Source: Candidatus Eiseniibacteriota bacterium
Lineage (GTDB): Bacteria; Joyebacterota; Joyebacteria; Joyebacterales; Joyebacteraceae
Reading direction: 5' to 3'
Assembly (NCBI GenBank): GCA_030595835.1
Contig: JAUVLG010000005.1
Span: 1 to 57,336 of the forward strand
Length of the DNA stretch: 57,336 nt
A program made the position numbers and the translations under genes. Under the pieces are notes generated by a model. The model did no database searches, was not told where the DNA came from, and was given only the letters and a program-made list of their open reading frames with translations. Positions 1-57,336 of this stretch are shown here, piece after piece. Position 1 is the first letter of the stretch, and every line of letters begins with the position of its first letter.

Positions 1-2
1 TC

Positions 3-881
3 TTCGTGAACCTCATCGCTCCCCACTCGCCCTACAACTCCTCCAGGCAGTTCCGGAACAGCTTCGTCACGCGGCCGGAACTTGGGGTCGACAGCAGTAT
101 GTGGCGACAGTACTACACGGGCCGACGGTCCTTCTCGGCGGACGAGATCCAGCATCTGAACGAGCTCTATGACGAGGAGCTTCTCTACACGGACTATCTC
201 GTCGGTGAGATGATCGATGAACTCGTCGCGCGGGACCTGTGGGACGACACGGTCTTCATCGTTACCTCGGACCACGGGGAGAACATCGGCGACCACGCCC
301 ACATGGACCACGTGTTCGCGCTCTTCGAGACCACGACGAAGATCCCCTTGATCGTCCGCCAACCTGAGCTCTTCCCGGCAGGCACGACGGAGGACGTACC
401 TGTGCAGTTGACCGACATCTTCCCGACCGTGCTCGAGATCGCCGGGGTCGATCTTCGGGATTTTCCGTCGCACGGCTACTCCCTGCTGGGCACGGCGATA
501 CCGAAGGACCGGGAGATCTTCACCGAGTACTACTACCCCACGCAGGTTCTGTCGTGCTACGGGAGAGAAGAACACAGACAGAGCCCTCTGCTGACCAGGT
601 ATCTCCGCCGGATCAGGAGCCTGATAAGCGACGACATGAAGTTCGTCTGGGGCAGCGATGGGAAGCACGAGCTGTACGACCTGGCGCGTGACCCCGGGGA
701 ACTCACGAATCTGATAGACTCGGGAACACATGCTGAGCTGAGCCGTGACATGGAGGACCGACTGACTGACTGGTTCCAGGAACTCGAGCGGGACGGAGGC
801 TCTGAACCGCGGGGAGACGATTCGGAGGACCTGGACGAAGCGACGAAGGAGGCGCTCAGGTCTCTCGGATATCTGGAGTAG
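3..881 (+). CDS. Sulfatase / alkaline phosphatase-superfamily hydrolase, C-terminal part
   Basis: This is the 3' part of a sulfatase-type gene whose beginning lies left of the window; the open frame is continuous from the first bases, so the GTG near position 6 is not a true start. Visible family hallmarks are the N-linked block FVNLIAPHSPYN (usual sulfatase motif F.n...PH.PY), the metal-binding TSDHGENIGDH block, the following PLIVRQPELFPAG and QLTDIFPTVLEIAGV segments, and the late LYDLARDPGELTNL motif that closes the family's C-terminal subdomain. It ends in LRSLGYLE, a common sulfatase ending. The catalytic Cys/Ser that becomes formylglycine would be upstream, so active-site state and signal peptide cannot be judged. 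The substrate (sulfate ester or phospho-compound) is unknown. It converges with the lipoprotein gene that follows on the other strand. Confidence 0.85.
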   Translation, partial: FVNLIAPHSPYNSSRQFRNSFVTRPELGVDSSMWRQYYTGRRSFSADEIQHLNELYDEELLYTDYLVGEMIDELVARDLWDDTVFIVTSDHGENIGDHAHMDHVFALFETTTKIPLIVRQPELFPAGTTEDVPVQLTDIFPTVLEIAGVDLRDFPSHGYSLLGTAIPKDREIFTEYYYPTQVLSCYGREEHRQSPLLTRYLRRIRSLISDDMKFVWGSDGKHELYDLARDPGELTNLIDSGTHAELSRDMEDRLTDWFQELERDGGSEPRGDDSEDLDEATKEALRSLGYLE

Positions 882-966
882 GTCGAGGGGCTGGAGCCGG
901 CAGATTTCCTGACAGGGGTCCGGATGTCCCGGCGCCCAGGGGATCAGATCAATACGGCGCACCACG

Positions 967-998
967 AAAAAAAAGGGGACGACCGCAAGGTCGCCCCC
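967..998 (-). terminator. Intrinsic terminator (works mainly on the minus strand)
   Basis: A 10-bp stem with one mismatch (975-984 pairing with 989-998) and a GCAA loop is followed on the minus strand by eight T residues. It lies just past the stop of the minus-strand lipoprotein gene and ends the long minus-strand series. The sulfatase converges on it from the left and may use the same stem, but without a clear T-run on the plus strand. Confidence 0.8.
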
Positions 999-1027
999 TT
1001 CTCTATGCTTCGCTGGAGGAACCGCTA

Positions 1028-1705
1028 CTACCTGAACATATGCTTGAGCCGGCCGTATGAGATGTGCTCGACGTTCGGGTCCTCCTGCGCATCGTTCCCA
1101 CGGGCCCCGGGAGGATCCGGATCGAGATCGAACCACATGTAGATCTCGTACCATATCTCGCCGTTCTCACCGGACTGATCGGTATCCACGCGGAACCAGT
1201 ACTCGGACGGCGCCGTCGCGAGGAGGCTCGTGGTCCCGTAGAGGTTCACCAGGAGATCGACATCCTCCACGTAGATGTAGATGTCGTCCAGGGGGTCGCC
1301 GGGATCGCCCTCATCGTGCTCGATGGTGATGTCCGTCAGGTTGAGTGAGATGCTCTCAACGGCATCGTCACCCGTGAACATCTCGTTGTGCATCGACGCC
1401 TCGTCGCTCTTGTACCACTCATCCGGCATGTCGTTAGTGGGATCCTGCAGATCCGCGGGACTCGGGAAGAAAATGAAATCCTCCGACAGGCAATCGAGGT
1501 ACTCGTCGGCGTTCTTGTAGACGTACGCCGTCTTGAGATTGTGGATCACGTCCTCTGGCGTGAGCCGCTCGTGGTAGTCCGCTGGCGGGATCGGCACCTG
1601 GTCACCTTCATCAGGAGCGAATGGATTCCAGCAGCCACTGAGGGCCAAAGCAAGCGCGGCCAGCAGCATGAGGACCGCCAGCCTTCTGGTGGAAAACACC
1701 GTCAT
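1028..1705 (-). CDS. Lipoprotein of unknown function, member of a tandem paralogous pair
   Basis: A 225-residue predicted lipoprotein. Residues 1-24 form a signal peptide with the lipobox LSGC, so the mature protein should be lipid-anchored. I chose the ATG at 1705, not an upstream frame, because GGGAGGTGG sits seven bases before it and the near-consensus promoter at 1748-1776 would place the transcript start around 1741. The mature part has a short linker, then TPEDVIHNLKTAY and EYLDCLSEDFIFFPSP, followed by a strand-rich acidic region. The same order of motifs occurs in the neighbouring lipoprotein at 1914-2576, so the two are paralogues. The fold resembles short NTF2-like lipoproteins, but I do not recognise a named family. 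It is the last gene of the minus-strand run. Confidence 0.75.
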   Translation of the reverse strand: MTVFSTRRLAVLMLLAALALALSGCWNPFAPDEGDQVPIPPADYHERLTPEDVIHNLKTAYVYKNADEYLDCLSEDFIFFPSPADLQDPTNDMPDEWYKSDEASMHNEMFTGDDAVESISLNLTDITIEHDEGDPGDPLDDIYIYVEDVDLLVNLYGTTSLLATAPSEYWFRVDTDQSGENGEIWYEIYMWFDLDPDPPGARGNDAQEDPNVEHISYGRLKHMFR

Positions 1706-1747
1706 CTGATACCACCTCCCGTTGTCTCCCCACTCACACAATGAATG

Positions 1748-1776
1748 ATTATATCAAGAACGTGGGCCCAAGTCAA
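1748..1776 (-). promoter_or_regulatory. Near-consensus sigma-70 promoter
   Basis: On the minus strand the -35 TTGACT (1771-1776) and -10 TATAAT (1748-1753) are separated by exactly 17 bp. It lies 40-70 bp upstream of the lipoprotein start at 1705, giving this last gene its own strong promoter although it is preceded by co-directional genes. Confidence 0.8.
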
Positions 1777-1913
1777 GAAGGCTGTGAAGCTCCTTCTTGT
1801 GACACCCGTGGCAACAAGGGCCGTAATGGCCCTGCCAATGGGCAGTTCCCAGACCTGGAACAACATGCAAGCACCGTGCCTGAGTCCTGCCGCTCGCGGT
1901 CCGCTGGTGGCCT

Positions 1914-2576
1914 CTACTGGCGGTAGTCCCCTCTCAGAACCCCCCAGGTATCGCTTCCGCCGGGATCGGCCGCTCTGCGGTCGACCCACCTGAAGATGGA
2001 CCAAAGCTCGGTATCGTCGCGCTTCAGCCAAAATGTTACCTGACCGCGATACGTCACCGACTCCCCCGGCTGATGGTCACCGGACTGCCAGACGATCGTC
2101 AGCTCGTAGTCCTCGCGACGATAGGTCTCGTCCTCGGTCTCGTCCGGCTCATCCACTGTGGAGAACGATACGTCGATGCCCCCGGTCGACTCCAGGAACA
2201 CCCCGTCGATGTACGTGGCCTCGTCATCTCTCACCCAATTGGCGTAGCGGTCTTCCCCCTCCTGCCCGGCGTCCAGGGAATCCTGCGGGTCGACGAAGAA
2301 TCTGAACCCGCCCTCCTCGGCCGTGGTGAAGCAGTCCATGTAGTTCGAGGTACCCTCGCCGGCCAGCGCCGCCGCGAGATTCGCGAGCACCTTGCCGGTG
2401 TCCGTCGGGGTCACCCACGGGATCTCATTGCCCTCCTCCGGCGCCCCGTCATCGTCGCGGGGGCTGAAGATGCAGCCCGGCACACTTGCGAGAAGCGCGC
2501 CCGCCGCGAGCCAGATCGATGCTGCTCGCACCCATGCAGATACTCGCACCCGCGTCTCCCTGCCACGCGTCGCCAC
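1914..2576 (-). CDS. Lipoprotein of unknown function, paralogue of its neighbour
   Basis: A predicted lipoprotein with lipobox VPGC after an Arg-rich n-region and a hydrophobic stretch. The preferred start is a GTG at 2576 that shares one base with the TAG stop of the upstream barrel gene (TAGTG), giving 220 residues; an ATG at 2612 would add 12 residues and lengthen an already long n-region. The mature protein repeats the pattern of the next lipoprotein: TPTDTGKVLANLAAA, then SNYMDCFTTAEEGGFRFF, an Asp/Glu-rich middle and a C-terminal WSIFRWVDRR strand. Function is unknown. Its coupling to a predicted outer-membrane barrel suggests, but does not prove, that the lipoprotein and barrel work together at the outer membrane. 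Confidence 0.72.
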   Translation of the reverse strand: MATRGRETRVRVSAWVRAASIWLAAGALLASVPGCIFSPRDDDGAPEEGNEIPWVTPTDTGKVLANLAAALAGEGTSNYMDCFTTAEEGGFRFFVDPQDSLDAGQEGEDRYANWVRDDEATYIDGVFLESTGGIDVSFSTVDEPDETEDETYRREDYELTIVWQSGDHQPGESVTYRGQVTFWLKRDDTELWSIFRWVDRRAADPGGSDTWGVLRGDYRQ

Positions 2577-4585
2577 TAGAAGATGCGGTTGATAGTCGCC
2601 GAGATGTTCCATACTTCGCGCTGCCTCTCGCTGATGCTTGTCGCGTTGCGATGAGTTCTCTTGATGGTGACCTTCAGGGTTGTCCCGTCCGGCAGTTCGT
2701 AGTCGGTGCTCGCCTTCCCGACCAGTCTGGTATCGAATTTGTCCCAGACCGGGATCTCACCGTCATCGGTGACCTTCCACTTGTTTTGGACGCTCAGACT
2801 CTGTTTCACTTCAATCGCCACCAGGTCAGCTATCTTGTAGTTCAGAGTGATGCCCAGCTTCTGGTCCTGGCGCTCGCTGTTCCTCCCGTAGCCCTCGACC
2901 CCATACACGTCCTCAATATAGGAACCCTCGTCCTGTCCGCGCCAGGTGTGCTCCAACGCCAGCTCGAGAGCACCAAGCGGCTTCCAGTTGCAGCCAGTCG
3001 TAATGGACATGTTGCGAATGAGGAAGTTCGCGTCGGGGTCGTACTGGTAGAACGTGTAGTCAGCCGAGAGCTGATATCTCTGGCTGGCTCCGAAGCGAGG
3101 CGTGAACGACTTCCTGATGAACGGCTCGACCGAGAACTTCTGCGTCGTCTTGTTGTCCCCGGTACGTGAACGCCTGATATAGATGAGCTGGTTCTCTCTG
3201 ACCTTGACCGCAAGCCCGGTAGTGATGTCTTTCATCATCCTGTAGTTCACGGTGAGGGTCGCCTCTCTGTTGAAGAGGTCTCGGTCCTGGTCGTTGGCTT
3301 CCGCGTCGTCGTAGTGGACCGACAGGAGGCTCATTCTCCCGCGGATGGAGGCGTCGAGTCCCTCCCGGAATGTGCGCGTCAGATTCATCGCCATCGTGCT
3401 GGTGTAGTTGTCGCCCGTCTGGACATCGAAGTAGTCGTTCCTCTTCCGGTCTGAGGTCAGGTTTGCTCGAAAAGACGTCTCACCCGCAGTGTAGGTGATG
3501 TCAGCCGTGACCCCGCGGACCGTGACGTCGCTGTTCCTTGAAGGCTCGATCTTGTAGTACTGCTGGCTACGCGAATAGTTGAACGCGAGCTTCGCGTCGA
3601 GACCCGCGAGCAGCTGGAGATCCGCCGTGATGGCCGTGGATTCGTTGTCGCGCTGCCGAAGCTCGGTCTGCTCCTGCTTGGGGTATTCCTGCGCTCCGGT
3701 GGACCTCTTCACGTCCACGGCGAAGATGTGCGCATGCCAGTTATAGCCGATATGGCTGGATAGATCGTGATTTGTCGACTCGTCCGTGCTCAGGAGATCA
3801 CCCTGCTCCGAGTCGAGCAGTGAGTGGCTTCCATTGTAGGAGAGCGACGAGTTCAAACCCGGAATCGGAGAGTAGTCCAACTTGCCGGTGATGCCCTGTG
3901 TGGCGCCCTTACTCAGGACATCGGTGTATTCGTTCTTCTCTATTCCCGCCGTCGCGCCCAGCGCCACATCGAGACCCGTCATGTAGACCTTGGTGTATGA
4001 CGTGGAGAGCTTGACCGACTCCTTCTCTCGCGCACTACTGGTCTCGTTTGGCTTACCCTCATTCTGTACGTTGAGAACCTTGGTTCTGCGGAACGAGAGA
4101 CCATTGGTGATGGCACTCGTACCGCGCATGGTGAGGCCGGCGGTCCAGGTCTCCTGCCGGTTCAGGCGGTTAGAGGCTTCGTTCGCGCGCGTGCTGATAT
4201 TGGCGGTGGAGTTGAATAATATGCTCCGGCTGACGGGGTAGTTCAGTGTGAAGCCGTTGATCCAGGAGGCAACGTCCTGGTCGCGCTTGTACTCGAGGCG
4301 GTAGGTGGGATGGAACTCCGGGGACCACACGTACCCCTCAGGTAGTTCCTCTTCCCCGTCCTCTCCTTCTCCCTGCTCGCCGGCGCCAGGGTTCTGGAAC
4401 TCCCCCGGGCGGTCGGGAGTGCCCTGATCGCTCTCGCCGTCTTCGCCCTCGGCCGTCTGCTCCTCGCCATCGCCCTGCCCCTCACCGTCACCCTCCTCGT
4501 CGTCGGCCACGGCTGTCGTGACGGCGAGAAGCAGGGCCAGGAGGACCGCGAGGGGTATGAGATATCGCGTCGCTATGCGCGGCAT
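2576..4585 (-). CDS. Predicted large outer-membrane beta-barrel protein
   Basis: A 669-residue exported protein. Residues 1-27 are a signal peptide with a probable AVA|DD cleavage. Residues 28-85 form a very acidic Glu/Asp/Gly linker. The rest consists of alternating hydrophobic and polar strands with many Tyr, Arg, Thr and Asn residues (for example LDYSPIPGLNSSLSYNGS), typical of transmembrane beta-strands. The chain ends in NISATINRIF: a terminal Phe is the usual BAM recognition signal. No plug domain, TonB box or POTRA domain is seen, and I cannot assign a substrate. The start ATG at 4585 has AAGGA eight bases before it. It follows rsmA and overlaps the lipoprotein gene that comes after it by one base. 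Confidence 0.65.
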   Translation of the reverse strand: MPRIATRYLIPLAVLLALLLAVTTAVADDEEGDGEGQGDGEEQTAEGEDGESDQGTPDRPGEFQNPGAGEQGEGEDGEEELPEGYVWSPEFHPTYRLEYKRDQDVASWINGFTLNYPVSRSILFNSTANISTRANEASNRLNRQETWTAGLTMRGTSAITNGLSFRRTKVLNVQNEGKPNETSSAREKESVKLSTSYTKVYMTGLDVALGATAGIEKNEYTDVLSKGATQGITGKLDYSPIPGLNSSLSYNGSHSLLDSEQGDLLSTDESTNHDLSSHIGYNWHAHIFAVDVKRSTGAQEYPKQEQTELRQRDNESTAITADLQLLAGLDAKLAFNYSRSQQYYKIEPSRNSDVTVRGVTADITYTAGETSFRANLTSDRKRNDYFDVQTGDNYTSTMAMNLTRTFREGLDASIRGRMSLLSVHYDDAEANDQDRDLFNREATLTVNYRMMKDITTGLAVKVRENQLIYIRRSRTGDNKTTQKFSVEPFIRKSFTPRFGASQRYQLSADYTFYQYDPDANFLIRNMSITTGCNWKPLGALELALEHTWRGQDEGSYIEDVYGVEGYGRNSERQDQKLGITLNYKIADLVAIEVKQSLSVQNKWKVTDDGEIPVWDKFDTRLVGKASTDYELPDGTTLKVTIKRTHRNATSISERQREVWNISATINRIF

Positions 4586-4653
4586 GATCGGGTCCTTACT
4601 ATCCTGAACATGGGCGCGACGACACGCCCGCGCTACGCGTTCGGAGACGCGAA

Positions 4654-5568
4654 CTACCCGCGATCCCCAGGTCGGCCGTCACCCGCGAGCGCGCGGGCCA
4701 GGCCGTCGAATTCCTCCACCGAGAGCGTCTCGCCTCGGCGGGACAGGGCAATGCCCGTCGACTCCTCGAGCTCCGACGCGGTCACGCCCCGTTCACTCAT
4801 CAGTTTCTGCAGAGACCGACGAAGCATCTTGCGTCGCTTGCCGAACGCGGCGTGAACGACGGTCTCGAACGTATCTGGATCACTCCTGCGCCCAAGGCCC
4901 GCATCGAATACGATCTCGATCACACCGGAGTCCACTTTCGGACGCGGATGGAAGCAGGTGCGCTTCACAGTGAAAAGCCTGCGTACCTGGGCGTGGTACC
5001 GCGTGACCACCGACAGACCCGAGTAGTCCTTCTCACCGGGCTCGGACGCTATTCGCGCGCCCACTTCTGACTGAATCATTAGCAGGCACCGCGTGACGAG
5101 ATCCCGCTCGTCTGTGAGTCGGCGGACGAGTGGGCTCGTGATGTTGTAAGGGATGTTGCCCACAACCACAAGCCCGTTGACACCGTAGCTCTTCGCTACG
5201 CCCGCGAAGTCGAGGTCCAGAATATCGCCGACAACGAGCGTTATGTCCTCACGTTCGCCGTACTCGGCCCTGAAGGCGCCGGCTATGCCCCCGTCAATCT
5301 CCACTGCAACCACATGTCGGGCCGCCTGAGCAAGCCCAAATGTCAATGCGCCGAACCCGGGACCGATCTCTATCACCACGTCGTCGGGCGAAAGCCCCGC
5401 CGCGGACACGACCTTCCTCGTCACGTTCGCGTCGGACAAGAAATTCTGACCCCTCTGTCTGGACGGCGCCAGCCCGTACTTTCCCAGCATCACCGACGGC
5501 GGCGTGGGATCCTCAGCGCCCCGCTTGTCCGACCGGCTGCCCGGCCCGCCGCAGTCGTCATGGCCCAT
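4654..5568 (-). CDS. rsmA: 16S rRNA adenine(1518/1519)-N6 dimethyltransferase RsmA (KsgA)
   Basis: RsmA dimethylates two adjacent adenines in helix 45 of 16S rRNA using S-adenosylmethionine, a late step of small-subunit assembly. Diagnostic motifs: RGQNFLSD near the N-terminus, the SAM-binding EIGPGFGALT, VVAVEID, GDILDLDF, and the catalytic GNIPYNI. The C-terminal part carries FHPRPKVDSGVI and the helical domain expected for the family; 304 residues is a usual length. The start is ATG at 5568, which overlaps the stop of the upstream TatD/radical-SAM gene as TGATG, so translation is probably coupled. TatD, metG and rsmA are often neighbours in bacteria (metG-tatD-rnmV-rsmA), which supports the assignment; rnmV is absent here. 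Confidence 0.95.
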   Translation of the reverse strand: MGHDDCGGPGSRSDKRGAEDPTPPSVMLGKYGLAPSRQRGQNFLSDANVTRKVVSAAGLSPDDVVIEIGPGFGALTFGLAQAARHVVAVEIDGGIAGAFRAEYGEREDITLVVGDILDLDFAGVAKSYGVNGLVVVGNIPYNITSPLVRRLTDERDLVTRCLLMIQSEVGARIASEPGEKDYSGLSVVTRYHAQVRRLFTVKRTCFHPRPKVDSGVIEIVFDAGLGRRSDPDTFETVVHAAFGKRRKMLRRSLQKLMSERGVTASELEESTGIALSRRGETLSVEEFDGLARALAGDGRPGDRG

Positions 5569-6965
5569 CAACGTACCCTCAGCGGAACGCCCAGATCGCG
5601 GGCCACTCCTCGCGCGGCCTCGATGTCGATCTCGGGAATGTCAACAACACTGACGCTCACATCCAGGCCGGCCTTCACGCTCTCACGCACGAAGGCCAGT
5701 ACGTGCTCGTAGGCGGCAACACCAAAGCGCGAGCCGCAAACGCGGTTGTAGGTCTCGGCGTCCTGGGCATTCAGACTCACAGACACGGCGTCGACGACGT
5801 CAGCCAGCTCTGGCACGATGTTCCTGTTCCAGATGATGTTGCCCTGGCCGTTGGTGTCCACCCGGACGCGCGCGCCCTGCGCTTTCAACCTCCGTCCCAC
5901 CTCCAGAAGGACATCCAGTCTCATCGTGGGCTCGCCGTACCCGCAGAACACCATCTCGCGATACCGACCTGCGTCGCCGATGGCCGCCATCGTCTCGTCA
6001 ACGGTTGGTTCAGTTCTGAGCTTGAGGTTGTAGCCCCACAGTGTGTCGGTCTGATTCCGTATGCAGAAGCTGCAGTTGTTGGTGCACTGATTGGTGATAT
6101 TAAGATAGAGATTACCCCACATCTCGTACGCAATCGACGGCTCGGCCGTGGGCGGGAGGCCGAAAAGCCGCGTGCTGTTTCCGGTCGTCGCACGCGCCAG
6201 ATCCTCGACCGACATGCCTCGGATCTTGGCTATCCGCTCGGCCACGAGCGTGACGTAGGAAGGTTCGTTGCGGCCGCCGCGGTGGGGCTCCGGTGTCAAC
6301 CAGGGTGCGTCCGTTTCGAGAAGGAGCCGGTCGAGCGGAACCGCCTCTGCCACTCGGGCCAGCCGGCCTCTCGCGGAGTACGTGACCGGGCCCCCTATTC
6401 CGATGTGGAAGCCGAGTTCCACGACACGCTCTGCGTACGCGGCGTCGCCGGGGAAACAGTGCATCACGCCGCCGACCTCGCTCGCTCCCTCGTCCTCGAG
6501 GATAGCCAGACAATCGTCGAGCGCGTCCCTGTTGTGAACGATGAGTGGAAGCAGAAGCTCCCGGGCAAGGCGTATCTGTCTGCGAAACGCCCACTTCTGG
6601 TCGTCCCTCGGCGAGAGGTCGCGGTAGTAGTCAAGTCCGGTCTCACCGACGGCTACGACTTCTGAATGCGACGCAAGTTCGGACAGCTGCGCCAGGAGGT
6701 CGTCAGTAAGGTCGGACGCGCTGTGGGGGTGGAGACCCACCGACGCCCGCATGAACTCGTGTTCCTCCGCGAGTTCGATGGACGCGCGGCTGGTCGCAAG
6801 ATCGAAGCCCACGTTGACCATGAACGCGACTCCGGCGCCCCGGGCCCTTGCGATGACTTCCGGCCTGTCCTTGCGGTAGGCCTTGAGATTGAGGTGGACG
6901 TGCGTGTCCGTCAGAAGTGGAGACCCAGGCTCGCTGTCGGCGCCGCTACGTTCGCTCTGCGACAC
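5568..6965 (-). CDS. TatD-family metal-dependent hydrolase fused to a TatD-linked radical SAM domain
   Basis: A 465-residue two-domain protein. Residues 15-265 are a TatD-type TIM barrel: TDTHVHLN at the start, GLHPHSA, the GETGLDYYRD metal-binding segment, VHNRDA, MHCFPGD and LLLETDAPWL. Residues 275-465 are a radical SAM domain with the iron-sulfur motif CTNNCSFC (CX3CX2C, around residues 295-302), GYGEPTMR and RVDTNGQGN. A separate family of TatD-associated radical SAM proteins is known; here the two are joined in one frame. TatD proteins are 3'-5' nucleases or deoxyribonucleases; the radical SAM reaction is unknown. The GTG start at 6965 shares one base with the metG stop (TAGTG), and the stop overlaps rsmA. 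I see no frameshift or internal start suggesting two proteins. Confidence 0.9.
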   Translation of the reverse strand: MSQSERSGADSEPGSPLLTDTHVHLNLKAYRKDRPEVIARARGAGVAFMVNVGFDLATSRASIELAEEHEFMRASVGLHPHSASDLTDDLLAQLSELASHSEVVAVGETGLDYYRDLSPRDDQKWAFRRQIRLARELLLPLIVHNRDALDDCLAILEDEGASEVGGVMHCFPGDAAYAERVVELGFHIGIGGPVTYSARGRLARVAEAVPLDRLLLETDAPWLTPEPHRGGRNEPSYVTLVAERIAKIRGMSVEDLARATTGNSTRLFGLPPTAEPSIAYEMWGNLYLNITNQCTNNCSFCIRNQTDTLWGYNLKLRTEPTVDETMAAIGDAGRYREMVFCGYGEPTMRLDVLLEVGRRLKAQGARVRVDTNGQGNIIWNRNIVPELADVVDAVSVSLNAQDAETYNRVCGSRFGVAAYEHVLAFVRESVKAGLDVSVSVVDIPEIDIEAARGVARDLGVPLRVR

Positions 6966-8959
6966 TAGCTGACCCTGGTTCCCGGAGGTAGCTCCTTGTC
7001 GGGACCGACAAGGGAGATACCGCCGTCCCCAACGGCCGCGAGCAGCATGGCCTGGGATTCGATTCCGCGTATCTTGGCGGGTTCGAGGTTCGCCACGACG
7101 ACGATCGTCTTACCGATCAGCTCTTCGGCAGCGTAGCCTTCCGCTATCCCGGCGACCATCTGCCGCTGATCCCCGTCACCAAGGTCAACGGTCATGCGGA
7201 TGAGCTTGGTCGTTCCCTCCACCTTCGCGGCATCGATGATGCGCGCCAGTCTGAGGTCCAGCTCCTTGAGCCTATCAAAGGACAGCATTCTCTGGTCGCC
7301 CTCCTTCTCGGTGGCTTCGGTTTCTGCGATGTCCGTCTTCGGGGTGCCTGTCGTGGCGGCTCCCGCGCCTGATGTTTGCGCGCCGGCCGCCGCTTCGCCG
7401 CCCCCCGTGATATCAAACTTGAGCGCCAGTTCCTCGTCGGAGTACTTCGGGAAGACCGCCGCGGGTTTCTGTACCTCGATCCTGTCCGGCCAGCCGGCGC
7501 CCCACTGCAGGAGGTTGTCGAGCGTGACCTCCCCGGGAGTCAGCGTGAGCCCGAGCGACTCCAGTATCTCCTCGCTCTTGCTCGGGATGACCGGCCACGC
7601 GAGTACCGCGACCTGCCGTATCGCCTCAAGCACCGAGAAGAGAACACCGGGGATGCGCTCGGGGTTTTCCTTCGCCAGAACCCACGGCTTCTCTTCCTCT
7701 ATGAACGCGTTCGCTCTTCTCACCAGTTCCCAGATGGCCGCCAGCGCCGCCTGCGGCGCGTAGCCGTCCATCGCCGCGACCACCGCCGCGCGTGTCGTCT
7801 CAGAAAGCGCGGCGAGTCCGCCGGCCGTTGCCGCATCTCGGGCCGCCGCGCCCTCGATCGTCCCGCCGAGGAACTTCCCCACCATGGCGGTCGCCCTGGA
7901 CACGAGGTTTCCGAGGTCGTTCGCCAGTTCGGAATCGTAGCGCGTGCGGAAGTGCTCCCACGTAAAGTCCACGTCGCGCCCATAGGTGCCTTCCCGCATA
8001 AGGAAGTACCTGAGAGCCGAGGGACCGAAGACGTCCGCCGCCTCCAGCGGGTCCACAACTACGCCGCGGCTCTTCGAGAGCTTCTGCCCTTTGAAGTAGA
8101 CGAAGCCATGTCCATAGATGGTCTTGGGGAGCGGGATGCCCGCGCTCATCAACATCGCGGGCCATATGACGCAGTGGAAGCGCGTGACGTCCTTCCCTAT
8201 CACGTGCACGTCCGCCGGCCACCACTTCCCGAACCGCTCATCGTCGTACCCGTAGCCGGCGCCGGTGGCGTAGTTCGTCAGCGCATCCACCCACACGTAT
8301 ATGACCTGAGACTCGTCCATCGGAAACGGGACGCCCCAGTCCGTGCCCGCGCGCGTAACACAGGTATCCTCGAGCCCGCCCTTTATCAACTGGACGATCT
8401 CGTTCCGTCGCGACGAAGGCAGGATGAACTCCGGGTTCCGTTCGATGTGCTCGAGAAGCCGGTCAGCATAGCTCGAGAGCCGGAAGAAGTAGTTCTCCTC
8501 CTTGATCCACGCGGGTTTAGTGCCGTGCGTCGGGCAGTTGCCGTCTACAAGATCCTTCTCCTGAAGGAACGCCTCGCAGGACTCGCAGTAGTGCCCCTCA
8601 TAGTGCCCCTTGTAGATGTCACCCTTGATGGCTTCAAAGAGCTTCTTCAGACCGACGACGTGGTCGCGCTCGGTCGTCCTGATGAACCGGTCGAACCTGA
8701 TCTCGAGCTTCTCCCACACCCGCCGGAATACGGTCTCCATCTCATCGCAGTACGCGAGCGGGTCTGTACCCTTCGCTTTCGCTGAGCGAAGCACGTTCAG
8801 GCTGTGCTCGTCCGAGCCCATCTGGAAGTAGACGTCGTCCCCCATGAGTCGCCGAAAACGGGCGAACACGTCCGCCGAGATCTTCTCGTACGCAGTCCCG
8901 ATGTGCGGCGGACTGTTGACGTAATCTATGGCCGTGGTGATGTAGTACTTACCCGGCAT
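6965..8959 (-). CDS. metG: Methionyl-tRNA synthetase
   Basis: A class I aminoacyl-tRNA synthetase that charges tRNA-Met. The HIGH-type signature is PPHIGTAYEK near residue 20 and the KMSKS loop is KLSKSRG around residue 300. One zinc knuckle, CESCEAF followed by CPTHGTKP, is of the single-knuckle type. The anticodon-binding helical domain follows, then a low-complexity Ala/Gly/Thr linker near residues 520-555, then a C-terminal EMAP-II-like tRNA-binding domain (RLARIIDAAKVEG, VVANLEPAKIRGIES). The 664-residue length fits the version with the appended dimerisation/tRNA-binding domain. It overlaps the end of ricT and is one base coupled to the TatD fusion, so it lies inside a housekeeping operon. 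Confidence 0.97.
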   Translation of the reverse strand: MPGKYYITTAIDYVNSPPHIGTAYEKISADVFARFRRLMGDDVYFQMGSDEHSLNVLRSAKAKGTDPLAYCDEMETVFRRVWEKLEIRFDRFIRTTERDHVVGLKKLFEAIKGDIYKGHYEGHYCESCEAFLQEKDLVDGNCPTHGTKPAWIKEENYFFRLSSYADRLLEHIERNPEFILPSSRRNEIVQLIKGGLEDTCVTRAGTDWGVPFPMDESQVIYVWVDALTNYATGAGYGYDDERFGKWWPADVHVIGKDVTRFHCVIWPAMLMSAGIPLPKTIYGHGFVYFKGQKLSKSRGVVVDPLEAADVFGPSALRYFLMREGTYGRDVDFTWEHFRTRYDSELANDLGNLVSRATAMVGKFLGGTIEGAAARDAATAGGLAALSETTRAAVVAAMDGYAPQAALAAIWELVRRANAFIEEEKPWVLAKENPERIPGVLFSVLEAIRQVAVLAWPVIPSKSEEILESLGLTLTPGEVTLDNLLQWGAGWPDRIEVQKPAAVFPKYSDEELALKFDITGGGEAAAGAQTSGAGAATTGTPKTDIAETEATEKEGDQRMLSFDRLKELDLRLARIIDAAKVEGTTKLIRMTVDLGDGDQRQMVAGIAEGYAAEELIGKTIVVVANLEPAKIRGIESQAMLLAAVGDGGISLVGPDKELPPGTRVS

Positions 8960-9926
8960 TCTTCCCCTCTTTGCCTTTGCGCTCGCGCTGCGGGACCCGA
9001 TCTTTCAGCTTCGTCTCGATGCCCGCACCTTCGATCTCGCCCCAGTAGTCGTCCAGGGCCGCCTGCGTTTCCTCGATGCCGACGTCGGTGATGCGCCCTC
9101 TCTTGAAGTCCTCGATCGTCACGGTCGTGGCCGCCCCCTCTTTGTCGGAGAGAGTCACGCGCCCGCGGAAGATGTCGACGGCGACAACCTTGCCCTTACC
9201 TCTGCCCTCGCCCATCTCGATCCTGGTCCCCAGCTTCGGGTACTCCCTGCTTGCTTCCTTGTAGAAGTCCCTCTCGTACCTGAGACAGCACATCAGCCTG
9301 CCGCAGCCGCCAGAGATTTTCGGAGACCCCGGTGCGAGGTGCTGTTCCTTTACCATCTTGAGCGTCACGGGATCGAAGTCGTTGATGACGCCTCGACAGC
9401 AGTAGTAGCGCCCGCAGCGACCGTACCCGCCGAGCCGGCGGGCCTCGTCACGGACACCGATCTGACGCATCTCGATTCGCGATTTGAAGATGGAAGCTAA
9501 ATCGCGCACGAGCTTTCTGAAGTCGACCCGTCGGTCCGACGTGAAGTAGAAACGGATCTTGTTCGAGTCGAACTGCCACTCGACGTCGACCAGCTTCATC
9601 GGCAGGCCCTGCTTGGCGATGCACTGCTGGCAGGTTCTGTGCGCCTCCGTCTCCTTCTCACGCAGGGATCGCATTGTCGCGATGTCCTTGCTTGTTGCGC
9701 GACGCAGCATGGGTCCCTGGATCCCCTTCGACCTCACCTTCTGACTCACCTTACTGCCTTCGCGGATTACCTCCCCGATGTCGTGACCGCGCTCGATATC
9801 AACCACGGCGAAGTCACCGATCCGGAAGGGTATGTTCCTCGGGTTCGCGAAGAGCGCCTTCCTGCCCCCCTTGAACTCCACCTCGAAGGAGTCGGGCGTC
9901 GTGCCCAGTAGCTCCTCAGGCTGCAT
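8949..9926 (-). CDS. ricT: RicT / PSP1-family protein (YaaT)
   Basis: A PSP1 C-terminal domain protein. In Bacillus, RicT forms a complex with RicA and RicF that holds iron-sulfur clusters and promotes RNase Y dependent mRNA maturation. The signature region is clear: REKETEAHRTCQQCIAKQGL, the RRVDFRKLVRDLA segment, GGYGRCGRYYCCRG and SGGCGRLMCCLRYE, rich in conserved cysteines. The C-terminus is lysine-rich. The start chosen is ATG at 9926 because AGAGGGG lies eight bases upstream; a GTG at 9935 would put that site too close. It overlaps holB by 11 bases and metG by 11. The holB-ricT-metG order is the usual one in many bacteria. No ricA or ricF is present in this window. Confidence 0.9.
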   Translation of the reverse strand: MQPEELLGTTPDSFEVEFKGGRKALFANPRNIPFRIGDFAVVDIERGHDIGEVIREGSKVSQKVRSKGIQGPMLRRATSKDIATMRSLREKETEAHRTCQQCIAKQGLPMKLVDVEWQFDSNKIRFYFTSDRRVDFRKLVRDLASIFKSRIEMRQIGVRDEARRLGGYGRCGRYYCCRGVINDFDPVTLKMVKEQHLAPGSPKISGGCGRLMCCLRYERDFYKEASREYPKLGTRIEMGEGRGKGKVVAVDIFRGRVTLSDKEGAATTVTIEDFKRGRITDVGIEETQAALDDYWGEIEGAGIETKLKDRVPQRERKGKEGKNAG

Positions 9927-11046
9927 GTCTGACACCCCTCTTCGTTGCTGTTTCCTTGCGCGCGACCGCCACGTCCAGAAGGACGGATGTGAAAACGATG
10001 GTGGCGTTCGAGTACCGTTCGATAGCCCGTCGCGCGTCGTCTATTTTGTCGATCAGACGTCCAAGCGTCTCTACGTCCATCGCGTCGGCAGCAGCTTTCA
10101 GCTCTGCCAGGTGCTGCGAGTAGAGCAGGTGCGGCGTGGCCGCGTCTGCGCCCATCTCCGAGAGCTTCAGGACGTCGCGATACCACAACAACATCAGGTC
10201 CAGAAAACGCTGCTGTTCCGAGCGACCCAGTCGAAAGGCGAGTGCCGTCGCCTCGTTGACGAGGGACGCAACGTCTTTCGTTCGCCCACCCGCCATCAGG
10301 TCGGCGACGCGCTTGAGCTCGACCTGCGGCCCCTGCCTGTTGGTCCTTACCGCCCTGCCGGCGCTGCCCTGGGCAAGCGCGGCGGCGGCCCTGGCGCTGG
10401 CCTTGTCGAACCCAAGTCTCGGGTCCGCGAGCAGTACCTCCTCGATCGTGCCTCTCCCGAGGCCGGCGAACGGTATCTTCTGACAGCGCGAGATGACGGT
10501 CGCCGGCAGCGCGTTCGGCCTCGAGGTCGTCAGGATGATGACGGTCTTGTCCGGAGGCTCCTCCAGTGTTTTGAGCAGCGTGTTGGCGGCCTCCGTTGTC
10601 ATCATGTCAGCATCGGCCAGCACAAAAACCTTCCAGGGACCAATGTAGGGCCGCTGATTGGCCTTCGCCACCACCTCCGAGAGGACGGTCTCCACGGAGA
10701 TTATCGCGGTCTTCCGCCCGAAATCCTGTTCGCGATAGCCGCCGCTTGCGTGGCCCGAGAGAAGCGCGCTCCTCTCGGCGGGCTTGAGCGTGGTGGGCAC
10801 CGGGAAGATGAGATGGATATCCGGATGGGAAAGCCCCTGAGCCATCTTGCAGCTCGCGCACGTGCCGCAGCCCGAGAGTCCTTCCTCCTCGCAGTTCAGC
10901 GCCTGCGCGAACGCGAGGGCGGTGGTCTCCTTCCCGACGCCGTCCGGGCCCCCGAACAAATAGGCGTGCGAGAGTCTCTCTGACTCGAAGGCGGCCGTGA
11001 GGAGACCGATGGCCTTGTCCTGCCCCTTGATTCGCGCAAGGCTCAT
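9916..11046 (-). CDS. holB: DNA polymerase III delta-prime subunit
   Basis: A clamp-loader subunit related to AAA+ ATPases that helps load the sliding clamp. After IKGQDKAIGLL comes a Walker A-like GGPDGVGKE, a zinc-binding cysteine cluster (C, CGTC, ASC) and, later, the SRC motif in VISRCQKIPF. Sensor-type NTLLKTLEEPP is also typical. The start is ATG at 11046 (TGGAGA six to ten bases upstream); the frame stays open further upstream to 11133, but that extension has no ribosome-binding site and no family similarity. The protein is 376 residues, a normal size. A promoter within the end of pdxA (11190-11219) probably drives holB, ricT and metG independently of the genes before. Confidence 0.92.
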   Translation of the reverse strand: MSLARIKGQDKAIGLLTAAFESERLSHAYLFGGPDGVGKETTALAFAQALNCEEEGLSGCGTCASCKMAQGLSHPDIHLIFPVPTTLKPAERSALLSGHASGGYREQDFGRKTAIISVETVLSEVVAKANQRPYIGPWKVFVLADADMMTTEAANTLLKTLEEPPDKTVIILTTSRPNALPATVISRCQKIPFAGLGRGTIEEVLLADPRLGFDKASARAAAALAQGSAGRAVRTNRQGPQVELKRVADLMAGGRTKDVASLVNEATALAFRLGRSEQQRFLDLMLLWYRDVLKLSEMGADAATPHLLYSQHLAELKAAADAMDVETLGRLIDKIDDARRAIERYSNATIVFTSVLLDVAVARKETATKRGVRHAA

Positions 11047-11189
11047 CGTTTCTCCAGGAATCGCTCCGCCGGAGGGCTCCCTTGCCCCGCGGCTTCGCCC
11101 TGTGGCCCAAGTGGACCCATCTGCCCAATCCACGGAAAGCCCCGGGAGGACGTCACCAAGCCGAACTGCCCACCCGAAGCTAACTTACG

Positions 11190-11219
11190 ATTTTATGCGG
11201 CATACGGAGCGACCGTCAA
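11190..11219 (-). promoter_or_regulatory. Sigma-70 type promoter for the holB-ricT-metG group
   Basis: On the minus strand TTGACG (11214-11219) and TAAAAT (11190-11195) are 18 bp apart. The -35 box includes the TGA stop codon of pdxA. The predicted start, about 11183, leaves a leader of roughly 137 bases before the holB ATG. Confidence 0.6.
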
Positions 11220-12301
11220 GCCGATTCGGCCAACCGCCTCGCAATGGCCGTCGCCAGGCGCACTGCCGCGATCATACTCCCCGAATCCGCCTCTCCTCGC
11301 CCGGCGATCCCGAAAGCCGTCCCGTGATCGACAGACGTGCGGACGACCGGGAGGCCGAGGGTCAGGTTTACGGATCGTCCGAAACCCCAGAGCTTCGCCG
11401 CGACGGTGCCCTGGTCATGGTACATCGCCAGGATGGCATCGTACAGGGACCCCGGGCCGCCGGAATCGCGGTCGCCGTGACCGACGAAGATCGAGTCGGC
11501 GGAGTAGGGTCCCGAGGCGTCTATGCCGGCCTCCCGCGCTCTGGCTATCGCAGGTGCGATGACTCGCTCTTCCTCGTCGCCGAACCTCCCATCCTCTCCC
11601 GCGTGCGGGTTGAGCCCCGTCACCGCTATCCTTGGGGAGCGGACGCCCAACCACGACCTGAGGCCACCGGCAAGCACATCGAGCTTCCCGGCGACAAGAT
11701 CCGTGGTAAGCGCCGCCGACACTTCCGACAGGGGAAGATGGGTAGTTGCGAGAGCCACGCGGCGCTCCCCTTGCACGAAGGTCATGACGAAGTCCGCGGC
11801 GCCCGTGAGATCGGCCAGGAACTCCGTGTGCCCGGGGAAGGCGACACCAGTAGCGGCGATCGCCGCCTTTGAGACCGGCGCGGTCACCATCGCGTCCACC
11901 TCACCGGACATGCAGAGGCGAGCGGCCACTTCGATCGACGCGAGGGCGGCTCGGGCGCCGTCGGCCGTCGGGCGTCCGGCGTCCACGGTGCCGGCGGAGA
12001 CACCAACGTCCACAACACTGGCAGGGAGAGGAACAGATAGCCGGCGCGCCCATTGCTCGAGAGCGGCGGGGTCTGCCGCAATAGCGAGGTCGCAGTCGCG
12101 CGTGGTCGAGGCGTCGGCGAGCACCTTGAGCGCTATCTCGGGCCCGACGCCGGCCGGATCGCCCATCGTGAGCACGAGACGCGGCCGGACAGTCGCGTTC
12201 CCGCCGCCCGCGGATGCGCTCCCAGTGCTATGTGAAACTGAGAGGGCCAGCCGTGGCTGGCCCTTAAGCGTCCGACGTGTGTACATCCTCAATGACCTCA
12301 T
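11216..12301 (-). CDS. pdxA: 4-hydroxythreonine-4-phosphate dehydrogenase
   Basis: PdxA oxidises 4-phosphohydroxy-L-threonine with NAD, a step of pyridoxal phosphate synthesis by the DXP-dependent route. Motifs: LTMGDPAGVGPE, the PGHTEFLADL segment with a metal-binding His, LNPHAGEDGRFGDEE, GPYSADSIF and YHDQGTVAAKLWGF. The core begins near residue 38, so about 37 extra N-terminal residues remain. Possible starts are ATG 12301 or 12286, both inside the end of rqcP; a GTG at 12175 lies just inside the conserved block. A strong hairpin directly after the rqcP stop (12243-12262) is in this extension, so the start is uncertain. Nothing else for vitamin B6 synthesis is nearby; pdxA is often next to surA and rsmA, as in E. 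coli (surA-pdxA-rsmA). Confidence 0.93.
   Translation of the reverse strand: MRSLRMYTRRTLKGQPRLALSVSHSTGSASAGGGNATVRPRLVLTMGDPAGVGPEIALKVLADASTTRDCDLAIAADPAALEQWARRLSVPLPASVVDVGVSAGTVDAGRPTADGARAALASIEVAARLCMSGEVDAMVTAPVSKAAIAATGVAFPGHTEFLADLTGAADFVMTFVQGERRVALATTHLPLSEVSAALTTDLVAGKLDVLAGGLRSWLGVRSPRIAVTGLNPHAGEDGRFGDEEERVIAPAIARAREAGIDASGPYSADSIFVGHGDRDSGGPGSLYDAILAMYHDQGTVAAKLWGFGRSVNLTLGLPVVRTSVDHGTAFGIAGRGEADSGSMIAAVRLATAIARRLAESA
12243..12262 (-). terminator. Strong hairpin between rqcP and the pdxA core (possible attenuator)
   Basis: A perfect 9-bp stem, GGGCCAGCC paired with GGCTGGCCC around a 2-base loop, begins one base after the rqcP stop codon on the minus strand. The following bases, CTCTCAGTTT, have only a weak U-run, so termination would be partial. 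It lies inside the apparent N-terminal extension of pdxA. Confidence 0.4.
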
Positions 12302-12530
12302 AGAGAGTGCGGGCCTTCTCCTTGCTCACATTGCCCGCGGGGACCGCGAGCACTCTCACGCGGAGAGTCCGGTCCCGCAGGTTGACGGTGAGTTCGTCAC
12401 CCGCGCTGACCACAGTTCCAGCCTTGGCGTTCTTCCCGAGTATCGAGACGCGCCCGGCATCGCAGGCCCACTTCGCCACGCTGCGCTGTTTGATCAACCT
12501 GGACAGCTTCAGGAATCGGTCGAGTCTCAT
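12264..12530 (-). CDS. rqcP: S4-domain RNA-binding protein, RqcP type
   Basis: An 88-residue S4-domain protein. The N-terminus MRLDRFLKLSRLIKQRS followed by AKWACDAGRVSILG and NLRDRTLRVRVLAVP matches the RqcP/Hsp15 (COG1188) family. RqcP acts with RqcH in ribosome-associated quality control on stalled 50S subunits. The frame is open upstream to 12806, but the real start is ATG 12530: it overlaps the stop of the upstream SurA-like gene as ATGA and has GGAGG just before it. rqcH itself is not seen in this window. The assignment to RqcP over Hsp15 rests on the short length and lack of the basic Hsp15 tail. Confidence 0.85.
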   Translation of the reverse strand: MRLDRFLKLSRLIKQRSVAKWACDAGRVSILGKNAKAGTVVSAGDELTVNLRDRTLRVRVLAVPAGNVSKEKARTLYEVIEDVHTSDA

Positions 12531-13885
12531 TCCTCCGGTACCATACCAGTCCGGATATCCACGAATATCTCGCGGGACAACTGGTCGATCAGCTTCTCGT
12601 ACGCCTCCTCGGCCTTGCGAGAGAAGATGTAGTCCTTGAGGTTCTCGCGCACCTCGTCCAGTGTCGCCGTCCGGGCATCCTCGTGTTCCAGGAGCTTGAG
12701 CACGTAGAAGCCGCTTTCTCCGACCGTGACGTCGGCCACCTCCCCTGGAGAGAGCTTCGTCACTACGTCCTTGAAGGACGGAGCGAGATTGTCGAGCGAG
12801 AACCACCCGAGAACCCCACCTTCCTCACGGGTTGCCGGGTCGTCGGAACGGAGCAAGGCTAGCTCGGCGAAATCCTCTCCGTCGAACACACGCTGCCTCA
12901 GGCTCTCCGCGGTGGCCCTAGCCCTGACCTCGTCCTCCGGGCCCGGTGCGACTCTCGCCAGGATGTGACGCGCGTGCACGTTCGTGTCGCTCTTCTCGAG
13001 GATCTCCACGATATGGAAGCCAAACCGTGTTGGGATTATTCCACTTACTTCGCCCTCTTCCATCGCGAAGACAGCGTCATCAAACTCGGGTACCATGGTG
13101 CCCCGCTCGAACGTCCCGAGGTCACCACCGGTCGCACCGTTGGTGTCGTCGGAATACTCGCGCGCGAGCTCTTCGAACGACCCACCGGACGCCAGCCGAT
13201 CTGATACTTCTGTCATGCGATCGACTGCCGCCTGCTTGGCGTCCTGTGTGATCTTAGGGATGATCATTATCCCGCCAACAAGGAAGGCCTCCGGGACGTT
13301 CCCGACCTCCTCGGTGTGCTCGGCGTAGTAGCTCTCCACCTCACCCCACGTGACGTCTATGGTCCCGTGCACTTTGCTACGCACAACCCTTTCGGCCAGA
13401 AGGCGCCTCTCGATCTCCTTGGCGTAAAGGTGCTTGAGCTCCGTGAGCGTCAGTCCCTCCTGGGCCAGGGCGACGTCGAGCGCTTCCTCGGAACCGTGTC
13501 GTGCCACGAGCTCGGCCACACGGTTCTCCATCTCTTCCTCGAGTTCGCCTGGTCGAAGCCGCACCGTGTCCCGGTGCGCCATGGCCACGAGGAGCATCTC
13601 GTCGATCATCTCCCGCACTATTCCCGATCTGATGCGGGCCATGTCGTCCGGGGACAGCTCCGTCGCTCCCGCGCGCATCTGGTAGATGTAGAACTCCTCA
13701 TCGATCTCGCTCTCGAGGATGATCTCGTTTCCCACGACAATAGCTATGCCGTCGACGAGCTGTCTTGTGATCTCGTTCTCCGCTGGCTCGGTCTCGTCCT
13801 GTGCAAATACGGGAGAGACGAACGCCAGCAGCAGAAGCGCCACCACACCGGCGGCCAGAGCGTCTGTGTTCTTTATCAAAGCCAT
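12527..13885 (-). CDS. SurA-like periplasmic peptidyl-prolyl isomerase with two parvulin domains
   Basis: A 452-residue exported chaperone-isomerase. Residues 1-29 form a signal peptide (FVSPVFAQ cleavage region). A SurA_N-like helical part follows: VVGNEIILESEIDEE, typical of SurA. Two parvulin repeats are visible: one with FEELAREYSDDTNGATGGDLG and FGFHIVEIL, the second with ARHILARV, FAELALLRSDDPATREEGGVLGW and GFYVLKLLEHE. SurA escorts nascent outer-membrane proteins to BAM. The ATG at 13885 is preferred over 13978 because a signal peptide starts there and GGAGA lies upstream. It is the third of three successive isomerase genes, and rqcP and pdxA follow. surA-pdxA-rsmA neighbourhoods are common, which supports naming it SurA-like. 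Confidence 0.88.
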   Translation of the reverse strand: MALIKNTDALAAGVVALLLLAFVSPVFAQDETEPAENEITRQLVDGIAIVVGNEIILESEIDEEFYIYQMRAGATELSPDDMARIRSGIVREMIDEMLLVAMAHRDTVRLRPGELEEEMENRVAELVARHGSEEALDVALAQEGLTLTELKHLYAKEIERRLLAERVVRSKVHGTIDVTWGEVESYYAEHTEEVGNVPEAFLVGGIMIIPKITQDAKQAAVDRMTEVSDRLASGGSFEELAREYSDDTNGATGGDLGTFERGTMVPEFDDAVFAMEEGEVSGIIPTRFGFHIVEILEKSDTNVHARHILARVAPGPEDEVRARATAESLRQRVFDGEDFAELALLRSDDPATREEGGVLGWFSLDNLAPSFKDVVTKLSPGEVADVTVGESGFYVLKLLEHEDARTATLDEVRENLKDYIFSRKAEEAYEKLIDQLSREIFVDIRTGMVPEE

Positions 13886-13919
13886 CCCCTGTCTCCATGT
13901 CTTCCTAGAGAGCCACAAC

Positions 13920-14816
13920 CTAGGGAGCCACAACACTGGTTGTCTCTGTCGGCGCCTCTTCATAAGCATCGCTGTCACTCAGTATTCGCGCGCGCGCCTC
14001 GTCGCGAAGAAGCGCGGTGTCGATGATCACGGTCGCACGCTCTTCCAGCTCGGTGAACCAGTCGTCGAACGCCGTGCGTCGCCGCTGTGAGGTGAGAAAG
14101 TTCATCACGGCGGCCTGCTTCGAGTCGAACGACGGTTGACCCGCTCCCGGGTGACGGTCGAGCACCTTGATGATGTGGTACCCGTAGCTGCTTGCTATGA
14201 CGTCTCCCACATCGCCGACCTTCAGTTCGAACGCGGCCTCCTCAAGCTCGTGGACCATCTCTCCGCGTCTCATGTAGCCGAGATCCCCGCCCTGCGACGC
14301 CGTCTGGTCTATCGACACGCTGGCCGCGATGTTCTCAAACGGCGCACCGGCACGTATATCCGCGAGCGCGCGTGTGGCCTCCGGTCTGCTCCGCACGAGA
14401 ATGTGCGCCAGGCGCACCTGGATCGAGTAGTCGGACCTGTGTTCCTGGAAGTAGTCCATGGCCTCTTCTTCGGTCACCTCGGGGATGTCCTCCACGAAGC
14501 CACGGATGCACTCCTCAGCGACGATCTCGCGCTCGATCTCCATGAGCCTGCGGCGCAGGTCAGGGTCGTCGCCAAAACCACGACGGAGCCCCTCTCTGTA
14601 GAAGAGCTCCGTCTTGACCCATGTCTTCAGCGCCTCTTCCTGATCGTCGAGGCTCATTACCGCGAGCAGCTGCTCCGGGACCGACGCGTAGAACTCGTCG
14701 GCAGTCAGGGTCGAGCTGTCGACCCTGGCTATCGCCTTGGACGTGTCATCACGACCGCAGCCGGCAGCTAGGCCCGCGGCGACACACAGCACTGCAAAGA
14801 GAGCGGCTCGTCTCAC
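13920..14816 (-). CDS. Lipoprotein peptidyl-prolyl isomerase, one parvulin domain (PrsA/SurA-like)
   Basis: A lipid-anchored isomerase of 298 residues. The N-terminus has a short Arg-rich part, a hydrophobic core and lipobox LAAGC. A helical SurA_N/PrsA-like region follows (LKTWVKTELFYREG), then a parvulin domain: RLAHILVRS, FENIAASVSIDQTASQGGDLGYM and YGYHIIKVLDRHPG. The C-terminal helix continues the chaperone module. I prefer the GTG at 14816, which has GAGG seven bases upstream, over a TTG at 14828. It sits between two other parvulin genes in the same direction, with 34 bases to the next. Likely role: folding of periplasmic or outer-membrane proteins; client specificity is unknown. Confidence 0.85.
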   Translation of the reverse strand: MRRAALFAVLCVAAGLAAGCGRDDTSKAIARVDSSTLTADEFYASVPEQLLAVMSLDDQEEALKTWVKTELFYREGLRRGFGDDPDLRRRLMEIEREIVAEECIRGFVEDIPEVTEEEAMDYFQEHRSDYSIQVRLAHILVRSRPEATRALADIRAGAPFENIAASVSIDQTASQGGDLGYMRRGEMVHELEEAAFELKVGDVGDVIASSYGYHIIKVLDRHPGAGQPSFDSKQAAVMNFLTSQRRRTAFDDWFTELEERATVIIDTALLRDEARARILSDSDAYEEAPTETTSVVAP

Positions 14817-14870
14817 CTGACACCTCAACTCGTCAATCCCCGGGACGGACCGTCCGCCCCTGAAATCGAT

Positions 14871-16697
14871 CTAGTTCAGTTTCACGTTGACCGACTCGCT
14901 GCCGCCCGACTCGCTGTTCGTCTTCTCCTTCAGAACCTCTGCCGGATCGTTGATGTACTGGAAATTCTCTTCGATGAATTCAATGGTGACGTTGTTCCGC
15001 GCGTTGTCTAGCAACGCGGTCAGAAGAGCCTCTCTCTTCGTCGAGATGACCGACTGCTTCACCACGCCCGCCACCTCGTCGAACGTCAGATCCCGGGCCG
15101 GATACGTCGCGAGCACCTTCACAAGCGCGTATCCACCCGGCGCACGCACCGGCTCACTGATCTCACCTATTTCGAGGTCGAACACCACACCCTGCAGGTA
15201 GTCGAGGCGCCTCTCGCCCACGTGGTATCCCGGTATCACGCCGTCCTTCGCCTTGCTCCACTCGTCGGTCGAGTGCGTCTTCACCATGTTGACGAACGTC
15301 GCCTCTCCCGACCCCACGCGCTGGAGAATGCGGTTCGCCTGCGCCTCCGTCGACACGATGAGCTGCTGAACGTCCACGGCGGCGGGCTCCACGAAGCTCT
15401 CACGATTTGACCTGTAGTAGTCGCGGATCTCCTGGCCGGTCGGCTCCTCGACGTTCTGTATGACCTCCTGATCGTACGTGATGTCGATGACGAACTCCTC
15501 GCTCCGCTGCTGGAGATAGTCCTTCATCTCTTCGCTGTCGCGGTAGCCACCCTCCACGATCTTCGCGGCGATACTCTCACGCTGGATCGTGCGCTTTATG
15601 AAGCCCTCGATCCGCGTGCGGTCGCCCGTCTTGATGGTCTCGATGCCGGGCAGTGCCTCGCACATCTGCTGGAAGTCCGCGAGGGTCACGATCTTCTCGT
15701 CACCGAAGATGTTGTAGGTGGCGAGCACCATGCTCCCCTCTTCCTCGGTGAACTCGGGGATGACCGCGATGCGAGCGCGCGATATGCTCTCCTCGCTGGT
15801 CGCAGCCTCGGTCTCCGGGACGGCCTCGAACGCGGCCTCGTCGATCCTCGTTCCACAGAGGTCTATCGCGTCATCCGAGAAAATGGCGTTCGCCGACTCG
15901 TTCCACTCGTTGAAGATGTAGTACTCGAGCATGTTCTTGTTGAAGTTACGCGCCTCCGCGGTAATGCCGGTGAGATGAGACCCCTCGAGGGGTTGCAGAT
16001 TCGGCGCATCCTTCCGGGACAGGATCTTGTAGATGAAGTAGGTGGAGCCAATCTGGTACATCGGCGTTATGTCATCCTTGTTGAGGTACCGCACTTCGAC
16101 GCGCGTCAACGGGTGCAGATCCGTCCAGCTCGTCACCGGCATGCGCCCCTCATCCTGCACGGTTCCACCGATGGAGACCTCGACCGCGACGCGCCCGAAG
16201 TCTTCTCCACCCTCGGTCACGCGGCGGTAGGTCTCGTTGGCCGCGTCTTCGTCCATCGTGGTGATCTCTTGAAGCTGGTACAGATCGTCACGGACCTCGT
16301 AGTAATCCTCAACCTGCTCCGGCGTGACCTGCGCCGGACCCACGATGAGTTCGTATTTGAGCATCTCCTCGGCATTGGTGTTCTCGAAGTGCTCCATCGC
16401 ACCCTCATACCTGTAGTCGTCCAGAACGCCCAGCTTGATGCCGTAGATGACGAGGATCTCCTTGCGGATAATATCCTCCATGAACTCCCGCTTTCCTTCG
16501 TCTCCTGGGACGTCCGGGATCATCTCGACAGGCACTCTCTCCAGTCGTTCATTAACGTAGCCGACTGTGACCTCGCGGGGCTCAACCACCCCGTCGATGT
16601 CGGTCAACCTGAGCGCGGGCTTGTCCTCCACGGACGAACACCCGGCGGCCATCGCGGCCACAACAACAAGGACGAAGAAGGCTGTGAACTTCCTCAT
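14871..16697 (-). CDS. Large lipoprotein with parvulin-type isomerase domains
   Basis: A 608-residue lipoprotein (lipobox MAAGC at residues 15-19). After the anchor it has a SurA_N-like helical region, a first degenerate parvulin-like part (near residues 145-220, ending YQIGSTYFIYKILSRKDAP) and a second one near residues 480-570 with DVQQLIVSTEAQANRIL, THSTDEWSKAKDGVIPGY, GEISEPVRAPGGYALVKVL. The ATG at 16697 has AAAGGAG eight bases upstream; the 25 codons open before it are not part of the protein. It is the first gene of the minus-strand run after the mfd terminator. It is longer than ordinary PrsA or SurA, and the first parvulin part lacks the usual GGDLG loop, so it may be only a chaperone there. 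Confidence 0.8.
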   Translation of the reverse strand: MRKFTAFFVLVVVAAMAAGCSSVEDKPALRLTDIDGVVEPREVTVGYVNERLERVPVEMIPDVPGDEGKREFMEDIIRKEILVIYGIKLGVLDDYRYEGAMEHFENTNAEEMLKYELIVGPAQVTPEQVEDYYEVRDDLYQLQEITTMDEDAANETYRRVTEGGEDFGRVAVEVSIGGTVQDEGRMPVTSWTDLHPLTRVEVRYLNKDDITPMYQIGSTYFIYKILSRKDAPNLQPLEGSHLTGITAEARNFNKNMLEYYIFNEWNESANAIFSDDAIDLCGTRIDEAAFEAVPETEAATSEESISRARIAVIPEFTEEEGSMVLATYNIFGDEKIVTLADFQQMCEALPGIETIKTGDRTRIEGFIKRTIQRESIAAKIVEGGYRDSEEMKDYLQQRSEEFVIDITYDQEVIQNVEEPTGQEIRDYYRSNRESFVEPAAVDVQQLIVSTEAQANRILQRVGSGEATFVNMVKTHSTDEWSKAKDGVIPGYHVGERRLDYLQGVVFDLEIGEISEPVRAPGGYALVKVLATYPARDLTFDEVAGVVKQSVISTKREALLTALLDNARNNVTIEFIEENFQYINDPAEVLKEKTNSESGGSESVNVKLN

Positions 16698-16785
16698 CTG
16701 GAATTCTCCTTTCGTGTCACCGGGGCCGCCGGATGGAACCTGCGCCCCGTTCCTGGTCGGGAAGTGCTTCACCCCAGTAAAGGCG

Positions 16786-16805
16786 AAAAAGCCCGTAAAC
16801 GGGCT
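16786..16805 (-). terminator. Intrinsic terminator of mfd
   Basis: On the minus strand the stem AGCCCGT / ACGGGCT has a two-base loop and is followed by TTTTTC. It lies 14 bases past the mfd stop codon and separates mfd from the isomerase genes. Confidence 0.8.
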
Positions 16806-16818
16806 CCGATACGTAACA

Positions 16819-19800
16819 CTAGAGGTTATCAGAGTCAGCGAACTCCTTCAACACCTTTCTACCCAACCGCAGAGCCTCTCTCCTGCCCCGGGGCGACGCG
16901 AATCTCACCGTAAGCCCCGCCGTCGCGTCGAACTCCAGGGCCGTCTTACACGTCTTCAGGACCGCGCGCAGGCGACCCGGCTTCGGCTCAGAACCCGGCG
17001 CAAACTCCGCCTCCACGATCCCGCCCGTCAGACATATCCGCTTCACACCCGCGCTCTCACACACCACTCTCAGCGCCTGGACGTCCAGAAGCCCCCCAAC
17101 CTCCGGCGGCAGCTTCCCGAATCTGTCGGAGAGCTCACTCGCCAGCGCGTCGACGGCGCCGAGGTCACCCGCGTCCCGGATCCTCTTATAGATGTCTATC
17201 TTCATGTCGTTGTCGGCGATGTAGGAATCTGGAATATATGCATCCACCTTGATGTCTATAGACGCTTCGTGTTTCTCAACGACTGCCTCTCCCTTCAGCT
17301 CCTTGACGGCCCTTCTCAGCAGCTTCGCGTAGAGATTGAACCCCACGGCCAGCATGTGACCGTGCTGTTCCGCACCCAGGATATTGCCGGCGCCCCTGAT
17401 CTCAAGATCCCGCATCGCAAGCTTGTACCCGGACGAGAGGTCGGTGAACTCCTGGATAGCAGCGAGGCGGCGGCGCGCGATGGCTGTTATGCCGCGGTCG
17501 CGCGGTATCAGGAGATATGCGTAGGCCCGGTGGTTGGAGCGTCCCACGCGCCCGCGCAGCTGGTAGAGCTGGGCAAGCCCGAAGCGGTCCGCCCTGTTTA
17601 TGATGATCGTATTGACGTTCGGTATGTCCAGACCGGACTCGATGATCATGCTGCAGACCAGGACGTCAATCTGCCCCTCGAGGAACTTCATCATCACGGT
17701 CTCGAGCTGTCGCTCCGCCATCTGCCCGTGCCCCACGTCGATTATGAACCCCGGGAGGAGCCCCCTGAGGTAGGTTGCCATGCCCTCGATCGTCTCCACA
17801 CGGTTGTGCACGAAGTAGACCTGGCCGCCCCGGTCCATTTCACGGAGAACGGCCTCGACGATCAGGTCCGCGTCGAAGGCCGCGATCTCCGTCCGAACAG
17901 GGAGGCGGTCTCTCGGTGGCGTGTTGATGATCGACATGTCGCGGGCGCCGACCAGCGACATGTGAAGCGTGCGCGGTATCGGGGTCGCCGTCATCGTGAT
18001 GACATCGACCGACTTACTCATCTTTCGGATGCTCTCTTTGTGCAGGACGCCGAACTGCTGCTCCTCATCCGTGACCAGAAGCCCGAGGTCGTGGAACTTG
18101 ACGTCCTTTTGCACGAGCCGGTGTGTGCCGATGATGATGTCGACCTTGCCGTCGGCGACGCGCTCGAGGACCTGTTTCTGTTCCTTGGCCGTGCGGAACC
18201 TTGACAGAACGTCGATCTCGACCGGATAGTCGGCCAGGCGGTCACTGAACGTTGTGAGGTGTTGCTGCGCGAGAATCGTCGTGGGTACGAGCACGGCCAC
18301 CTGCTTGCCGTCCATCACCGCCTTGAACGCCGCACGGATCGCGACCTCCGTCTTCCCGAACCCGACGTCCCCGCACACGAGCCTGTCCATGGGACGATCG
18401 GACTCCATGTCGCGCTTGATCTCTTCGGTCGCCCTCAGCTGGTCCTCGGTCTCCTCGTAGATGAACGAGGCCTCGAGCTCCTGCTGCCACACGACGTCCT
18501 TGCCGAACGCATGTCCGGGACGTGCCTTCCGCGACGCGTAAAGCCCGAGCAGCTCCCGGGCGAGCTCGGCCACGGCCTTCTTGGCTTTCGTCTTTGCCTT
18601 CGTCCACGCGGCGCCGCCGAGCTTGTTGAGGCGAGGTTTGACGCCTTCCTTCCCGACGTACTTCTGGAGGCGGTCGATCTCATCGGACGGAACGTAGAGC
18701 TTCCCGCCCTCCGCGTAGTCGACCACGACGCAGTCGATCAGCCTTCCGTCTGCCTCGACGCGCGTCATACTCACGTACTCGCCGACGCCGTGGTTGATGT
18801 GCACCACGTAGTCGCCCTGGGCCAGCGCCTCGAAGCTCGATATGGGCGCTCCGCCGCGGAACTTCCGGCGCCTGCGCCTCCGGTATCTATCGAAAATATC
18901 GTGGTCCGTGTAGACGACCAGGCCGGCGTCCGGAAGCGCGAAGCCCTTTTCGAGGCTCCCAACCTCAAGAGCGACGTCGGTCGAGGCCTCTCCGAGGAGC
19001 TCGGACAGGCGCATGGCCTGTCCCTTGTTGTCACACATGATGAGAACGCGGTTGTCCCGCGCGAGCTCTCTCAGGCGCGTCCTGAGCAGCTCAAGATCGG
19101 AACCGAACGACTCCTGCAACCTGGTCTCGACCGTCCAGCGCTCGTGACCGTCGAGGTGCGCCGGCGCAACGAGCCCGGAACTGATGATCGGTCTCCTGCC
19201 CATCCTCTCCATGAGCCTGTCGAACGGAACGAGGAGCGATTCCGGCTCGCACAGCGGCGCCTGCTCCCTCTTCGCGAGGTATATCTCCGCCGCCTCCAGG
19301 GAGAGCAGACCGGCGCGATCCCAGACCTCATCCGAACGAACGATGAACACACCCGCCGTAGCGGGCAGGTGATCGATGAGCGTCTCCGTGTCCTTGTTGA
19401 TGGCGGGCAGGTACTGCTCGACGCCGTCGAAGTAGAACCGCGACTCCAGTCCGTTCAGCAGGTGATCCCTGTCCTCGGAGTCGCTCGGGTGGGCTTCGCG
19501 CAGGCGCTGCGCGATCTCACCGGTGCCCTCACTCGTCAGGACGACCTCACGCCTCGGAAGCACGGACGCCTCGTCGAGTCCCCGGATGGAGCGCTGAGTG
19601 TAGACGTTGAACTGCCGGATGGATTCTATGCGGTCGCCGTCGAGTTCGACTCTCAGCGGGTCATCGTATCCGAAAGGAAGCAGGTCGACGATGCCTCCGC
19701 GGACGCTGAAATCCCCGGAATCCTCAACCAGTCTGACGCGCTTGTAGCCGCGGTCGATGAGCGACCGGGAGAACGCTTGTAGATCGAGCGTCGCTCCAAC

Positions 19801-20235
19801 GGATAGCTTGTGCGTGACGTCGACCAGCAGGCGTTTGGAGAGCGTCGTCTGCATGACGGCCTTCGGCGTGGTGACGATAACGAGGGGCTCCCCGGCCGCC
19901 AGGCGCGAGAGCGTCAGCAGCCTCGACTCCGTGATGCTCGCGAGGGGGGAACGCCGCTCGTAGGGAAGGGTCTCCCACTCACTGAAGAGCTGGACCCCCT
20001 CCTCGCCGAGGAACGTGCCAAGGTCGTCACAGAGGTGCTCCGCGTCCGAGAAGGTCGGGGCTATCACCACCCAGACGCGCGGCAGCTCGGTCGCCAGCAC
20101 CGCCGCGAGGAGCGACTTCGAGGAGCCGAGCAGGCCGCTCACCCATAGCCTGCGCCGGCCACCCCTGATACTCTCGGCGATGTCACGGAACGCTGCCGTG
20201 TCGCGCGCTATGTCGACGATCCTGCGTCCGGGCAT
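16819..20235 (-). CDS. mfd: Transcription-repair coupling factor Mfd
   Basis: Mfd displaces stalled RNA polymerase at DNA lesions and recruits UvrA. The 1138-residue protein has the expected domains in order: UvrB-like N-terminal module (residues 1-330), a CarD-like RNA polymerase interaction domain (GDYVVHINHGVGEY, GGKLYVPSDEIDRL), and a RecG-like translocase with Walker A CGDVGFGKTEVAIRAAF, the DEEQ box in VTDEEQQFGV, MTATPIPRTL and the arginine-containing QLRGRVGRSNHRAYAYLL. The C-terminal TRCF domain follows (DSYIADNDMKIDIYKRI). The start ATG at 20235 is preceded by AAGGA. It comes 52 bases after the BatA-like gene and has its own terminator; no promoter was recognised directly upstream, so it may be co-transcribed with the moxR cluster. 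Confidence 0.97.
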   Translation of the reverse strand: MPGRRIVDIARDTAAFRDIAESIRGGRRRLWVSGLLGSSKSLLAAVLATELPRVWVVIAPTFSDAEHLCDDLGTFLGEEGVQLFSEWETLPYERRSPLASITESRLLTLSRLAAGEPLVIVTTPKAVMQTTLSKRLLVDVTHKLSVGATLDLQAFSRSLIDRGYKRVRLVEDSGDFSVRGGIVDLLPFGYDDPLRVELDGDRIESIRQFNVYTQRSIRGLDEASVLPRREVVLTSEGTGEIAQRLREAHPSDSEDRDHLLNGLESRFYFDGVEQYLPAINKDTETLIDHLPATAGVFIVRSDEVWDRAGLLSLEAAEIYLAKREQAPLCEPESLLVPFDRLMERMGRRPIISSGLVAPAHLDGHERWTVETRLQESFGSDLELLRTRLRELARDNRVLIMCDNKGQAMRLSELLGEASTDVALEVGSLEKGFALPDAGLVVYTDHDIFDRYRRRRRRKFRGGAPISSFEALAQGDYVVHINHGVGEYVSMTRVEADGRLIDCVVVDYAEGGKLYVPSDEIDRLQKYVGKEGVKPRLNKLGGAAWTKAKTKAKKAVAELARELLGLYASRKARPGHAFGKDVVWQQELEASFIYEETEDQLRATEEIKRDMESDRPMDRLVCGDVGFGKTEVAIRAAFKAVMDGKQVAVLVPTTILAQQHLTTFSDRLADYPVEIDVLSRFRTAKEQKQVLERVADGKVDIIIGTHRLVQKDVKFHDLGLLVTDEEQQFGVLHKESIRKMSKSVDVITMTATPIPRTLHMSLVGARDMSIINTPPRDRLPVRTEIAAFDADLIVEAVLREMDRGGQVYFVHNRVETIEGMATYLRGLLPGFIIDVGHGQMAERQLETVMMKFLEGQIDVLVCSMIIESGLDIPNVNTIIINRADRFGLAQLYQLRGRVGRSNHRAYAYLLIPRDRGITAIARRRLAAIQEFTDLSSGYKLAMRDLEIRGAGNILGAEQHGHMLAVGFNLYAKLLRRAVKELKGEAVVEKHEASIDIKVDAYIPDSYIADNDMKIDIYKRIRDAGDLGAVDALASELSDRFGKLPPEVGGLLDVQALRVVCESAGVKRICLTGGIVEAEFAPGSEPKPGRLRAVLKTCKTALEFDATAGLTVRFASPRGRREALRLGRKVLKEFADSDNL

Positions 20236-20287
20236 GTAGTCGTCCTTATGCTAGAACCAATGCGGGTGGGCCGGGGGCCCCGCCGGC

Positions 20288-22435
20288 CTATCCGAATCGG
20301 GGTCGGGCCAGGAACATCTCCACGGCCAGAAGCGCGAGCGCGACGTAGAGAAACGCGCGCCAGAGTTCTCGCCCGTACCTCGCCCGCAGCACTTCCTCCC
20401 CGAGCCGCGCGCCGGGCTCTATGAACGTGCTGGGGAGCGGCGACAGAAACTCCACGACCTCGCTCCGCTCGGCCGGGGCGAGGTCGGATTCAAGCGGGTC
20501 CACGTTGACGGCCCCGAGCGCCACCGTCCGTCCGTCCGCGTGGAAGCGGTAAATCCCGGGTTCCGGGGCGCGCTCCACGACCGTGGAGGGAGCGCCCGTC
20601 GTCCTGAGTTCGGTCGTCAGTGTGCGCCCCGAAGGCAGATCCACCTCCACGCGTCCGACCGAGGATCCACCGAGCCCTGCTATGAGATCCTCACCGACGG
20701 TGACAGACCCGGGACGCGAGCTTGTCCGGGACAGCCGCTCGACCAGCCGGTGCATGAGTGGCACGATGAACCCGCTTCGCGGCAGGTCGCTCCAGGAGGA
20801 ATCGATGCCGGTCATCAGTGTGGCGACCTCGCCTCGGGGCAGCGCCGGGTGCACACCGCTGCCCGACGTTCCGCCGCCGGCGACTGCACGGTTGAGGACG
20901 AGCGCCGAACCAATACCCGGCAGCTCCAGGATCTCCTCGACCTCGGTCGCGCTCACATCGAAGGCGCGCCGCACCGCTATGTCGTCGATCAGACGCTCGC
21001 CGAACACGAGCCCCTCAAGCAGCGGATGCCCCTGCAGAGCGGGCGCCAGCCGCACACCCTCCGGGCGTTCCATTGGCACCCTGATCTCGATTCCCGTGAG
21101 TTCCGAAAGCGCTCCTTTGTTCCAAAAGCGGATGTCCGTTCGGTTCCCGAACACGATGAAGACGCCACCGCCGTCATCGACGTGTCGTCGCAGCCACCGC
21201 TCGGCGCCGTCGTCCAGTCTTCCCACATCGGCCAGGATGACCACCGGGAATCTGTCGTCGTCCTGGCGCGACACCGCATTCAGCGCTATCACGGAGACCG
21301 AGAACCTGTTGCTCTCGGTCGTCGGGTCCAGCGCCCGTTCAATGTAGTCGGCGTCATCGAGTCCCTGAGCGAGATCGGGCCGGACCACAAGAACCTCCGT
21401 CAGCCGTGCTGCCGGGATCACGAAGTAGAACCTGTTGTCGACGTCGAGTGCATCGGGTGGTAATTCGACCCAACCCTCGTGCCATTCGGACTCGTCGACC
21501 GTCACTGCGAAGCGCGCGACCGCTGACCCTCCGCGCTCGACGTCGATGCCCGCCTGTCCCGCCTGCTCCCCGTCGATGAAGAGCTTCACCAGAATCTCGC
21601 CGCTCCGCCGGCCGTAGTTGGACACACGCGCGCTGACAGAGTACAGACCCGCCGTGCCGCCGTACTTCCGCTCGATGACGGCGGATGAGAGCCCAAGGTT
21701 CGCGGTGGGACCGTCGAAGGATAGTAGATACGCACGAGGGCCATCGTCGCTTCCAGGGACCTCGCTCTCCGCGGCCTCCATCGTCTCAGGCGAGCGCACG
21801 CCGACGCGACGCGCCCAGCCGGTCCGCTGCAGGTCACCCAACACGTAGAGCTCGCAATTGAGATTCCTGGATCGGTCGAGCAGGCCGAGCGCGAGATCCA
21901 CCGCCCCCGAGTAATCGGTTGCAGCGTCCCTCGTCCCCATCGCGTTCACGGCCTCCAGCAGGACATCCGGACTGAATGTGCCCTCGCCGAGCACGGCGCG
22001 GGTCGGGTCGCCCGCCGCCACAAGGAACGCCTGGTCTCCGTCGTCGAGAAGGCCCGCGATCTCTGACGCGGCTGCCCGTGCGTCCGCGAAGAGGTCGCCG
22101 CCATCCGCCGCTCTCGTCATGCTCGCGCTGTCGTCGATGACAATGGCCACCGAGGTTCTGGCGTGCGCGCCAGCGCCGCCGGCGAGTGGCCCTTTGAGCG
22201 TGGGGCGGGCGAGCGCCAGCGCCGCCGCCAGTATGATGAGGCTCCGGACGATGAGCAGCAGGATCTGTCTGAGACGCACGCGTCTGATCCGCTTCCGCTC
22301 GAGCTCCTTGAGGAACCGAAGCGAGCTGAAATCGACCGTGGCGACGCGCCGGCGACTGATGAGATGGATCAGAAGCGGCAAGAGCGCCGCCAATGCCGCG
22401 AAGAGAAACGCGCCGTTCAGGAAGGTGAAATTCAC
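20288..22435 (-). CDS. BatA-like membrane protein with von Willebrand A domain
   Basis: A 715-residue membrane protein with the aerotolerance BatA N-terminal domain: FLFAALAALLPLLIHLISRRR is the first membrane helix, followed by the basic VRLRQILLLIVRSLII second helix region. Then comes a von Willebrand A-type domain with the MIDAS start VIDDSASM around residue 100, a long beta-rich periplasmic part with a glutamine amidotransferase-like segment (VVILADVGRLDDGAERWLRR), and a last membrane helix near the end (ALALLAVEMFLA). The GTG start has AAGGAG upstream. It is third in the moxR-DUF58-BatA-like cluster. Such clusters are thought to assemble or insert metal-dependent or membrane complexes; the client here is not known. 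Confidence 0.85.
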   Translation of the reverse strand: MNFTFLNGAFLFAALAALLPLLIHLISRRRVATVDFSSLRFLKELERKRIRRVRLRQILLLIVRSLIILAAALALARPTLKGPLAGGAGAHARTSVAIVIDDSASMTRAADGGDLFADARAAASEIAGLLDDGDQAFLVAAGDPTRAVLGEGTFSPDVLLEAVNAMGTRDAATDYSGAVDLALGLLDRSRNLNCELYVLGDLQRTGWARRVGVRSPETMEAAESEVPGSDDGPRAYLLSFDGPTANLGLSSAVIERKYGGTAGLYSVSARVSNYGRRSGEILVKLFIDGEQAGQAGIDVERGGSAVARFAVTVDESEWHEGWVELPPDALDVDNRFYFVIPAARLTEVLVVRPDLAQGLDDADYIERALDPTTESNRFSVSVIALNAVSRQDDDRFPVVILADVGRLDDGAERWLRRHVDDGGGVFIVFGNRTDIRFWNKGALSELTGIEIRVPMERPEGVRLAPALQGHPLLEGLVFGERLIDDIAVRRAFDVSATEVEEILELPGIGSALVLNRAVAGGGTSGSGVHPALPRGEVATLMTGIDSSWSDLPRSGFIVPLMHRLVERLSRTSSRPGSVTVGEDLIAGLGGSSVGRVEVDLPSGRTLTTELRTTGAPSTVVERAPEPGIYRFHADGRTVALGAVNVDPLESDLAPAERSEVVEFLSPLPSTFIEPGARLGEEVLRARYGRELWRAFLYVALALLAVEMFLARPRFG

Positions 22436-22463
22436 AGACTCTCCTTGCGTGTCCGTGCGAGCG

Positions 22464-23363
22464 CTACCCGAGCCTCTTGCGCTTCTCCAGATACGAGAAT
22501 AGCGCGCGATCGTACGGCGTCGATGTCAGGATAGGCACGTAGTCGATCCTGCTCTCGCCGCACTCTCGCCTCAGCGTTGCCTTCCAGCGTTCCACCGCGT
22601 CCACGTAGTCGCCCCGGATGGCGAACGGCTCCGTGGTCATAAGCTCGCCCGTTTCCATGTCGCGGAACGTCGCGTCCGCCTCGAACTGGAACTCTGCTTC
22701 CTTGGGATCGAGCACGTGGAAGACGATGACCTCGTGCTTCAGATGCCGGAAGTGCTTGAGTCCGGGGATTACGCGCTCGGGGTCGTCGAGCAGATCGGAT
22801 ATCAGGATCACGAGCCCGCGCCTCTTCACGCGCAGAGCCAGCTCGTGAAGTACGACACCGATGTCGGTCTCGGCAGAGGCCTCCGCCCGGTCGAGTTCCG
22901 CCAGCAGCAAGTGCAGCTGTCGTGGGCTCGATCTGGGAGCGATGAACTCGCGAACGGCGGAATCGAAGACCATGAGTCCGACGGAATCCTGCTGCTTGAG
23001 CATGAGGTAGATGAGCGCTGCCGAAAGATAGCGCGAGTACTCGAGTTTCGTGATGCCTTCGGAGCCGTACTCCATCGACCTGCTGGCGTCCAACAGGATG
23101 TAGCCCCGGAGGTTGGTCTCTTCCTCGTACTCCTTGATGTAGAGCCGGTCGGTCTTCCCGTAGACCTTCCAGTCGATGTGCTTGAGCGGGTCCCCGGGCA
23201 TGTACTGACGATGCTCGGCGAACTCGACGCTGAAGCCCTTGTATGGACTCCGGTGCATACCCGTGACGAAGCCCTCAACGACGAGGCGCGCGCGCAGCTC
23301 CATCGTCGCGAGCTTCGACACGACAACGGGATCGAGGAATCGTCTGTAGGACTCGTCGGGCAT
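22464..23363 (-). CDS. DUF58 domain protein (MoxR-associated)
   Basis: A 299-residue soluble protein of the DUF58 family. The signature HRQYMPGDPLKHIDWKVYG is complete, and a von Willebrand A-like fold follows with LLDASRSM as the MIDAS start, VGLMVFD and LVILISDLLDDPERV. DUF58 proteins are regularly encoded between a MoxR ATPase and BatA/BatB membrane proteins and probably bridge the two; the biochemical role is not established. The ATG at 23363 has GGAG about eight bases upstream. The gap to the following BatA-like gene is 28 bases. No unusual features were noticed. Confidence 0.92.
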   Translation of the reverse strand: MPDESYRRFLDPVVVSKLATMELRARLVVEGFVTGMHRSPYKGFSVEFAEHRQYMPGDPLKHIDWKVYGKTDRLYIKEYEEETNLRGYILLDASRSMEYGSEGITKLEYSRYLSAALIYLMLKQQDSVGLMVFDSAVREFIAPRSSPRQLHLLLAELDRAEASAETDIGVVLHELALRVKRRGLVILISDLLDDPERVIPGLKHFRHLKHEVIVFHVLDPKEAEFQFEADATFRDMETGELMTTEPFAIRGDYVDAVERWKATLRRECGESRIDYVPILTSTPYDRALFSYLEKRKRLG

Positions 23364-23499
23364 CGTTGGTCTCCAGCGGGGTGCTTCTCCGGTCAGCGTT
23401 TGCCGCCGGCAGAACGTGCCCCGCGGTGCTCAGACACACGGCGCGGCGTTCACCGCGCCTGAACTCGCCCGCAGGGCACGCCCTGCCGGCCACGTACAG

Positions 23500-24510
23500 T
23501 TAGCCGGCGTCCTTCACCAGCCGATCGACGATGTCCGACGCGGACACGCCGTCGGCCTCGGCATTGAAGTTCGTGACGATGCGGTGACGCAGGACCGGCG
23601 GCGCGACCGCGTTGACGTCCTCGGTCTCGGGCGCGAACTTGCCCCGGAGGATCGCGCGGGTCTTGGCGCCCAGCACCAGATACTGCGACGCGCGCGGGCC
23701 GGCGCCCCAGCTGACCCAGTTCCGGATGTAGTCGGGCGAGCCGTCGGTCGGACGCGTACTCCGCGCAAGACGAATGGCATAGGCGAGAACGTGGTCCGGC
23801 ACGGGCACCCTGCGCACAAGCTTCTGGAGCTTGATGATATCGTCACCGGTCAGGATGGTCTTGAGGTCGGGCACGTAGGCGCTCGTGGTCGACTCGACGA
23901 TCTCCCGCTCTTCCTCCTCGCTCGGGTAGTCCACGTGGATGCTGAACATGAAGCGGTCGAGTTGCGCCTCTGGAAGCGGGTACGTTCCTTCGAGCTCGAT
24001 GGGGTTCTGCGTGGCCAGCACGAAAAACGGCAGGTCGAGCGGGTACGTGTTCCCTCCTGCCGTCACTTCCTTTTCCTGCATGGCTTGCAGCAGGGCGGCC
24101 TGGGTCTTGGGTGGAGTCCTGTTGATCTCATCGGCGAGCACGACGTTCGCAAACACCGGACCCTTGATGAACTTGAAGTTGCGGGCGTGGGTCGCGGGGT
24201 CTTCCTCGATGATGTCCGTCCCGGTGATGTCGGACGGCATGAGGTCGGGTGTGAACTGGATGCGCTTGAACTTGAGGTCTATGACGCCCGCGAGCGTGCT
24301 GACCATCAGTGTCTTCGCGAGACCCGGCACACCGATGAGCAGACAGTGCCCGTCCGCCAGTATGGCCATCAAGAGCTCGTCGATCACCCGGTTCTGCCCG
24401 ACTATCGCCTTCCGCACCTCCCCAAGAATCGCGTCTCGCGCGCTTGCCAGCGCCTCGATAGCTTCCAGATCTCCCTTCCCCTCACGGGGCAGTCCGCCTT
24501 CTGAACTCAT
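23500..24510 (-). CDS. MoxR-family AAA+ ATPase
   Basis: A 336-residue AAA+ ATPase of the MoxR group. Walker A is GVPGLAKT, the Walker B motif is VVLADEINR followed by PPKTQAALLQAMQEKEV, and sensor 1 is VLATQNPIELEGTYPLPEAQLDRF. The C-terminal lid has GPRASQYLVLGAKTRAIL. These ATPases are chaperone-like and work with the von Willebrand A and DUF58 proteins encoded next to them. I chose ATG 24510 (GAGGAAG six bases upstream) over a longer frame to 24657 that has no family similarity. A promoter at 24686-24715 and an inverted repeat over its start point lie upstream, so this is the first gene of the cluster that continues to the BatA-like gene and perhaps mfd. Confidence 0.93.
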   Translation of the reverse strand: MSSEGGLPREGKGDLEAIEALASARDAILGEVRKAIVGQNRVIDELLMAILADGHCLLIGVPGLAKTLMVSTLAGVIDLKFKRIQFTPDLMPSDITGTDIIEEDPATHARNFKFIKGPVFANVVLADEINRTPPKTQAALLQAMQEKEVTAGGNTYPLDLPFFVLATQNPIELEGTYPLPEAQLDRFMFSIHVDYPSEEEEREIVESTTSAYVPDLKTILTGDDIIKLQKLVRRVPVPDHVLAYAIRLARSTRPTDGSPDYIRNWVSWGAGPRASQYLVLGAKTRAILRGKFAPETEDVNAVAPPVLRHRIVTNFNAEADGVSASDIVDRLVKDAG

Positions 24511-24645
24511 GGTCTTCCTCGTTTCCGGTGGGAGCAGTCGCAGCTCCCGGTTCCGTCGCAACGCGAATGGTATGGCATGAATGCACCTAGCCGCCGCGCC
24601 GGTCCCCTTGGAGGTCCCCGCGCCGCGGTTGTGCTGTTTGAGAAT

Positions 24646-24683
24646 CCCGGACCACACGCATCCTAAGACACTTATGGTCCGGG
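24646..24683. promoter_or_regulatory. Inverted repeat over the predicted moxR start point (possible operator)
   Basis: CCCGGACCA at 24646-24654 is repeated as its exact complement TGGTCCGGG at 24675-24683, with 20 bp between the arms. The right arm covers the predicted transcription start (about 24679) of the minus-strand moxR promoter. It could be a regulator-binding site or a leader hairpin. Confidence 0.4.
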
Positions 24684-24685
24684 TC

Positions 24686-24715
24686 AGTTTAGCAGGATAT
24701 GCCTGTCTCGTTCAA
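24686..24715 (-). promoter_or_regulatory. Predicted promoter of the moxR cluster
   Basis: On the minus strand TTGAAC (24710-24715) and TAAACT (24686-24691) are 18 bp apart, with TGC just before the -10 (extended -10). It lies in the divergent gap between moxR and the M28 peptidase gene; the leader would be about 170 bases. Confidence 0.5.
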
Positions 24716-24803
24716 GGGCCGCTCGGAAGCGGATTCGCCTGCGAGCTCCTCGGGTGTATGATTGGATGCAGGTTATCTGACTTCTACGCGCTGGAGGTGA
24801 TTT

Positions 24804-27800
24804 GTGACCGCATTCTCCCACCGCACGCGCTCTGCTTTCGCCTCCATTCTGCTGGTGGTCGCTCTCGTCTGTGCAGGGGCTACCACCGGTGTGGCGCGCC
24901 CGCCCGAACCACCCGCCCAAGCCGGGCGTATCCCCCTGGCAATGGAGCAAGGTAGAGTCGCGGTCCCGAGCTGGGACTCACGGCCTTCGAGATCTGAGGG
25001 CGTGGCGGTGCACGGCCACGGACCGGACGAACTCCTACGCCGCACCCCTCCCGATTCCCTCATCACGGCCCTGATGGACTCCACGAGCCTGACCAGGATC
25101 GTCGGCACCATCCAGCGGCTTCAGGACTTCGGCAGCCGCTACGTGGTGGTCGATTCCTGCTGGGCGGCAGGCTACTGGATCCGGGACCGATTTGAGGAGT
25201 ACGGCTACGCCGATGTGCGCCTTGACACCTTTCGAACGATGTCGTTCCAGGACAGCGTCCCCGCCATGAACGTCATCGCCATCAAGGAGGGGACGACGCG
25301 ACCGTCCGAGTACGTTGTGCTGGGAGGACACTACGACTCTGTCAACGTGGAGAATTTCTACGACCCGTTCGCCGTTGCTCCCGGCGCCGACGACAACGCG
25401 ACCGCCGTGGCCGCCGTGCTTGAGGCGGCCCGCCTGCTCAAGGACGTGCCCACCGACCGGAGCATCATGTTCGCCTGCTGGTCCGCAGAAGAGGTGGGGC
25501 TGTGGGGCAGCCGGCACTTCGTCGCCGAGGCGGTCGAGGAATCGCTCGACATCGTCGTCTATCTCAATATGGACTGCCTCGGGTACATCGAGCCACCACC
25601 CAGTGAGGCTCCGGTGATCGTCTTCACCGACTCCCTCTCGTTCGCCATCGCCGGATACATGCAGACACTGGCGCACGCCCACACGCAGTACGAGCTTCAA
25701 ACCTGCGTCCGCCCCATTGGCGCGAGCGACCACACGAGCTTCTGGGAGGCCGGGTACAACGTCGTCGACATGGGCACAACTATCGCGTCGCCCTACCGTC
25801 ACACCGCCGAGGACATCCTCGACAACCTGGATCCCGACTTCGCACGGGCGCTTGCCGCGGTGAACGTTGCCGCCACGGCCGCCGTCGCCGGTGTGACCGG
25901 AGAGGACGCCAACCTGCCGCCCGAAACCGTGCGCGTCGCCAACTGTGCGGCGTCCGCATCACCGGTCACCATGCGGCCGACGTTCGAATGGGACGGAGTG
26001 GACTTCGATGGGAGCGTGGCCCGGTATGAGTACGCGGTCGAATCCGACATCGACACCAGGGACGGGGCACGCCGCGACCGGCCGCTCGATTGGACGCCGC
26101 TGCCCGCGCACCAGACGTCGTTGACGCTCGAGGATCTGAGTGAGGGCGCACACGTGCTCCACGTCCGCGCGATCGACGACAGGGACGTCGCGGACCCATC
26201 ACCCGTGGTTTATGTGTTCATCACGGACTCGTCGCTCAACCCTCTGCTCACCGTGGACCTGAACTTCCAGCCAGGGACACGGACGTTTGTCGGGCAATGC
26301 GCCGGAGACCGCACCCTTCCGGCCGTCGTCTATGAGAACGAGAGGCTTGTCTTCACGATCGTCGCCGATCCGTCCTCGTACTGCGGCTCGTCGGACTCGG
26401 TCGCGGTGGCCGTCGCGGACTCAGCGGCGTGGTCGGAATGGCACCGGTCACCGTACGAGTTCGTGCTGCGCCCCGGACCAGCGGACACGGTCGTGTTCCT
26501 GAAGACCCGCGATGAGAACGGCGCCGTCACCACCGGACGCGTGTCACTGCGCACCGTTCCCTCGCCCATGGACCGTCCCCTCCTGCGCGTGGACGACTGG
26601 TTTGTCAGCGAGGTTCCGGATGAAACCACACATGACGCGTTCTACAGCGATGTCCTCGCGGGTGAGAGCTGCGACGTCTGGGACCCGTTCGAGCACATCG
26701 AGAACTACGTGCCCACGCTGCCCCCGATGGAAGAGCTGGGTCGATACCGTACCGTGCTCTGGACACTGGACTGGCGAGGCGGGTTCCTCCGCCCGGTGCA
26801 AGCGGAAAGCAGTTATCACTACCTTGAGGGATTCGTGAGAGCGGGCGGGAACGTCATCCTGGAGGGGCAGTCCTCACTGTGGACGATGTGCGGCGCGGAC
26901 CAGTACCTGTACGAAACCACCTACGAACCCGGCGACTTCATCTTCGACCACGTCGGACTCGACAGCCTGAGAAACGCCGGAGTGGGCGCGAACGCATCGT
27001 ACCCTTCGGGGTACGGCTACGCGTTCCTGGGCGGGATCGCCACGGAGACCGGAGGCTTTCCCGACGTTCCGGTCGACACGCTGGGGAAGTGGGCCGACGG
27101 CTACCAGGCTTACGGCGGCCTTCCATACTGCGAGGTCGTGCGACCGCTCGAGCAGACACGAACGCTCTACCTCTTCGACTCGCACATCAATCCTGATTTG
27201 AGCGAGCGTCCGTGTGCCACGGTGCGGTACCCCGACGACGGGACCGGCACCTTCGCCTACTTCGGGTTCCCCCTCTACTACCTACAGACCGACCCCGCCA
27301 AGGAGATGCTGGGGCTGCTGCTCGACTCGATGGAGAGCTGGCAGGAGCCGGCCGCACTGTCCTCCTTCGTCTGGGAAGCGGCGCCGGACTCCGTCACGCT
27401 GTCTTGGTACCTGATGCCAGCCGGCGGTCCCCTGGGGTGCAGTCTCGAGCGGACGGCAGGCAACGGCTCCGACGAATACCACGCACTCAGCGACAGCCTC
27501 CTGCGACCAGGTGCCGACGGACGATACCGGTTCGTCGATGGATGGGTCGCGGCGTCAACGACATACTCGTACCGCCTCGTCGTCTCCGAGCAGTGGGGCG
27601 TGACCACGATGCACGGTCCGTGGGAGATCCAGACGCCCAGCTCGCGAGTCTCCCCGTGGCTGGAAGACCCCAGGCCTAATCCTTTCTCAGAGACACTCAG
27701 CCTCCACTACGGCGGCCCGGCGGATCACGGGCGGGTGTGGGTAGGCGTGTTCGATGTCGCAGGCAAGCTGGTAAGAGCGCTGCACGAGGGAACGGCCCGG

Positions 27801-27929
27801 ACGAGCGAGTACCACGCTACCTGGGACGGGACCAATGAACACGGCGACGCCGTCGCCAGCGGTGTCTACTTCGTCCGCCTGTGTGTGGGGCCTGAGACGC
27901 TCGAACGCAAGGTAGTGCTCCTGAGATAA
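24804..27929 (+). CDS. Secreted M28-family metallopeptidase with FlgD-like C-terminal domain
   Basis: A 1041-residue exported peptidase. Residues 1-31 are a signal peptide. The M28 catalytic domain (about 80-355) shows all zinc-ligand blocks: GGHYDS, PGADDNATAVA, CWSAEEVGLWGS, LNMDCLGY and ASDHTSFWEAGY, so two zinc ions and the catalytic Glu are present. An FN3-like domain follows (MRPTFEWDGVDFDGSVARYEY), then a middle region of unknown type, and a C-terminal FlgD-like Ig domain with DPRPNPFSE, VFDVAGKLVR and WDGTNEHGDAVASGVYFVRL. That last domain is frequent at the end of secreted proteins in FCB-type phyla and may serve sorting or surface attachment. The GTG start has a GGAGGTGA site five bases upstream. 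It is probably an aminopeptidase acting outside the cell on peptides. Confidence 0.9.
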   Translation: MTAFSHRTRSAFASILLVVALVCAGATTGVARPPEPPAQAGRIPLAMEQGRVAVPSWDSRPSRSEGVAVHGHGPDELLRRTPPDSLITALMDSTSLTRIVGTIQRLQDFGSRYVVVDSCWAAGYWIRDRFEEYGYADVRLDTFRTMSFQDSVPAMNVIAIKEGTTRPSEYVVLGGHYDSVNVENFYDPFAVAPGADDNATAVAAVLEAARLLKDVPTDRSIMFACWSAEEVGLWGSRHFVAEAVEESLDIVVYLNMDCLGYIEPPPSEAPVIVFTDSLSFAIAGYMQTLAHAHTQYELQTCVRPIGASDHTSFWEAGYNVVDMGTTIASPYRHTAEDILDNLDPDFARALAAVNVAATAAVAGVTGEDANLPPETVRVANCAASASPVTMRPTFEWDGVDFDGSVARYEYAVESDIDTRDGARRDRPLDWTPLPAHQTSLTLEDLSEGAHVLHVRAIDDRDVADPSPVVYVFITDSSLNPLLTVDLNFQPGTRTFVGQCAGDRTLPAVVYENERLVFTIVADPSSYCGSSDSVAVAVADSAAWSEWHRSPYEFVLRPGPADTVVFLKTRDENGAVTTGRVSLRTVPSPMDRPLLRVDDWFVSEVPDETTHDAFYSDVLAGESCDVWDPFEHIENYVPTLPPMEELGRYRTVLWTLDWRGGFLRPVQAESSYHYLEGFVRAGGNVILEGQSSLWTMCGADQYLYETTYEPGDFIFDHVGLDSLRNAGVGANASYPSGYGYAFLGGIATETGGFPDVPVDTLGKWADGYQAYGGLPYCEVVRPLEQTRTLYLFDSHINPDLSERPCATVRYPDDGTGTFAYFGFPLYYLQTDPAKEMLGLLLDSMESWQEPAALSSFVWEAAPDSVTLSWYLMPAGGPLGCSLERTAGNGSDEYHALSDSLLRPGADGRYRFVDGWVAASTTYSYRLVVSEQWGVTTMHGPWEIQTPSSRVSPWLEDPRPNPFSETLSLHYGGPADHGRVWVGVFDVAGKLVRALHEGTARTSEYHATWDGTNEHGDAVASGVYFVRLCVGPETLERKVVLLR

Positions 27930-28018
27930 CGCGGAGCGGTCGGGCTCGACCAGCCACCGGAAGTCGACCGTGGTCAATGGTTCCGCTTGGCCCGGCGGAG
28001 TTCTCGCGTCCCTCCGAA

Positions 28019-28047
28019 TTGACCGTGCCCCCACCTGCTGGTATATT
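28019..28047 (+). promoter_or_regulatory. Sigma-70 promoter of the DUF364-like / decarboxylase pair
   Basis: TTGACC (28019-28024) and TATATT (28042-28047) are 17 bp apart and TGG precedes the -10 (extended -10). The predicted start at about 28054 leaves a leader of about 48 bases before the GTG at 28102. Confidence 0.65.
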
Positions 28048-28101
28048 GGCGACTGACAGAACACCCGCTCGTCCGTGAACCATTGAAGCTTGGGAGACAA
28101 C

Positions 28102-28908
28102 GTGACTCTGCTCGAGCAGATAGCCGAGACCGGAAGAGAGAAGAGCAAGGACTACCCCGACGAGCCGTTTCTCATCCGAGGACTCTGGCGCACCGATCTC
28201 CTGTTCCGGCCCAACCCGGAGGAGCGGACGTTCAACTACACGTACCTCCTGATACAGACCGTCGGCGAGGGCGCATGTTACTGTGCAACGATACCCGCGC
28301 TGACCGAGGGGTTCTCGCTTCTCGGCAAGGATTGCAGGAGTGTCCGACCGGAGTACCGATGTTTCCAGGTCGCCACGGCCGACGCGATGTTCTCCGCGTT
28401 CGAGAAACAGCCGGACGAGACCATGACCATGACCGGCTCCTCGGACGACAAGGCGCTGTGGCGAAGCCGCATAGTGGTCGACGAGGTCCTGAGACAGCTC
28501 GAGCTTGCCGGCGTGGACGACGGCTGCGTGGTCAATATCGGCGCCATAGGCAACATCATCAAGATGCTCACAGCGGAGGGCATTGAGGTCACCGGGACCG
28601 ACGGAGACCCCACTCTTGTCGGAACCGAAATAGGCGGCGTGCCCATCGTCGACCAGGACAGGACGCTCGAATACATCGAGAAGTGCGACGTCGCCGTGAT
28701 GACGGGTATGGTCATCTCCACCGACTCGCTGGAGGAGATCCTCGACGTGGCGAGAAGAAACGAGACGCGGCTCGTGATGTTCTGTGAAACGGGCGCGCAC
28801 CTTTGTGAGGAGTACGTGAAGCTCGGCGTCGACTGCGCCATCGCCGAGTACTTCCCCTTCTACATATTCGGCGGCACCACGCGAATAGACGTCTTCAGGA
28901 AGAAGTAG
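28102..28908 (+). CDS. Rossmann-like protein resembling the DUF4213/DUF364 family
   Basis: A 268-residue cytoplasmic protein with no signal peptide. The N-terminal half (GEGACYCATIPALTEG, then VATADAMFSAF) resembles the DUF4213 part and the C-terminal half a Rossmann-like fold (VVNIGAIGNIIKMLTAEGI, CDVAVMTGMVISTDSLEEIL, LVMFCETGAHL). DUF364 proteins have been proposed to act in heavy-metal chelation. The protein has nine cysteines, unusually many for its size, which could fit metal binding. The GTG start at 28102 has GGGAGA six bases upstream; a TTG at 28090 is less likely. It is followed after 22 bases by a LysA-type decarboxylase under one promoter. Similarity is judged by eye, and the true function is unknown. 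Confidence 0.6.
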   Translation: MTLLEQIAETGREKSKDYPDEPFLIRGLWRTDLLFRPNPEERTFNYTYLLIQTVGEGACYCATIPALTEGFSLLGKDCRSVRPEYRCFQVATADAMFSAFEKQPDETMTMTGSSDDKALWRSRIVVDEVLRQLELAGVDDGCVVNIGAIGNIIKMLTAEGIEVTGTDGDPTLVGTEIGGVPIVDQDRTLEYIEKCDVAVMTGMVISTDSLEEILDVARRNETRLVMFCETGAHLCEEYVKLGVDCAIAEYFPFYIFGGTTRIDVFRKK

Positions 28909-28917
28909 CAATCAGAC

Positions 28918-28924
28918 AGGAGGT
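28918..28924 (+). promoter_or_regulatory. Ribosome-binding site pointing to a CTG start
   Basis: AGGAGGT is a full Shine-Dalgarno match placed six bases before CTG at 28931. The next in-frame candidate, ATG 28970, is 45 bases away from it, and no GTG, TTG or ATG lies between in this frame. Confidence 0.7.
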
Positions 28925-28930
28925 AACACT

Positions 28931-30229
28931 CTGTTCAGGAATTTCACTGAGACCGACGGAGTCCTCGAGATGGGCGGCGTCGCGATCACGACCATCGTCG
29001 GCAAACACGGGACGCCGATGTACGTCTACGACGGCGACATGCTGTGTTCGCGCTACGACGCGCTGACGAGCGCGTTCCCATCCTTCGAGATCTTCTACTC
29101 GATGAAGGCGAACCCGTCGCTCGCCCTTGTGGGACTTCTGAGACAGATCGGCGCAGGGTCCGAGATCGCGTCCGGCGGCGAGCTCTTTCTCGCGAAGGAG
29201 CTAGGGCACGACCCGCTGGACATTGTGTTCGCGGGCCCGGGCAAGACCGACCGGGAGCTCGAGGACGCGATCATCTCTGGCATATATGCGATCAACGTCG
29301 AGTCACTGAGAGAACTTGAACGTGTCGGCCGCATCGCGAAGCTGATCGGCATCCCCGCGCGGGTGGCTCTCAGGATCAACACGACCGTCGGGCTATCCAA
29401 ATCCGGCGGTGGATCGGCCGGCCCTCTACACGAGCGGATGGCCGGAGGCCCCAGCAAATTCGGTATCGACGAGGAGAAGCTGGACGCGCTGACGGAGCAC
29501 TGGGACAAGCGCGCGGTCGAGATCGTGGGTATCCACGTCTACACGGCCAGCCAGATCCTGGATGCAGATGAGATCGTGGAGAACGCGCGGCGCACGGTGG
29601 CCGTCGCGGAGCACGTGGAGGGCATTATCGGTGAGCCGCTGGTGGCCATAGACTTCGGTGCTGGATTCGGCGTCCCCCACTACGAGGAGGAAGTACCCCT
29701 GGACCTGCCGGCGCTCGGCGCGAGTGTAGAGGATGTGTTCAAGCCGTTCTCCGAGCGCAAGAACATGAGGCTCCTTCTAGAGCTGGGCCGATACCTCGTG
29801 TCGGAATGCGGCGTCTTCGTCACGAGGGTCATTGAACTCAAGGAGTCCAGGGGAGAGCGCTTCGTTATTACCGACGGCGGGATCAACCAGTTCGTCCGCC
29901 CCGTGCTGATGAAGGTCAAACATGAGGCGCGTGTGATAAGCAGGCTGTGCACAGCGACGCCGACAGTAGCGAAGCTCTCGGGGCCTTTGTGCACGCCGAT
30001 CGACATCACCAGCGAGCAGATCCAGGTCCCGGAAGACATCGCTCTTGATGACCTTGTCGGTATCTTCAACGCGGGCGCCTATGGATTCTCGATGAGCCCA
30101 CAGCTCTTCCTGTCGCACCCCTCGCCCGTGGAGGTGCTGGTGCTGGATGGGGAGATCATTGAAACGCGAAGACGTGGGACGTATGAGGATTTCCTGTTGA
30201 AACAGAACCCTCTTCCCGGCTCAGTGTAG
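28931..30229 (+). CDS. Type III (alanine-racemase fold) PLP-dependent decarboxylase, LysA/BtrK-like
   Basis: A 432-residue decarboxylase with the fold of diaminopimelate decarboxylase. Signatures: HGTPMYVYD, FYSMKANPSLAL with the PLP lysine, GSEIASGGEL, the HVYTASQ segment, ELGRYLVSECGVFVTRV, LSGPLCTPIDI with the active-site Cys, and FNAGAYGFSMSPQLF. The internal block AGGPSKFGIDEE resembles the subgroup acting on carrier-bound or small polyamine-like acids (BtrK-like and exosortase-associated enzymes) more than classic LysA. I take CTG at 28931 as start because of the perfect ribosome-binding site, and because residues from there, such as GVLEMGGVAI, match the conserved N-terminus. Its substrate is unknown; it shares a promoter with the Rossmann/DUF364-like gene. 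Confidence 0.85.
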   Translation: MFRNFTETDGVLEMGGVAITTIVGKHGTPMYVYDGDMLCSRYDALTSAFPSFEIFYSMKANPSLALVGLLRQIGAGSEIASGGELFLAKELGHDPLDIVFAGPGKTDRELEDAIISGIYAINVESLRELERVGRIAKLIGIPARVALRINTTVGLSKSGGGSAGPLHERMAGGPSKFGIDEEKLDALTEHWDKRAVEIVGIHVYTASQILDADEIVENARRTVAVAEHVEGIIGEPLVAIDFGAGFGVPHYEEEVPLDLPALGASVEDVFKPFSERKNMRLLLELGRYLVSECGVFVTRVIELKESRGERFVITDGGINQFVRPVLMKVKHEARVISRLCTATPTVAKLSGPLCTPIDITSEQIQVPEDIALDDLVGIFNAGAYGFSMSPQLFLSHPSPVEVLVLDGEIIETRRRGTYEDFLLKQNPLPGSV

Positions 30230-30280
30230 CCGGGTGAAGCGCGCGGTCTCCATGGCCGCCGCGCGATCTGGAGCAGAAAC

Positions 30281-31033
30281 ATGATGCGCAGAATCACGCC
30301 ACTGGTTGCCGCGGCCACCGCCCTGGTTCTCCTCTCGGCCGGTTGCTCCGATGACATCATGTGCCCGGAGGTGGAACCAGTAGACACCACGCCCTATATC
30401 TCGGCACAGGTCGTGCAGAGCTCGGATGGCCCAGACGGGTCGACTCACGTGGAGATCGTCTGCACGGCCGATCCGCTGCCGTCGCTCCTCATCGCGTTCA
30501 TCAACGGGCGCACGTTGCCCCTGGCAGAGCCTCAGGACGACCTGGGTCTTCTTGCCGTCCTTGATGACGACCTGGTGCTGTGGCAACCCGGAACCCTGTG
30601 CTCTCTCGAGGTGACCACGAACTACGGCTACGCAGTCGCGGCGGAGGTCGCGCCGGCCGCGGCCACCGTGACGGCGCCTGCTGAGATCTCTCTGGGTGAC
30701 ACACTGAAACTCACCTGGAGAAGCGCGGCGGACGTCGACTACTATGAGGTGTCGGCCGTCCTGATCTCCGATGCCGGCGCGCCAGTGTTCAGTGCCCCGC
30801 GCAGCCGCGACACGCTCGCGCTGTCGGTGACCACTCGCGACACCTTTGCGGTGTTTCTCCCGGAGAGCATCGTTTCGGCCGGTGTTGTGTCGGGTCTCGT
30901 TATGACCGTGGCCGGACCGTTTCCAGAGAGCGGCGCTGCCGGGAACATCTCGGGGGATGGCTGGGGGTTCCTCTCGCTTCGATATCGGGATTCCGGGAGC
31001 GTCTTCGAGGTGATCGTTTCGGACGTGCCGTAG
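30281..31033 (+). CDS. Lipoprotein of unknown function
   Basis: A 250-residue predicted lipoprotein: MMRRITPL, a hydrophobic core and lipobox LSAGC around residue 22. The mature part is rich in beta-strands with repeated Ala/Val/Asp segments and one stretch (WRSAADVDYYEVSAVLIS) that could be an FN3- or Ig-like domain. No catalytic motif is seen. The ATG at 30281 has GGAG seven bases upstream; a second ATG follows directly. It lies 51 bases after the decarboxylase in the same direction, so it could be part of that operon or read from an unseen promoter. It converges with the following minus-strand lipoprotein, leaving 53 bases between the two stops. Confidence 0.65.
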   Translation: MMRRITPLVAAATALVLLSAGCSDDIMCPEVEPVDTTPYISAQVVQSSDGPDGSTHVEIVCTADPLPSLLIAFINGRTLPLAEPQDDLGLLAVLDDDLVLWQPGTLCSLEVTTNYGYAVAAEVAPAAATVTAPAEISLGDTLKLTWRSAADVDYYEVSAVLISDAGAPVFSAPRSRDTLALSVTTRDTFAVFLPESIVSAGVVSGLVMTVAGPFPESGAAGNISGDGWGFLSLRYRDSGSVFEVIVSDVP

Positions 31034-31086
31034 GAATCGTGGGAGCTGTTGGGCGCCGCGCCGGCCGGCCCGCGGACCCAAGAGAG

Positions 31087-32694
31087 CTACCTGCCTGACG
31101 CCAGAATGCGCGGGCCGAAGTAGACGGCCAGAAGCCGGCCCGCCTCTTTGAGAGCAAGCACTTCCGCTTCGCGTCGTCCGTCCTCCGCCTCGATGGTCTC
31201 ACTCGCCGTGATCAGGGTCGCACCCAACTCGCGCACCGTGCGCTGGTCGAACGCCGATGCTGAGAGGACCACCTGCGCCGTCCATGACGACGACTCTCCG
31301 TGCGTGCTCAGCGACAAGGTCCCGGTGACGACGACGTTCACTCCGGGATCGCACGCGTTCAACCTGTACCCGTCTCTCTCCATCCTCCGGGCGAAGCCCG
31401 ACATCACCTGCGCCGCATCGGCGTCGGTCGACTCACCGAACTGCGCGCAGACGGAGATCGCGTGCGTGCCCACTACCAGATGGACCGTCTGGCGCGCCAG
31501 TGGCCGCGACAGGTCCGCCCACCTGGTTGCACCTGAATCAAGGGGCACGTCCGGCGACCCGAAAGACCGCGACACGACCGCATCTGCGGCTGCGACGTCC
31601 AGCCTGACCGCAAGTTCGTACGCACCGGGCGCGCCGTAGGCCGCTGCGACCCGACACGTGGCGATCCCGGACCCGTCGGTCAACGGGTCGGCGTCCAGCA
31701 CAGCCGAGGCTCCGGGCATCTCGAAACGGACCGGCACGCCTGCCGCGGCCAGGATCTGTCCGTTCCGCTCGTACGTGCAGTGAAACTCCACCACCGCGTT
31801 GGCCACCGCACCAACTTCGACCACGGCGACACCACCGGTGGCGCGAGCGTCGAGGGTCTCGGCAGTGCGGGCCGCGACCCGCGTCCACTGAAGCAACCCG
31901 CGCAGCCGGGTATCGACTGAGGACAGCGGGCGGGTTGGCGTGTACTCCGGCGCCTCCTCCGCGATCGTGATGGGCACGCCCGTCGCCAGGACAACGTCCG
32001 CAACCCTGGCGACGTCCAGAAGTCCCTCGTGCCAGCGGCCGGCCGACAGGTGTTCTTCCGCTGACGCCTTGAGGATCTCTGCCTCGTTAGCCGCCCTGCC
32101 TCTTTCCCAGAAAACGTTGTTCACGTCGCCGCGCAGGTACTTTATGGGATACTCCACGAGAATCGCGGCCAGCCAGGTAGTGTCACAAACGGTGGCGCCA
32201 CCCTCCGCGTCCGCGACGCACTCCTCCCAACCTCGTGCGACTATTTCCATGCGTGGGAACGAGATGTCAGCTCCTCTGACCGCCGCGCCGGCGACCTCAT
32301 CGACGATCTCTCGACGGCGCTCCTCGTCGTACGCGACGCCGCGCTGACTGAGGAGCTTGAGAGCCGCATCCGCGGCGGACTCGGCCGCGCCCGCCATTGC
32401 GGCACTCCGAGTTGCCGTCCCCGGAGAGCCCGATTCCTCGTGCCTCGTCCTGCAAACGGAGAGCATGCTTCCTCCCTCTGCCGTCCAGGACTCCGCGCGA
32501 CCGGCGAGCTGGTTGGCGCCGGGGCCATCGAGTGGGAGACAGGTCCACCTGCGCTCTGCAACGACGGGCTCATCCGAGACAGGCGCGCGGGCGGCTGGCC
32601 GGTGGGGCGCGCAACCGGCGGTGATGAGAACAACCGCGATAGCAGCGGTGACCGCTCGAACGGCTCTCGTGGGGATTCTTCTTCCTGTTGTCAT
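31087..32694 (-). CDS. LPP20-like lipoprotein with an Ig-like domain
   Basis: A 535-residue lipoprotein with lipobox ITAGC near residue 25. The first half resembles the LPP20 lipoprotein family (SAADAALKLLSQRGVAYDEE, then FPRMEIVARGWEECVAD and LAAILVEYPIKYLRGD), which is helix plus strand. A central Ig-like domain (VEFHCTYERNGQI, DGSGIATCRVAAAYG, ELAVRLD) follows. The last 150 residues form an alpha/beta domain beginning near HLVVGTHAISVCAQ, similar in outline to a second lipoprotein module of the kind in LpoB or TolB-N domains. No enzyme motif was seen. I used ATG 32694 (GGGAG four bases upstream); the frame open to 32877 lacks family similarity and lies over a likely promoter. Function is unknown; a role in envelope or cell-wall control would be a guess. 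Confidence 0.6.
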   Translation of the reverse strand: MTTGRRIPTRAVRAVTAAIAVVLITAGCAPHRPAARAPVSDEPVVAERRWTCLPLDGPGANQLAGRAESWTAEGGSMLSVCRTRHEESGSPGTATRSAAMAGAAESAADAALKLLSQRGVAYDEERRREIVDEVAGAAVRGADISFPRMEIVARGWEECVADAEGGATVCDTTWLAAILVEYPIKYLRGDVNNVFWERGRAANEAEILKASAEEHLSAGRWHEGLLDVARVADVVLATGVPITIAEEAPEYTPTRPLSSVDTRLRGLLQWTRVAARTAETLDARATGGVAVVEVGAVANAVVEFHCTYERNGQILAAAGVPVRFEMPGASAVLDADPLTDGSGIATCRVAAAYGAPGAYELAVRLDVAAADAVVSRSFGSPDVPLDSGATRWADLSRPLARQTVHLVVGTHAISVCAQFGESTDADAAQVMSGFARRMERDGYRLNACDPGVNVVVTGTLSLSTHGESSSWTAQVVLSASAFDQRTVRELGATLITASETIEAEDGRREAEVLALKEAGRLLAVYFGPRILASGR

Positions 32695-32726
32695 GTTGCT
32701 CCCTATGCCGGCACCGACTACACCAC

Positions 32727-32755
32727 ACCATATAGAGCAGAGGCGGCGCGCGCAA
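32727..32755 (-). promoter_or_regulatory. Candidate promoter for the LPP20-like lipoprotein
   Basis: On the minus strand TTGCGC (32750-32755) and TATGGT (32727-32732) are 17 bp apart, 33 bp before the chosen start codon. The fit to consensus is moderate, and the transcript would begin about 26 bases upstream of the ATG. Confidence 0.4.
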
Positions 32756-32945
32756 GAGCGGGACACCCGGCGAACGTGCGGATCCCACGGAGCGCTGCCA
32801 GACGGAGAGCCGACGCCCACGGGGCGAACGCCCCCGTACATGAACAGCGGCCGGCCCGTGCCGCGCCGACCGCTCACCGGCTGTCACTCCGGTGCCGCTT
32901 CCGAGAAGGACACCCTTCCCGCCCGTGCTACGTTCCCTGGCCCAC

Positions 32946-34253
32946 TTACTCCTTCAGGTAGAGCTGGACCTGCGATGCAAGCATGTTTGTGTCTATGGGC
33001 TTGCTGATATAGCCCCGGCAACCCACGCGAGCCAGTTCCTTGAGGTTATCAGGCACCTCCCCGGTGGTCAGCGCGACCACGGGAATGTCTCTCATCTCCT
33101 CCATCTGGATGATCTGTCGCGTCGCCTCAAGCCCGCTCATGCCGGTGAGCTGCAGATCAACAATGACGAGATCCGGGTGCTTCGACTTCGCCATGGATAC
33201 TCCCAGCTCCCCGTCCGTGGCCTCAAGAACCTTGTAGCCGCTGGAACGAAGGACCAGCGATGCGATGCCGCGGTCGTAGTCGTCGTCTTCAACGAGGAGG
33301 ATCGTGCCGGCCGTGCTGCCCTCGGACTCGAAGTCGTTATCGCTATCTGAGAACGCGACAACGCAACGGTTGCGACCTTCCGACTTGGCCCGGAACACCG
33401 CCGAATCCGCCATCCGCAGGAGGGTGGCAGAGTCATTGGCATGGTCGGGGTACGTCGCAATGCCGCAGCTGATTGTGACGACGGCCTCTCCCTTCGCGAA
33501 GCACACTCCGCACTCCTCAAAGGCCCTGCGGAGCCGCTCGGCCACCACTGCCGCCTCATCGCCTGCGGCCTCGGGAAGTATGACAACGAACTCCTCGCCC
33601 CCGTACCGCGAAACGATGTCGGAGGTTCGGGTGCTCGACAGAAGCACGTCCGCGAGGATCTTCAGGACGCTATCGCCGGTCTGATGCCCGTACGTTGCAT
33701 TGACCTGCTTGAATTCGTCGATGTCAACCATGACGCACGAGATCTTGCGGCCGTACCTCCGCGCCCGTTCGATCTCCATCTCGAGGCGCTCGTCGAAGTA
33801 CCGCCTGTTGTAGACCTTGGTCAGCTGGTCGCGCTTCGCCGCCGATGAATCCTGGTGCGCGTCCGACGCGACTCTCAGCATGGCGCGCACGCGGGTGAGG
33901 AACTTCTCTGCGCTTGCCGCTTCGTCCATCCAGTCCAGACTGCACTCACCCCGTATGAAACCGGTCTTCCCATCGCCGTCGTTCGTCAACACGAGCGTCG
34001 GCACGGGCAGCTCGCTCTCGGAGCACAGGGCCGCCATCTTCGTGCGCTCATCGGAGCTCATCCCCTCGAGGCTGACCACCACAAGGTCTGGATCCTCTTC
34101 CTCGATTATCTCAACGAGCCTTCTCACTTCGTTGTACCGAACCAGATGGTAGCCGGAATCGACGACCCACCGGGCGAGGCGCTCTCCCGCATGATCGTCG
34201 GGCGCGACGACCAGTATCTTCCGTCGGGTTGACGAAGAGGCACTGTCTGTCAT
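32946..34253 (-). CDS. GGDEF protein flanked by two receiver-type domains (probable diguanylate cyclase)
   Basis: A 435-residue cytoplasmic signalling protein. The N-terminal domain (about residues 10-125) has a receiver fold, but the phosphorylation Asp is replaced (DLVVVSLEGMS), so it is a pseudo-receiver. The GGDEF domain (about 140-295) has an active-type RYGGEEF, the metal Asp in VMVDIDEFKQVN, and an RTSD inhibitory site exactly five residues before GGEEF, implying product feedback by c-di-GMP. The C-terminal receiver (about 310-435) is intact: VEDDDYDR, VDLQLTGMSG as phospho-Asp, and SKPID with the Lys. The output domain therefore lies between a dead receiver and a working one. The ATG has GAGG six bases upstream. 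A sigma-54 type promoter lies about 105 bases upstream. Confidence 0.9.
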   Translation of the reverse strand: MTDSASSSTRRKILVVAPDDHAGERLARWVVDSGYHLVRYNEVRRLVEIIEEEDPDLVVVSLEGMSSDERTKMAALCSESELPVPTLVLTNDGDGKTGFIRGECSLDWMDEAASAEKFLTRVRAMLRVASDAHQDSSAAKRDQLTKVYNRRYFDERLEMEIERARRYGRKISCVMVDIDEFKQVNATYGHQTGDSVLKILADVLLSSTRTSDIVSRYGGEEFVVILPEAAGDEAAVVAERLRRAFEECGVCFAKGEAVVTISCGIATYPDHANDSATLLRMADSAVFRAKSEGRNRCVVAFSDSDNDFESEGSTAGTILLVEDDDYDRGIASLVLRSSGYKVLEATDGELGVSMAKSKHPDLVIVDLQLTGMSGLEATRQIIQMEEMRDIPVVALTTGEVPDNLKELARVGCRGYISKPIDTNMLASQVQLYLKE

Positions 34254-34299
34254 GTCAGATCCTCACTTGAGACGCCGCGCGACAAGTACCGCGGCAACG

Positions 34300-34323
34300 C
34301 TCACCCGTCTCATGACGGGCGAG
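34300..34323 (-). other. Hairpin in the leader of the GGDEF gene
   Basis: A 10-bp stem with one mismatch (34300-34309 with 34314-34323) and a TCAT loop lies between the sigma-54 type promoter and the GGDEF start at 34253. A second, shorter stem (GCCGCG / CGCGGC) lies closer to the start codon. The rest of the gap 34254-34560 holds the promoter at 34359-34375 and the OmpA terminator at 34473-34505. Confidence 0.45.
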
Positions 34324-34358
34324 TGGGTGTGCGGGCCCAGGTCTACATACTGTGAGTT

Positions 34359-34375
34359 TAGCAAGGTATGTGCCA
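34359..34375 (-). promoter_or_regulatory. Sigma-54 (-24/-12) promoter for the GGDEF gene
   Basis: On the minus strand the sequence TGGCAC-N5-TTGCTA is a full match to the sigma-54 core consensus, with GG and GC ten bases apart. The predicted start is about 34348, leaving a leader of about 95 bases. No sigma-54 activator is encoded in the window. Confidence 0.6.
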
Positions 34376-34472
34376 CGACAGGGCCGCGCGGAACCCGCCA
34401 GCGGGCGTGGTGACAGAGACCTGAGAGAGGCTGACCGCTGGTTCATCTGAGGATCGCGTATCTGGGAAGACA

Positions 34473-34505
34473 GAACGGAGCGGGCCCAATGGACCCGCTC
34501 CGTTC
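34473..34505 (-). terminator. Terminator of the OmpA-family gene
   Basis: A 15-bp near-perfect stem (34473-34487 with 34491-34505, one mismatch, 3-base loop) lies 56 bases past the stop of the OmpA-like gene on the minus strand. The following bases are TGTCTT, not a long U-run, but the stem is very stable. Confidence 0.6.
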
Positions 34506-34560
34506 GTTCCGTGCAAAAGGCCGTCAGCAACGCTCTTCCTGCATGCCCTACCCAATCGTC

Positions 34561-35991
34561 CTATTCAGGGTAGACCGGCGTCACCATCGCCCTTCTGTTC
34601 GCCTGTCTGTTGGCCTCGTTGTCGTTCGGGACCAGCGGATCCTGCTCGCCGTGACCCACGACCGTCATGCGGGTCGCGTCGACGCCCTTCTCCGCCAGGT
34701 AGTCCCTGACTGCCACCGCTCTACGTAGTGACAGGGCCTCGTTGTACTCGTTGGTGCCCTCGGCGGAGCTGTGCCCACCGATATCGACCGTGATCGTCAC
34801 GTCCTCGATCAGCAGCTCGAGGAGAGCGTCGAGCCTCGCCATCATGTCGGGCTTCAAGACATCACTGTCGAAGTCGAAGTTCACCATGACCGCGAGGAGT
34901 TCCGGCTTGGGCTCCGGCTTCTTGCACCCCACCGCGTCCACGATGGTGCCAGCAGGCGTGTCAGGGCACTGATCGGCCCCGTCGAGCACGCCGTCGCCGT
35001 CGTTGTCGGGATCCGGACATCCGTCAGCGTCCTCGAACCCGTCGAGATCCTCCGGATCGTCGGGACAAGCGTCGTCGATATCCATGATGCCATCGCCGTC
35101 ACGATCGACGTCTGGGCAGCCGTCCTCGTCCTCGAAGTCGTCGAAGTCCTCAGCGTCGTCCGGGCACTGATCGTCGCCGTCGAGGATCCCGTCCATATCG
35201 TTGTCGGGGTCAGGACAGCCGTCTTCGTCCTCGAACCCGTCGTAGTCTTCCTTCTCCCTCGGGCACTTGTCCTGGCTCCCGAAGATGCCGTCCTCGTCGC
35301 AGTCGCCCGCGCCGAAGTGAAACATCAGGGCCACAGAACCCTCGAACATCGCGCTGTTGGCATCGACGAAGCCCTCGCCATAGCTAGGCAGCGAGCTGAA
35401 GCCGACATTGTCCACGTCCTGCTGGAGCAGGAAGCTGTAGCTGCCGCTGAAATCGAGCGACATCTTCTCGCTGAGGAAGTACTCCACGCCTGCGCCGAGC
35501 GAGGCGGTCAGATTGGTACCGGACAGGGTCTGGTTGCCATAGCCGTCAGCGTCGTAGCCTTCAGGGACGGTCCCCTGAGAATCAGTCCAGTCCTGGACCT
35601 CCCATATCGTCATGCCCAGCCCGAAGCTGACATAGGGAACGAACTCGGCATCGGAGCTGAAATCATAATTGGCTCTGAGGCCAATGTAGTTCCAGTTCGT
35701 CTTGAGGTAGTCGGCCGCTCCCCAGGTGAAGAACTCCGCGGATTCCGGCGTCTCGCCGCTCTCGGTCTCGCCGTGGTGGTAATCGAGCATGACCGACACG
35801 TTCTCGGTCACTGGCTTCTCCATCCTCAGGCCGAACGTCAGTCCCATACCCTCATAACTCTCATCGCCCCCGGTGGGCTGCATGACGCCGATCGCTACAC
35901 CGAGCGCCATGTCGTCGACCCAGACCTGTCCGCTTGCGGCGCCGACGAAGAGGAGCGGCAGGACGATCGCCAAGATCGCTATACGGTACAT
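34561..35991 (-). CDS. OmpA-family outer-membrane protein with thrombospondin type 3 repeats
   Basis: A 476-residue outer-membrane protein. Residues 1-20 are a signal peptide ending near AASGQ. An N-terminal beta-barrel (about 21-240) has typical strands such as LTFGLRMEKP and VPYVSFGLG. It is followed by several thrombospondin type 3-like repeats rich in Asp (DEDGCPDPDNDMDGILDGDD and relatives, roughly 245-360), which should bind calcium. The C-terminal OmpA domain has NFDFDSDVLKPDM, GGHSSAEGTNEYN and the peptidoglycan-binding TVVGHGEQDPLVPND motif with LSLRRAVAVRDYL. It therefore links the outer membrane to the cell wall. The chosen ATG has GGGAGGTGG just upstream; the 61 codons open before it are not plausible. 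It ends with the terminator at 34473-34505. Confidence 0.92.
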   Translation of the reverse strand: MYRIAILAIVLPLLFVGAASGQVWVDDMALGVAIGVMQPTGGDESYEGMGLTFGLRMEKPVTENVSVMLDYHHGETESGETPESAEFFTWGAADYLKTNWNYIGLRANYDFSSDAEFVPYVSFGLGMTIWEVQDWTDSQGTVPEGYDADGYGNQTLSGTNLTASLGAGVEYFLSEKMSLDFSGSYSFLLQQDVDNVGFSSLPSYGEGFVDANSAMFEGSVALMFHFGAGDCDEDGIFGSQDKCPREKEDYDGFEDEDGCPDPDNDMDGILDGDDQCPDDAEDFDDFEDEDGCPDVDRDGDGIMDIDDACPDDPEDLDGFEDADGCPDPDNDGDGVLDGADQCPDTPAGTIVDAVGCKKPEPKPELLAVMVNFDFDSDVLKPDMMARLDALLELLIEDVTITVDIGGHSSAEGTNEYNEALSLRRAVAVRDYLAEKGVDATRMTVVGHGEQDPLVPNDNEANRQANRRAMVTPVYPE

Positions 35992-36212
35992 CTCCACCTC
36001 CCTGATAGACAGACCCCCACGCTGTTGGAATTCCATCAAAGCGAGGGTTAGCCTATACGATTTGCTCGCCCAAAACAAGGGCGATTGCGCCGGACGAGGG
36101 ACGCCCTTGCTTGCTCCATCGCTGCCGTTCTGACACAATCCTAGCAGCGCGCTCACGCCGTGGGCCCGCGGCAACCACGAGCACCGACAACGCCGGATGA
36201 CCGGAGGAACTC

Positions 36213-36575
36213 ATGCTGACAAAGGACATCGCGAATCTGACACCTCTCCCCGTGGCCGACTACTCCATGTTGCGGGAGATCCTGCACCCGGAGAGGGACC
36301 CCGTGGACATCCGCTACAGCCTGGCCCACGCGGTCATCCACCCGCGAGGAGCCTCGCTCAGACACCGCCTGACCTCTGTTGAGGTCTACCACTTCCTCGC
36401 AGGAACAGGTGTCATGCACGTGGCTGACGAGGCCACCACCGTGGGTCCGGGCCACACGGTGGTCGTCCCGGCAGGCGCCGAGCAGTGGCTCGAGAACACG
36501 GAAGACCACGGCCTTGAATTCCTTTGCATAGTCGATCCCGCTTGGCGAGAAGAAGATGAAGAGATTCTACCCTAG
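36213..36575 (+). CDS. Small cupin-domain protein
   Basis: A 120-residue single-domain cupin. The conserved barrel is visible: HPRGASLRHRLTSVEVYHFLAGTG for motif 1 and GPGHTVVVPAGAEQWLEN for motif 2. The usual metal ligands are only partly kept: in motif 1 the first His and the Glu are present but the second His is replaced, and in motif 2 the His is replaced by Gln-Trp. Metal binding and catalysis are therefore doubtful; it may bind a sugar or small ligand. The ATG has GGAGGAA four bases upstream. It is a single gene, read divergently from the OmpA-like gene, and no operon partner is apparent. Confidence 0.85.
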   Translation: MLTKDIANLTPLPVADYSMLREILHPERDPVDIRYSLAHAVIHPRGASLRHRLTSVEVYHFLAGTGVMHVADEATTVGPGHTVVVPAGAEQWLENTEDHGLEFLCIVDPAWREEDEEILP

Positions 36576-36681
36576 GTCCGGGGATGTCTGCGTGCCCACA
36601 ATACGGTCTCTTTTCGGCACTTAGGGCCACCGCCGTCTCGGAATGGCCCGGATATTGCGCCGCCACCCATCCATTTTGTAC

Positions 36682-36709
36682 TTGGCAGGAATCGGCGCTG
36701 TGCTAGAGT
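36682..36709 (+). promoter_or_regulatory. Candidate promoter for the small barrel protein
   Basis: TTGGCA (36682-36687) and TAGAGT (36704-36709) are 16 bp apart, with TGC before the -10 (extended -10). The gene start at 36945 would leave a leader of about 230 bases. The 369-base gap 36576-36944 holds no gene that I can see; apart from this promoter it is featureless to me. Confidence 0.45.
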
Positions 36710-36944
36710 GTGCCCCGTTTGCAGTTAGTGGGTTTCAGCTGGTCACGCGGGTTCTGAAATGACAACCGCCCAGTGGAGGCGTCGGCACGAGCAGCGGCAT
36801 CTAGCGCTGGCACCACGCGACGCTCGGCGGGGCATACAAAGGAAGGAGGATCTGAGTTCCTGACCTGTGTGTCTGTAGTTGCGGGAGGCACGGGACAGGA
36901 GTAGGGGTCTTCATTCAACAGGGATTCTCCAAGGAGGATGTGTC

Positions 36945-37559
36945 ATGAAGCTGTTCATATTCATAGCTTTTGCCTTGATGCTGGTAGGTATGACCGCTCA
37001 GGCAGCTGAGGTTCCGACGTCACAGGGCGACAAGGCCATGATCTTCATGTTCAACGGCCTGGACAACTTGTCCCTCGGCACGTACGGCGAGTACGGTGTC
37101 GGCATGCGCTACTACTTCGCGGACAGCAAGGCGATCCGTGCCGGCCTCACGCTTGGAAGCGAGGCGGACATCGAGAAGGACGACGACTGGGACGAGGATA
37201 GAGAGGACACCTCCTTGCTCATCGGATTGGACGCCGCGTACGAGATGCACATGGAAGGGCCGTGCTCTTCGGTCTCCCCTTATTGGGGCGTCGGTGGCAG
37301 CTTCTGGGCCGAGACAGGCGAGTATAAGGACGAGGACGGCGACACTTGGACAGACACGGGCGTAGGCTTCAGCGGCTACGGCATGCTGGGCTTTGAGTGG
37401 GCCTTCACCAACTGCATGACGCTCGGTGGTGAGTATCAGGCCGGTCTCTGGGCGGCCGCGAGCGAGTCGGAGAACCCCGACGGGGACACCTACGGCGAGT
37501 GCGGGGAGGGTGGCATGGGCTTCTCGGCCGCGTCGGTTTACCTCTCGGTCTACTTCTAG
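36945..37559 (+). CDS. Small outer-membrane beta-barrel protein
   Basis: A 204-residue exported protein. Residues 1-20 form a signal peptide (LMLVGMTAQA then AEV). The mature part looks like an eight-stranded barrel: short strands such as GVGMRYYF, IRAGLTLGSE, TSLLIGLDAAYEM, VSPYWGVGGSFW and MLGFEWAF, with acidic loops such as EKDDDWDEDRED and KDEDGDTWTD. It ends in SVYLSVYF, the usual terminal Phe. It has four cysteines in loops, which is unusual for barrels. The ATG has AGGAGG nine bases upstream. It could be OmpW/OmpX-like, but I do not recognise the family. It has its own terminator, and a candidate promoter lies about 230 bases upstream. Confidence 0.7.
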   Translation: MKLFIFIAFALMLVGMTAQAAEVPTSQGDKAMIFMFNGLDNLSLGTYGEYGVGMRYYFADSKAIRAGLTLGSEADIEKDDDWDEDREDTSLLIGLDAAYEMHMEGPCSSVSPYWGVGGSFWAETGEYKDEDGDTWTDTGVGFSGYGMLGFEWAFTNCMTLGGEYQAGLWAAASESENPDGDTYGECGEGGMGFSAASVYLSVYF

Positions 37560-37628
37560 GATCCGCGCTGCAGGGCCTTCCGACCGCCGTGAGGCACTGG
37601 GTGGTTTGAGGCTTGTAGAGATGTTGAG

Positions 37629-37662
37629 AACGGGGCGCCGCACTTGGCGCCCCGTTCTCTTT
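37629..37662 (+). terminator. Intrinsic terminator of the small barrel gene
   Basis: An 11-bp perfect stem (37629-37639 with 37646-37656, loop GCACTT) is followed by CTCTTT. It lies 70 bases after the stop of the barrel gene and blocks read-through into the trpB2 remnant. Confidence 0.7.
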
Positions 37663-37731
37663 GGAGCAACCCGCCACCGAAGGACCCGGACGACGGTCCG
37701 TCGCGCGTCGAGCAGCTTCCAAACATGATGA

Positions 37732-38001
37732 TCAGCGATAATCAGTCTTCTGAGACACCACGGCTACATCGACACCGTCGCGTATCCGCGGCACGAGAAG
37801 CGTGTATTCGAGACGGCCATGAGGTTCGTCCGGTTGGAGGGCTTCCTCCCCGCGCCGGAATCGGCCTACAGTATCTGCTGCGCCATTGAAGAGGCCTTGA
37901 AGTGTAAGGAGACCGGTGAGGATAAGGTGATCGCATTCAACGTCAGCGGCCATGGCTTCATGGATATGGAAGGCTACGAGGAGGTGCTCGGGATCGAGTA
38001 G
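37732..38001 (+). pseudogene. trpB2: C-terminal remnant of a TrpB2-type tryptophan synthase beta chain
   Basis: This open stretch of about 89 codons (from just after a TGA to the TAG at 38001) encodes only the end of TrpB2. The translated pieces HGYIDTVAYPRHEKRVFETA, LEGFLPAPESAYSICCAIEE and KVIAFNVSGHGFMDMEGYEE follow the conserved ending of the TrpB2 family. No ATG, GTG or TTG lies at the start of the similarity; the first ATG, at 37819, is already inside it. A terminator lies just upstream and no gene precedes it. The PLP-binding part is missing, so it cannot be an active enzyme. It is probably a decayed or 5'-truncated copy left by a rearrangement. No other trp gene is in the window. Confidence 0.75.
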
Positions 38002-38030
38002 CGGTCGGCAGCTCGAAGCCTGAATGCAGA

Positions 38031-38057
38031 AGCGGGGCGTCATCGCGACGCCCCGCT
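38031..38057. terminator. Bidirectional terminator between trpB2 remnant and V-ATPase operon
   Basis: An 11-bp perfect stem (38031-38041 with 38047-38057, 5-base loop) lies between the convergent trpB2 remnant and the last gene of the V-ATPase operon. Both sides have only short pyrimidine runs. It probably ends transcripts from both sides. Confidence 0.55.
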
Positions 38058-38062
38058 CTCTC

Positions 38063-38096
38063 GTGTGGTCTGTTTTCCTGTGTGGTCTGTTTTCCT
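38063..38096. repeat. 17-bp perfect tandem duplication
   Basis: The unit gtgtggtctgttttcct occurs twice without a gap (38063-38079 and 38080-38096) in the short gap after the V-ATPase operon. It looks like a recent slippage or duplication event in non-coding DNA. Confidence 0.9.
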
Positions 38097-38126
38097 GTCA
38101 GCTCGATGCCGTCAGGCACAGGCTAC

Positions 38127-38750
38127 TTAGTGCTCCCGCACGATGTCCTTGATCTTCATCAGTCTCGTCGCCGTGGCGCGCTCCATCTCGGACAGGCGGT
38201 CCGCGATGAACCTGATGGTCTCCTCGAGGTTCGGCACGAGGATATGTTCCAGCGCGTTGACGCGCCGCCGCGTCTTCTCGAGCTCGGCGGCCAGTAGCTG
38301 TATCGACTTCTCAACCTCGGCAAGCGACATGAGCTTGGGGAGCAGCGCAGCGTACATCTCAAGGGCGCGGTCGAGGTCCATGGTGGTTTCACCGTAGCCG
38401 TAACCGAACTCTGCGTCCGAAGGGATATCGATCTGGAACTTTGGGACCTTCAGGTTCATCACCTGCTCACGCGCGGCCTTGAGCTCGACCGTCCTCCGCG
38501 AGAAGGCCAGCGCGGACGCCATCGCGCTGCCGTCCATTTCGAACCGGGCGGAGATGAACGCGCGGTAACCGCCGGCGAGTTCGGTTTCTACGTCCGCACG
38601 CAGGTCGCGGGCGCTGTGCACCATCCCCAGAAAGCGGCGCATCAGCTCCTCCTGCTTGTCCTTGAGGAGCTTGTGCCCGCGCTTCGCGAGAGTCAGGCGG
38701 CGCCTGAGCCTCAAGAGCTGCATTCTGTTGGGATTCGCTCGAAGCCTCAT
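38127..38750 (-). CDS. ntpD: V-type ATPase subunit D
   Basis: Central-stalk subunit of the V-type ATPase, a long coiled coil that rotates within the A3B3 head. The 207-residue protein begins with [19 protein letters not shown] and [16 protein letters not shown], the family N-terminal signature, and ends with a second long helix ([20 protein letters not shown]). Its ATG overlaps the stop of subunit B (ATGA), so the two are translationally coupled. It is the last gene of the nine-gene operon; a hairpin terminator follows at 38031-38057. Confidence 0.95.
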
Positions 38751-40171
38751 GTCCCCTCGGTTGCTTCCTTCGGCACGAGCGCCTCTTTCGCCTTGGCGCC
38801 CGTGCGCTTGAGGTACTTCTCGATCTGCTCAGGCTTCACACGCTTGAGCTCGGACAAGGGCAGGATCTCGAGCAGCTCCCACGCGAGCGTCAGCGTCTCC
38901 TCGATCGTGCGGTTCTCGTCGCCTCCCTGCTTGACGTATCTCTCCTCAAAGACCTCGGCGAACTTGAAGAACGCCTTGTCCTCCGGAGAAAGCGCCGCTT
39001 CGCCCAGAATGATCGCGAGTTCCTGCGCCTCCTTGCCGCGTGCGTACGCAGCGAAGAGCTGGTTCGCCAGGTTCGCGTGGTCCTCCCGCGTCTTCCCCTC
39101 GCCGATGCCCTTATCTCTCAGGCGCGACAGCGATGGGAGCACATTGATCGGCGGGTAGATGCCCTTGCGGTGCAGTGCGCGGTCGAGGATGATCTGCCCC
39201 TCCGTGATATAGCCAGTCAGGTCGGGAATGGGATGGGTCTTGTCGTCCTCGGGCATGGACACCACGGGGATCTGTGTGATGGAACCACCCTTCCCTTTGA
39301 TGCGCCCGGCGCGCTCGTAAAGGGTCGAGAGGTCGGTGTAGAGATATCCGGGGTATCCTCGCCGCCCGGGGACCTCCTTGCGAGCAGCCGAGATCTCGCG
39401 GAGCGCCTCACAGTAGTTCGTGAGGTCCGTGAGGATCACCAGTACGTGCATCTCAAGATCGTACGCCAGGTACTCGGCCGCAGTCAGCGCCATGCGCGGC
39501 GTCGCGATGCGCTCGATCGCGGGGTCGCTCGCCAGGTTCACGTAGAGGACGGCGCGGTCGATGGCGCCCGTCCTGCGGAAGTCCGCGATGAAATACTCGG
39601 CCTCCTCAAACGTGATGCCCATTGCCGCAAACACGACAGCGAAGCTGCCCTCGGTCCCAAGCACTGTCGCCTGCCGCGCGATCTGAGCTGCGAGTTCCGC
39701 ATGTGGAAGACCGAAGCCGCTGAAGATGGGGAGCTTCTGCCCTCGCACCAGTGTGTTCAGTCCGTCGATGGACGAGATGCCGGTCTGTATGAATTCGTTG
39801 GGGTAGTCGCGAGCTGTCGGGTTCAAGGGTGCGCCCGCAACGTCGCGCTTGATCTCCGGGATGATCGCGGGCCCACCGTCCTTTGGACGCCCGAGCCCGT
39901 CGAACACACGTCCCAGAATGTCGGGTGAGAGCCCGAGTTCCAACCCGCGCCCCAGGAAGCGCACTTTGGCGCTGTCCACGGAGACGCCCGTGGCGCCTTC
40001 GAACAGCTGCACCAGTGCGGTGTCCTCATCAACCTCAAGCACCCTGCCCCGCCTCACCTCACCGCCCGGGAGCTCGACCTCGACCAGCTCCTCATACTTG
40101 ACCCCGGAGACCTCCCCGACCAGCAAGAGCGGTCCCGCGATCTCCAGGACGGTCCTGTATTCCTTCGCCAT
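38747..40171 (-). CDS. ntpB: V-type ATPase subunit B
   Basis: Non-catalytic nucleotide-site subunit of the A3B3 head. At 474 residues it has the standard length. Motifs include [66 protein letters not shown], and [20 protein letters not shown] followed by [23 protein letters not shown]. As expected for B subunits the classical Walker A Lys-Thr is absent. It follows subunit A with a 35-base gap and overlaps subunit D. Nothing unusual was noticed. Confidence 0.96.
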
Positions 40172-40206
40172 CAGCAGTTCTCCTCGGAATGAGTTCGTAG
40201 ACCGTG

Positions 40207-42000
40207 CTACTCCGACAGCTCGTTCACGCCGGCATGTTCATTGATAAGCTCGCGTATCTGGGTCTCGATGCGCCCGGCGATGGCATCCAGTTCGTCCATC
40301 TCGGCCTCCGGGATGTACCGCGCCCGCGAGATTTCTTCCTGTACCGGCAGACCGAAGATGGCCTCGGGCGACACGCTCTGTTCCACCGCGTCCTGGGCGT
40401 GGCGGTTCATCGCGATGATGTTTCTGAGCATCCTGTACTGCTTGGGGAACGACGTGTAGGTATCGACGTCGTCGAACGCGTTCTGGTGCAGGAAGTCCTC
40501 CCGAATCGCCTTGGCCGTGCCAAGGACGAGTCTGTCCCGGTTGGACAGCGCGTCGACGCCGACCAGGCGCGCGATCTCCTTGAGTTCGGCTTCCTGCTGG
40601 AGGATCTTCATTGCTTCCTGGCGCATGCCCGCCCACTCCTCCGAGACCTCGGTGCGGAAGTACGCCTCGAGGCCGTCGTGGTACAGCGAGTAGCTGGTCA
40701 GCCAGTTGATCGCGGGGAAGTGCCGTTCGTACGCGAGCCAGTCCTCCAGCGACCAGAAGACCTTCACGACCTTGAGCGTCGCCTGAACGACGGGGTCGGA
40801 GAGGTCCCCCCCCGGAGGCGAGACCGCGCCCACTACCGACAGCGCGCCCGTGCGCTCGTCTGTGCCCAGCGTCGTGACCCTGCCCCCGCGCTCGTAGAAC
40901 TGCGCCGCGCGCGCAGGGAGATAGGCCGGGTAACCTTCCTCGCCAGGCATCTCTTCAAGCCGGCCGGACATCTCGCGGAGCGCTTCTGCCCAGCGTGACG
41001 TCGAGTCGGCCATCACTGCGACCGAATAGCCCATGTCGCGGAAGTACTCCCCAAGGGTGATCCCCGTATAGATAGAGGCCTCGCGCGCCGCCACGGGCAT
41101 GTTGGACGTGTTTGCCACGAGAACGGTCCGCTTCATCAGGGGCTCACCGGACCGCGGGTCCTTGAGTTCCGGGAACTCCATCAGCACGTCGGTCATCTCA
41201 TTGCCGCGCTCACCGCAGCCGATGAAGATAACGATCTCGGCGTCGGCCCACTTCGCGAGCTGATGCTGAACGACGGTCTTGCCCGCACCGAACGGGCCGG
41301 GCACGCACCCCGTCCCACCTTTGGCGATCGGGAAGAAGGTGTCGATAACGCGCTGCCCCGTGACGAGCGGCTCCACCGGGCTCAGGCGCTCCTTGTACGG
41401 CCGCGCCTGACGGACCGGCCAGCGCTGCATCAGACCGAGGTCGTGCTTGCCGCCCTGGCCCTCGAGCTCGCCGATCATGTCGGTCACCTTGTAGCTGCCG
41501 CTTTCGAGCTTCGTGATCTTCCCGGAGATGCGGGGCGGCACCATGATCTTGTGGAGAACCAGCGCCGACTCCTGCACGGTACCAAGGATGTCACCGCCCA
41601 CCACCTCATCACCCACCAAGGCCTTTGCCGTGAACTCCCATACCTTCTCTCTGTCCAGCCCCGGGACGGAGACGCCGCGCGTGATGTGCGCACCGACCAT
41701 CTCCCTGATCTTGTCGAGCGGCCGCTGGATGCCGTCGTAGATGGACTCGATGAGCCCCGGCCCCAGCTCGACCGACAGGGGCTCTCCGGTCGAAACGACC
41801 GGCTCGCCCGGACCGAGACCTCTCGTGTCCTCGTAGACCTGGATCGACGCCAGGTCGCCCTTGACCTCGATGATCTCGCCGATCAGGTTCTTGTCGCTCA
41901 CGAGGACGACGTCGAACATCCTCGCCGCGCGCATCCCGTCAGCGACAACGAGAGGTCCGGACACCTTCCTGATGGTTCCCTGAACCCTTGTGTCTGCCAT
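40207..42000 (-). CDS. ntpA: V-type ATPase catalytic subunit A
   Basis: Catalytic subunit, which hydrolyses or makes ATP. The protein has 597 residues. The Walker A motif is [13 protein letters not shown], followed by [22 protein letters not shown], and [33 protein letters not shown] covers Walker B and the catalytic region. The non-homologous insert typical of A subunits is present (about residues 110-190, with [12 protein letters not shown]). The start ATG at 42000 has AGGAGA seven bases upstream; a short frame extension to 42024 is not needed. It lies between subunits F and B in the usual order. Confidence 0.97.
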
Positions 42001-42066
42001 GCTCGATTCTCCTGTTCGGAACACCGCCCGCCACCGGAAGCTGCCGCTCCGGCACGACCGGCCGGA

Positions 42067-42396
42067 CTAGCTCCTTTTCCCGGCCTCTCCCAGGATGTCC
42101 GCGCCGATCGCGGCCGAGACCGCCTCGTGTATCTCTGTGGCCGCCAGTCCCCGCGAGCCCATCACGCTCGGCAGGACGGTGACCGTCGGTAGGGCAAGAT
42201 CTCTGTACTTCGCCACCTGCTCAGCGCACGCCTCGTAGACGTCCTCTGTGACGAAGATGACTGCGTGCGCGCCTTCCACCGCCGTCTCGAACGCGGCGCG
42301 CGCCTCTTGCGCACCGGCGACCGGGAACGCGGCGATCCCGAAGGCCTGGAAGCCCCAGACCGAATCCCTGTCGCCTATGAATGCGATCCTAGACAT
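42067..42396 (-). CDS. ntpF: V-type ATPase subunit F
   Basis: A 109-residue central-stalk subunit. The Rossmann-like beginning MSRIAFIGDRDSVWGFQAFG is diagnostic, and VIFVTEDVYEACAEQVAKYR and LPTVTVLPSV follow. It overlaps the end of subunit C by eight bases, and 66 bases separate it from subunit A. In related enzymes F binds D and can modulate ATP hydrolysis. Confidence 0.94.
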   Translation of the reverse strand: MSRIAFIGDRDSVWGFQAFGIAAFPVAGAQEARAAFETAVEGAHAVIFVTEDVYEACAEQVAKYRDLALPTVTVLPSVMGSRGLAATEIHEAVSAAIGADILGEAGKRS

Positions 42397-43411
42397 GCAC
42401 GGCCCTCAGCCTTCCCTCCAGCTCGTCGCGTGAAATGCCGTCCAGTTTGGCCGCCATCGCGGCGCGGACCAGCTTGATCTCCAGTTGCCTTACCAAGATG
42501 AACGCCACCAGGGGCTCGACCCCATATGCGATGGTCCTAGCCCGCTCGACGTAGTTCAGCAAGATATTGTCACATGCAAGCTCGAGCATGTGCGCCTCCT
42601 CGGCCTTCCATTCGCGGAAGATCGGCGCCAGTGCGCCAAAGCTGCCGTACTCGAGACTGCGCGCGAACGCATCCACGGGCTCGCCCAAGTGCGCTTCCAG
42701 AAGTGAGAGGTCGACCGTGCCGCCGGGGACGAACGCTCTCGAGAGGTCGGTCCTGTCCAGGCCTGCTTCCTTCACTCTTATGAAAGTCCGTATGTTGAGC
42801 GTGTCGATCTCGACGCGGAAATACCCCACGAGGAATTCGCTGCCGTTCTCGGCAGCGACGGCGAGGTGATGCGCCCACATCGCCAGGTCGAACTCCTGGT
42901 CGACGCGCGCCATCTCGCCGCTGTCGCGGAAGGCCTCCGTTGCCGCCCGCCCCGCATCTGCAAGAATGGCCGGGAGCGCCACATAGTCCCCATCCTGCAC
43001 CGCTTTCTGGAGCACCGCGACGTCGATCGTGCCCACGCCATCCGTGAGTCCGAGCTCCCGATCCGAGGGGCCCACGCCATCTTTGCCCAGCTTGAGGAGT
43101 GACGCCTTGATGAGCGTCTTCAGATTTCGGAAGTCCCAGCGCACACGGAAGAGGTCGATGAGCGCAGGCTCAGGCGACAGCGCCGAGACCGTCGACAGGG
43201 TCTCGGCGAGGGCGCGAACCAGGCCCTCTTCAAGATCCTCCGGGCGCTCGATGTCGGCGATCGCTTCCTGGAACGCCGAGTCGGCCAGTACGTTGAGAGC
43301 GCCCGCAGCGTCCTCGGCGAGCAGCCGCTCGACCCATTGCCGGCCGAGGAGCCTCGTCTCCAGGCCCCTTATCCGCGCCACGGCGTATGCGTATCTGGTG
43401 TCGTCAGCCAA
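42389..43411 (-). CDS. ntpC: V-type ATPase subunit C
   Basis: The funnel-shaped subunit (C, equivalent to d) that connects the central stalk with the membrane rotor. At 340 residues the length fits. Family features: the N-terminal YAYAVARIRGLETRLL, a helical repeat body (AVARI, YFRVEIDTLNIRTFIRVKE) and the C-terminal VEPLVAFILVRQLEIKLVRAAM, which is strongly conserved. It lies between subunits E and F, six bases after the stop of E, so coupling is likely. Confidence 0.92.
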   Translation of the reverse strand: MADDTRYAYAVARIRGLETRLLGRQWVERLLAEDAAGALNVLADSAFQEAIADIERPEDLEEGLVRALAETLSTVSALSPEPALIDLFRVRWDFRNLKTLIKASLLKLGKDGVGPSDRELGLTDGVGTIDVAVLQKAVQDGDYVALPAILADAGRAATEAFRDSGEMARVDQEFDLAMWAHHLAVAAENGSEFLVGYFRVEIDTLNIRTFIRVKEAGLDRTDLSRAFVPGGTVDLSLLEAHLGEPVDAFARSLEYGSFGALAPIFREWKAEEAHMLELACDNILLNYVERARTIAYGVEPLVAFILVRQLEIKLVRAAMAAKLDGISRDELEGRLRAVHV

Positions 43412-43417
43412 CCGTTG

Positions 43418-44014
43418 CTACTCCCCGCTACTGCCGAACAGTATCGCCGCCACTTCCGTCTCGAGCGTCTCCCGGGCGTCACGAAGAATCGTGGACAGGG
43501 CGCAGTTGGTTTCCACCCTGCCGCTTCTCAGGATGAAACCGGCCGCGATCGGCCTGCGCTCGCTCGCAAGCTTGAGGCCACCGCCTTTGCCCAGCTCTTT
43601 CGACACCGAGTCAAGGAAGGCCTGGTCGAGCCTGCTCTCGGTCTCACCGATGAGGACTTCCTCGTCGCCCGACTCCACGGTGCTCAGAAGCAAGCCCATG
43701 ATGAATTTCCGATATTCGCTCGGTTCCATCGCGACAATCCTGTCACCCGCCTCGTCGAAGACGCGGTCAACGAGCGCCTGCTTCTCATCAAGAAGCTCCC
43801 GCCTTGCCGCGAGGCGAGCGAGTGTCGTAATGCGGTTCCGTTCCTCCTGCGCACGCTGTTCGGCCCGCGCCCTCAGTTTCTTCTTCTGCGCATCGGTCCT
43901 AGCGCGCCCTACATCGGCCACGGCGTCGGCCGCAGTCTGCCCCTCGGCGACGATCTTCCGGGCCGCTTCCTCCGCGTCCACCTTGATTCTCTTCAGAATG
44001 TCGTCGACAGCCAT
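43418..44014 (-). CDS. ntpE: V-type ATPase subunit E
   Basis: Peripheral-stalk subunit of 198 residues. The N-terminal half is a long charged helix (KIVAEGQTAADAVADVGRAR, then KKKLRARAEQRAQEER), and the C-terminal part is alpha/beta with RLDQAFLDSVSKELGKGG. It pairs with subunit G to form the stator that holds the A3B3 head. The ATG has an AGGTGG site upstream. Sequence conservation in E subunits is low, so the identification relies on operon position and helix pattern. Confidence 0.88.
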   Translation of the reverse strand: MAVDDILKRIKVDAEEAARKIVAEGQTAADAVADVGRARTDAQKKKLRARAEQRAQEERNRITTLARLAARRELLDEKQALVDRVFDEAGDRIVAMEPSEYRKFIMGLLLSTVESGDEEVLIGETESRLDQAFLDSVSKELGKGGGLKLASERRPIAAGFILRSGRVETNCALSTILRDARETLETEVAAILFGSSGE

Positions 44015-44086
44015 CGATCACCCACCTGTCCGTTCTCCCCCCGACGCACCGCGCGCGGGAGGCCCAAGACCCACTGAATGTCGCTT

Positions 44087-44551
44087 CTACATGCCTATCT
44101 TCTGCAGGAGCAGGATCGTCCCGAGGAGGCCGAGCACGGCATAGGTCTCCACGACGATCGCGAAGATCATACCCTTGCCCATCTCGTCGGGCCGCTTGGC
44201 GACCAGTCCGCACGCGGCGCCTGCGACCTTGCCCTGCGCAATCCCGGACGTGAGACCGGTGATGGCCAGTGGCGCGCACGCGAAGAGCACCTGCCAGCCC
44301 TGTCCGGCCGTCATCGCCGTGAGGCCCAGCTCGGTCATCTTGTTGAGCGCGAGAAAGAGGCCAACGATGCCATAGATGCCCTGGGTGCCGGGAAGCGCCT
44401 GGAGAAGAAGCAACCGCCCGAACTTCTCTGGGTCTTCCGCAACGACTCCTGAGCCCGCCTGGCCGGCGATCCCAGTACCTAAGGCCGAGCCGGTGCCCGC
44501 GAGACCGGCGGCCAGTGCCGCGCCCGCCAATCCCAGCATCAGTCCGTCCAT
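44087..44551 (-). CDS. ntpK: V-type ATPase rotor subunit K (16-kDa type proteolipid)
   Basis: A four-helix proteolipid of 154 residues that forms the membrane rotor ring. Two hairpins are visible: residues 4-70 and 78-154. The ion site residues can be placed: LPGTQG at 53-58 gives Leu53, Thr56 and Gln57; GIAQGK gives Gln106; VVETYA gives Glu135. The same five residues coordinate sodium in Enterococcus hirae NtpK. There is one carboxylate per four helices; helix 2 has none. The ATG at 44551 has AAGGAG eight bases upstream; the 30 codons open before it would lead to an unlikely basic extension. It lies between subunits I and E. Confidence 0.95.
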   Translation of the reverse strand: MDGLMLGLAGAALAAGLAGTGSALGTGIAGQAGSGVVAEDPEKFGRLLLLQALPGTQGIYGIVGLFLALNKMTELGLTAMTAGQGWQVLFACAPLAITGLTSGIAQGKVAGAACGLVAKRPDEMGKGMIFAIVVETYAVLGLLGTILLLQKIGM

Positions 44552-44658
44552 ACCAGAACTCCTTCCTTGTGATTCCCGTCTTCCGTTCTTCCGTCTTCCT
44601 GTCAGTAACACTGCTCGTCCGAGCCTCACGCTCTGTGTCACGATGGGCCCGGTCGCTG

Positions 44659-46626
44659 CTATCTCCTTGTCACGGAGTACCGCTTCTCAACCCTGAACGG
44701 CTGGAACGCGCTCCCGCCGCCGGTGAAGAACTTCGAGAAGAACTCCAGATACTGAAGCCGCGCCGAGTGGACGAAGGCCCCGAGGCAGTTGACGGCCAAG
44801 TTGAACAAGTGGCCTCCGATGAGCACGAGGACGACCGCGATCGGCCCCACGATGGGGATGTCGCCCGCCATCTGCGCAACGCCGTTGATGGCCATGCCGA
44901 TCGCGCCGGTCGCAAGACCCAGCGCCAGGAGCCGCGCGTACGACAGCACGTCGCCGAAGTAGCCAACGACATCGTAGAGCTTGAGCACGCCGCCCAGGAT
45001 CTTCATGACCGGGTTCGGGTTCTTGCGTGCGCCGGTGAGAACCACGATAGCGGCTGTCACCATTGAACCTTTCCCGGCGATCGCCGTCACGCCCGCCGGC
45101 ACGCTGCCTCCCAGAATGAAACTGTATCCGAGCGGAACAAGGAAGGCCAAGAAGAACACCCAGAGCAACTGGTCGAGAATGCCGTCCAGCCAGCGTCCTT
45201 CTCTGATATTGGCGACCATCTTTATGAGGAGTCCCGTCACGATCTGGATAATGCCCAGAATGAAGACCACATTGAGCATCTTCATCGGCTCCTGGAGCGG
45301 GTTCATGACGATGACGCTCCGCAGCCAACCGGGCATGATGGACGGATCGATACCGAACCAACCGCCCGTGACGGCGCCCACCACCGCCGTCGAGATGCCA
45401 CCCATCGTGAGGAGCTTCATCAACTGGCGTCCGCCGCCAGGCTGCATCTTCGTCATCAGGAAGAACGACACCGCTGCCAGAGTGATGCCGTAGCCCCCGT
45501 CGCTGACGCACAGCCCGAAGAAGACGATGAAGAACGGGGCAAGGAGCGGCGTGGGGTCTCGTTCCGAGTACGCCGGTCTGCCGTACAGCGTAGTGACGAA
45601 CTCGAAGGGGTTGATCGCGCTCGGATTATGAAGGTCGACGGGAACATTCTCACCCTTCTCCGGGTCGCGGCTCGAGACCTCAACCTCAGGGGCTATCTCG
45701 GCGATACTGGCGCGGACGGCCTCCTCGTCCCTCCCCCGAACCCAACCCTCCACAAGAAACGTCTCGCGCGTCGCGCCGAATCTCTCCTCCGCGATCTTCT
45801 TCGCCAGCGTCTCCGCGCCCTCGTCGAGAACAATGAGGACCGTGCGGTGTTCGCGCGCCAGCTCGGTGGCCTGTTCCTTCAGCTCTTTGATCCTGGCACG
45901 CAGTCCCTCCGCTTCCTCCAGCAAGGCCGCGGCCGCCACCTCCGGGGTCCCGGTGGCACCGGCCAGGTTCGCCCTTCTGGCGTTGTGTCGCTTCAGGATC
46001 GGCGCGACGGAGGATTCCGCGCTCTTGAGAGAGAACACCGCGAGATACGTGGACGACCCGGCCTTCGATACTTCGACCAGGTCCGACTCGGTCGTCGCCA
46101 GGGCAAGTTCCGAGGTGAGGTCCGCGACGCTCGACGACTCGACCGTCACGAGCGCAATGCTGACAAGTCGAGTGTCCGTGAGTTTCTCGACGCCGGCCTC
46201 TATGCCCGCCCAGTGCGTCAGTTCCGCCGCCAGCGACTGCTTGCGACCTATCTCCGCCTCGGCGCCGCGCATGGCGCCCTCGAGCTCGATGATCTGCTCG
46301 TACCAGCCGTCGAGGTCGAAGCCCTCGAGGATGGCCGCCAGCTCAGCAGGCTCGACCACGACACGTGGGTTGAACATCGTGTCGAGTGTCTTCTTCTCTT
46401 TGGGAATGTAGGGCTTGAGGAAGTTCCTGAGGTGCTCAAGCTTGCCCAGTCGCGCCTGCAGGTCGCGCTCGCTCTCACGACGCGCCTCTTCGTCCGGACC
46501 TTGCTCGAACTCGATGGATGGCTCCGTGATGTGGAGCGCGCCTCCCTCTCGGAGGGTGGAGACCATCTCGTCCTTTGCGCCCTTGTGGGCCAGGATCTGG
46601 ATCTTCCTCATCGGGCTGACAGCCAT
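44659..46626 (-). CDS. ntpI: V-type ATPase subunit I (a-subunit)
   Basis: The static membrane subunit that carries the ion half-channels, 655 residues. The N-terminal part (about 1-340) is cytoplasmic with coiled coils (IKELKEQATELAREHRTVLI). The C-terminal part has several membrane helices: LAPFFIVFFGLCVSDGGYG, LRSVIVMNPLQEP, VVFILGIIQIVTGLLIK and VLSYARLLALGLATGAIGMA. The last contains the conserved Arg of SYARL needed for ion transfer to the rotor Glu. It ends in VEKRYSVTRR. It follows subunit G by six bases and precedes the proteolipid, as expected. Confidence 0.95.
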   Translation of the reverse strand: MAVSPMRKIQILAHKGAKDEMVSTLREGGALHITEPSIEFEQGPDEEARRESERDLQARLGKLEHLRNFLKPYIPKEKKTLDTMFNPRVVVEPAELAAILEGFDLDGWYEQIIELEGAMRGAEAEIGRKQSLAAELTHWAGIEAGVEKLTDTRLVSIALVTVESSSVADLTSELALATTESDLVEVSKAGSSTYLAVFSLKSAESSVAPILKRHNARRANLAGATGTPEVAAAALLEEAEGLRARIKELKEQATELAREHRTVLIVLDEGAETLAKKIAEERFGATRETFLVEGWVRGRDEEAVRASIAEIAPEVEVSSRDPEKGENVPVDLHNPSAINPFEFVTTLYGRPAYSERDPTPLLAPFFIVFFGLCVSDGGYGITLAAVSFFLMTKMQPGGGRQLMKLLTMGGISTAVVGAVTGGWFGIDPSIMPGWLRSVIVMNPLQEPMKMLNVVFILGIIQIVTGLLIKMVANIREGRWLDGILDQLLWVFFLAFLVPLGYSFILGGSVPAGVTAIAGKGSMVTAAIVVLTGARKNPNPVMKILGGVLKLYDVVGYFGDVLSYARLLALGLATGAIGMAINGVAQMAGDIPIVGPIAVVLVLIGGHLFNLAVNCLGAFVHSARLQYLEFFSKFFTGGGSAFQPFRVEKRYSVTRR

Positions 46627-46632
46627 CCGATG

Positions 46633-46965
46633 CTACCCCCGGGTTGCGTCTGCTGCAGCCGTGATGAGTTCGAGTACCCTCTTGATGCCGTCCTCTACGC
46701 GCCGCTCTGCGCTCGCGCGCACGCTTTCAACGCTCGATCTGCTCTCCGTGATGAGCTTCTCCGCGTCACCCTCGGCTTCCTTCGCGGCCGCAGCCCGCAG
46801 CACCTTCTCCTCCTGCCATGCCGCCTTCCGCGTCTCATCGAGGGAACGCTCCGCGGCGGCGTGCCCCTCAGCGATCAACGCCTTCCCTTGCGCCCGCGCC
46901 TCTCGCTCGAGTTCCTCGGCATCCCGCTCGGCGCTTCTGATCCGTTCAATGGCTTCTGCTACCAC
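46633..46965 (-). CDS. ntpG: V-type ATPase subunit G/H (peripheral stalk)
   Basis: A 110-residue helical protein, the first gene of the operon. It is almost entirely a charged coiled coil with RSAERDAEELEREARAQGK, KAAWQEEKVLRAAAAKEAEG and VRASAERRVEDGIKRVL, as in the AhaH/NtpG stalk subunits. The start is the GTG at 46965, preceded by GGAGG; the frame remains open further left to 47118, but that part is proline- and glycine-rich and unlike the family. Assignment rests on coiled-coil pattern, size and operon position. Confidence 0.85.
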   Translation of the reverse strand: MVAEAIERIRSAERDAEELEREARAQGKALIAEGHAAAERSLDETRKAAWQEEKVLRAAAAKEAEGDAEKLITESRSSVESVRASAERRVEDGIKRVLELITAAADATRG

Positions 46966-47318
46966 CGCGCCCTCCACCGGCCCGTGGTGCCGGGCCCCAC
47001 CTGCGGGACGACCGTCTCGGCCAGGACTACTGCACTGCTTCTCCACCGGAGACGCTACGCCTATCCGCCGCCACTTCTCTGCTCGACGACCAACTCCAAC
47101 TTCGCGTCGCGTGCGCACTTGGCCGACTCACCACGCAAACGACAGGCTCGAAATCCGGTGGATAACCCGATTTCGGCGTGGCCGCCTCAAATGTCTAACT
47201 TGTTATAGTATCAGGAGTTGTGCTCTACAGGAGTCACTATGCACAGTTGTCCACAAAGCACCCCGCGCCCGGGGCTCCCAGGCACGTGCAGTTCGCGATG
47301 CCGCCCTCCGTCCCCAGC
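46966..47318. other. 353-base gap upstream of the V-ATPase operon
   Basis: No gene was recognised. The gap holds a possible -10 element (TATAAC on the minus strand near 47204-47209) without a clear -35. It also has a DnaA-box-like TTATCCACC (47157-47165, minus strand), a TTGTCCACA at 47247-47255 and a 7-bp inverted repeat around the first box (47149-47155 / 47169-47175). It must contain the promoter of the V-ATPase operon, but I cannot place it with confidence. Confidence 0.5.
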
Positions 47319-47759
47319 CTACAGGTCGGCGTCCTCGTACTCCTCTTCCTCCACGGCCACGTCGTCCAGAGCCGGCTCAGACTCGCCTCGCCTCAGCACG
47401 GGCGGGTCGATCACGTCTCCCATCTGACAGTTGCCCTGGAACACCACGCCGTCCTCGATTACGAGTCCGCGCGTCTTGATGTCGCCCAGAAGCTGAGAGC
47501 CGCGCTGCAGTTCGATCTTCCCGGACGCGAACACGTTGCCGTACATCCTGCCACCGATCACGGCGTTGGCGACCGTTGCGTCGCCATCGATCTTCCCGTT
47601 CTCACCAATGACCAGCGTGTCGGCCGCGTCAATCGTCCCCTCGAACGCACCGTCAACCTGGATGCTGCCTTCGACCTTCAGGTCGCCTTTGAGGACCGTT
47701 CCCTCACCGATAATCGTGTTCACGTCGATCGCAGTCCTTTCCTCGTCCCTAGCGAACAT
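47319..47759 (-). CDS. Bactofilin
   Basis: A 146-residue bactofilin (DUF583), a cytoskeletal protein that polymerises into filaments through a right-handed beta-helix. Successive short strands are visible: TVLKGDLKVEGSIQVDGAFE, TIDAADTLVIGENGKIDG, ATVANAVIGGRMYGNV, IELQRGSQLLGDIKTRGLVI and VVFQGNC. Both ends are disordered and acidic at the C-terminus (EPALDDVAVEEEEYEDADL). The start is ATG 47759 with GGGGGAA four bases before it; codons upstream are not part of it. It has its own promoter (47840-47868) and is the neighbour of parB. In several bacteria bactofilins anchor ParA or ParB at defined cell positions, which fits this context. Confidence 0.93.
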   Translation of the reverse strand: MFARDEERTAIDVNTIIGEGTVLKGDLKVEGSIQVDGAFEGTIDAADTLVIGENGKIDGDATVANAVIGGRMYGNVFASGKIELQRGSQLLGDIKTRGLVIEDGVVFQGNCQMGDVIDPPVLRRGESEPALDDVAVEEEEYEDADL

Positions 47760-47839
47760 CCGTTCCCCCTTGATACCCCACCTACGGCTGCTTCCCACCG
47801 CACCCGCGAGCATCAGATTCGTTTGCAATCGAACGCCGC

Positions 47840-47868
47840 AAGTTAGCAGACGACCCCGGGTGAGTCAA
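47840..47868 (-). promoter_or_regulatory. Promoter of the bactofilin gene
   Basis: On the minus strand TTGACT (47863-47868) and TAACTT (47840-47845) are 17 bp apart, with TGC before the -10 (extended -10). It lies between the parB stop and the bactofilin start, leaving a leader of about 75 bases. Confidence 0.65.
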
Positions 47869-47909
47869 CACATAACACCCGCCCGACGCGCGGCCGGAAC
47901 ATACTGACA

Positions 47910-48761
47910 CTAGCCCAGCGTCCCCAGCGCTTCGAGGATCCTCTCAAGGTCCTCATCCGAGTAATACTCTATCCTGATCGTCCCCTCGGCCCCGATCTGC
48001 TCTATCCGGACCTGCGTACCCAGCGTTCTCTGCAGCCGCTCCTCCCACTCGCGAAGGACCGGGTCCTCTGTGCGGCGCTTCCGGGTCACTTTCTTGCGCT
48101 GCCTCTTGCCGCGCCCCAGCGCCTCCAGTTCCCGCACGGACAGTCCCCTCGCTGCAGCCTTCCGCGCCCCCGCCAACACGTCCTCCGCCGTTCCGAAGCC
48201 GAGAAGCGCGCGCCCGTGCCCCGCCGAGAGCTCCCCCTCCGACAGCATGCTCTGCACGTCCTGGGGCAACTCCAACAACCGCAGCGCGTTCGCTACCGTG
48301 CTTCTACCTCGCCCTACGCGCTCCGCCACGTCGGCCTGCGTCCCGCCCGACAGCTCCATCAGCGACTGGTACCCCCGCGCCTCATCGATCGGATTGAGAT
48401 CCTCCCGCTGGAGGTTCTCGACCATGGCCAGCTCAAGCGCCCCGGTCTCACCCACGTCTCGGACGATCGTCGGAATGACCTCGAGTCCGGCCAGGCGCGC
48501 CGCGCGCAACCGTCGCTCCCCCGCGACCAGCTGATAGACGCCCGTCGGGAGCTGCCGAACGATCACTGGCTGCACGACGCCGTACCTGCGTATCGACCCC
48601 GCGAGTTCTTCGATCGTGTCCTCATCGAACCGCGATCGCGGCTGTTCCTCGTTCCGCCTGATCTCGCCGATGGGCAGCTCGCGCACCAGCCCGCCCGCTG
48701 CCTCGCTGGGGGCCTCTGGTATCAGAGCCTCGAGTCCCTTGCCGAGAGCCTTCCGGTTCAT
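47910..48761 (-). CDS. parB: Chromosome-partitioning protein ParB
   Basis: ParB binds parS sites, slides along DNA as a CTP-dependent clamp and helps segregate the origin region. The 283-residue protein begins MNRKALGKGLEALIPE, which is the ParA-contacting N-terminus. The CTP-binding ParB/Srx domain follows (LPIGEIRRNEEQPR, VVQPVIVRQ, LVAGERRLRAARLAGL, MVENLQREDLNPIDEARGY). A helix-turn-helix (TQADVAERVGRGRSTVANALRLL) is next, then a C-terminal dimerisation domain. The start is ATG 48761 with GGAGGG eight bases upstream. It follows parA by 40 bases. Matching parS sites lie at 49777-49792 and 49826-49841. Confidence 0.97.
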   Translation of the reverse strand: MNRKALGKGLEALIPEAPSEAAGGLVRELPIGEIRRNEEQPRSRFDEDTIEELAGSIRRYGVVQPVIVRQLPTGVYQLVAGERRLRAARLAGLEVIPTIVRDVGETGALELAMVENLQREDLNPIDEARGYQSLMELSGGTQADVAERVGRGRSTVANALRLLELPQDVQSMLSEGELSAGHGRALLGFGTAEDVLAGARKAAARGLSVRELEALGRGKRQRKKVTRKRRTEDPVLREWEERLQRTLGTQVRIEQIGAEGTIRIEYYSDEDLERILEALGTLG

Positions 48762-48801
48762 CTCAGTCTCCCTCCTGATCTCCACTGCGGCCCGTCGCGT
48801 C

Positions 48802-49608
48802 TCACTGCCGTCCCTCGGCCGCGGTCTCCACTGGCTCTGCGGTCGCTCTGTCAAACATCAGCTCCTTCGCCAGCTGAATGTAGCTCTCGGAGCCCGCTGA
48901 GAGTATGTCGTAAAGGATAATCGGTTGACCAAAACTCGGCGCTTCTCCCAGCCTTACGTTTCTGGGGATCATCGCTTGGTAAACCCTATCGCCGAAGTAG
49001 CGCCGCGCCTCGTCCGCTACCTGCCGCGCCAGGTTCAGGCGCCCGTCGTACATTGTCAGGAGAATACCCTCGATCCTGAGTGACGAGTTGAGGTTCCGTT
49101 GAACCAGGCGGATGCTGTTGAGGAGCTGGCCGAGGCCCTCGAGCGCGTAGTACTCGCACTGGATGGGGACGATCACGCTGTCGGCCGCGGTCAGCGTGTT
49201 GACCGTGAGCAGGCCGAGCGACGGGGGACAATCGATGAAGATGTAGTGGTAATCGTTGCGGATGGATTCGAGAGCCCGCTTGAGGCGTGTCTCGCGCGCC
49301 ATGACATTGACGAGCTCGATCTCAGCGCCTATGAGGCGCTGATGCGACGGAAGAACATGCAGAAAGGGGAGGTTGGGAGCCGGCAGAATAGCCTCGCTGA
49401 TGTCCTCTTCTCCGATGAGGACCTCGTAGATGCTGCTATGCACGTCGTCCTTCGAGATGCCCAAGCCGCTCGTTGCGTTGGCCTGAGGGTCGATATCAAT
49501 CAGCAGCGTGGGGCGCTCTGCCACAGCTGTACATGCTGAGAGATTGACAGCCGTGGTGGTCTTCCCGACGCCGCCTTTCTGGTTCGCAATGGCTATGATC
49601 CGACCCAT
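48802..49608 (-). CDS. parA: Chromosome-partitioning ATPase ParA (Soj)
   Basis: ParA is a deviant-Walker ATPase that moves ParB-bound origins over the nucleoid. The N-terminus MGRIIAIANQKGGVGKTTTAVNLSA contains the deviant Walker A with both lysines (given here as the family motif; the key part is KGGVGKTT). DIDPQANATSGLG and FIDCPPSLGLLTVNTL follow. With 268 residues it is the short chromosomal type without an N-terminal DNA-binding domain. The promoter TTGACA-16-TATTCT (49680-49707) lies upstream. DnaA boxes sit on both sides of this promoter, which suggests coupling of parAB expression to replication initiation. Confidence 0.97.
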   Translation of the reverse strand: MGRIIAIANQKGGVGKTTTAVNLSACTAVAERPTLLIDIDPQANATSGLGISKDDVHSSIYEVLIGEEDISEAILPAPNLPFLHVLPSHQRLIGAEIELVNVMARETRLKRALESIRNDYHYIFIDCPPSLGLLTVNTLTAADSVIVPIQCEYYALEGLGQLLNSIRLVQRNLNSSLRIEGILLTMYDGRLNLARQVADEARRYFGDRVYQAMIPRNVRLGEAPSFGQPIILYDILSAGSESYIQLAKELMFDRATAEPVETAAEGRQ

Positions 49609-49620
49609 GAGTACCCCGTA

Positions 49621-49629
49621 TGTGGATAA
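49621..49629 (-). promoter_or_regulatory. DnaA box (perfect, TTATCCACA on the minus strand)
   Basis: A full match to the strict DnaA consensus, located 13 bases upstream of the parA start codon and downstream of the predicted parA transcription start. Confidence 0.65.
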
Positions 49630-49679
49630 GGTTCGTCCGTCAACGAGCTGTCGACCAAGGATATTGGGAAGATCTTAGA

Positions 49680-49707
49680 AGAATACAACCAACGGGATTC
49701 ATGTCAA
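49680..49707 (-). promoter_or_regulatory. Promoter of parAB
   Basis: On the minus strand a perfect TTGACA (49702-49707) and TATTCT (49680-49685) are 16 bp apart. The predicted start is about 49673, with a leader of about 65 bases that includes a DnaA box. Confidence 0.7.
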
Positions 49708-49731
49708 GCGGAAACTTGGGAGTAGTGTGAG

Positions 49732-49740
49732 TTATCCACA
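49732..49740 (+). promoter_or_regulatory. DnaA box (perfect, TTATCCACA)
   Basis: A full match to the strict DnaA consensus, 25 bases upstream of the parA -35 box and 36 bases before the parS site. Confidence 0.65.
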
Positions 49741-49776
49741 GCTTTTTCTTGGGGGTCAGCGGAGGGCTGTCTGGTG

Positions 49777-49792
49777 TGTTTCACGTGAAACA
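49777..49792. promoter_or_regulatory. parS: parS site (perfect match)
   Basis: TGTTTCACGTGAAACA is the 16-bp palindromic parS consensus recognised by ParB. It lies just after the rsmG stop codon on the rsmG side of the parA gap. Confidence 0.95.
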
Positions 49793-49809
49793 TCAGAGGT
49801 AGGGCAGCG

Positions 49810-50466
49810 CTATTCGTCCGCCAGATGTTTCACGTGAAACTCGACGAACGTCGTCGCCCGATCGAGCCCTGGCAGCGCCACTGCCTCAGTGCGTATGATC
49901 TCAGCTCTCTCCTGGGCCGCGATCCCCCGCGCCTGCTCTACCTCATCTGCCCAGCGCGGTCCCTTGAAAAGCACGAGCTTGCCCCCTGGAGCAACGAGTC
50001 TCAGGCAAGGTACAAGAACCGCCTTTGTACTCCCCAGCGCTCTGGCCGTCGCCATCTCAAACTGCATACTGCCGTCCAGTTCCTCCAGTCGCCCGTGCAC
50101 GACTGTCACGTTCTCCAAGCCGAGCCGCTTCTTCATATCCTTAAGGAAGACGACCTTGCTCCTCCGGGAATCCACGAGCGTGACGCTTGCCTGTGGCCTC
50201 ATGATTGCCACGACAATACCCGGAAGACCCGCACCGCTGCCGAGGTCTCCAAAACTCCCCTGCCCAGGATCCGCAAACGAGAGCAGCGCCGCCGAGTCCA
50301 CGAAATGCTCGTCCAGCTTGCCCAGCGATCGCCTTGAAACCAGGTTCATGTCCCTTGACGCCCTGAGGATGCCCTGCCCGTAACCCGTGAGCAGTTCTGC
50401 CTGCTCGTCGGACAGCTGGCCCCCCACGCTCTCGATTGCCGCGCGTGGAAGGGAGAAGTCCACCAT
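49810..50466 (-). CDS. rsmG: 16S rRNA guanine(527)-N7 methyltransferase RsmG (GidB)
   Basis: RsmG methylates G527 of 16S rRNA; its loss gives low-level streptomycin resistance in many bacteria. The SAM-binding motif is FGDLGSGAGLPGIVVAI, preceded by NLVSRRSLGKLDEHFVDSAA and followed by VTLVDSRRSKVVFLKDM and ATARALGSTKAVL. The 218-residue length is usual. The last codons (VEFHVKHLADE) contain a second parS palindrome at 49826-49841. The gap to mnmG is 70 bases; a one-mismatch DnaA box overlaps the region before the start codon. The mnmE-mnmG-rsmG-parA-parB order is typical of origin-proximal regions. Confidence 0.96.
   Translation of the reverse strand: MVDFSLPRAAIESVGGQLSDEQAELLTGYGQGILRASRDMNLVSRRSLGKLDEHFVDSAALLSFADPGQGSFGDLGSGAGLPGIVVAIMRPQASVTLVDSRRSKVVFLKDMKKRLGLENVTVVHGRLEELDGSMQFEMATARALGSTKAVLVPCLRLVAPGGKLVLFKGPRWADEVEQARGIAAQERAEIIRTEAVALPGLDRATTFVEFHVKHLADE
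49826..49841. promoter_or_regulatory. parS: Second parS site inside rsmG
   Basis: TGTTTCACGTGAAACT matches 15 of 16 parS positions. It lies in the coding sequence for Phe-His-Val-Lys near the C-terminus of RsmG, 33 bp before the first parS. Two close sites should help ParB nucleate. Confidence 0.85.
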
Positions 50467-50467
50467 T

Positions 50468-50476
50468 TATCCACTC
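50468..50476 (+). promoter_or_regulatory. DnaA-box-like site
   Basis: TTATCCACT matches eight of nine consensus positions. It lies two bases before the rsmG start codon on the complementary strand, so its role may be incidental. Confidence 0.35.
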
Positions 50477-50536
50477 CTGCTCTCAATTGAGAATGCGCAT
50501 GATCACTACGCGTGCTACAGCCACCCTCGCCACCGC

Positions 50537-52405
50537 CTACTGCTCCACCATCCGCGACTTCAGATGAATGAGCAGCACGGCGACATCCGCCGCCCTGACC
50601 CCTGGAATCCTCCCGGCCTGCCCGATCGTCCGCGGCTTGATGTCGTTCAGCTTCTGCCCCGCCTCGGTGGACAGCCCGTGGACAACAGCGTAGTCCATAT
50701 CGTCCGGCAGCCGCGAGTTCTCGTGGCGGCTCAGCTGCTCTATCCGTCCCTGCTCACGCGCGATGTAGCCGCGGTACTTGATCTCGATCTCAACGTGCTG
50801 CGCCACGTCTGACGGAAGCACCACACCCGGTGGGCACAGCTCGAGGATATCTTTGTAGCCGATCTCCGTGCGTGCAAGAAACCGCTCGGCTACCATGGCC
50901 TCGCTGAGCAAACTGGCCCCGCGCGCCGCCAGTAGTCCGTTCGCGCGTGAGGGGCTGACAGTGATCCCCCGCAGCCTCACCCTCTCATCCCTCGCCAGTT
51001 GCTGCCGCCGCTCCACCCGCGCAAGTGCGGCATCAGAAGCCAGCCCCAGCTCATGGCCCAGCGACGTGAGCCGCATGTCGGCGTTGTCGTGCCTGAGCAC
51101 AAGGCGGTGCTCGGCACGGCTTGTGAACATCCGATAGGGCTCGTCAGCTCCCTTCGTCACCAGATCGTCGATCAGCACACCGATGTAGGCCTGGGACCGT
51201 CGCAGCACCACCGCCTCCTCTGAGGCAAGCTTGCGGTGCGCGTTGATCCCCGCAAGCAACCCCTGCGCCGCAGCCTCCTCATACCCGGAGGTCCCGTTGA
51301 TCTGGCCTGCCAGGAACAGCCCTGGGACGTGCTTCGCCTCCAGCGATGCATTCAGCTCTCTCGGATCGACGAAGTCGTACTCCACCGCGTAGCCGGGCCG
51401 CAACAGCCGCGCCCTCTCCAGTCCCCTCAGACTCCGTATCATCTCCTCCTGCACATCGTACGGCAGGCTCGTCGATAGACCGTTGAGGTAGATCACATCC
51501 CCTCTGCGCGTCTCTGGCTCCAAGATCACCCTGTGCGAGTCGCGCTCGGGGAATCGCACCACCTTGTCTTCTATTGAGGGACAGTAACGAGGTCCGATCC
51601 CGGTGATACGCCCGGTGAAGAGCGGCGACCGGTCCAGCGCTCGCTCGATCACCCTGTGCGTCGCTCCTGTTGTACCGGTGATGTAACAGGGAAGTTGGTC
51701 AACTCTCAACCCTTGCGTTGCAAACGAAAAGGGTACAGGGGGATCATCTCCGTGCTGCACCTCGAGCTCTCCCCACGTAACGCTCTCCGCGTCCACCCTT
51801 GCCGGCGTGCCCGTCTTGAGGCGCCCCAGGCCCAGGCCCAATCTCTTGAGGTTCTCTGACAGGCGGCGCGCCGCCGGCTCCCCCGACCGACCGCCTCTCC
51901 ACTCCCGCTCACCCACATGTAGAATGCCACACAGAAACGTGCCTGCTGTCAAGATAACAACGGATGTGTGTATTCTTCTCCCGTTTGCCAACCCTACGCC
52001 GTTGACACGTCCGTCCGCCATGAGCAGCTGCTCCACGCGGGCAGCAATCAGGGTCAGATTAGGCTCTCCCGTGAGTGCGGCAAGCATCCGGGCGCGGTAC
52101 GCGTCCTTGTCCGCCTGGGCCCTTGGGGATCTGACCGCCGGACCTCTACCGGTGTTCAGCATCCGGAACTGCAGCCCCGTGTCGTCGATCGCCTTGGCCA
52201 TCTCGCCGCCCAGCGCGTCGATCTCCCGGACCAGCTGGCCCTTGGCAAGGCCCCCGATAGCAGGATTGCAGGGCATTTCGGCCACGTGGCGACGCGAGAT
52301 CGTCACAACGGCCACGCGGCTCCCCAGCCGCGCGGCAGCCAAGGCCGCCTCGACGGCCGCATGGCCGGCGCCCACTACGACTATGTCGAAATCACGCTCA
52401 CTCAT
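50537..52405 (-). CDS. mnmG: tRNA uridine-5-carboxymethylaminomethyl modification enzyme MnmG (GidA)
   Basis: MnmG works with MnmE to place the (carboxymethyl)aminomethyl group on U34 of certain tRNAs. The FAD-binding start is [20 protein letters not shown]. Strong family signatures follow: [69 protein letters not shown] and [19 protein letters not shown]. The ATG at 52405 is chosen over a GTG at 52417, which overlaps the mnmE stop. The protein has 622 residues. It follows mnmE with eight bases between, so both partners are expressed together. Confidence 0.97.
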
Positions 52406-52413
52406 CACGGGAC

Positions 52414-53817
52414 TCACTTGCCAACGCAGAAACGCTCGAATATGTGTCGCAAGACCTCTTCAGGAGTGGTCTCCCCAGTTATCTCACCAAGCGCGGCTCC
52501 CGCGTCCACCAGCTCTGTTCCCACAAGCTCAAAGGGCGCGCCCTCCGCAAGGAGAGCGTCCACCCGGCACAGGTGTTCGTTGACACGGCGCAGCGCCTCG
52601 GTATGCCTGAGGTTCGACACAGCGGGGCGAGATGAGTGGACGGGGCCGAGCAATCCCTCGGCGAGCGCAGACCTCAGGTCTGTGAGCCCCGCGCCCGTGA
52701 GAGCCGACACCCACACCACTCGCGGGCCAGCGGCGCCATCGCCCCCGATCTCACACCTGAACAACCCCACGAGATCCGGCTCGCTCGCGCCACGACCGAG
52801 GTCGACCTTGTTTGCGACCACGATCGTCGTGCGCGCGTCAAGCGCGGCTGCGACCGCCGCGTCTTCGTCGTCCGGTGCCGCGGACGAATCCACGACCAGT
52901 ACGGACAGCGTCGCGCCCCGCGCCGCGGCTCTCGCTCTCTCCACCCCGGCGCGCTCCGCCTCGTCCTCGCTGGCCCTCCAGCCGGCCGTATCCATCAGCC
53001 GCATGGGGATGCCGTCGATGTGCAGGCTCTCCTCGATGGCGTCTCTCGTCGTCCCAGGTGAGGTCGTGACGATCGACCGGTCCCTCATCAAAAGAGCGTT
53101 CATCAGGCTTGATTTCCCGACGTTCGGCTTGCCGACGAGCGCGACGGACACGCCGTCCCGCACGGCAGCGCCGACCGCACAGTTCTCCAACAGGAGTTCC
53201 ACCTGGTCCCGCGCGGCCTGACACAGCGACGCGACGGCCTGCCGTGCGGACCGCACGTCCACGTCCTCAGGGAAATCTATCGCGGCTTCTGTCTCTGTCC
53301 TGAGCGACAGGAGGGTGTCGCGGAGTTCGGCGATCAGACCTGAGAGCCCACCCTCAAGCTGTCCGAGGGCCATCTCGAGGCCCCTCGGTGTCTCCGCCGC
53401 AACGATGTCGGCGACCGCCTCCGCCTGGACGAGATCCAGCCGTCCGCCCAGGTACGCTCGTTCGGTGAACTCACCACGTCGAGCCTGGCGCGCCCCGCCC
53501 TGTAGGCACACTGCCAGAACGCGCCGTGCGGGAACAGGACCCCCATGGCATCCGAATTCAACCATATGTTCAGTGGTATATGTGTGAGGGGCGTGCATGA
53601 CGGTCGCGAGAACCTCATCGACCTCACGACCGTCGACGTCGACGACGCGACCGTGATGCACGGTGTGAGTAGGACAGTCGGTCAGGGTCTGTCGCCCCTG
53701 GAAGATGCTGTCCGCGATCTGGATCGCCTGGTCACCGGACAGCCGCACCAGCGCGACCGCTCCGGGACCAAGTGCAGTGGAGATCGCCGCAATTGTGTCC
53801 CCGGGCAGGTGTCTCAT
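52414..53817 (-). CDS. mnmE: tRNA modification GTPase MnmE (TrmE)
   Basis: MnmE is a potassium-dependent GTPase, partner of MnmG in U34 tRNA modification. Domains in order: the N-terminal formyl-tetrahydrofolate-binding part ([22 protein letters not shown]), a helical part ([27 protein letters not shown]) and the inserted G domain with G1 [10 protein letters not shown]2 TTRD, G3 DTAG and G4 NKVD. The C-terminal CVGK is the conserved active-site ending. At 467 residues it is normal. The usual PGEFT is RRGEFT, a small deviation. The stop overlaps the GTG candidate of mnmG. It follows jag with 30 bases between. Confidence 0.96.
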
Positions 53818-53847
53818 CGCTTGGTTCCCGGCCGGCAGAAGCCTGCC

Positions 53848-54555
53848 TTATTGCTGGGGCTGGGTAGGCTGCTTCCGCCTCCGCCTCTGCCCGCCCCTGC
53901 TTCTACTCCTGCCCTTGCCCTGGCTGCCGCCCTTCGCGGGCGCAACGATGATGCTCTTGACGCGTCCCTGCCCCACACTCCGGGTCTCGACAGCGGGGTC
54001 TGACTTCAGAACCGCGTGGACGACGCTGCGATCGGCCGCATCCATCGGCTCGGTCGTGATCTGCTTCTTCGCGGCCTTGACCTGCTCGGCGAGTGACAGG
54101 GCCTTGTTCTTGAGGAAGTCCCCCCTGCGCCTCTTATACCCGCTGACGTCCAGAACGATCTTCGGGCTTTTCTTCGTGCCCCGCTGGAGCATGCGGTTCG
54201 CTACGTACTCCAGCGCACTCAATGTATGGCCGCCCTTGCCGATCAGTAGACCGTCGGACCCGGCCGTTTCTATGTCGATGACAAGCGTGTTCTTCTCTTC
54301 CGTAACATGAAGCTGGCAGCTGAGGCGCATCAGTTTGAGCATGTTGGCCACGAGCTCCTCGGCCCGCGCGCTCGAGCTTACGCGTCGTGACACGGCCACC
54401 CTGGCCGGGGCTCCTTTGAAGATCCCGAGGAATCCCTTCCGACCGTGGCTTATCACTTCGATGTCCGCTTCGTCACGCGCGATCCCGAACTTGGCCAGCG
54501 CGCGCCCTGTCGCCTCCGCTACGTCCTTGCCTGCTCCCTCGATGACTCGTGCCAT
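53848..54555 (-). CDS. jag: Jag / KhpB-type RNA-binding protein (KH and R3H domains)
   Basis: A 235-residue RNA-binding protein. The Jag N-terminal domain (residues 1-50, RVIEGAGKDVAEATGRALAK, GRKGFLGIFKGAPARVAV) is followed by a KH domain with LLIGKGGHTLSALEYVANRM (GxxG loop GKGG) and an R3H domain with MDAADRSVVHAVLKSDPAVE. The last 35 residues are Arg/Gly/Lys/Gln-rich and disordered. In Gram-positives this protein (KhpB/EloR) acts with KhpA in cell elongation control; it is encoded next to yidC in most bacteria, as here. The ATG has GGGAGG seven bases upstream. Confidence 0.92.
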   Translation of the reverse strand: MARVIEGAGKDVAEATGRALAKFGIARDEADIEVISHGRKGFLGIFKGAPARVAVSRRVSSSARAEELVANMLKLMRLSCQLHVTEEKNTLVIDIETAGSDGLLIGKGGHTLSALEYVANRMLQRGTKKSPKIVLDVSGYKRRRGDFLKNKALSLAEQVKAAKKQITTEPMDAADRSVVHAVLKSDPAVETRSVGQGRVKSIIVAPAKGGSQGKGRSRSRGGQRRRRKQPTQPQQ

Positions 54556-54594
54556 TCGATGTCCTCCCCGTGCTGCCCCGCGGGTAGATGCACC

Positions 54595-56466
54595 CTACCT
54601 CTTCTTGCGACGTCGTTGTCCGCGGCGCTTGCTGTTCGACGACTGCGACGACCGGCCGGTCTTATCGACGGCCTTGGTCGCCTCAAACGCGGGCGGCGCG
54701 GTGACGGAGGTAGGCGTGCTTTCAGGAACACCTTCCAGGGCAGCGGCATCGGGTGGTGACACGGCCACGGCGGCCGAGGGGCCGCGGTGGATATAGTACT
54801 GCTGTCCGATGCTCAGGATGGTGTTCACCAGCCAGTAGATCACGAGGCCCGATGCGAAGTTGTAGAATAGCACCGTGAAGAGGATGGGCATCATCTTCGC
54901 GACGCCGGCCTGGCTGGGATCCGATGTCGTGAACTTCTGCTGCATGAGCATTCCGAGGCCCATGAGCAGAGGGAGCACGTGAATCGGGAATCCAGCTATT
55001 GCTGCGATCGTGTCCGGCTGTGAGAGATCGGTCATCCACAACATGAACGGTGCGCCGCGGAGCTCTATCGTTGTTCTGAGCACCTGGAAGAGCGCGATGA
55101 AGACGGGCATCTGCAAGATCATGGGCAGGCAACTGCCCAGAGGATTCACTCCTTCCTTCTTGTACAGCTCCATCTGTGCCTTCGCCAGTTCTTCCTTCTT
55201 GTCCTTGTACTGCTCCTTGAGGGCGTTGAGTTTCGGCTGAACGTCCTGCATGCGCTTCATCTCAGTGAAGCTCTTGTGCGTCAGCCTGTAGAAGAGGAGC
55301 TTGGTCACGACAGAGATGAGGATGATGACGATGCCGTAGTTGGGTATGTACTTGCGCGCCCAGACCAGCGCCTTGAGGAGCAGAACCGACAGCGGTCTCG
55401 TCACGCTCCACCCCATGTCGATCGCCCGCTCGAGGCCCACGCCTATCGCTGATATCTCGCCGTAGTCCTGCGGCCCGGCAAACACCATGAACCTTATCGA
55501 CGCACCATCGCCCTCGATTGGTACGGCGACCTTGAACCCAACGCTCCGCCCTTCGGTGTCCCCTGTCGTCCGCACCTCGCTGCACGTGACGCCATCCGGC
55601 GCGAGCGCTGCCATGAAGTAGCGCGACTGCGTCGTCACCCACTCGATGGCACCCACACGCGGGAACTCAATGCGCTCCTTGAATCGACCGAGGCCGTCCT
55701 TCGCGATGCCCCCGTCGATCCGCATGACGGACGCCGGGGCCTTGCCGTCCTCCTTCGCCTCCGTCGGCCTCACGCCCGGCCATCCGATCCAAAGGGAACG
55801 TCTTCCGGATGGCTCCCACAGACCCGACACGTCCACGCGCGTCTCGAACCCGAAGCTGTCCGCGTAGAAGGTGTGCTCACGTATGACCGTGATGCCGTCC
55901 GGGCCGACCGCGGAGTAACGCACCACCGCCGTCTCACGTCCATCCGTCAGGTCTATATAGGAGGGGCTCTTCGACTCGAATACCCAGTCGTCCAGCTGCA
56001 GGGTGTTCGGGCCGTAGTCCAGGCTGAGCGCGAGCGCCCGAGCACTGTCCGGTACCAGCGAGACAAGCGCCCGCGCATCGTCCTCGGGGTCGAGTCGCAG
56101 CCTGTAGTCCTTCAACTCCCACGACGTAACTGAACCACCGCGACTCGAGAGCGTGGCCGTCCACAGCGGGGCATCAACTGTGATGGTCGTCTCTGGAATC
56201 GTCTCGTCCACCGAATCGAGCGTGACCGCCATGTCCTCCGCGTGGCCCGCGTCGGCGGCATCCTTACCCGGGGTAGTGGAGCTGCGCGCCCCCTCGTCCC
56301 CGGCGGGGGTTGCATCTTCCATCTGCGACGCGACTGGCTCGCCGACTGCTTCCATCCCCGCCTGTTCCGCCGCCCTCTTCTGCCGCTGCTGGTTCTGCCA
56401 GTAGTTGAAGCCGAACAGCACGACGAAGATAAGAACGACGGCTACAATGGCGCGCTTCTCACCCAT
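54595..56466 (-). CDS. yidC: Membrane protein insertase YidC
   Basis: YidC inserts proteins into the inner membrane alone or with SecYEG. The 623-residue form is the Gram-negative type: first helix AIVAVVLIFVVLFGFNYW, a linker of low complexity, a large periplasmic beta-sandwich (about 80-350) and the conserved C-terminal insertase core with MQDVQPKLNALKEQYKDKKEELAK, LGSCLPMILQMPVFIALFQVL and LFTVLFYNFASGLVIYWLVN. The basic tail (KRRGQRRRKKR) may contact ribosomes. The ATG has GGAGG seven bases upstream. It sits between yidD and jag in the rpmH-rnpA-yidD-yidC-jag order. Confidence 0.97.
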   Translation of the reverse strand: MGEKRAIVAVVLIFVVLFGFNYWQNQQRQKRAAEQAGMEAVGEPVASQMEDATPAGDEGARSSTTPGKDAADAGHAEDMAVTLDSVDETIPETTITVDAPLWTATLSSRGGSVTSWELKDYRLRLDPEDDARALVSLVPDSARALALSLDYGPNTLQLDDWVFESKSPSYIDLTDGRETAVVRYSAVGPDGITVIREHTFYADSFGFETRVDVSGLWEPSGRRSLWIGWPGVRPTEAKEDGKAPASVMRIDGGIAKDGLGRFKERIEFPRVGAIEWVTTQSRYFMAALAPDGVTCSEVRTTGDTEGRSVGFKVAVPIEGDGASIRFMVFAGPQDYGEISAIGVGLERAIDMGWSVTRPLSVLLLKALVWARKYIPNYGIVIILISVVTKLLFYRLTHKSFTEMKRMQDVQPKLNALKEQYKDKKEELAKAQMELYKKEGVNPLGSCLPMILQMPVFIALFQVLRTTIELRGAPFMLWMTDLSQPDTIAAIAGFPIHVLPLLMGLGMLMQQKFTTSDPSQAGVAKMMPILFTVLFYNFASGLVIYWLVNTILSIGQQYYIHRGPSAAVAVSPPDAAALEGVPESTPTSVTAPPAFEATKAVDKTGRSSQSSNSKRRGQRRRKKR

Positions 56467-56527
56467 TCACGCCTCCTCAAGGGGCCTGTCCATGGTCCCG
56501 GTAGTTCGTGGCCCAGCGGGGCACACC

Positions 56528-56743
56528 CTATTCCGGGACGCGATCTTCTCCCCCCTTAGACCAGGGGTTACAACGCAGGAGCCTGGCCACGGACAGCCAG
56601 ACACCACGCACCAAGCCGTGTCGCGTGAGAGCTTGTACGGCGTACTCGGAACAGGAGGGAACATAACGACAGCTGGCGGGAATCAACGGGGACACCAGCC
56701 TCTGGTATGCTCGCACGAGCACAACCAGCATGCTGGTCATCAC
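56528..56743 (-). CDS. yidD: Membrane protein insertion efficiency factor YidD
   Basis: A small membrane-associated protein (71 residues with this start). The signature RAYQRLVSPLIPASCRYVPSCSEYAVQAL with its three cysteines is unmistakable (key parts: YQRLVSPL and SCRYVPSCSEYA), and RLLRCNPWSKGG closes the family motif. I chose the GTG at 56743 because AGGAG lies seven bases upstream and families usually start close to the first helix; an ATG at 56779 would add 12 residues. It lies between rnpA and yidC. Confidence 0.9.
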   Translation of the reverse strand: MMTSMLVVLVRAYQRLVSPLIPASCRYVPSCSEYAVQALTRHGLVRGVWLSVARLLRCNPWSKGGEDRVPE

Positions 56744-56824
56744 CAGGGGTCTCCTGGAAGACGCCATCAGGATCGCCATCTTCTTTGATAGTGGGCCGCC
56801 GTTTAGGCCGGTCCTTTTCCCTCG

Positions 56825-57175
56825 TCAGCTGTCGTGGTCGGATATGCGGCGGAGCTCTGCGTGAAGTGTTCGCCTGATGTCTGAGTACCGCGCGGTGGCC
56901 GCTCTGTGTGATGCTACGAAGACAAGGGTCTCAATTCCAGACAGATCCGCACTGCTCGTTCGGAGCGCCTCTCGAAGGACCCTCTTCGCGCGATTTCTCT
57001 TGACCGCTCCTCCGACCCTCTTTCCCGCCAGGAAGGCCACACCCGGCGGTCCCTCCCCCACTCGGTAGCACACTCTGCAATACGAGGTCCGCGCCACCGC
57101 TCCCGCTCTCAACGTACGCTCCAGCGTCTCACGCCGTCTGATCTTCGCGTATCTGCTCAGCCTCTCGGACGGCAC
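56825..57175 (-). CDS. rnpA: Ribonuclease P protein component
   Basis: The protein subunit that assists RNase P RNA in 5' maturation of tRNAs. The signature GKRVGGAVKRNRAKRVLREALR is intact, preceded by the substrate-contacting SYCRVCYRVGEGPPGVAF and followed by LVFVASHRAATARYSDIRRTL. Length is 116 residues. The start is a GTG at 57175, eight bases after the rpmH stop, with an AGGTGG just upstream. rpmH-rnpA-yidD-yidC is the standard bacterial order next to the origin. Confidence 0.95.
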   Translation of the reverse strand: MPSERLSRYAKIRRRETLERTLRAGAVARTSYCRVCYRVGEGPPGVAFLAGKRVGGAVKRNRAKRVLREALRTSSADLSGIETLVFVASHRAATARYSDIRRTLHAELRRISDHDS

Positions 57176-57183
57176 TCGACCAC

Positions 57184-57321
57184 CTACCGCGTCGTCAGAC
57201 GCTTCCTGCCCTTCGCCCGCCGCCGCGCCAGGACCCTCCGTCCACCAGGAGTGGAGCTGCGACTCAAGAATCCGTGCTTCCTCTTGCCTCTGCGCTTCTT
57301 CGGCTGATACGTTCGCTTCAT
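57184..57321 (-). CDS. rpmH: 50S ribosomal protein L34
   Basis: A 45-residue ribosomal protein read on the minus strand: [18 protein letters not shown] at the start, then [17 protein letters not shown] and the ending RLTTR. This is the standard L34 pattern. GAGG lies seven bases before the ATG at 57321. It is the first gene of the rpmH-rnpA-yidD-yidC-jag series in this window. In most bacteria dnaA lies next to it in the opposite direction, so it would be expected just beyond the right edge. Confidence 0.97.
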
Positions 57322-57336
57322 GTTGTCCTCGATGTA

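Follow-up and report, generated by a model that had tools for sequence, protein, structure and literature searches.

A conserved two-gene unit of uncultured bacteria pairs a DUF364-like protein with a putatively new clade of PLP decarboxylases

Two protein families provide the closest described counterparts of the locus reported here. The first is that of the alanine-racemase-fold PLP decarboxylases, to which LysA belongs: in LysA, an acidic residue placed after the catalytic cysteine binds the side-chain amine of the substrate, while the distal carboxylate is bound by an arginine in the specificity helix, R343 in the M. jannaschii DAP decarboxylase (PMC7857480). The second is DUF364, whose members enclose a pocket between two domains, one enolase-N-like and the other Rossmann-like; their C-terminal domain resembles Rossmann methyltransferases but is devoid of the SAM-binding GGSGG loop, and a metal-handling role was put forward from gene context, as a proposal only (PMC2954201). 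Our search of the literature on DUF364/DUF4213 found no function reported beyond that work.

We analysed a window (the whole stretch of 57,336 nucleotides) of a genome which is 98.5% complete (G000). The comparison took in five more genomes of its genus and, for the Eisenbacteria phylum, 20 genomes in all; outside this phylum, 386 genomes were scanned. Those relatives of the locus that bear a name are MAGs of Candidatus Eisenbacteria. The window contains two consecutive genes, called A and B in what follows (Table 1), which an earlier note on this DNA had described as one transcription unit behind a good promoter. This unit is real: between positions 27850 and 30400, where 0.5 sigma-70-like sites are expected, one was found, and other genera (L007, L008, L010) have a TTGAC/TATATT pair at the matching place in front of gene A. 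In most of the phylum the pair is flanked by the same two genes, one encoding a peptidase and the other a lipoprotein-like product.

Table 1. Positions of the pair, of its flanking genes and of related loci (window coordinates unless a locus is named).
Feature	Location	Strand	Remark
M28 peptidase with FlgD-like C-terminal domain	24804-27929		Upstream flank in most of the phylum
Sigma-70-like promoter, TTGACC-17-TATATT, TG before the -10	28019..28047	+	Only promoter-like site there
Gene A, putative DUF364-like two-domain enzyme, 268 aa, GTG start	28102..28908	+	
Shine-Dalgarno sequence GGAGGT for gene B	28920..28925	+	GGAGG-type sequence precedes the CTG in Eisenbacteria copies
Gene B, putative alanine-racemase-fold PLP decarboxylase, 432 aa, conserved CTG start	28931..30229	+	
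Lipoprotein-like gene without Pfam match	30281-31033		Downstream flank in most of the phylum
Decay of gene A in genus g5, B intact	L080 321-807; L079 about 1025-1084; L077 and L078 upstream of B		
DUF1749-like hydrolase by a hydantoinase-like gene, away from A/B, Eisenbacteria	L149 7892-11484; L147 1602-3901		L149 also with preA-like gene
First cluster type with a relative of A	L156 3952-11851; L157 6041-11802; L158 6155-12837		Actinomycete plasmids
Second cluster type with a relative of A	L159 7673-14270; L170 6664-12964; L073 2783-8141		

The lists of open reading frames put the start of gene B at the ATG at position 28970, which encodes a methionine that is not conserved among relatives. 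We place it instead at the CTG at position 28931, on the grounds of homology, of the Shine-Dalgarno sequence and of the conservation of the codon itself, as the same aligned codon is CTG in the window and in 19 relatives, that is, in 20/20 Eisenbacteria copies. Chance was rejected as the origin of this conservation: in 20 other invariant leucine columns of the gene, 23% of the codons are CTG and no column is entirely CTG, a comparison which does not amount to a probability given the kinship of the 20 copies. Functional initiation at CTG is the simplest reading. The conservation of such a start throughout a phylum is unusual, and its strictness shows how genes of this kind come to be mis-started by annotation.

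The association of the two genes was then followed across genomes. Gene A is intact in 16 of the 20 Eisenbacteria genomes and gene B directly follows it in 16/16, while gene B is present in all 20 (split over two contigs in G012). Gene A is damaged or lost in genus g5: it carries an internal deletion and a change of frame in G013, is reduced to a C-terminal remnant in G012, and was not found in G011 and G014. Since gene B stays intact in this genus, it can work there without A, which is therefore not strictly required for B. Conversely, the pair is intact in G016, although neither of its usual neighbours was found around it.

Outside the phylum, the scan detected two genomes with a full-length A, G153 and G285, and a third, G350, which encodes a more remote version. 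In the phylum of G153, A has B beside it in 7/8 genomes; in G285 the operon reads A, a membrane protein, a member of the DUF1749-like hydrolase family, B; and the two genes lie 53 nt apart on a contig of uncertain origin (G396). In the genomes of the phyla of G153 and G285 which have no A, no gene of the B clade was found either. Weak matches to A in G083 and G354 were discarded, as they reflect a Rossmann (Rex-like) similarity only and a true LysA is encoded elsewhere in the genome. Hence, A and B form a conserved two-gene unit, shared by three or more groups of uncultured bacteria that are distant from one another; the co-occurrence on which the earlier note made its proposal depend is found in 16/16 Eisenbacteria loci, in 7/8 genomes of the second phylum, in the operon of G285 and on the doubtful G396 contig.

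A gene for a DUF1749-like hydrolase lies directly upstream of A in 7/7 loci of the second phylum (it is partial at L109). We considered an obligate unit of three genes and rejected it, because the Eisenbacteria relative of this hydrolase adjoins hydantoinase-like genes and, at some loci, preA-like ones. Beside the Eisenbacteria pairs we saw no gene for a synthetase, a carrier or a transporter.

Judged by its sequence, A is a distant member of DUF364, as the earlier note had supposed. It scores 27.0 bits against the Pfam model (PF04016, gathering cut-off 23) over its C-terminal half only, its relatives score 25.6-47.2 bits, and a profile search matches it to the DUF364 structure 3npg (E=8e-4). 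The AlphaFold model is good in the C-terminal half only; Foldseek ranks 3npg second for this low-confidence model (265 columns, TM 0.44, N-terminal pLDDT <50). Thirteen residues are invariant over 21 relatives: G57, C59, G75, D94, G112, R121, G147, D167, G202, M203, G231, E249 and P252. The protein of the window has 9 cysteines in 268 aa, and had been presented as a cysteine-rich protein akin to a proposed heavy-metal-chelation family. Most of these cysteines vary: C59 alone is invariant in the 21 relatives and C87 is kept in the 15 proteins linked to B. Cysteine content is therefore no argument for metal binding, and we abandoned the identity of a cysteine-rich metal binder for A.

The closest A-like proteins outside the clade of the pair are encoded in siderophore-like clusters of actinomycetes and of G350, and form a separate clade (support 100/100). 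The first type of cluster, on actinomycete plasmids, combines iron ABC transporters, the DUF364 protein, an SbnA-related PLP enzyme and an MFS exporter, with a GHMP kinase in 2/3; we know of no product for these plasmid clusters. The second type combines an ATP-grasp protein, the DUF364 protein, an SbnA-related enzyme, an MFS protein and a methyltransferase, to which the two actinomycetes add dipeptide epimerase and ABC transporter genes. The ABC importers near these relatives of A (in actinomycetes and G350) are of the iron or peptide kind. Such clusters support a chemistry of amino-acid conjugates for the family of A.

Gene B encodes a protein with both Pfam domains of the alanine-racemase-fold PLP decarboxylases (Orn_Arg_deC_N, 131 bits; Orn_DAP_Arg_deC, 62 bits), with a catalytic Lys59 in the motif SMKAN, a Cys354 in GPLCTPID, and the motif RPVLM...H. 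The GGPSKFGID block on which the earlier note insisted is present at residues 172-180. The best PDB match is BtrK (253 bits), ahead of the best DAP decarboxylase (220 bits). Against the NCBIfam models, B of the window stays below each cut-off: 291.8 for lysA (TIGR01048, cut-off 297.9), 340.8 for TIGR03099 (cut-off 478.45) and 73 bits for FslC (cut-off 500). The B proteins of G153 and G285 exceed the lysA cut-off (310.9 and 307.3) and would therefore be named LysA automatically. In a maximum-likelihood tree of 36 sequences, the A-linked B proteins form a single clade (support 94/92), whose sister contains BtrK and plasmid-borne enzymes (100/97), and a 100/98 branch separates both from LysA. This places the decarboxylase outside the ordinary LysA clade, a point on which the earlier note had staked its proposal, and on this phylogenetic evidence B is a separate, new clade of PLP decarboxylases.

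The active site differs from that of LysA. All 15 B sequences of the A clade read CTPID or CTPLD where LysA has CE[ST]xD, so that in the window Thr355, next to the catalytic Cys354, occupies the position of the acidic residue of LysA; the LysA-type arginine is kept (residue 323). Read from the alignment, this combination predicts a substrate with a distal carboxylate but without a free amine on its side chain, and suggests a conjugated amino acid.

Our preferred explanation, which we hold tentatively, is that A and B catalyse successive steps in one undescribed small-molecule pathway, B acting on a conjugated amino acid. This amino acid would bear on its side chain a distal carboxylate, held by Arg323 as the counterpart of R343 of M. 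jannaschii, and B would remove its alpha-carboxylate; the substrate would be an N-acyl- or N-carboxyalkyl-diamino acid conjugate, similar to those of SbnH and FigC. With less assurance, A, as a putative DUF364-type enolase-N/Rossmann enzyme with the invariant residues C59, D94, R121, D167 and E249, may make or trim the conjugate, and decarboxylation may yield a primary amine that serves within the cell or as a metal ligand. We count in favour of this explanation the adjacency of A and B across phyla, the linkage kept in G016, the joint absence of A and of B-clade genes from some genomes of the other two phyla, the residue roles described for LysA (PMC7857480), the separation of the B clade from LysA and the SbnA-like enzymes, MFS exporters and iron or peptide ABC importers which adjoin relatives of A; we count against it the loss of A in genus g5, the lack of an adjoining synthetase, carrier or transporter gene in Eisenbacteria, and the scores of B near the lysA cut-off.

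These last scores lead to another explanation, which we consider rather unlikely: B would be a DAP decarboxylase in the role of LysA with a remodelled active site, and A an accessory or an unrelated co-transcribed gene. In 20/20 Eisenbacteria genomes, no decarboxylase of the alanine-racemase fold other than B was found; DapF is present in 19/20 of them, with no ordinary LysA; LysW was found above the curated cut-off in 0/20; and in the genome of the window, dapA and dapB were confirmed as neighbours of dapF, these dap genes being read from single stretches of genome. This means that either lysine is taken up or B fills the LysA step. The persistence of B where A is lost and the retained Arg323 agree with such a role, as do the G153 and G285 proteins above the lysA cut-off. 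It is opposed by the CTP[IL]D motif of every A-linked B and by the position of B in the tree, and it leaves the linkage of A and B unexplained. Moreover, genomes of the G285 phylum without the pair are also without ordinary LysA, so that its absence there is not tied to the pair.

In that phylum (G148, G392-G395 and G397-G399), distant relatives only of the ordinary LysA-type decarboxylase were found; those which we read have CMPWD or CDSFD, and one genome has none.

A secreted, amino-acid-derived metallophore made by the pair is also unlikely in our opinion. The siderophore-like clusters around the nearest relatives of A outside the pair clade speak for it, and SbnH and FigC show the decarboxylase fold doing such chemistry (PMC7857480). 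On the other hand, nearly every member of its family has the unit, it is adjoined by no exporter, importer or NIS/NRPS gene, and the A proteins of the clusters fall in their own clade. Only by analogy with these clusters might the family of A have a metallophore role; the small amino-acid-derived metal ligand of the earlier note stays plausible to that extent.

The neighbours of the sister clade raise the question of a carrier. The plasmid-borne enzymes of this clade mostly adjoin genes for an acyl carrier protein and an AMP-ligase (nine loci), CTPxD occurs in almost all of them as in B, and BtrK is the best structural match; B could then be a carrier-protein-dependent decarboxylase of the BtrK/exosortase-associated type, the aminoacyl-ACP being made elsewhere in the genome. 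In the carrier-linked clade, however, the arginine is lost and the specificity loop is changed and often longer, whereas B keeps the LysA-type arginine, has no such changed loop and does not reach the TIGR03099 cut-off. No ACP or AMP-ligase gene was seen beside A-linked copies in the neighbourhoods which we read. The carrier-bound substrate evoked in the earlier note is thus not borne out, and we find a carrier-dependent B quite doubtful.

Least probable of all is a scheme like the one put forward for MccD/MccE in microcin C, where A would act as a SAM-dependent aminocarboxypropyl transferase and B would decarboxylate the group which A has added: the related decarboxylases include MccE (PMC7857480; PMC10491745), the C-terminal domain of DUF364 has its methyltransferase-like shape and the invariant acidic D167 of A follows a glycine-rich loop, but the family is without the SAM-binding loop and A matches no methyltransferase family in Pfam, NCBIfam and profile searches.

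Returning to the pathway of consecutive enzymes, one can imagine, as an improbable extension, an undescribed amine or lysine route of several candidate phyla in which A would conjugate or mask a diamino acid (e.g. DAP) at its distal amine and B would decarboxylate the masked acid. If true, it would explain why these genomes have genes of the DAP pathway without an ordinary LysA. Automatic pipelines may give the name LysA to the new subclade of B and in this way conceal the lack of a lysine step across entire candidate phyla.

Finally we must compare the unit with the known systems. A shares with DUF364 (PF04016; Dhaf4260, 3l5o; PH1506, 3npg) a C-terminal Rossmann-like domain above the Pfam cut-off, and its low-confidence model aligns with 3npg over nearly the full length; it differs by its weak Pfam score, by an N-terminal half which Pfam does not match, by motifs of its own (GxCY, TGM, ExFP) and by its partner, a decarboxylase instead of a metal ABC transporter. 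A DUF364 subfamily thereby gains a defined, testable partner and chemistry, in a family whose function has been open since the 2010 structure. B has the fold of LysA, its specificity-helix arginine and a score close to its cut-off, but CESxD has become CTPID and the clade is separate. With the BtrK/exosortase-associated enzymes (TIGR03099), B has in common the fold, the CTPxD loop, a similar FG-[IF]-D block and the joint branch in the tree, but neither the carrier or ligase genes alongside, nor the changed loop, nor a sufficient score. SbnH and FigC, the citryl-amino-acid decarboxylases, would share with B the predicted logic of a conjugated substrate and a missing acidic residue by the catalytic cysteine (PMC7857480), whereas the similarity in sequence is low, as the FslC score indicates, and no NIS synthetase lies beside the pair. 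Taken together, the DUF364 subfamily and the new decarboxylase clade constitute a conserved unit of two enzymes, hitherto undescribed, with a putative function in a small-molecule pathway.
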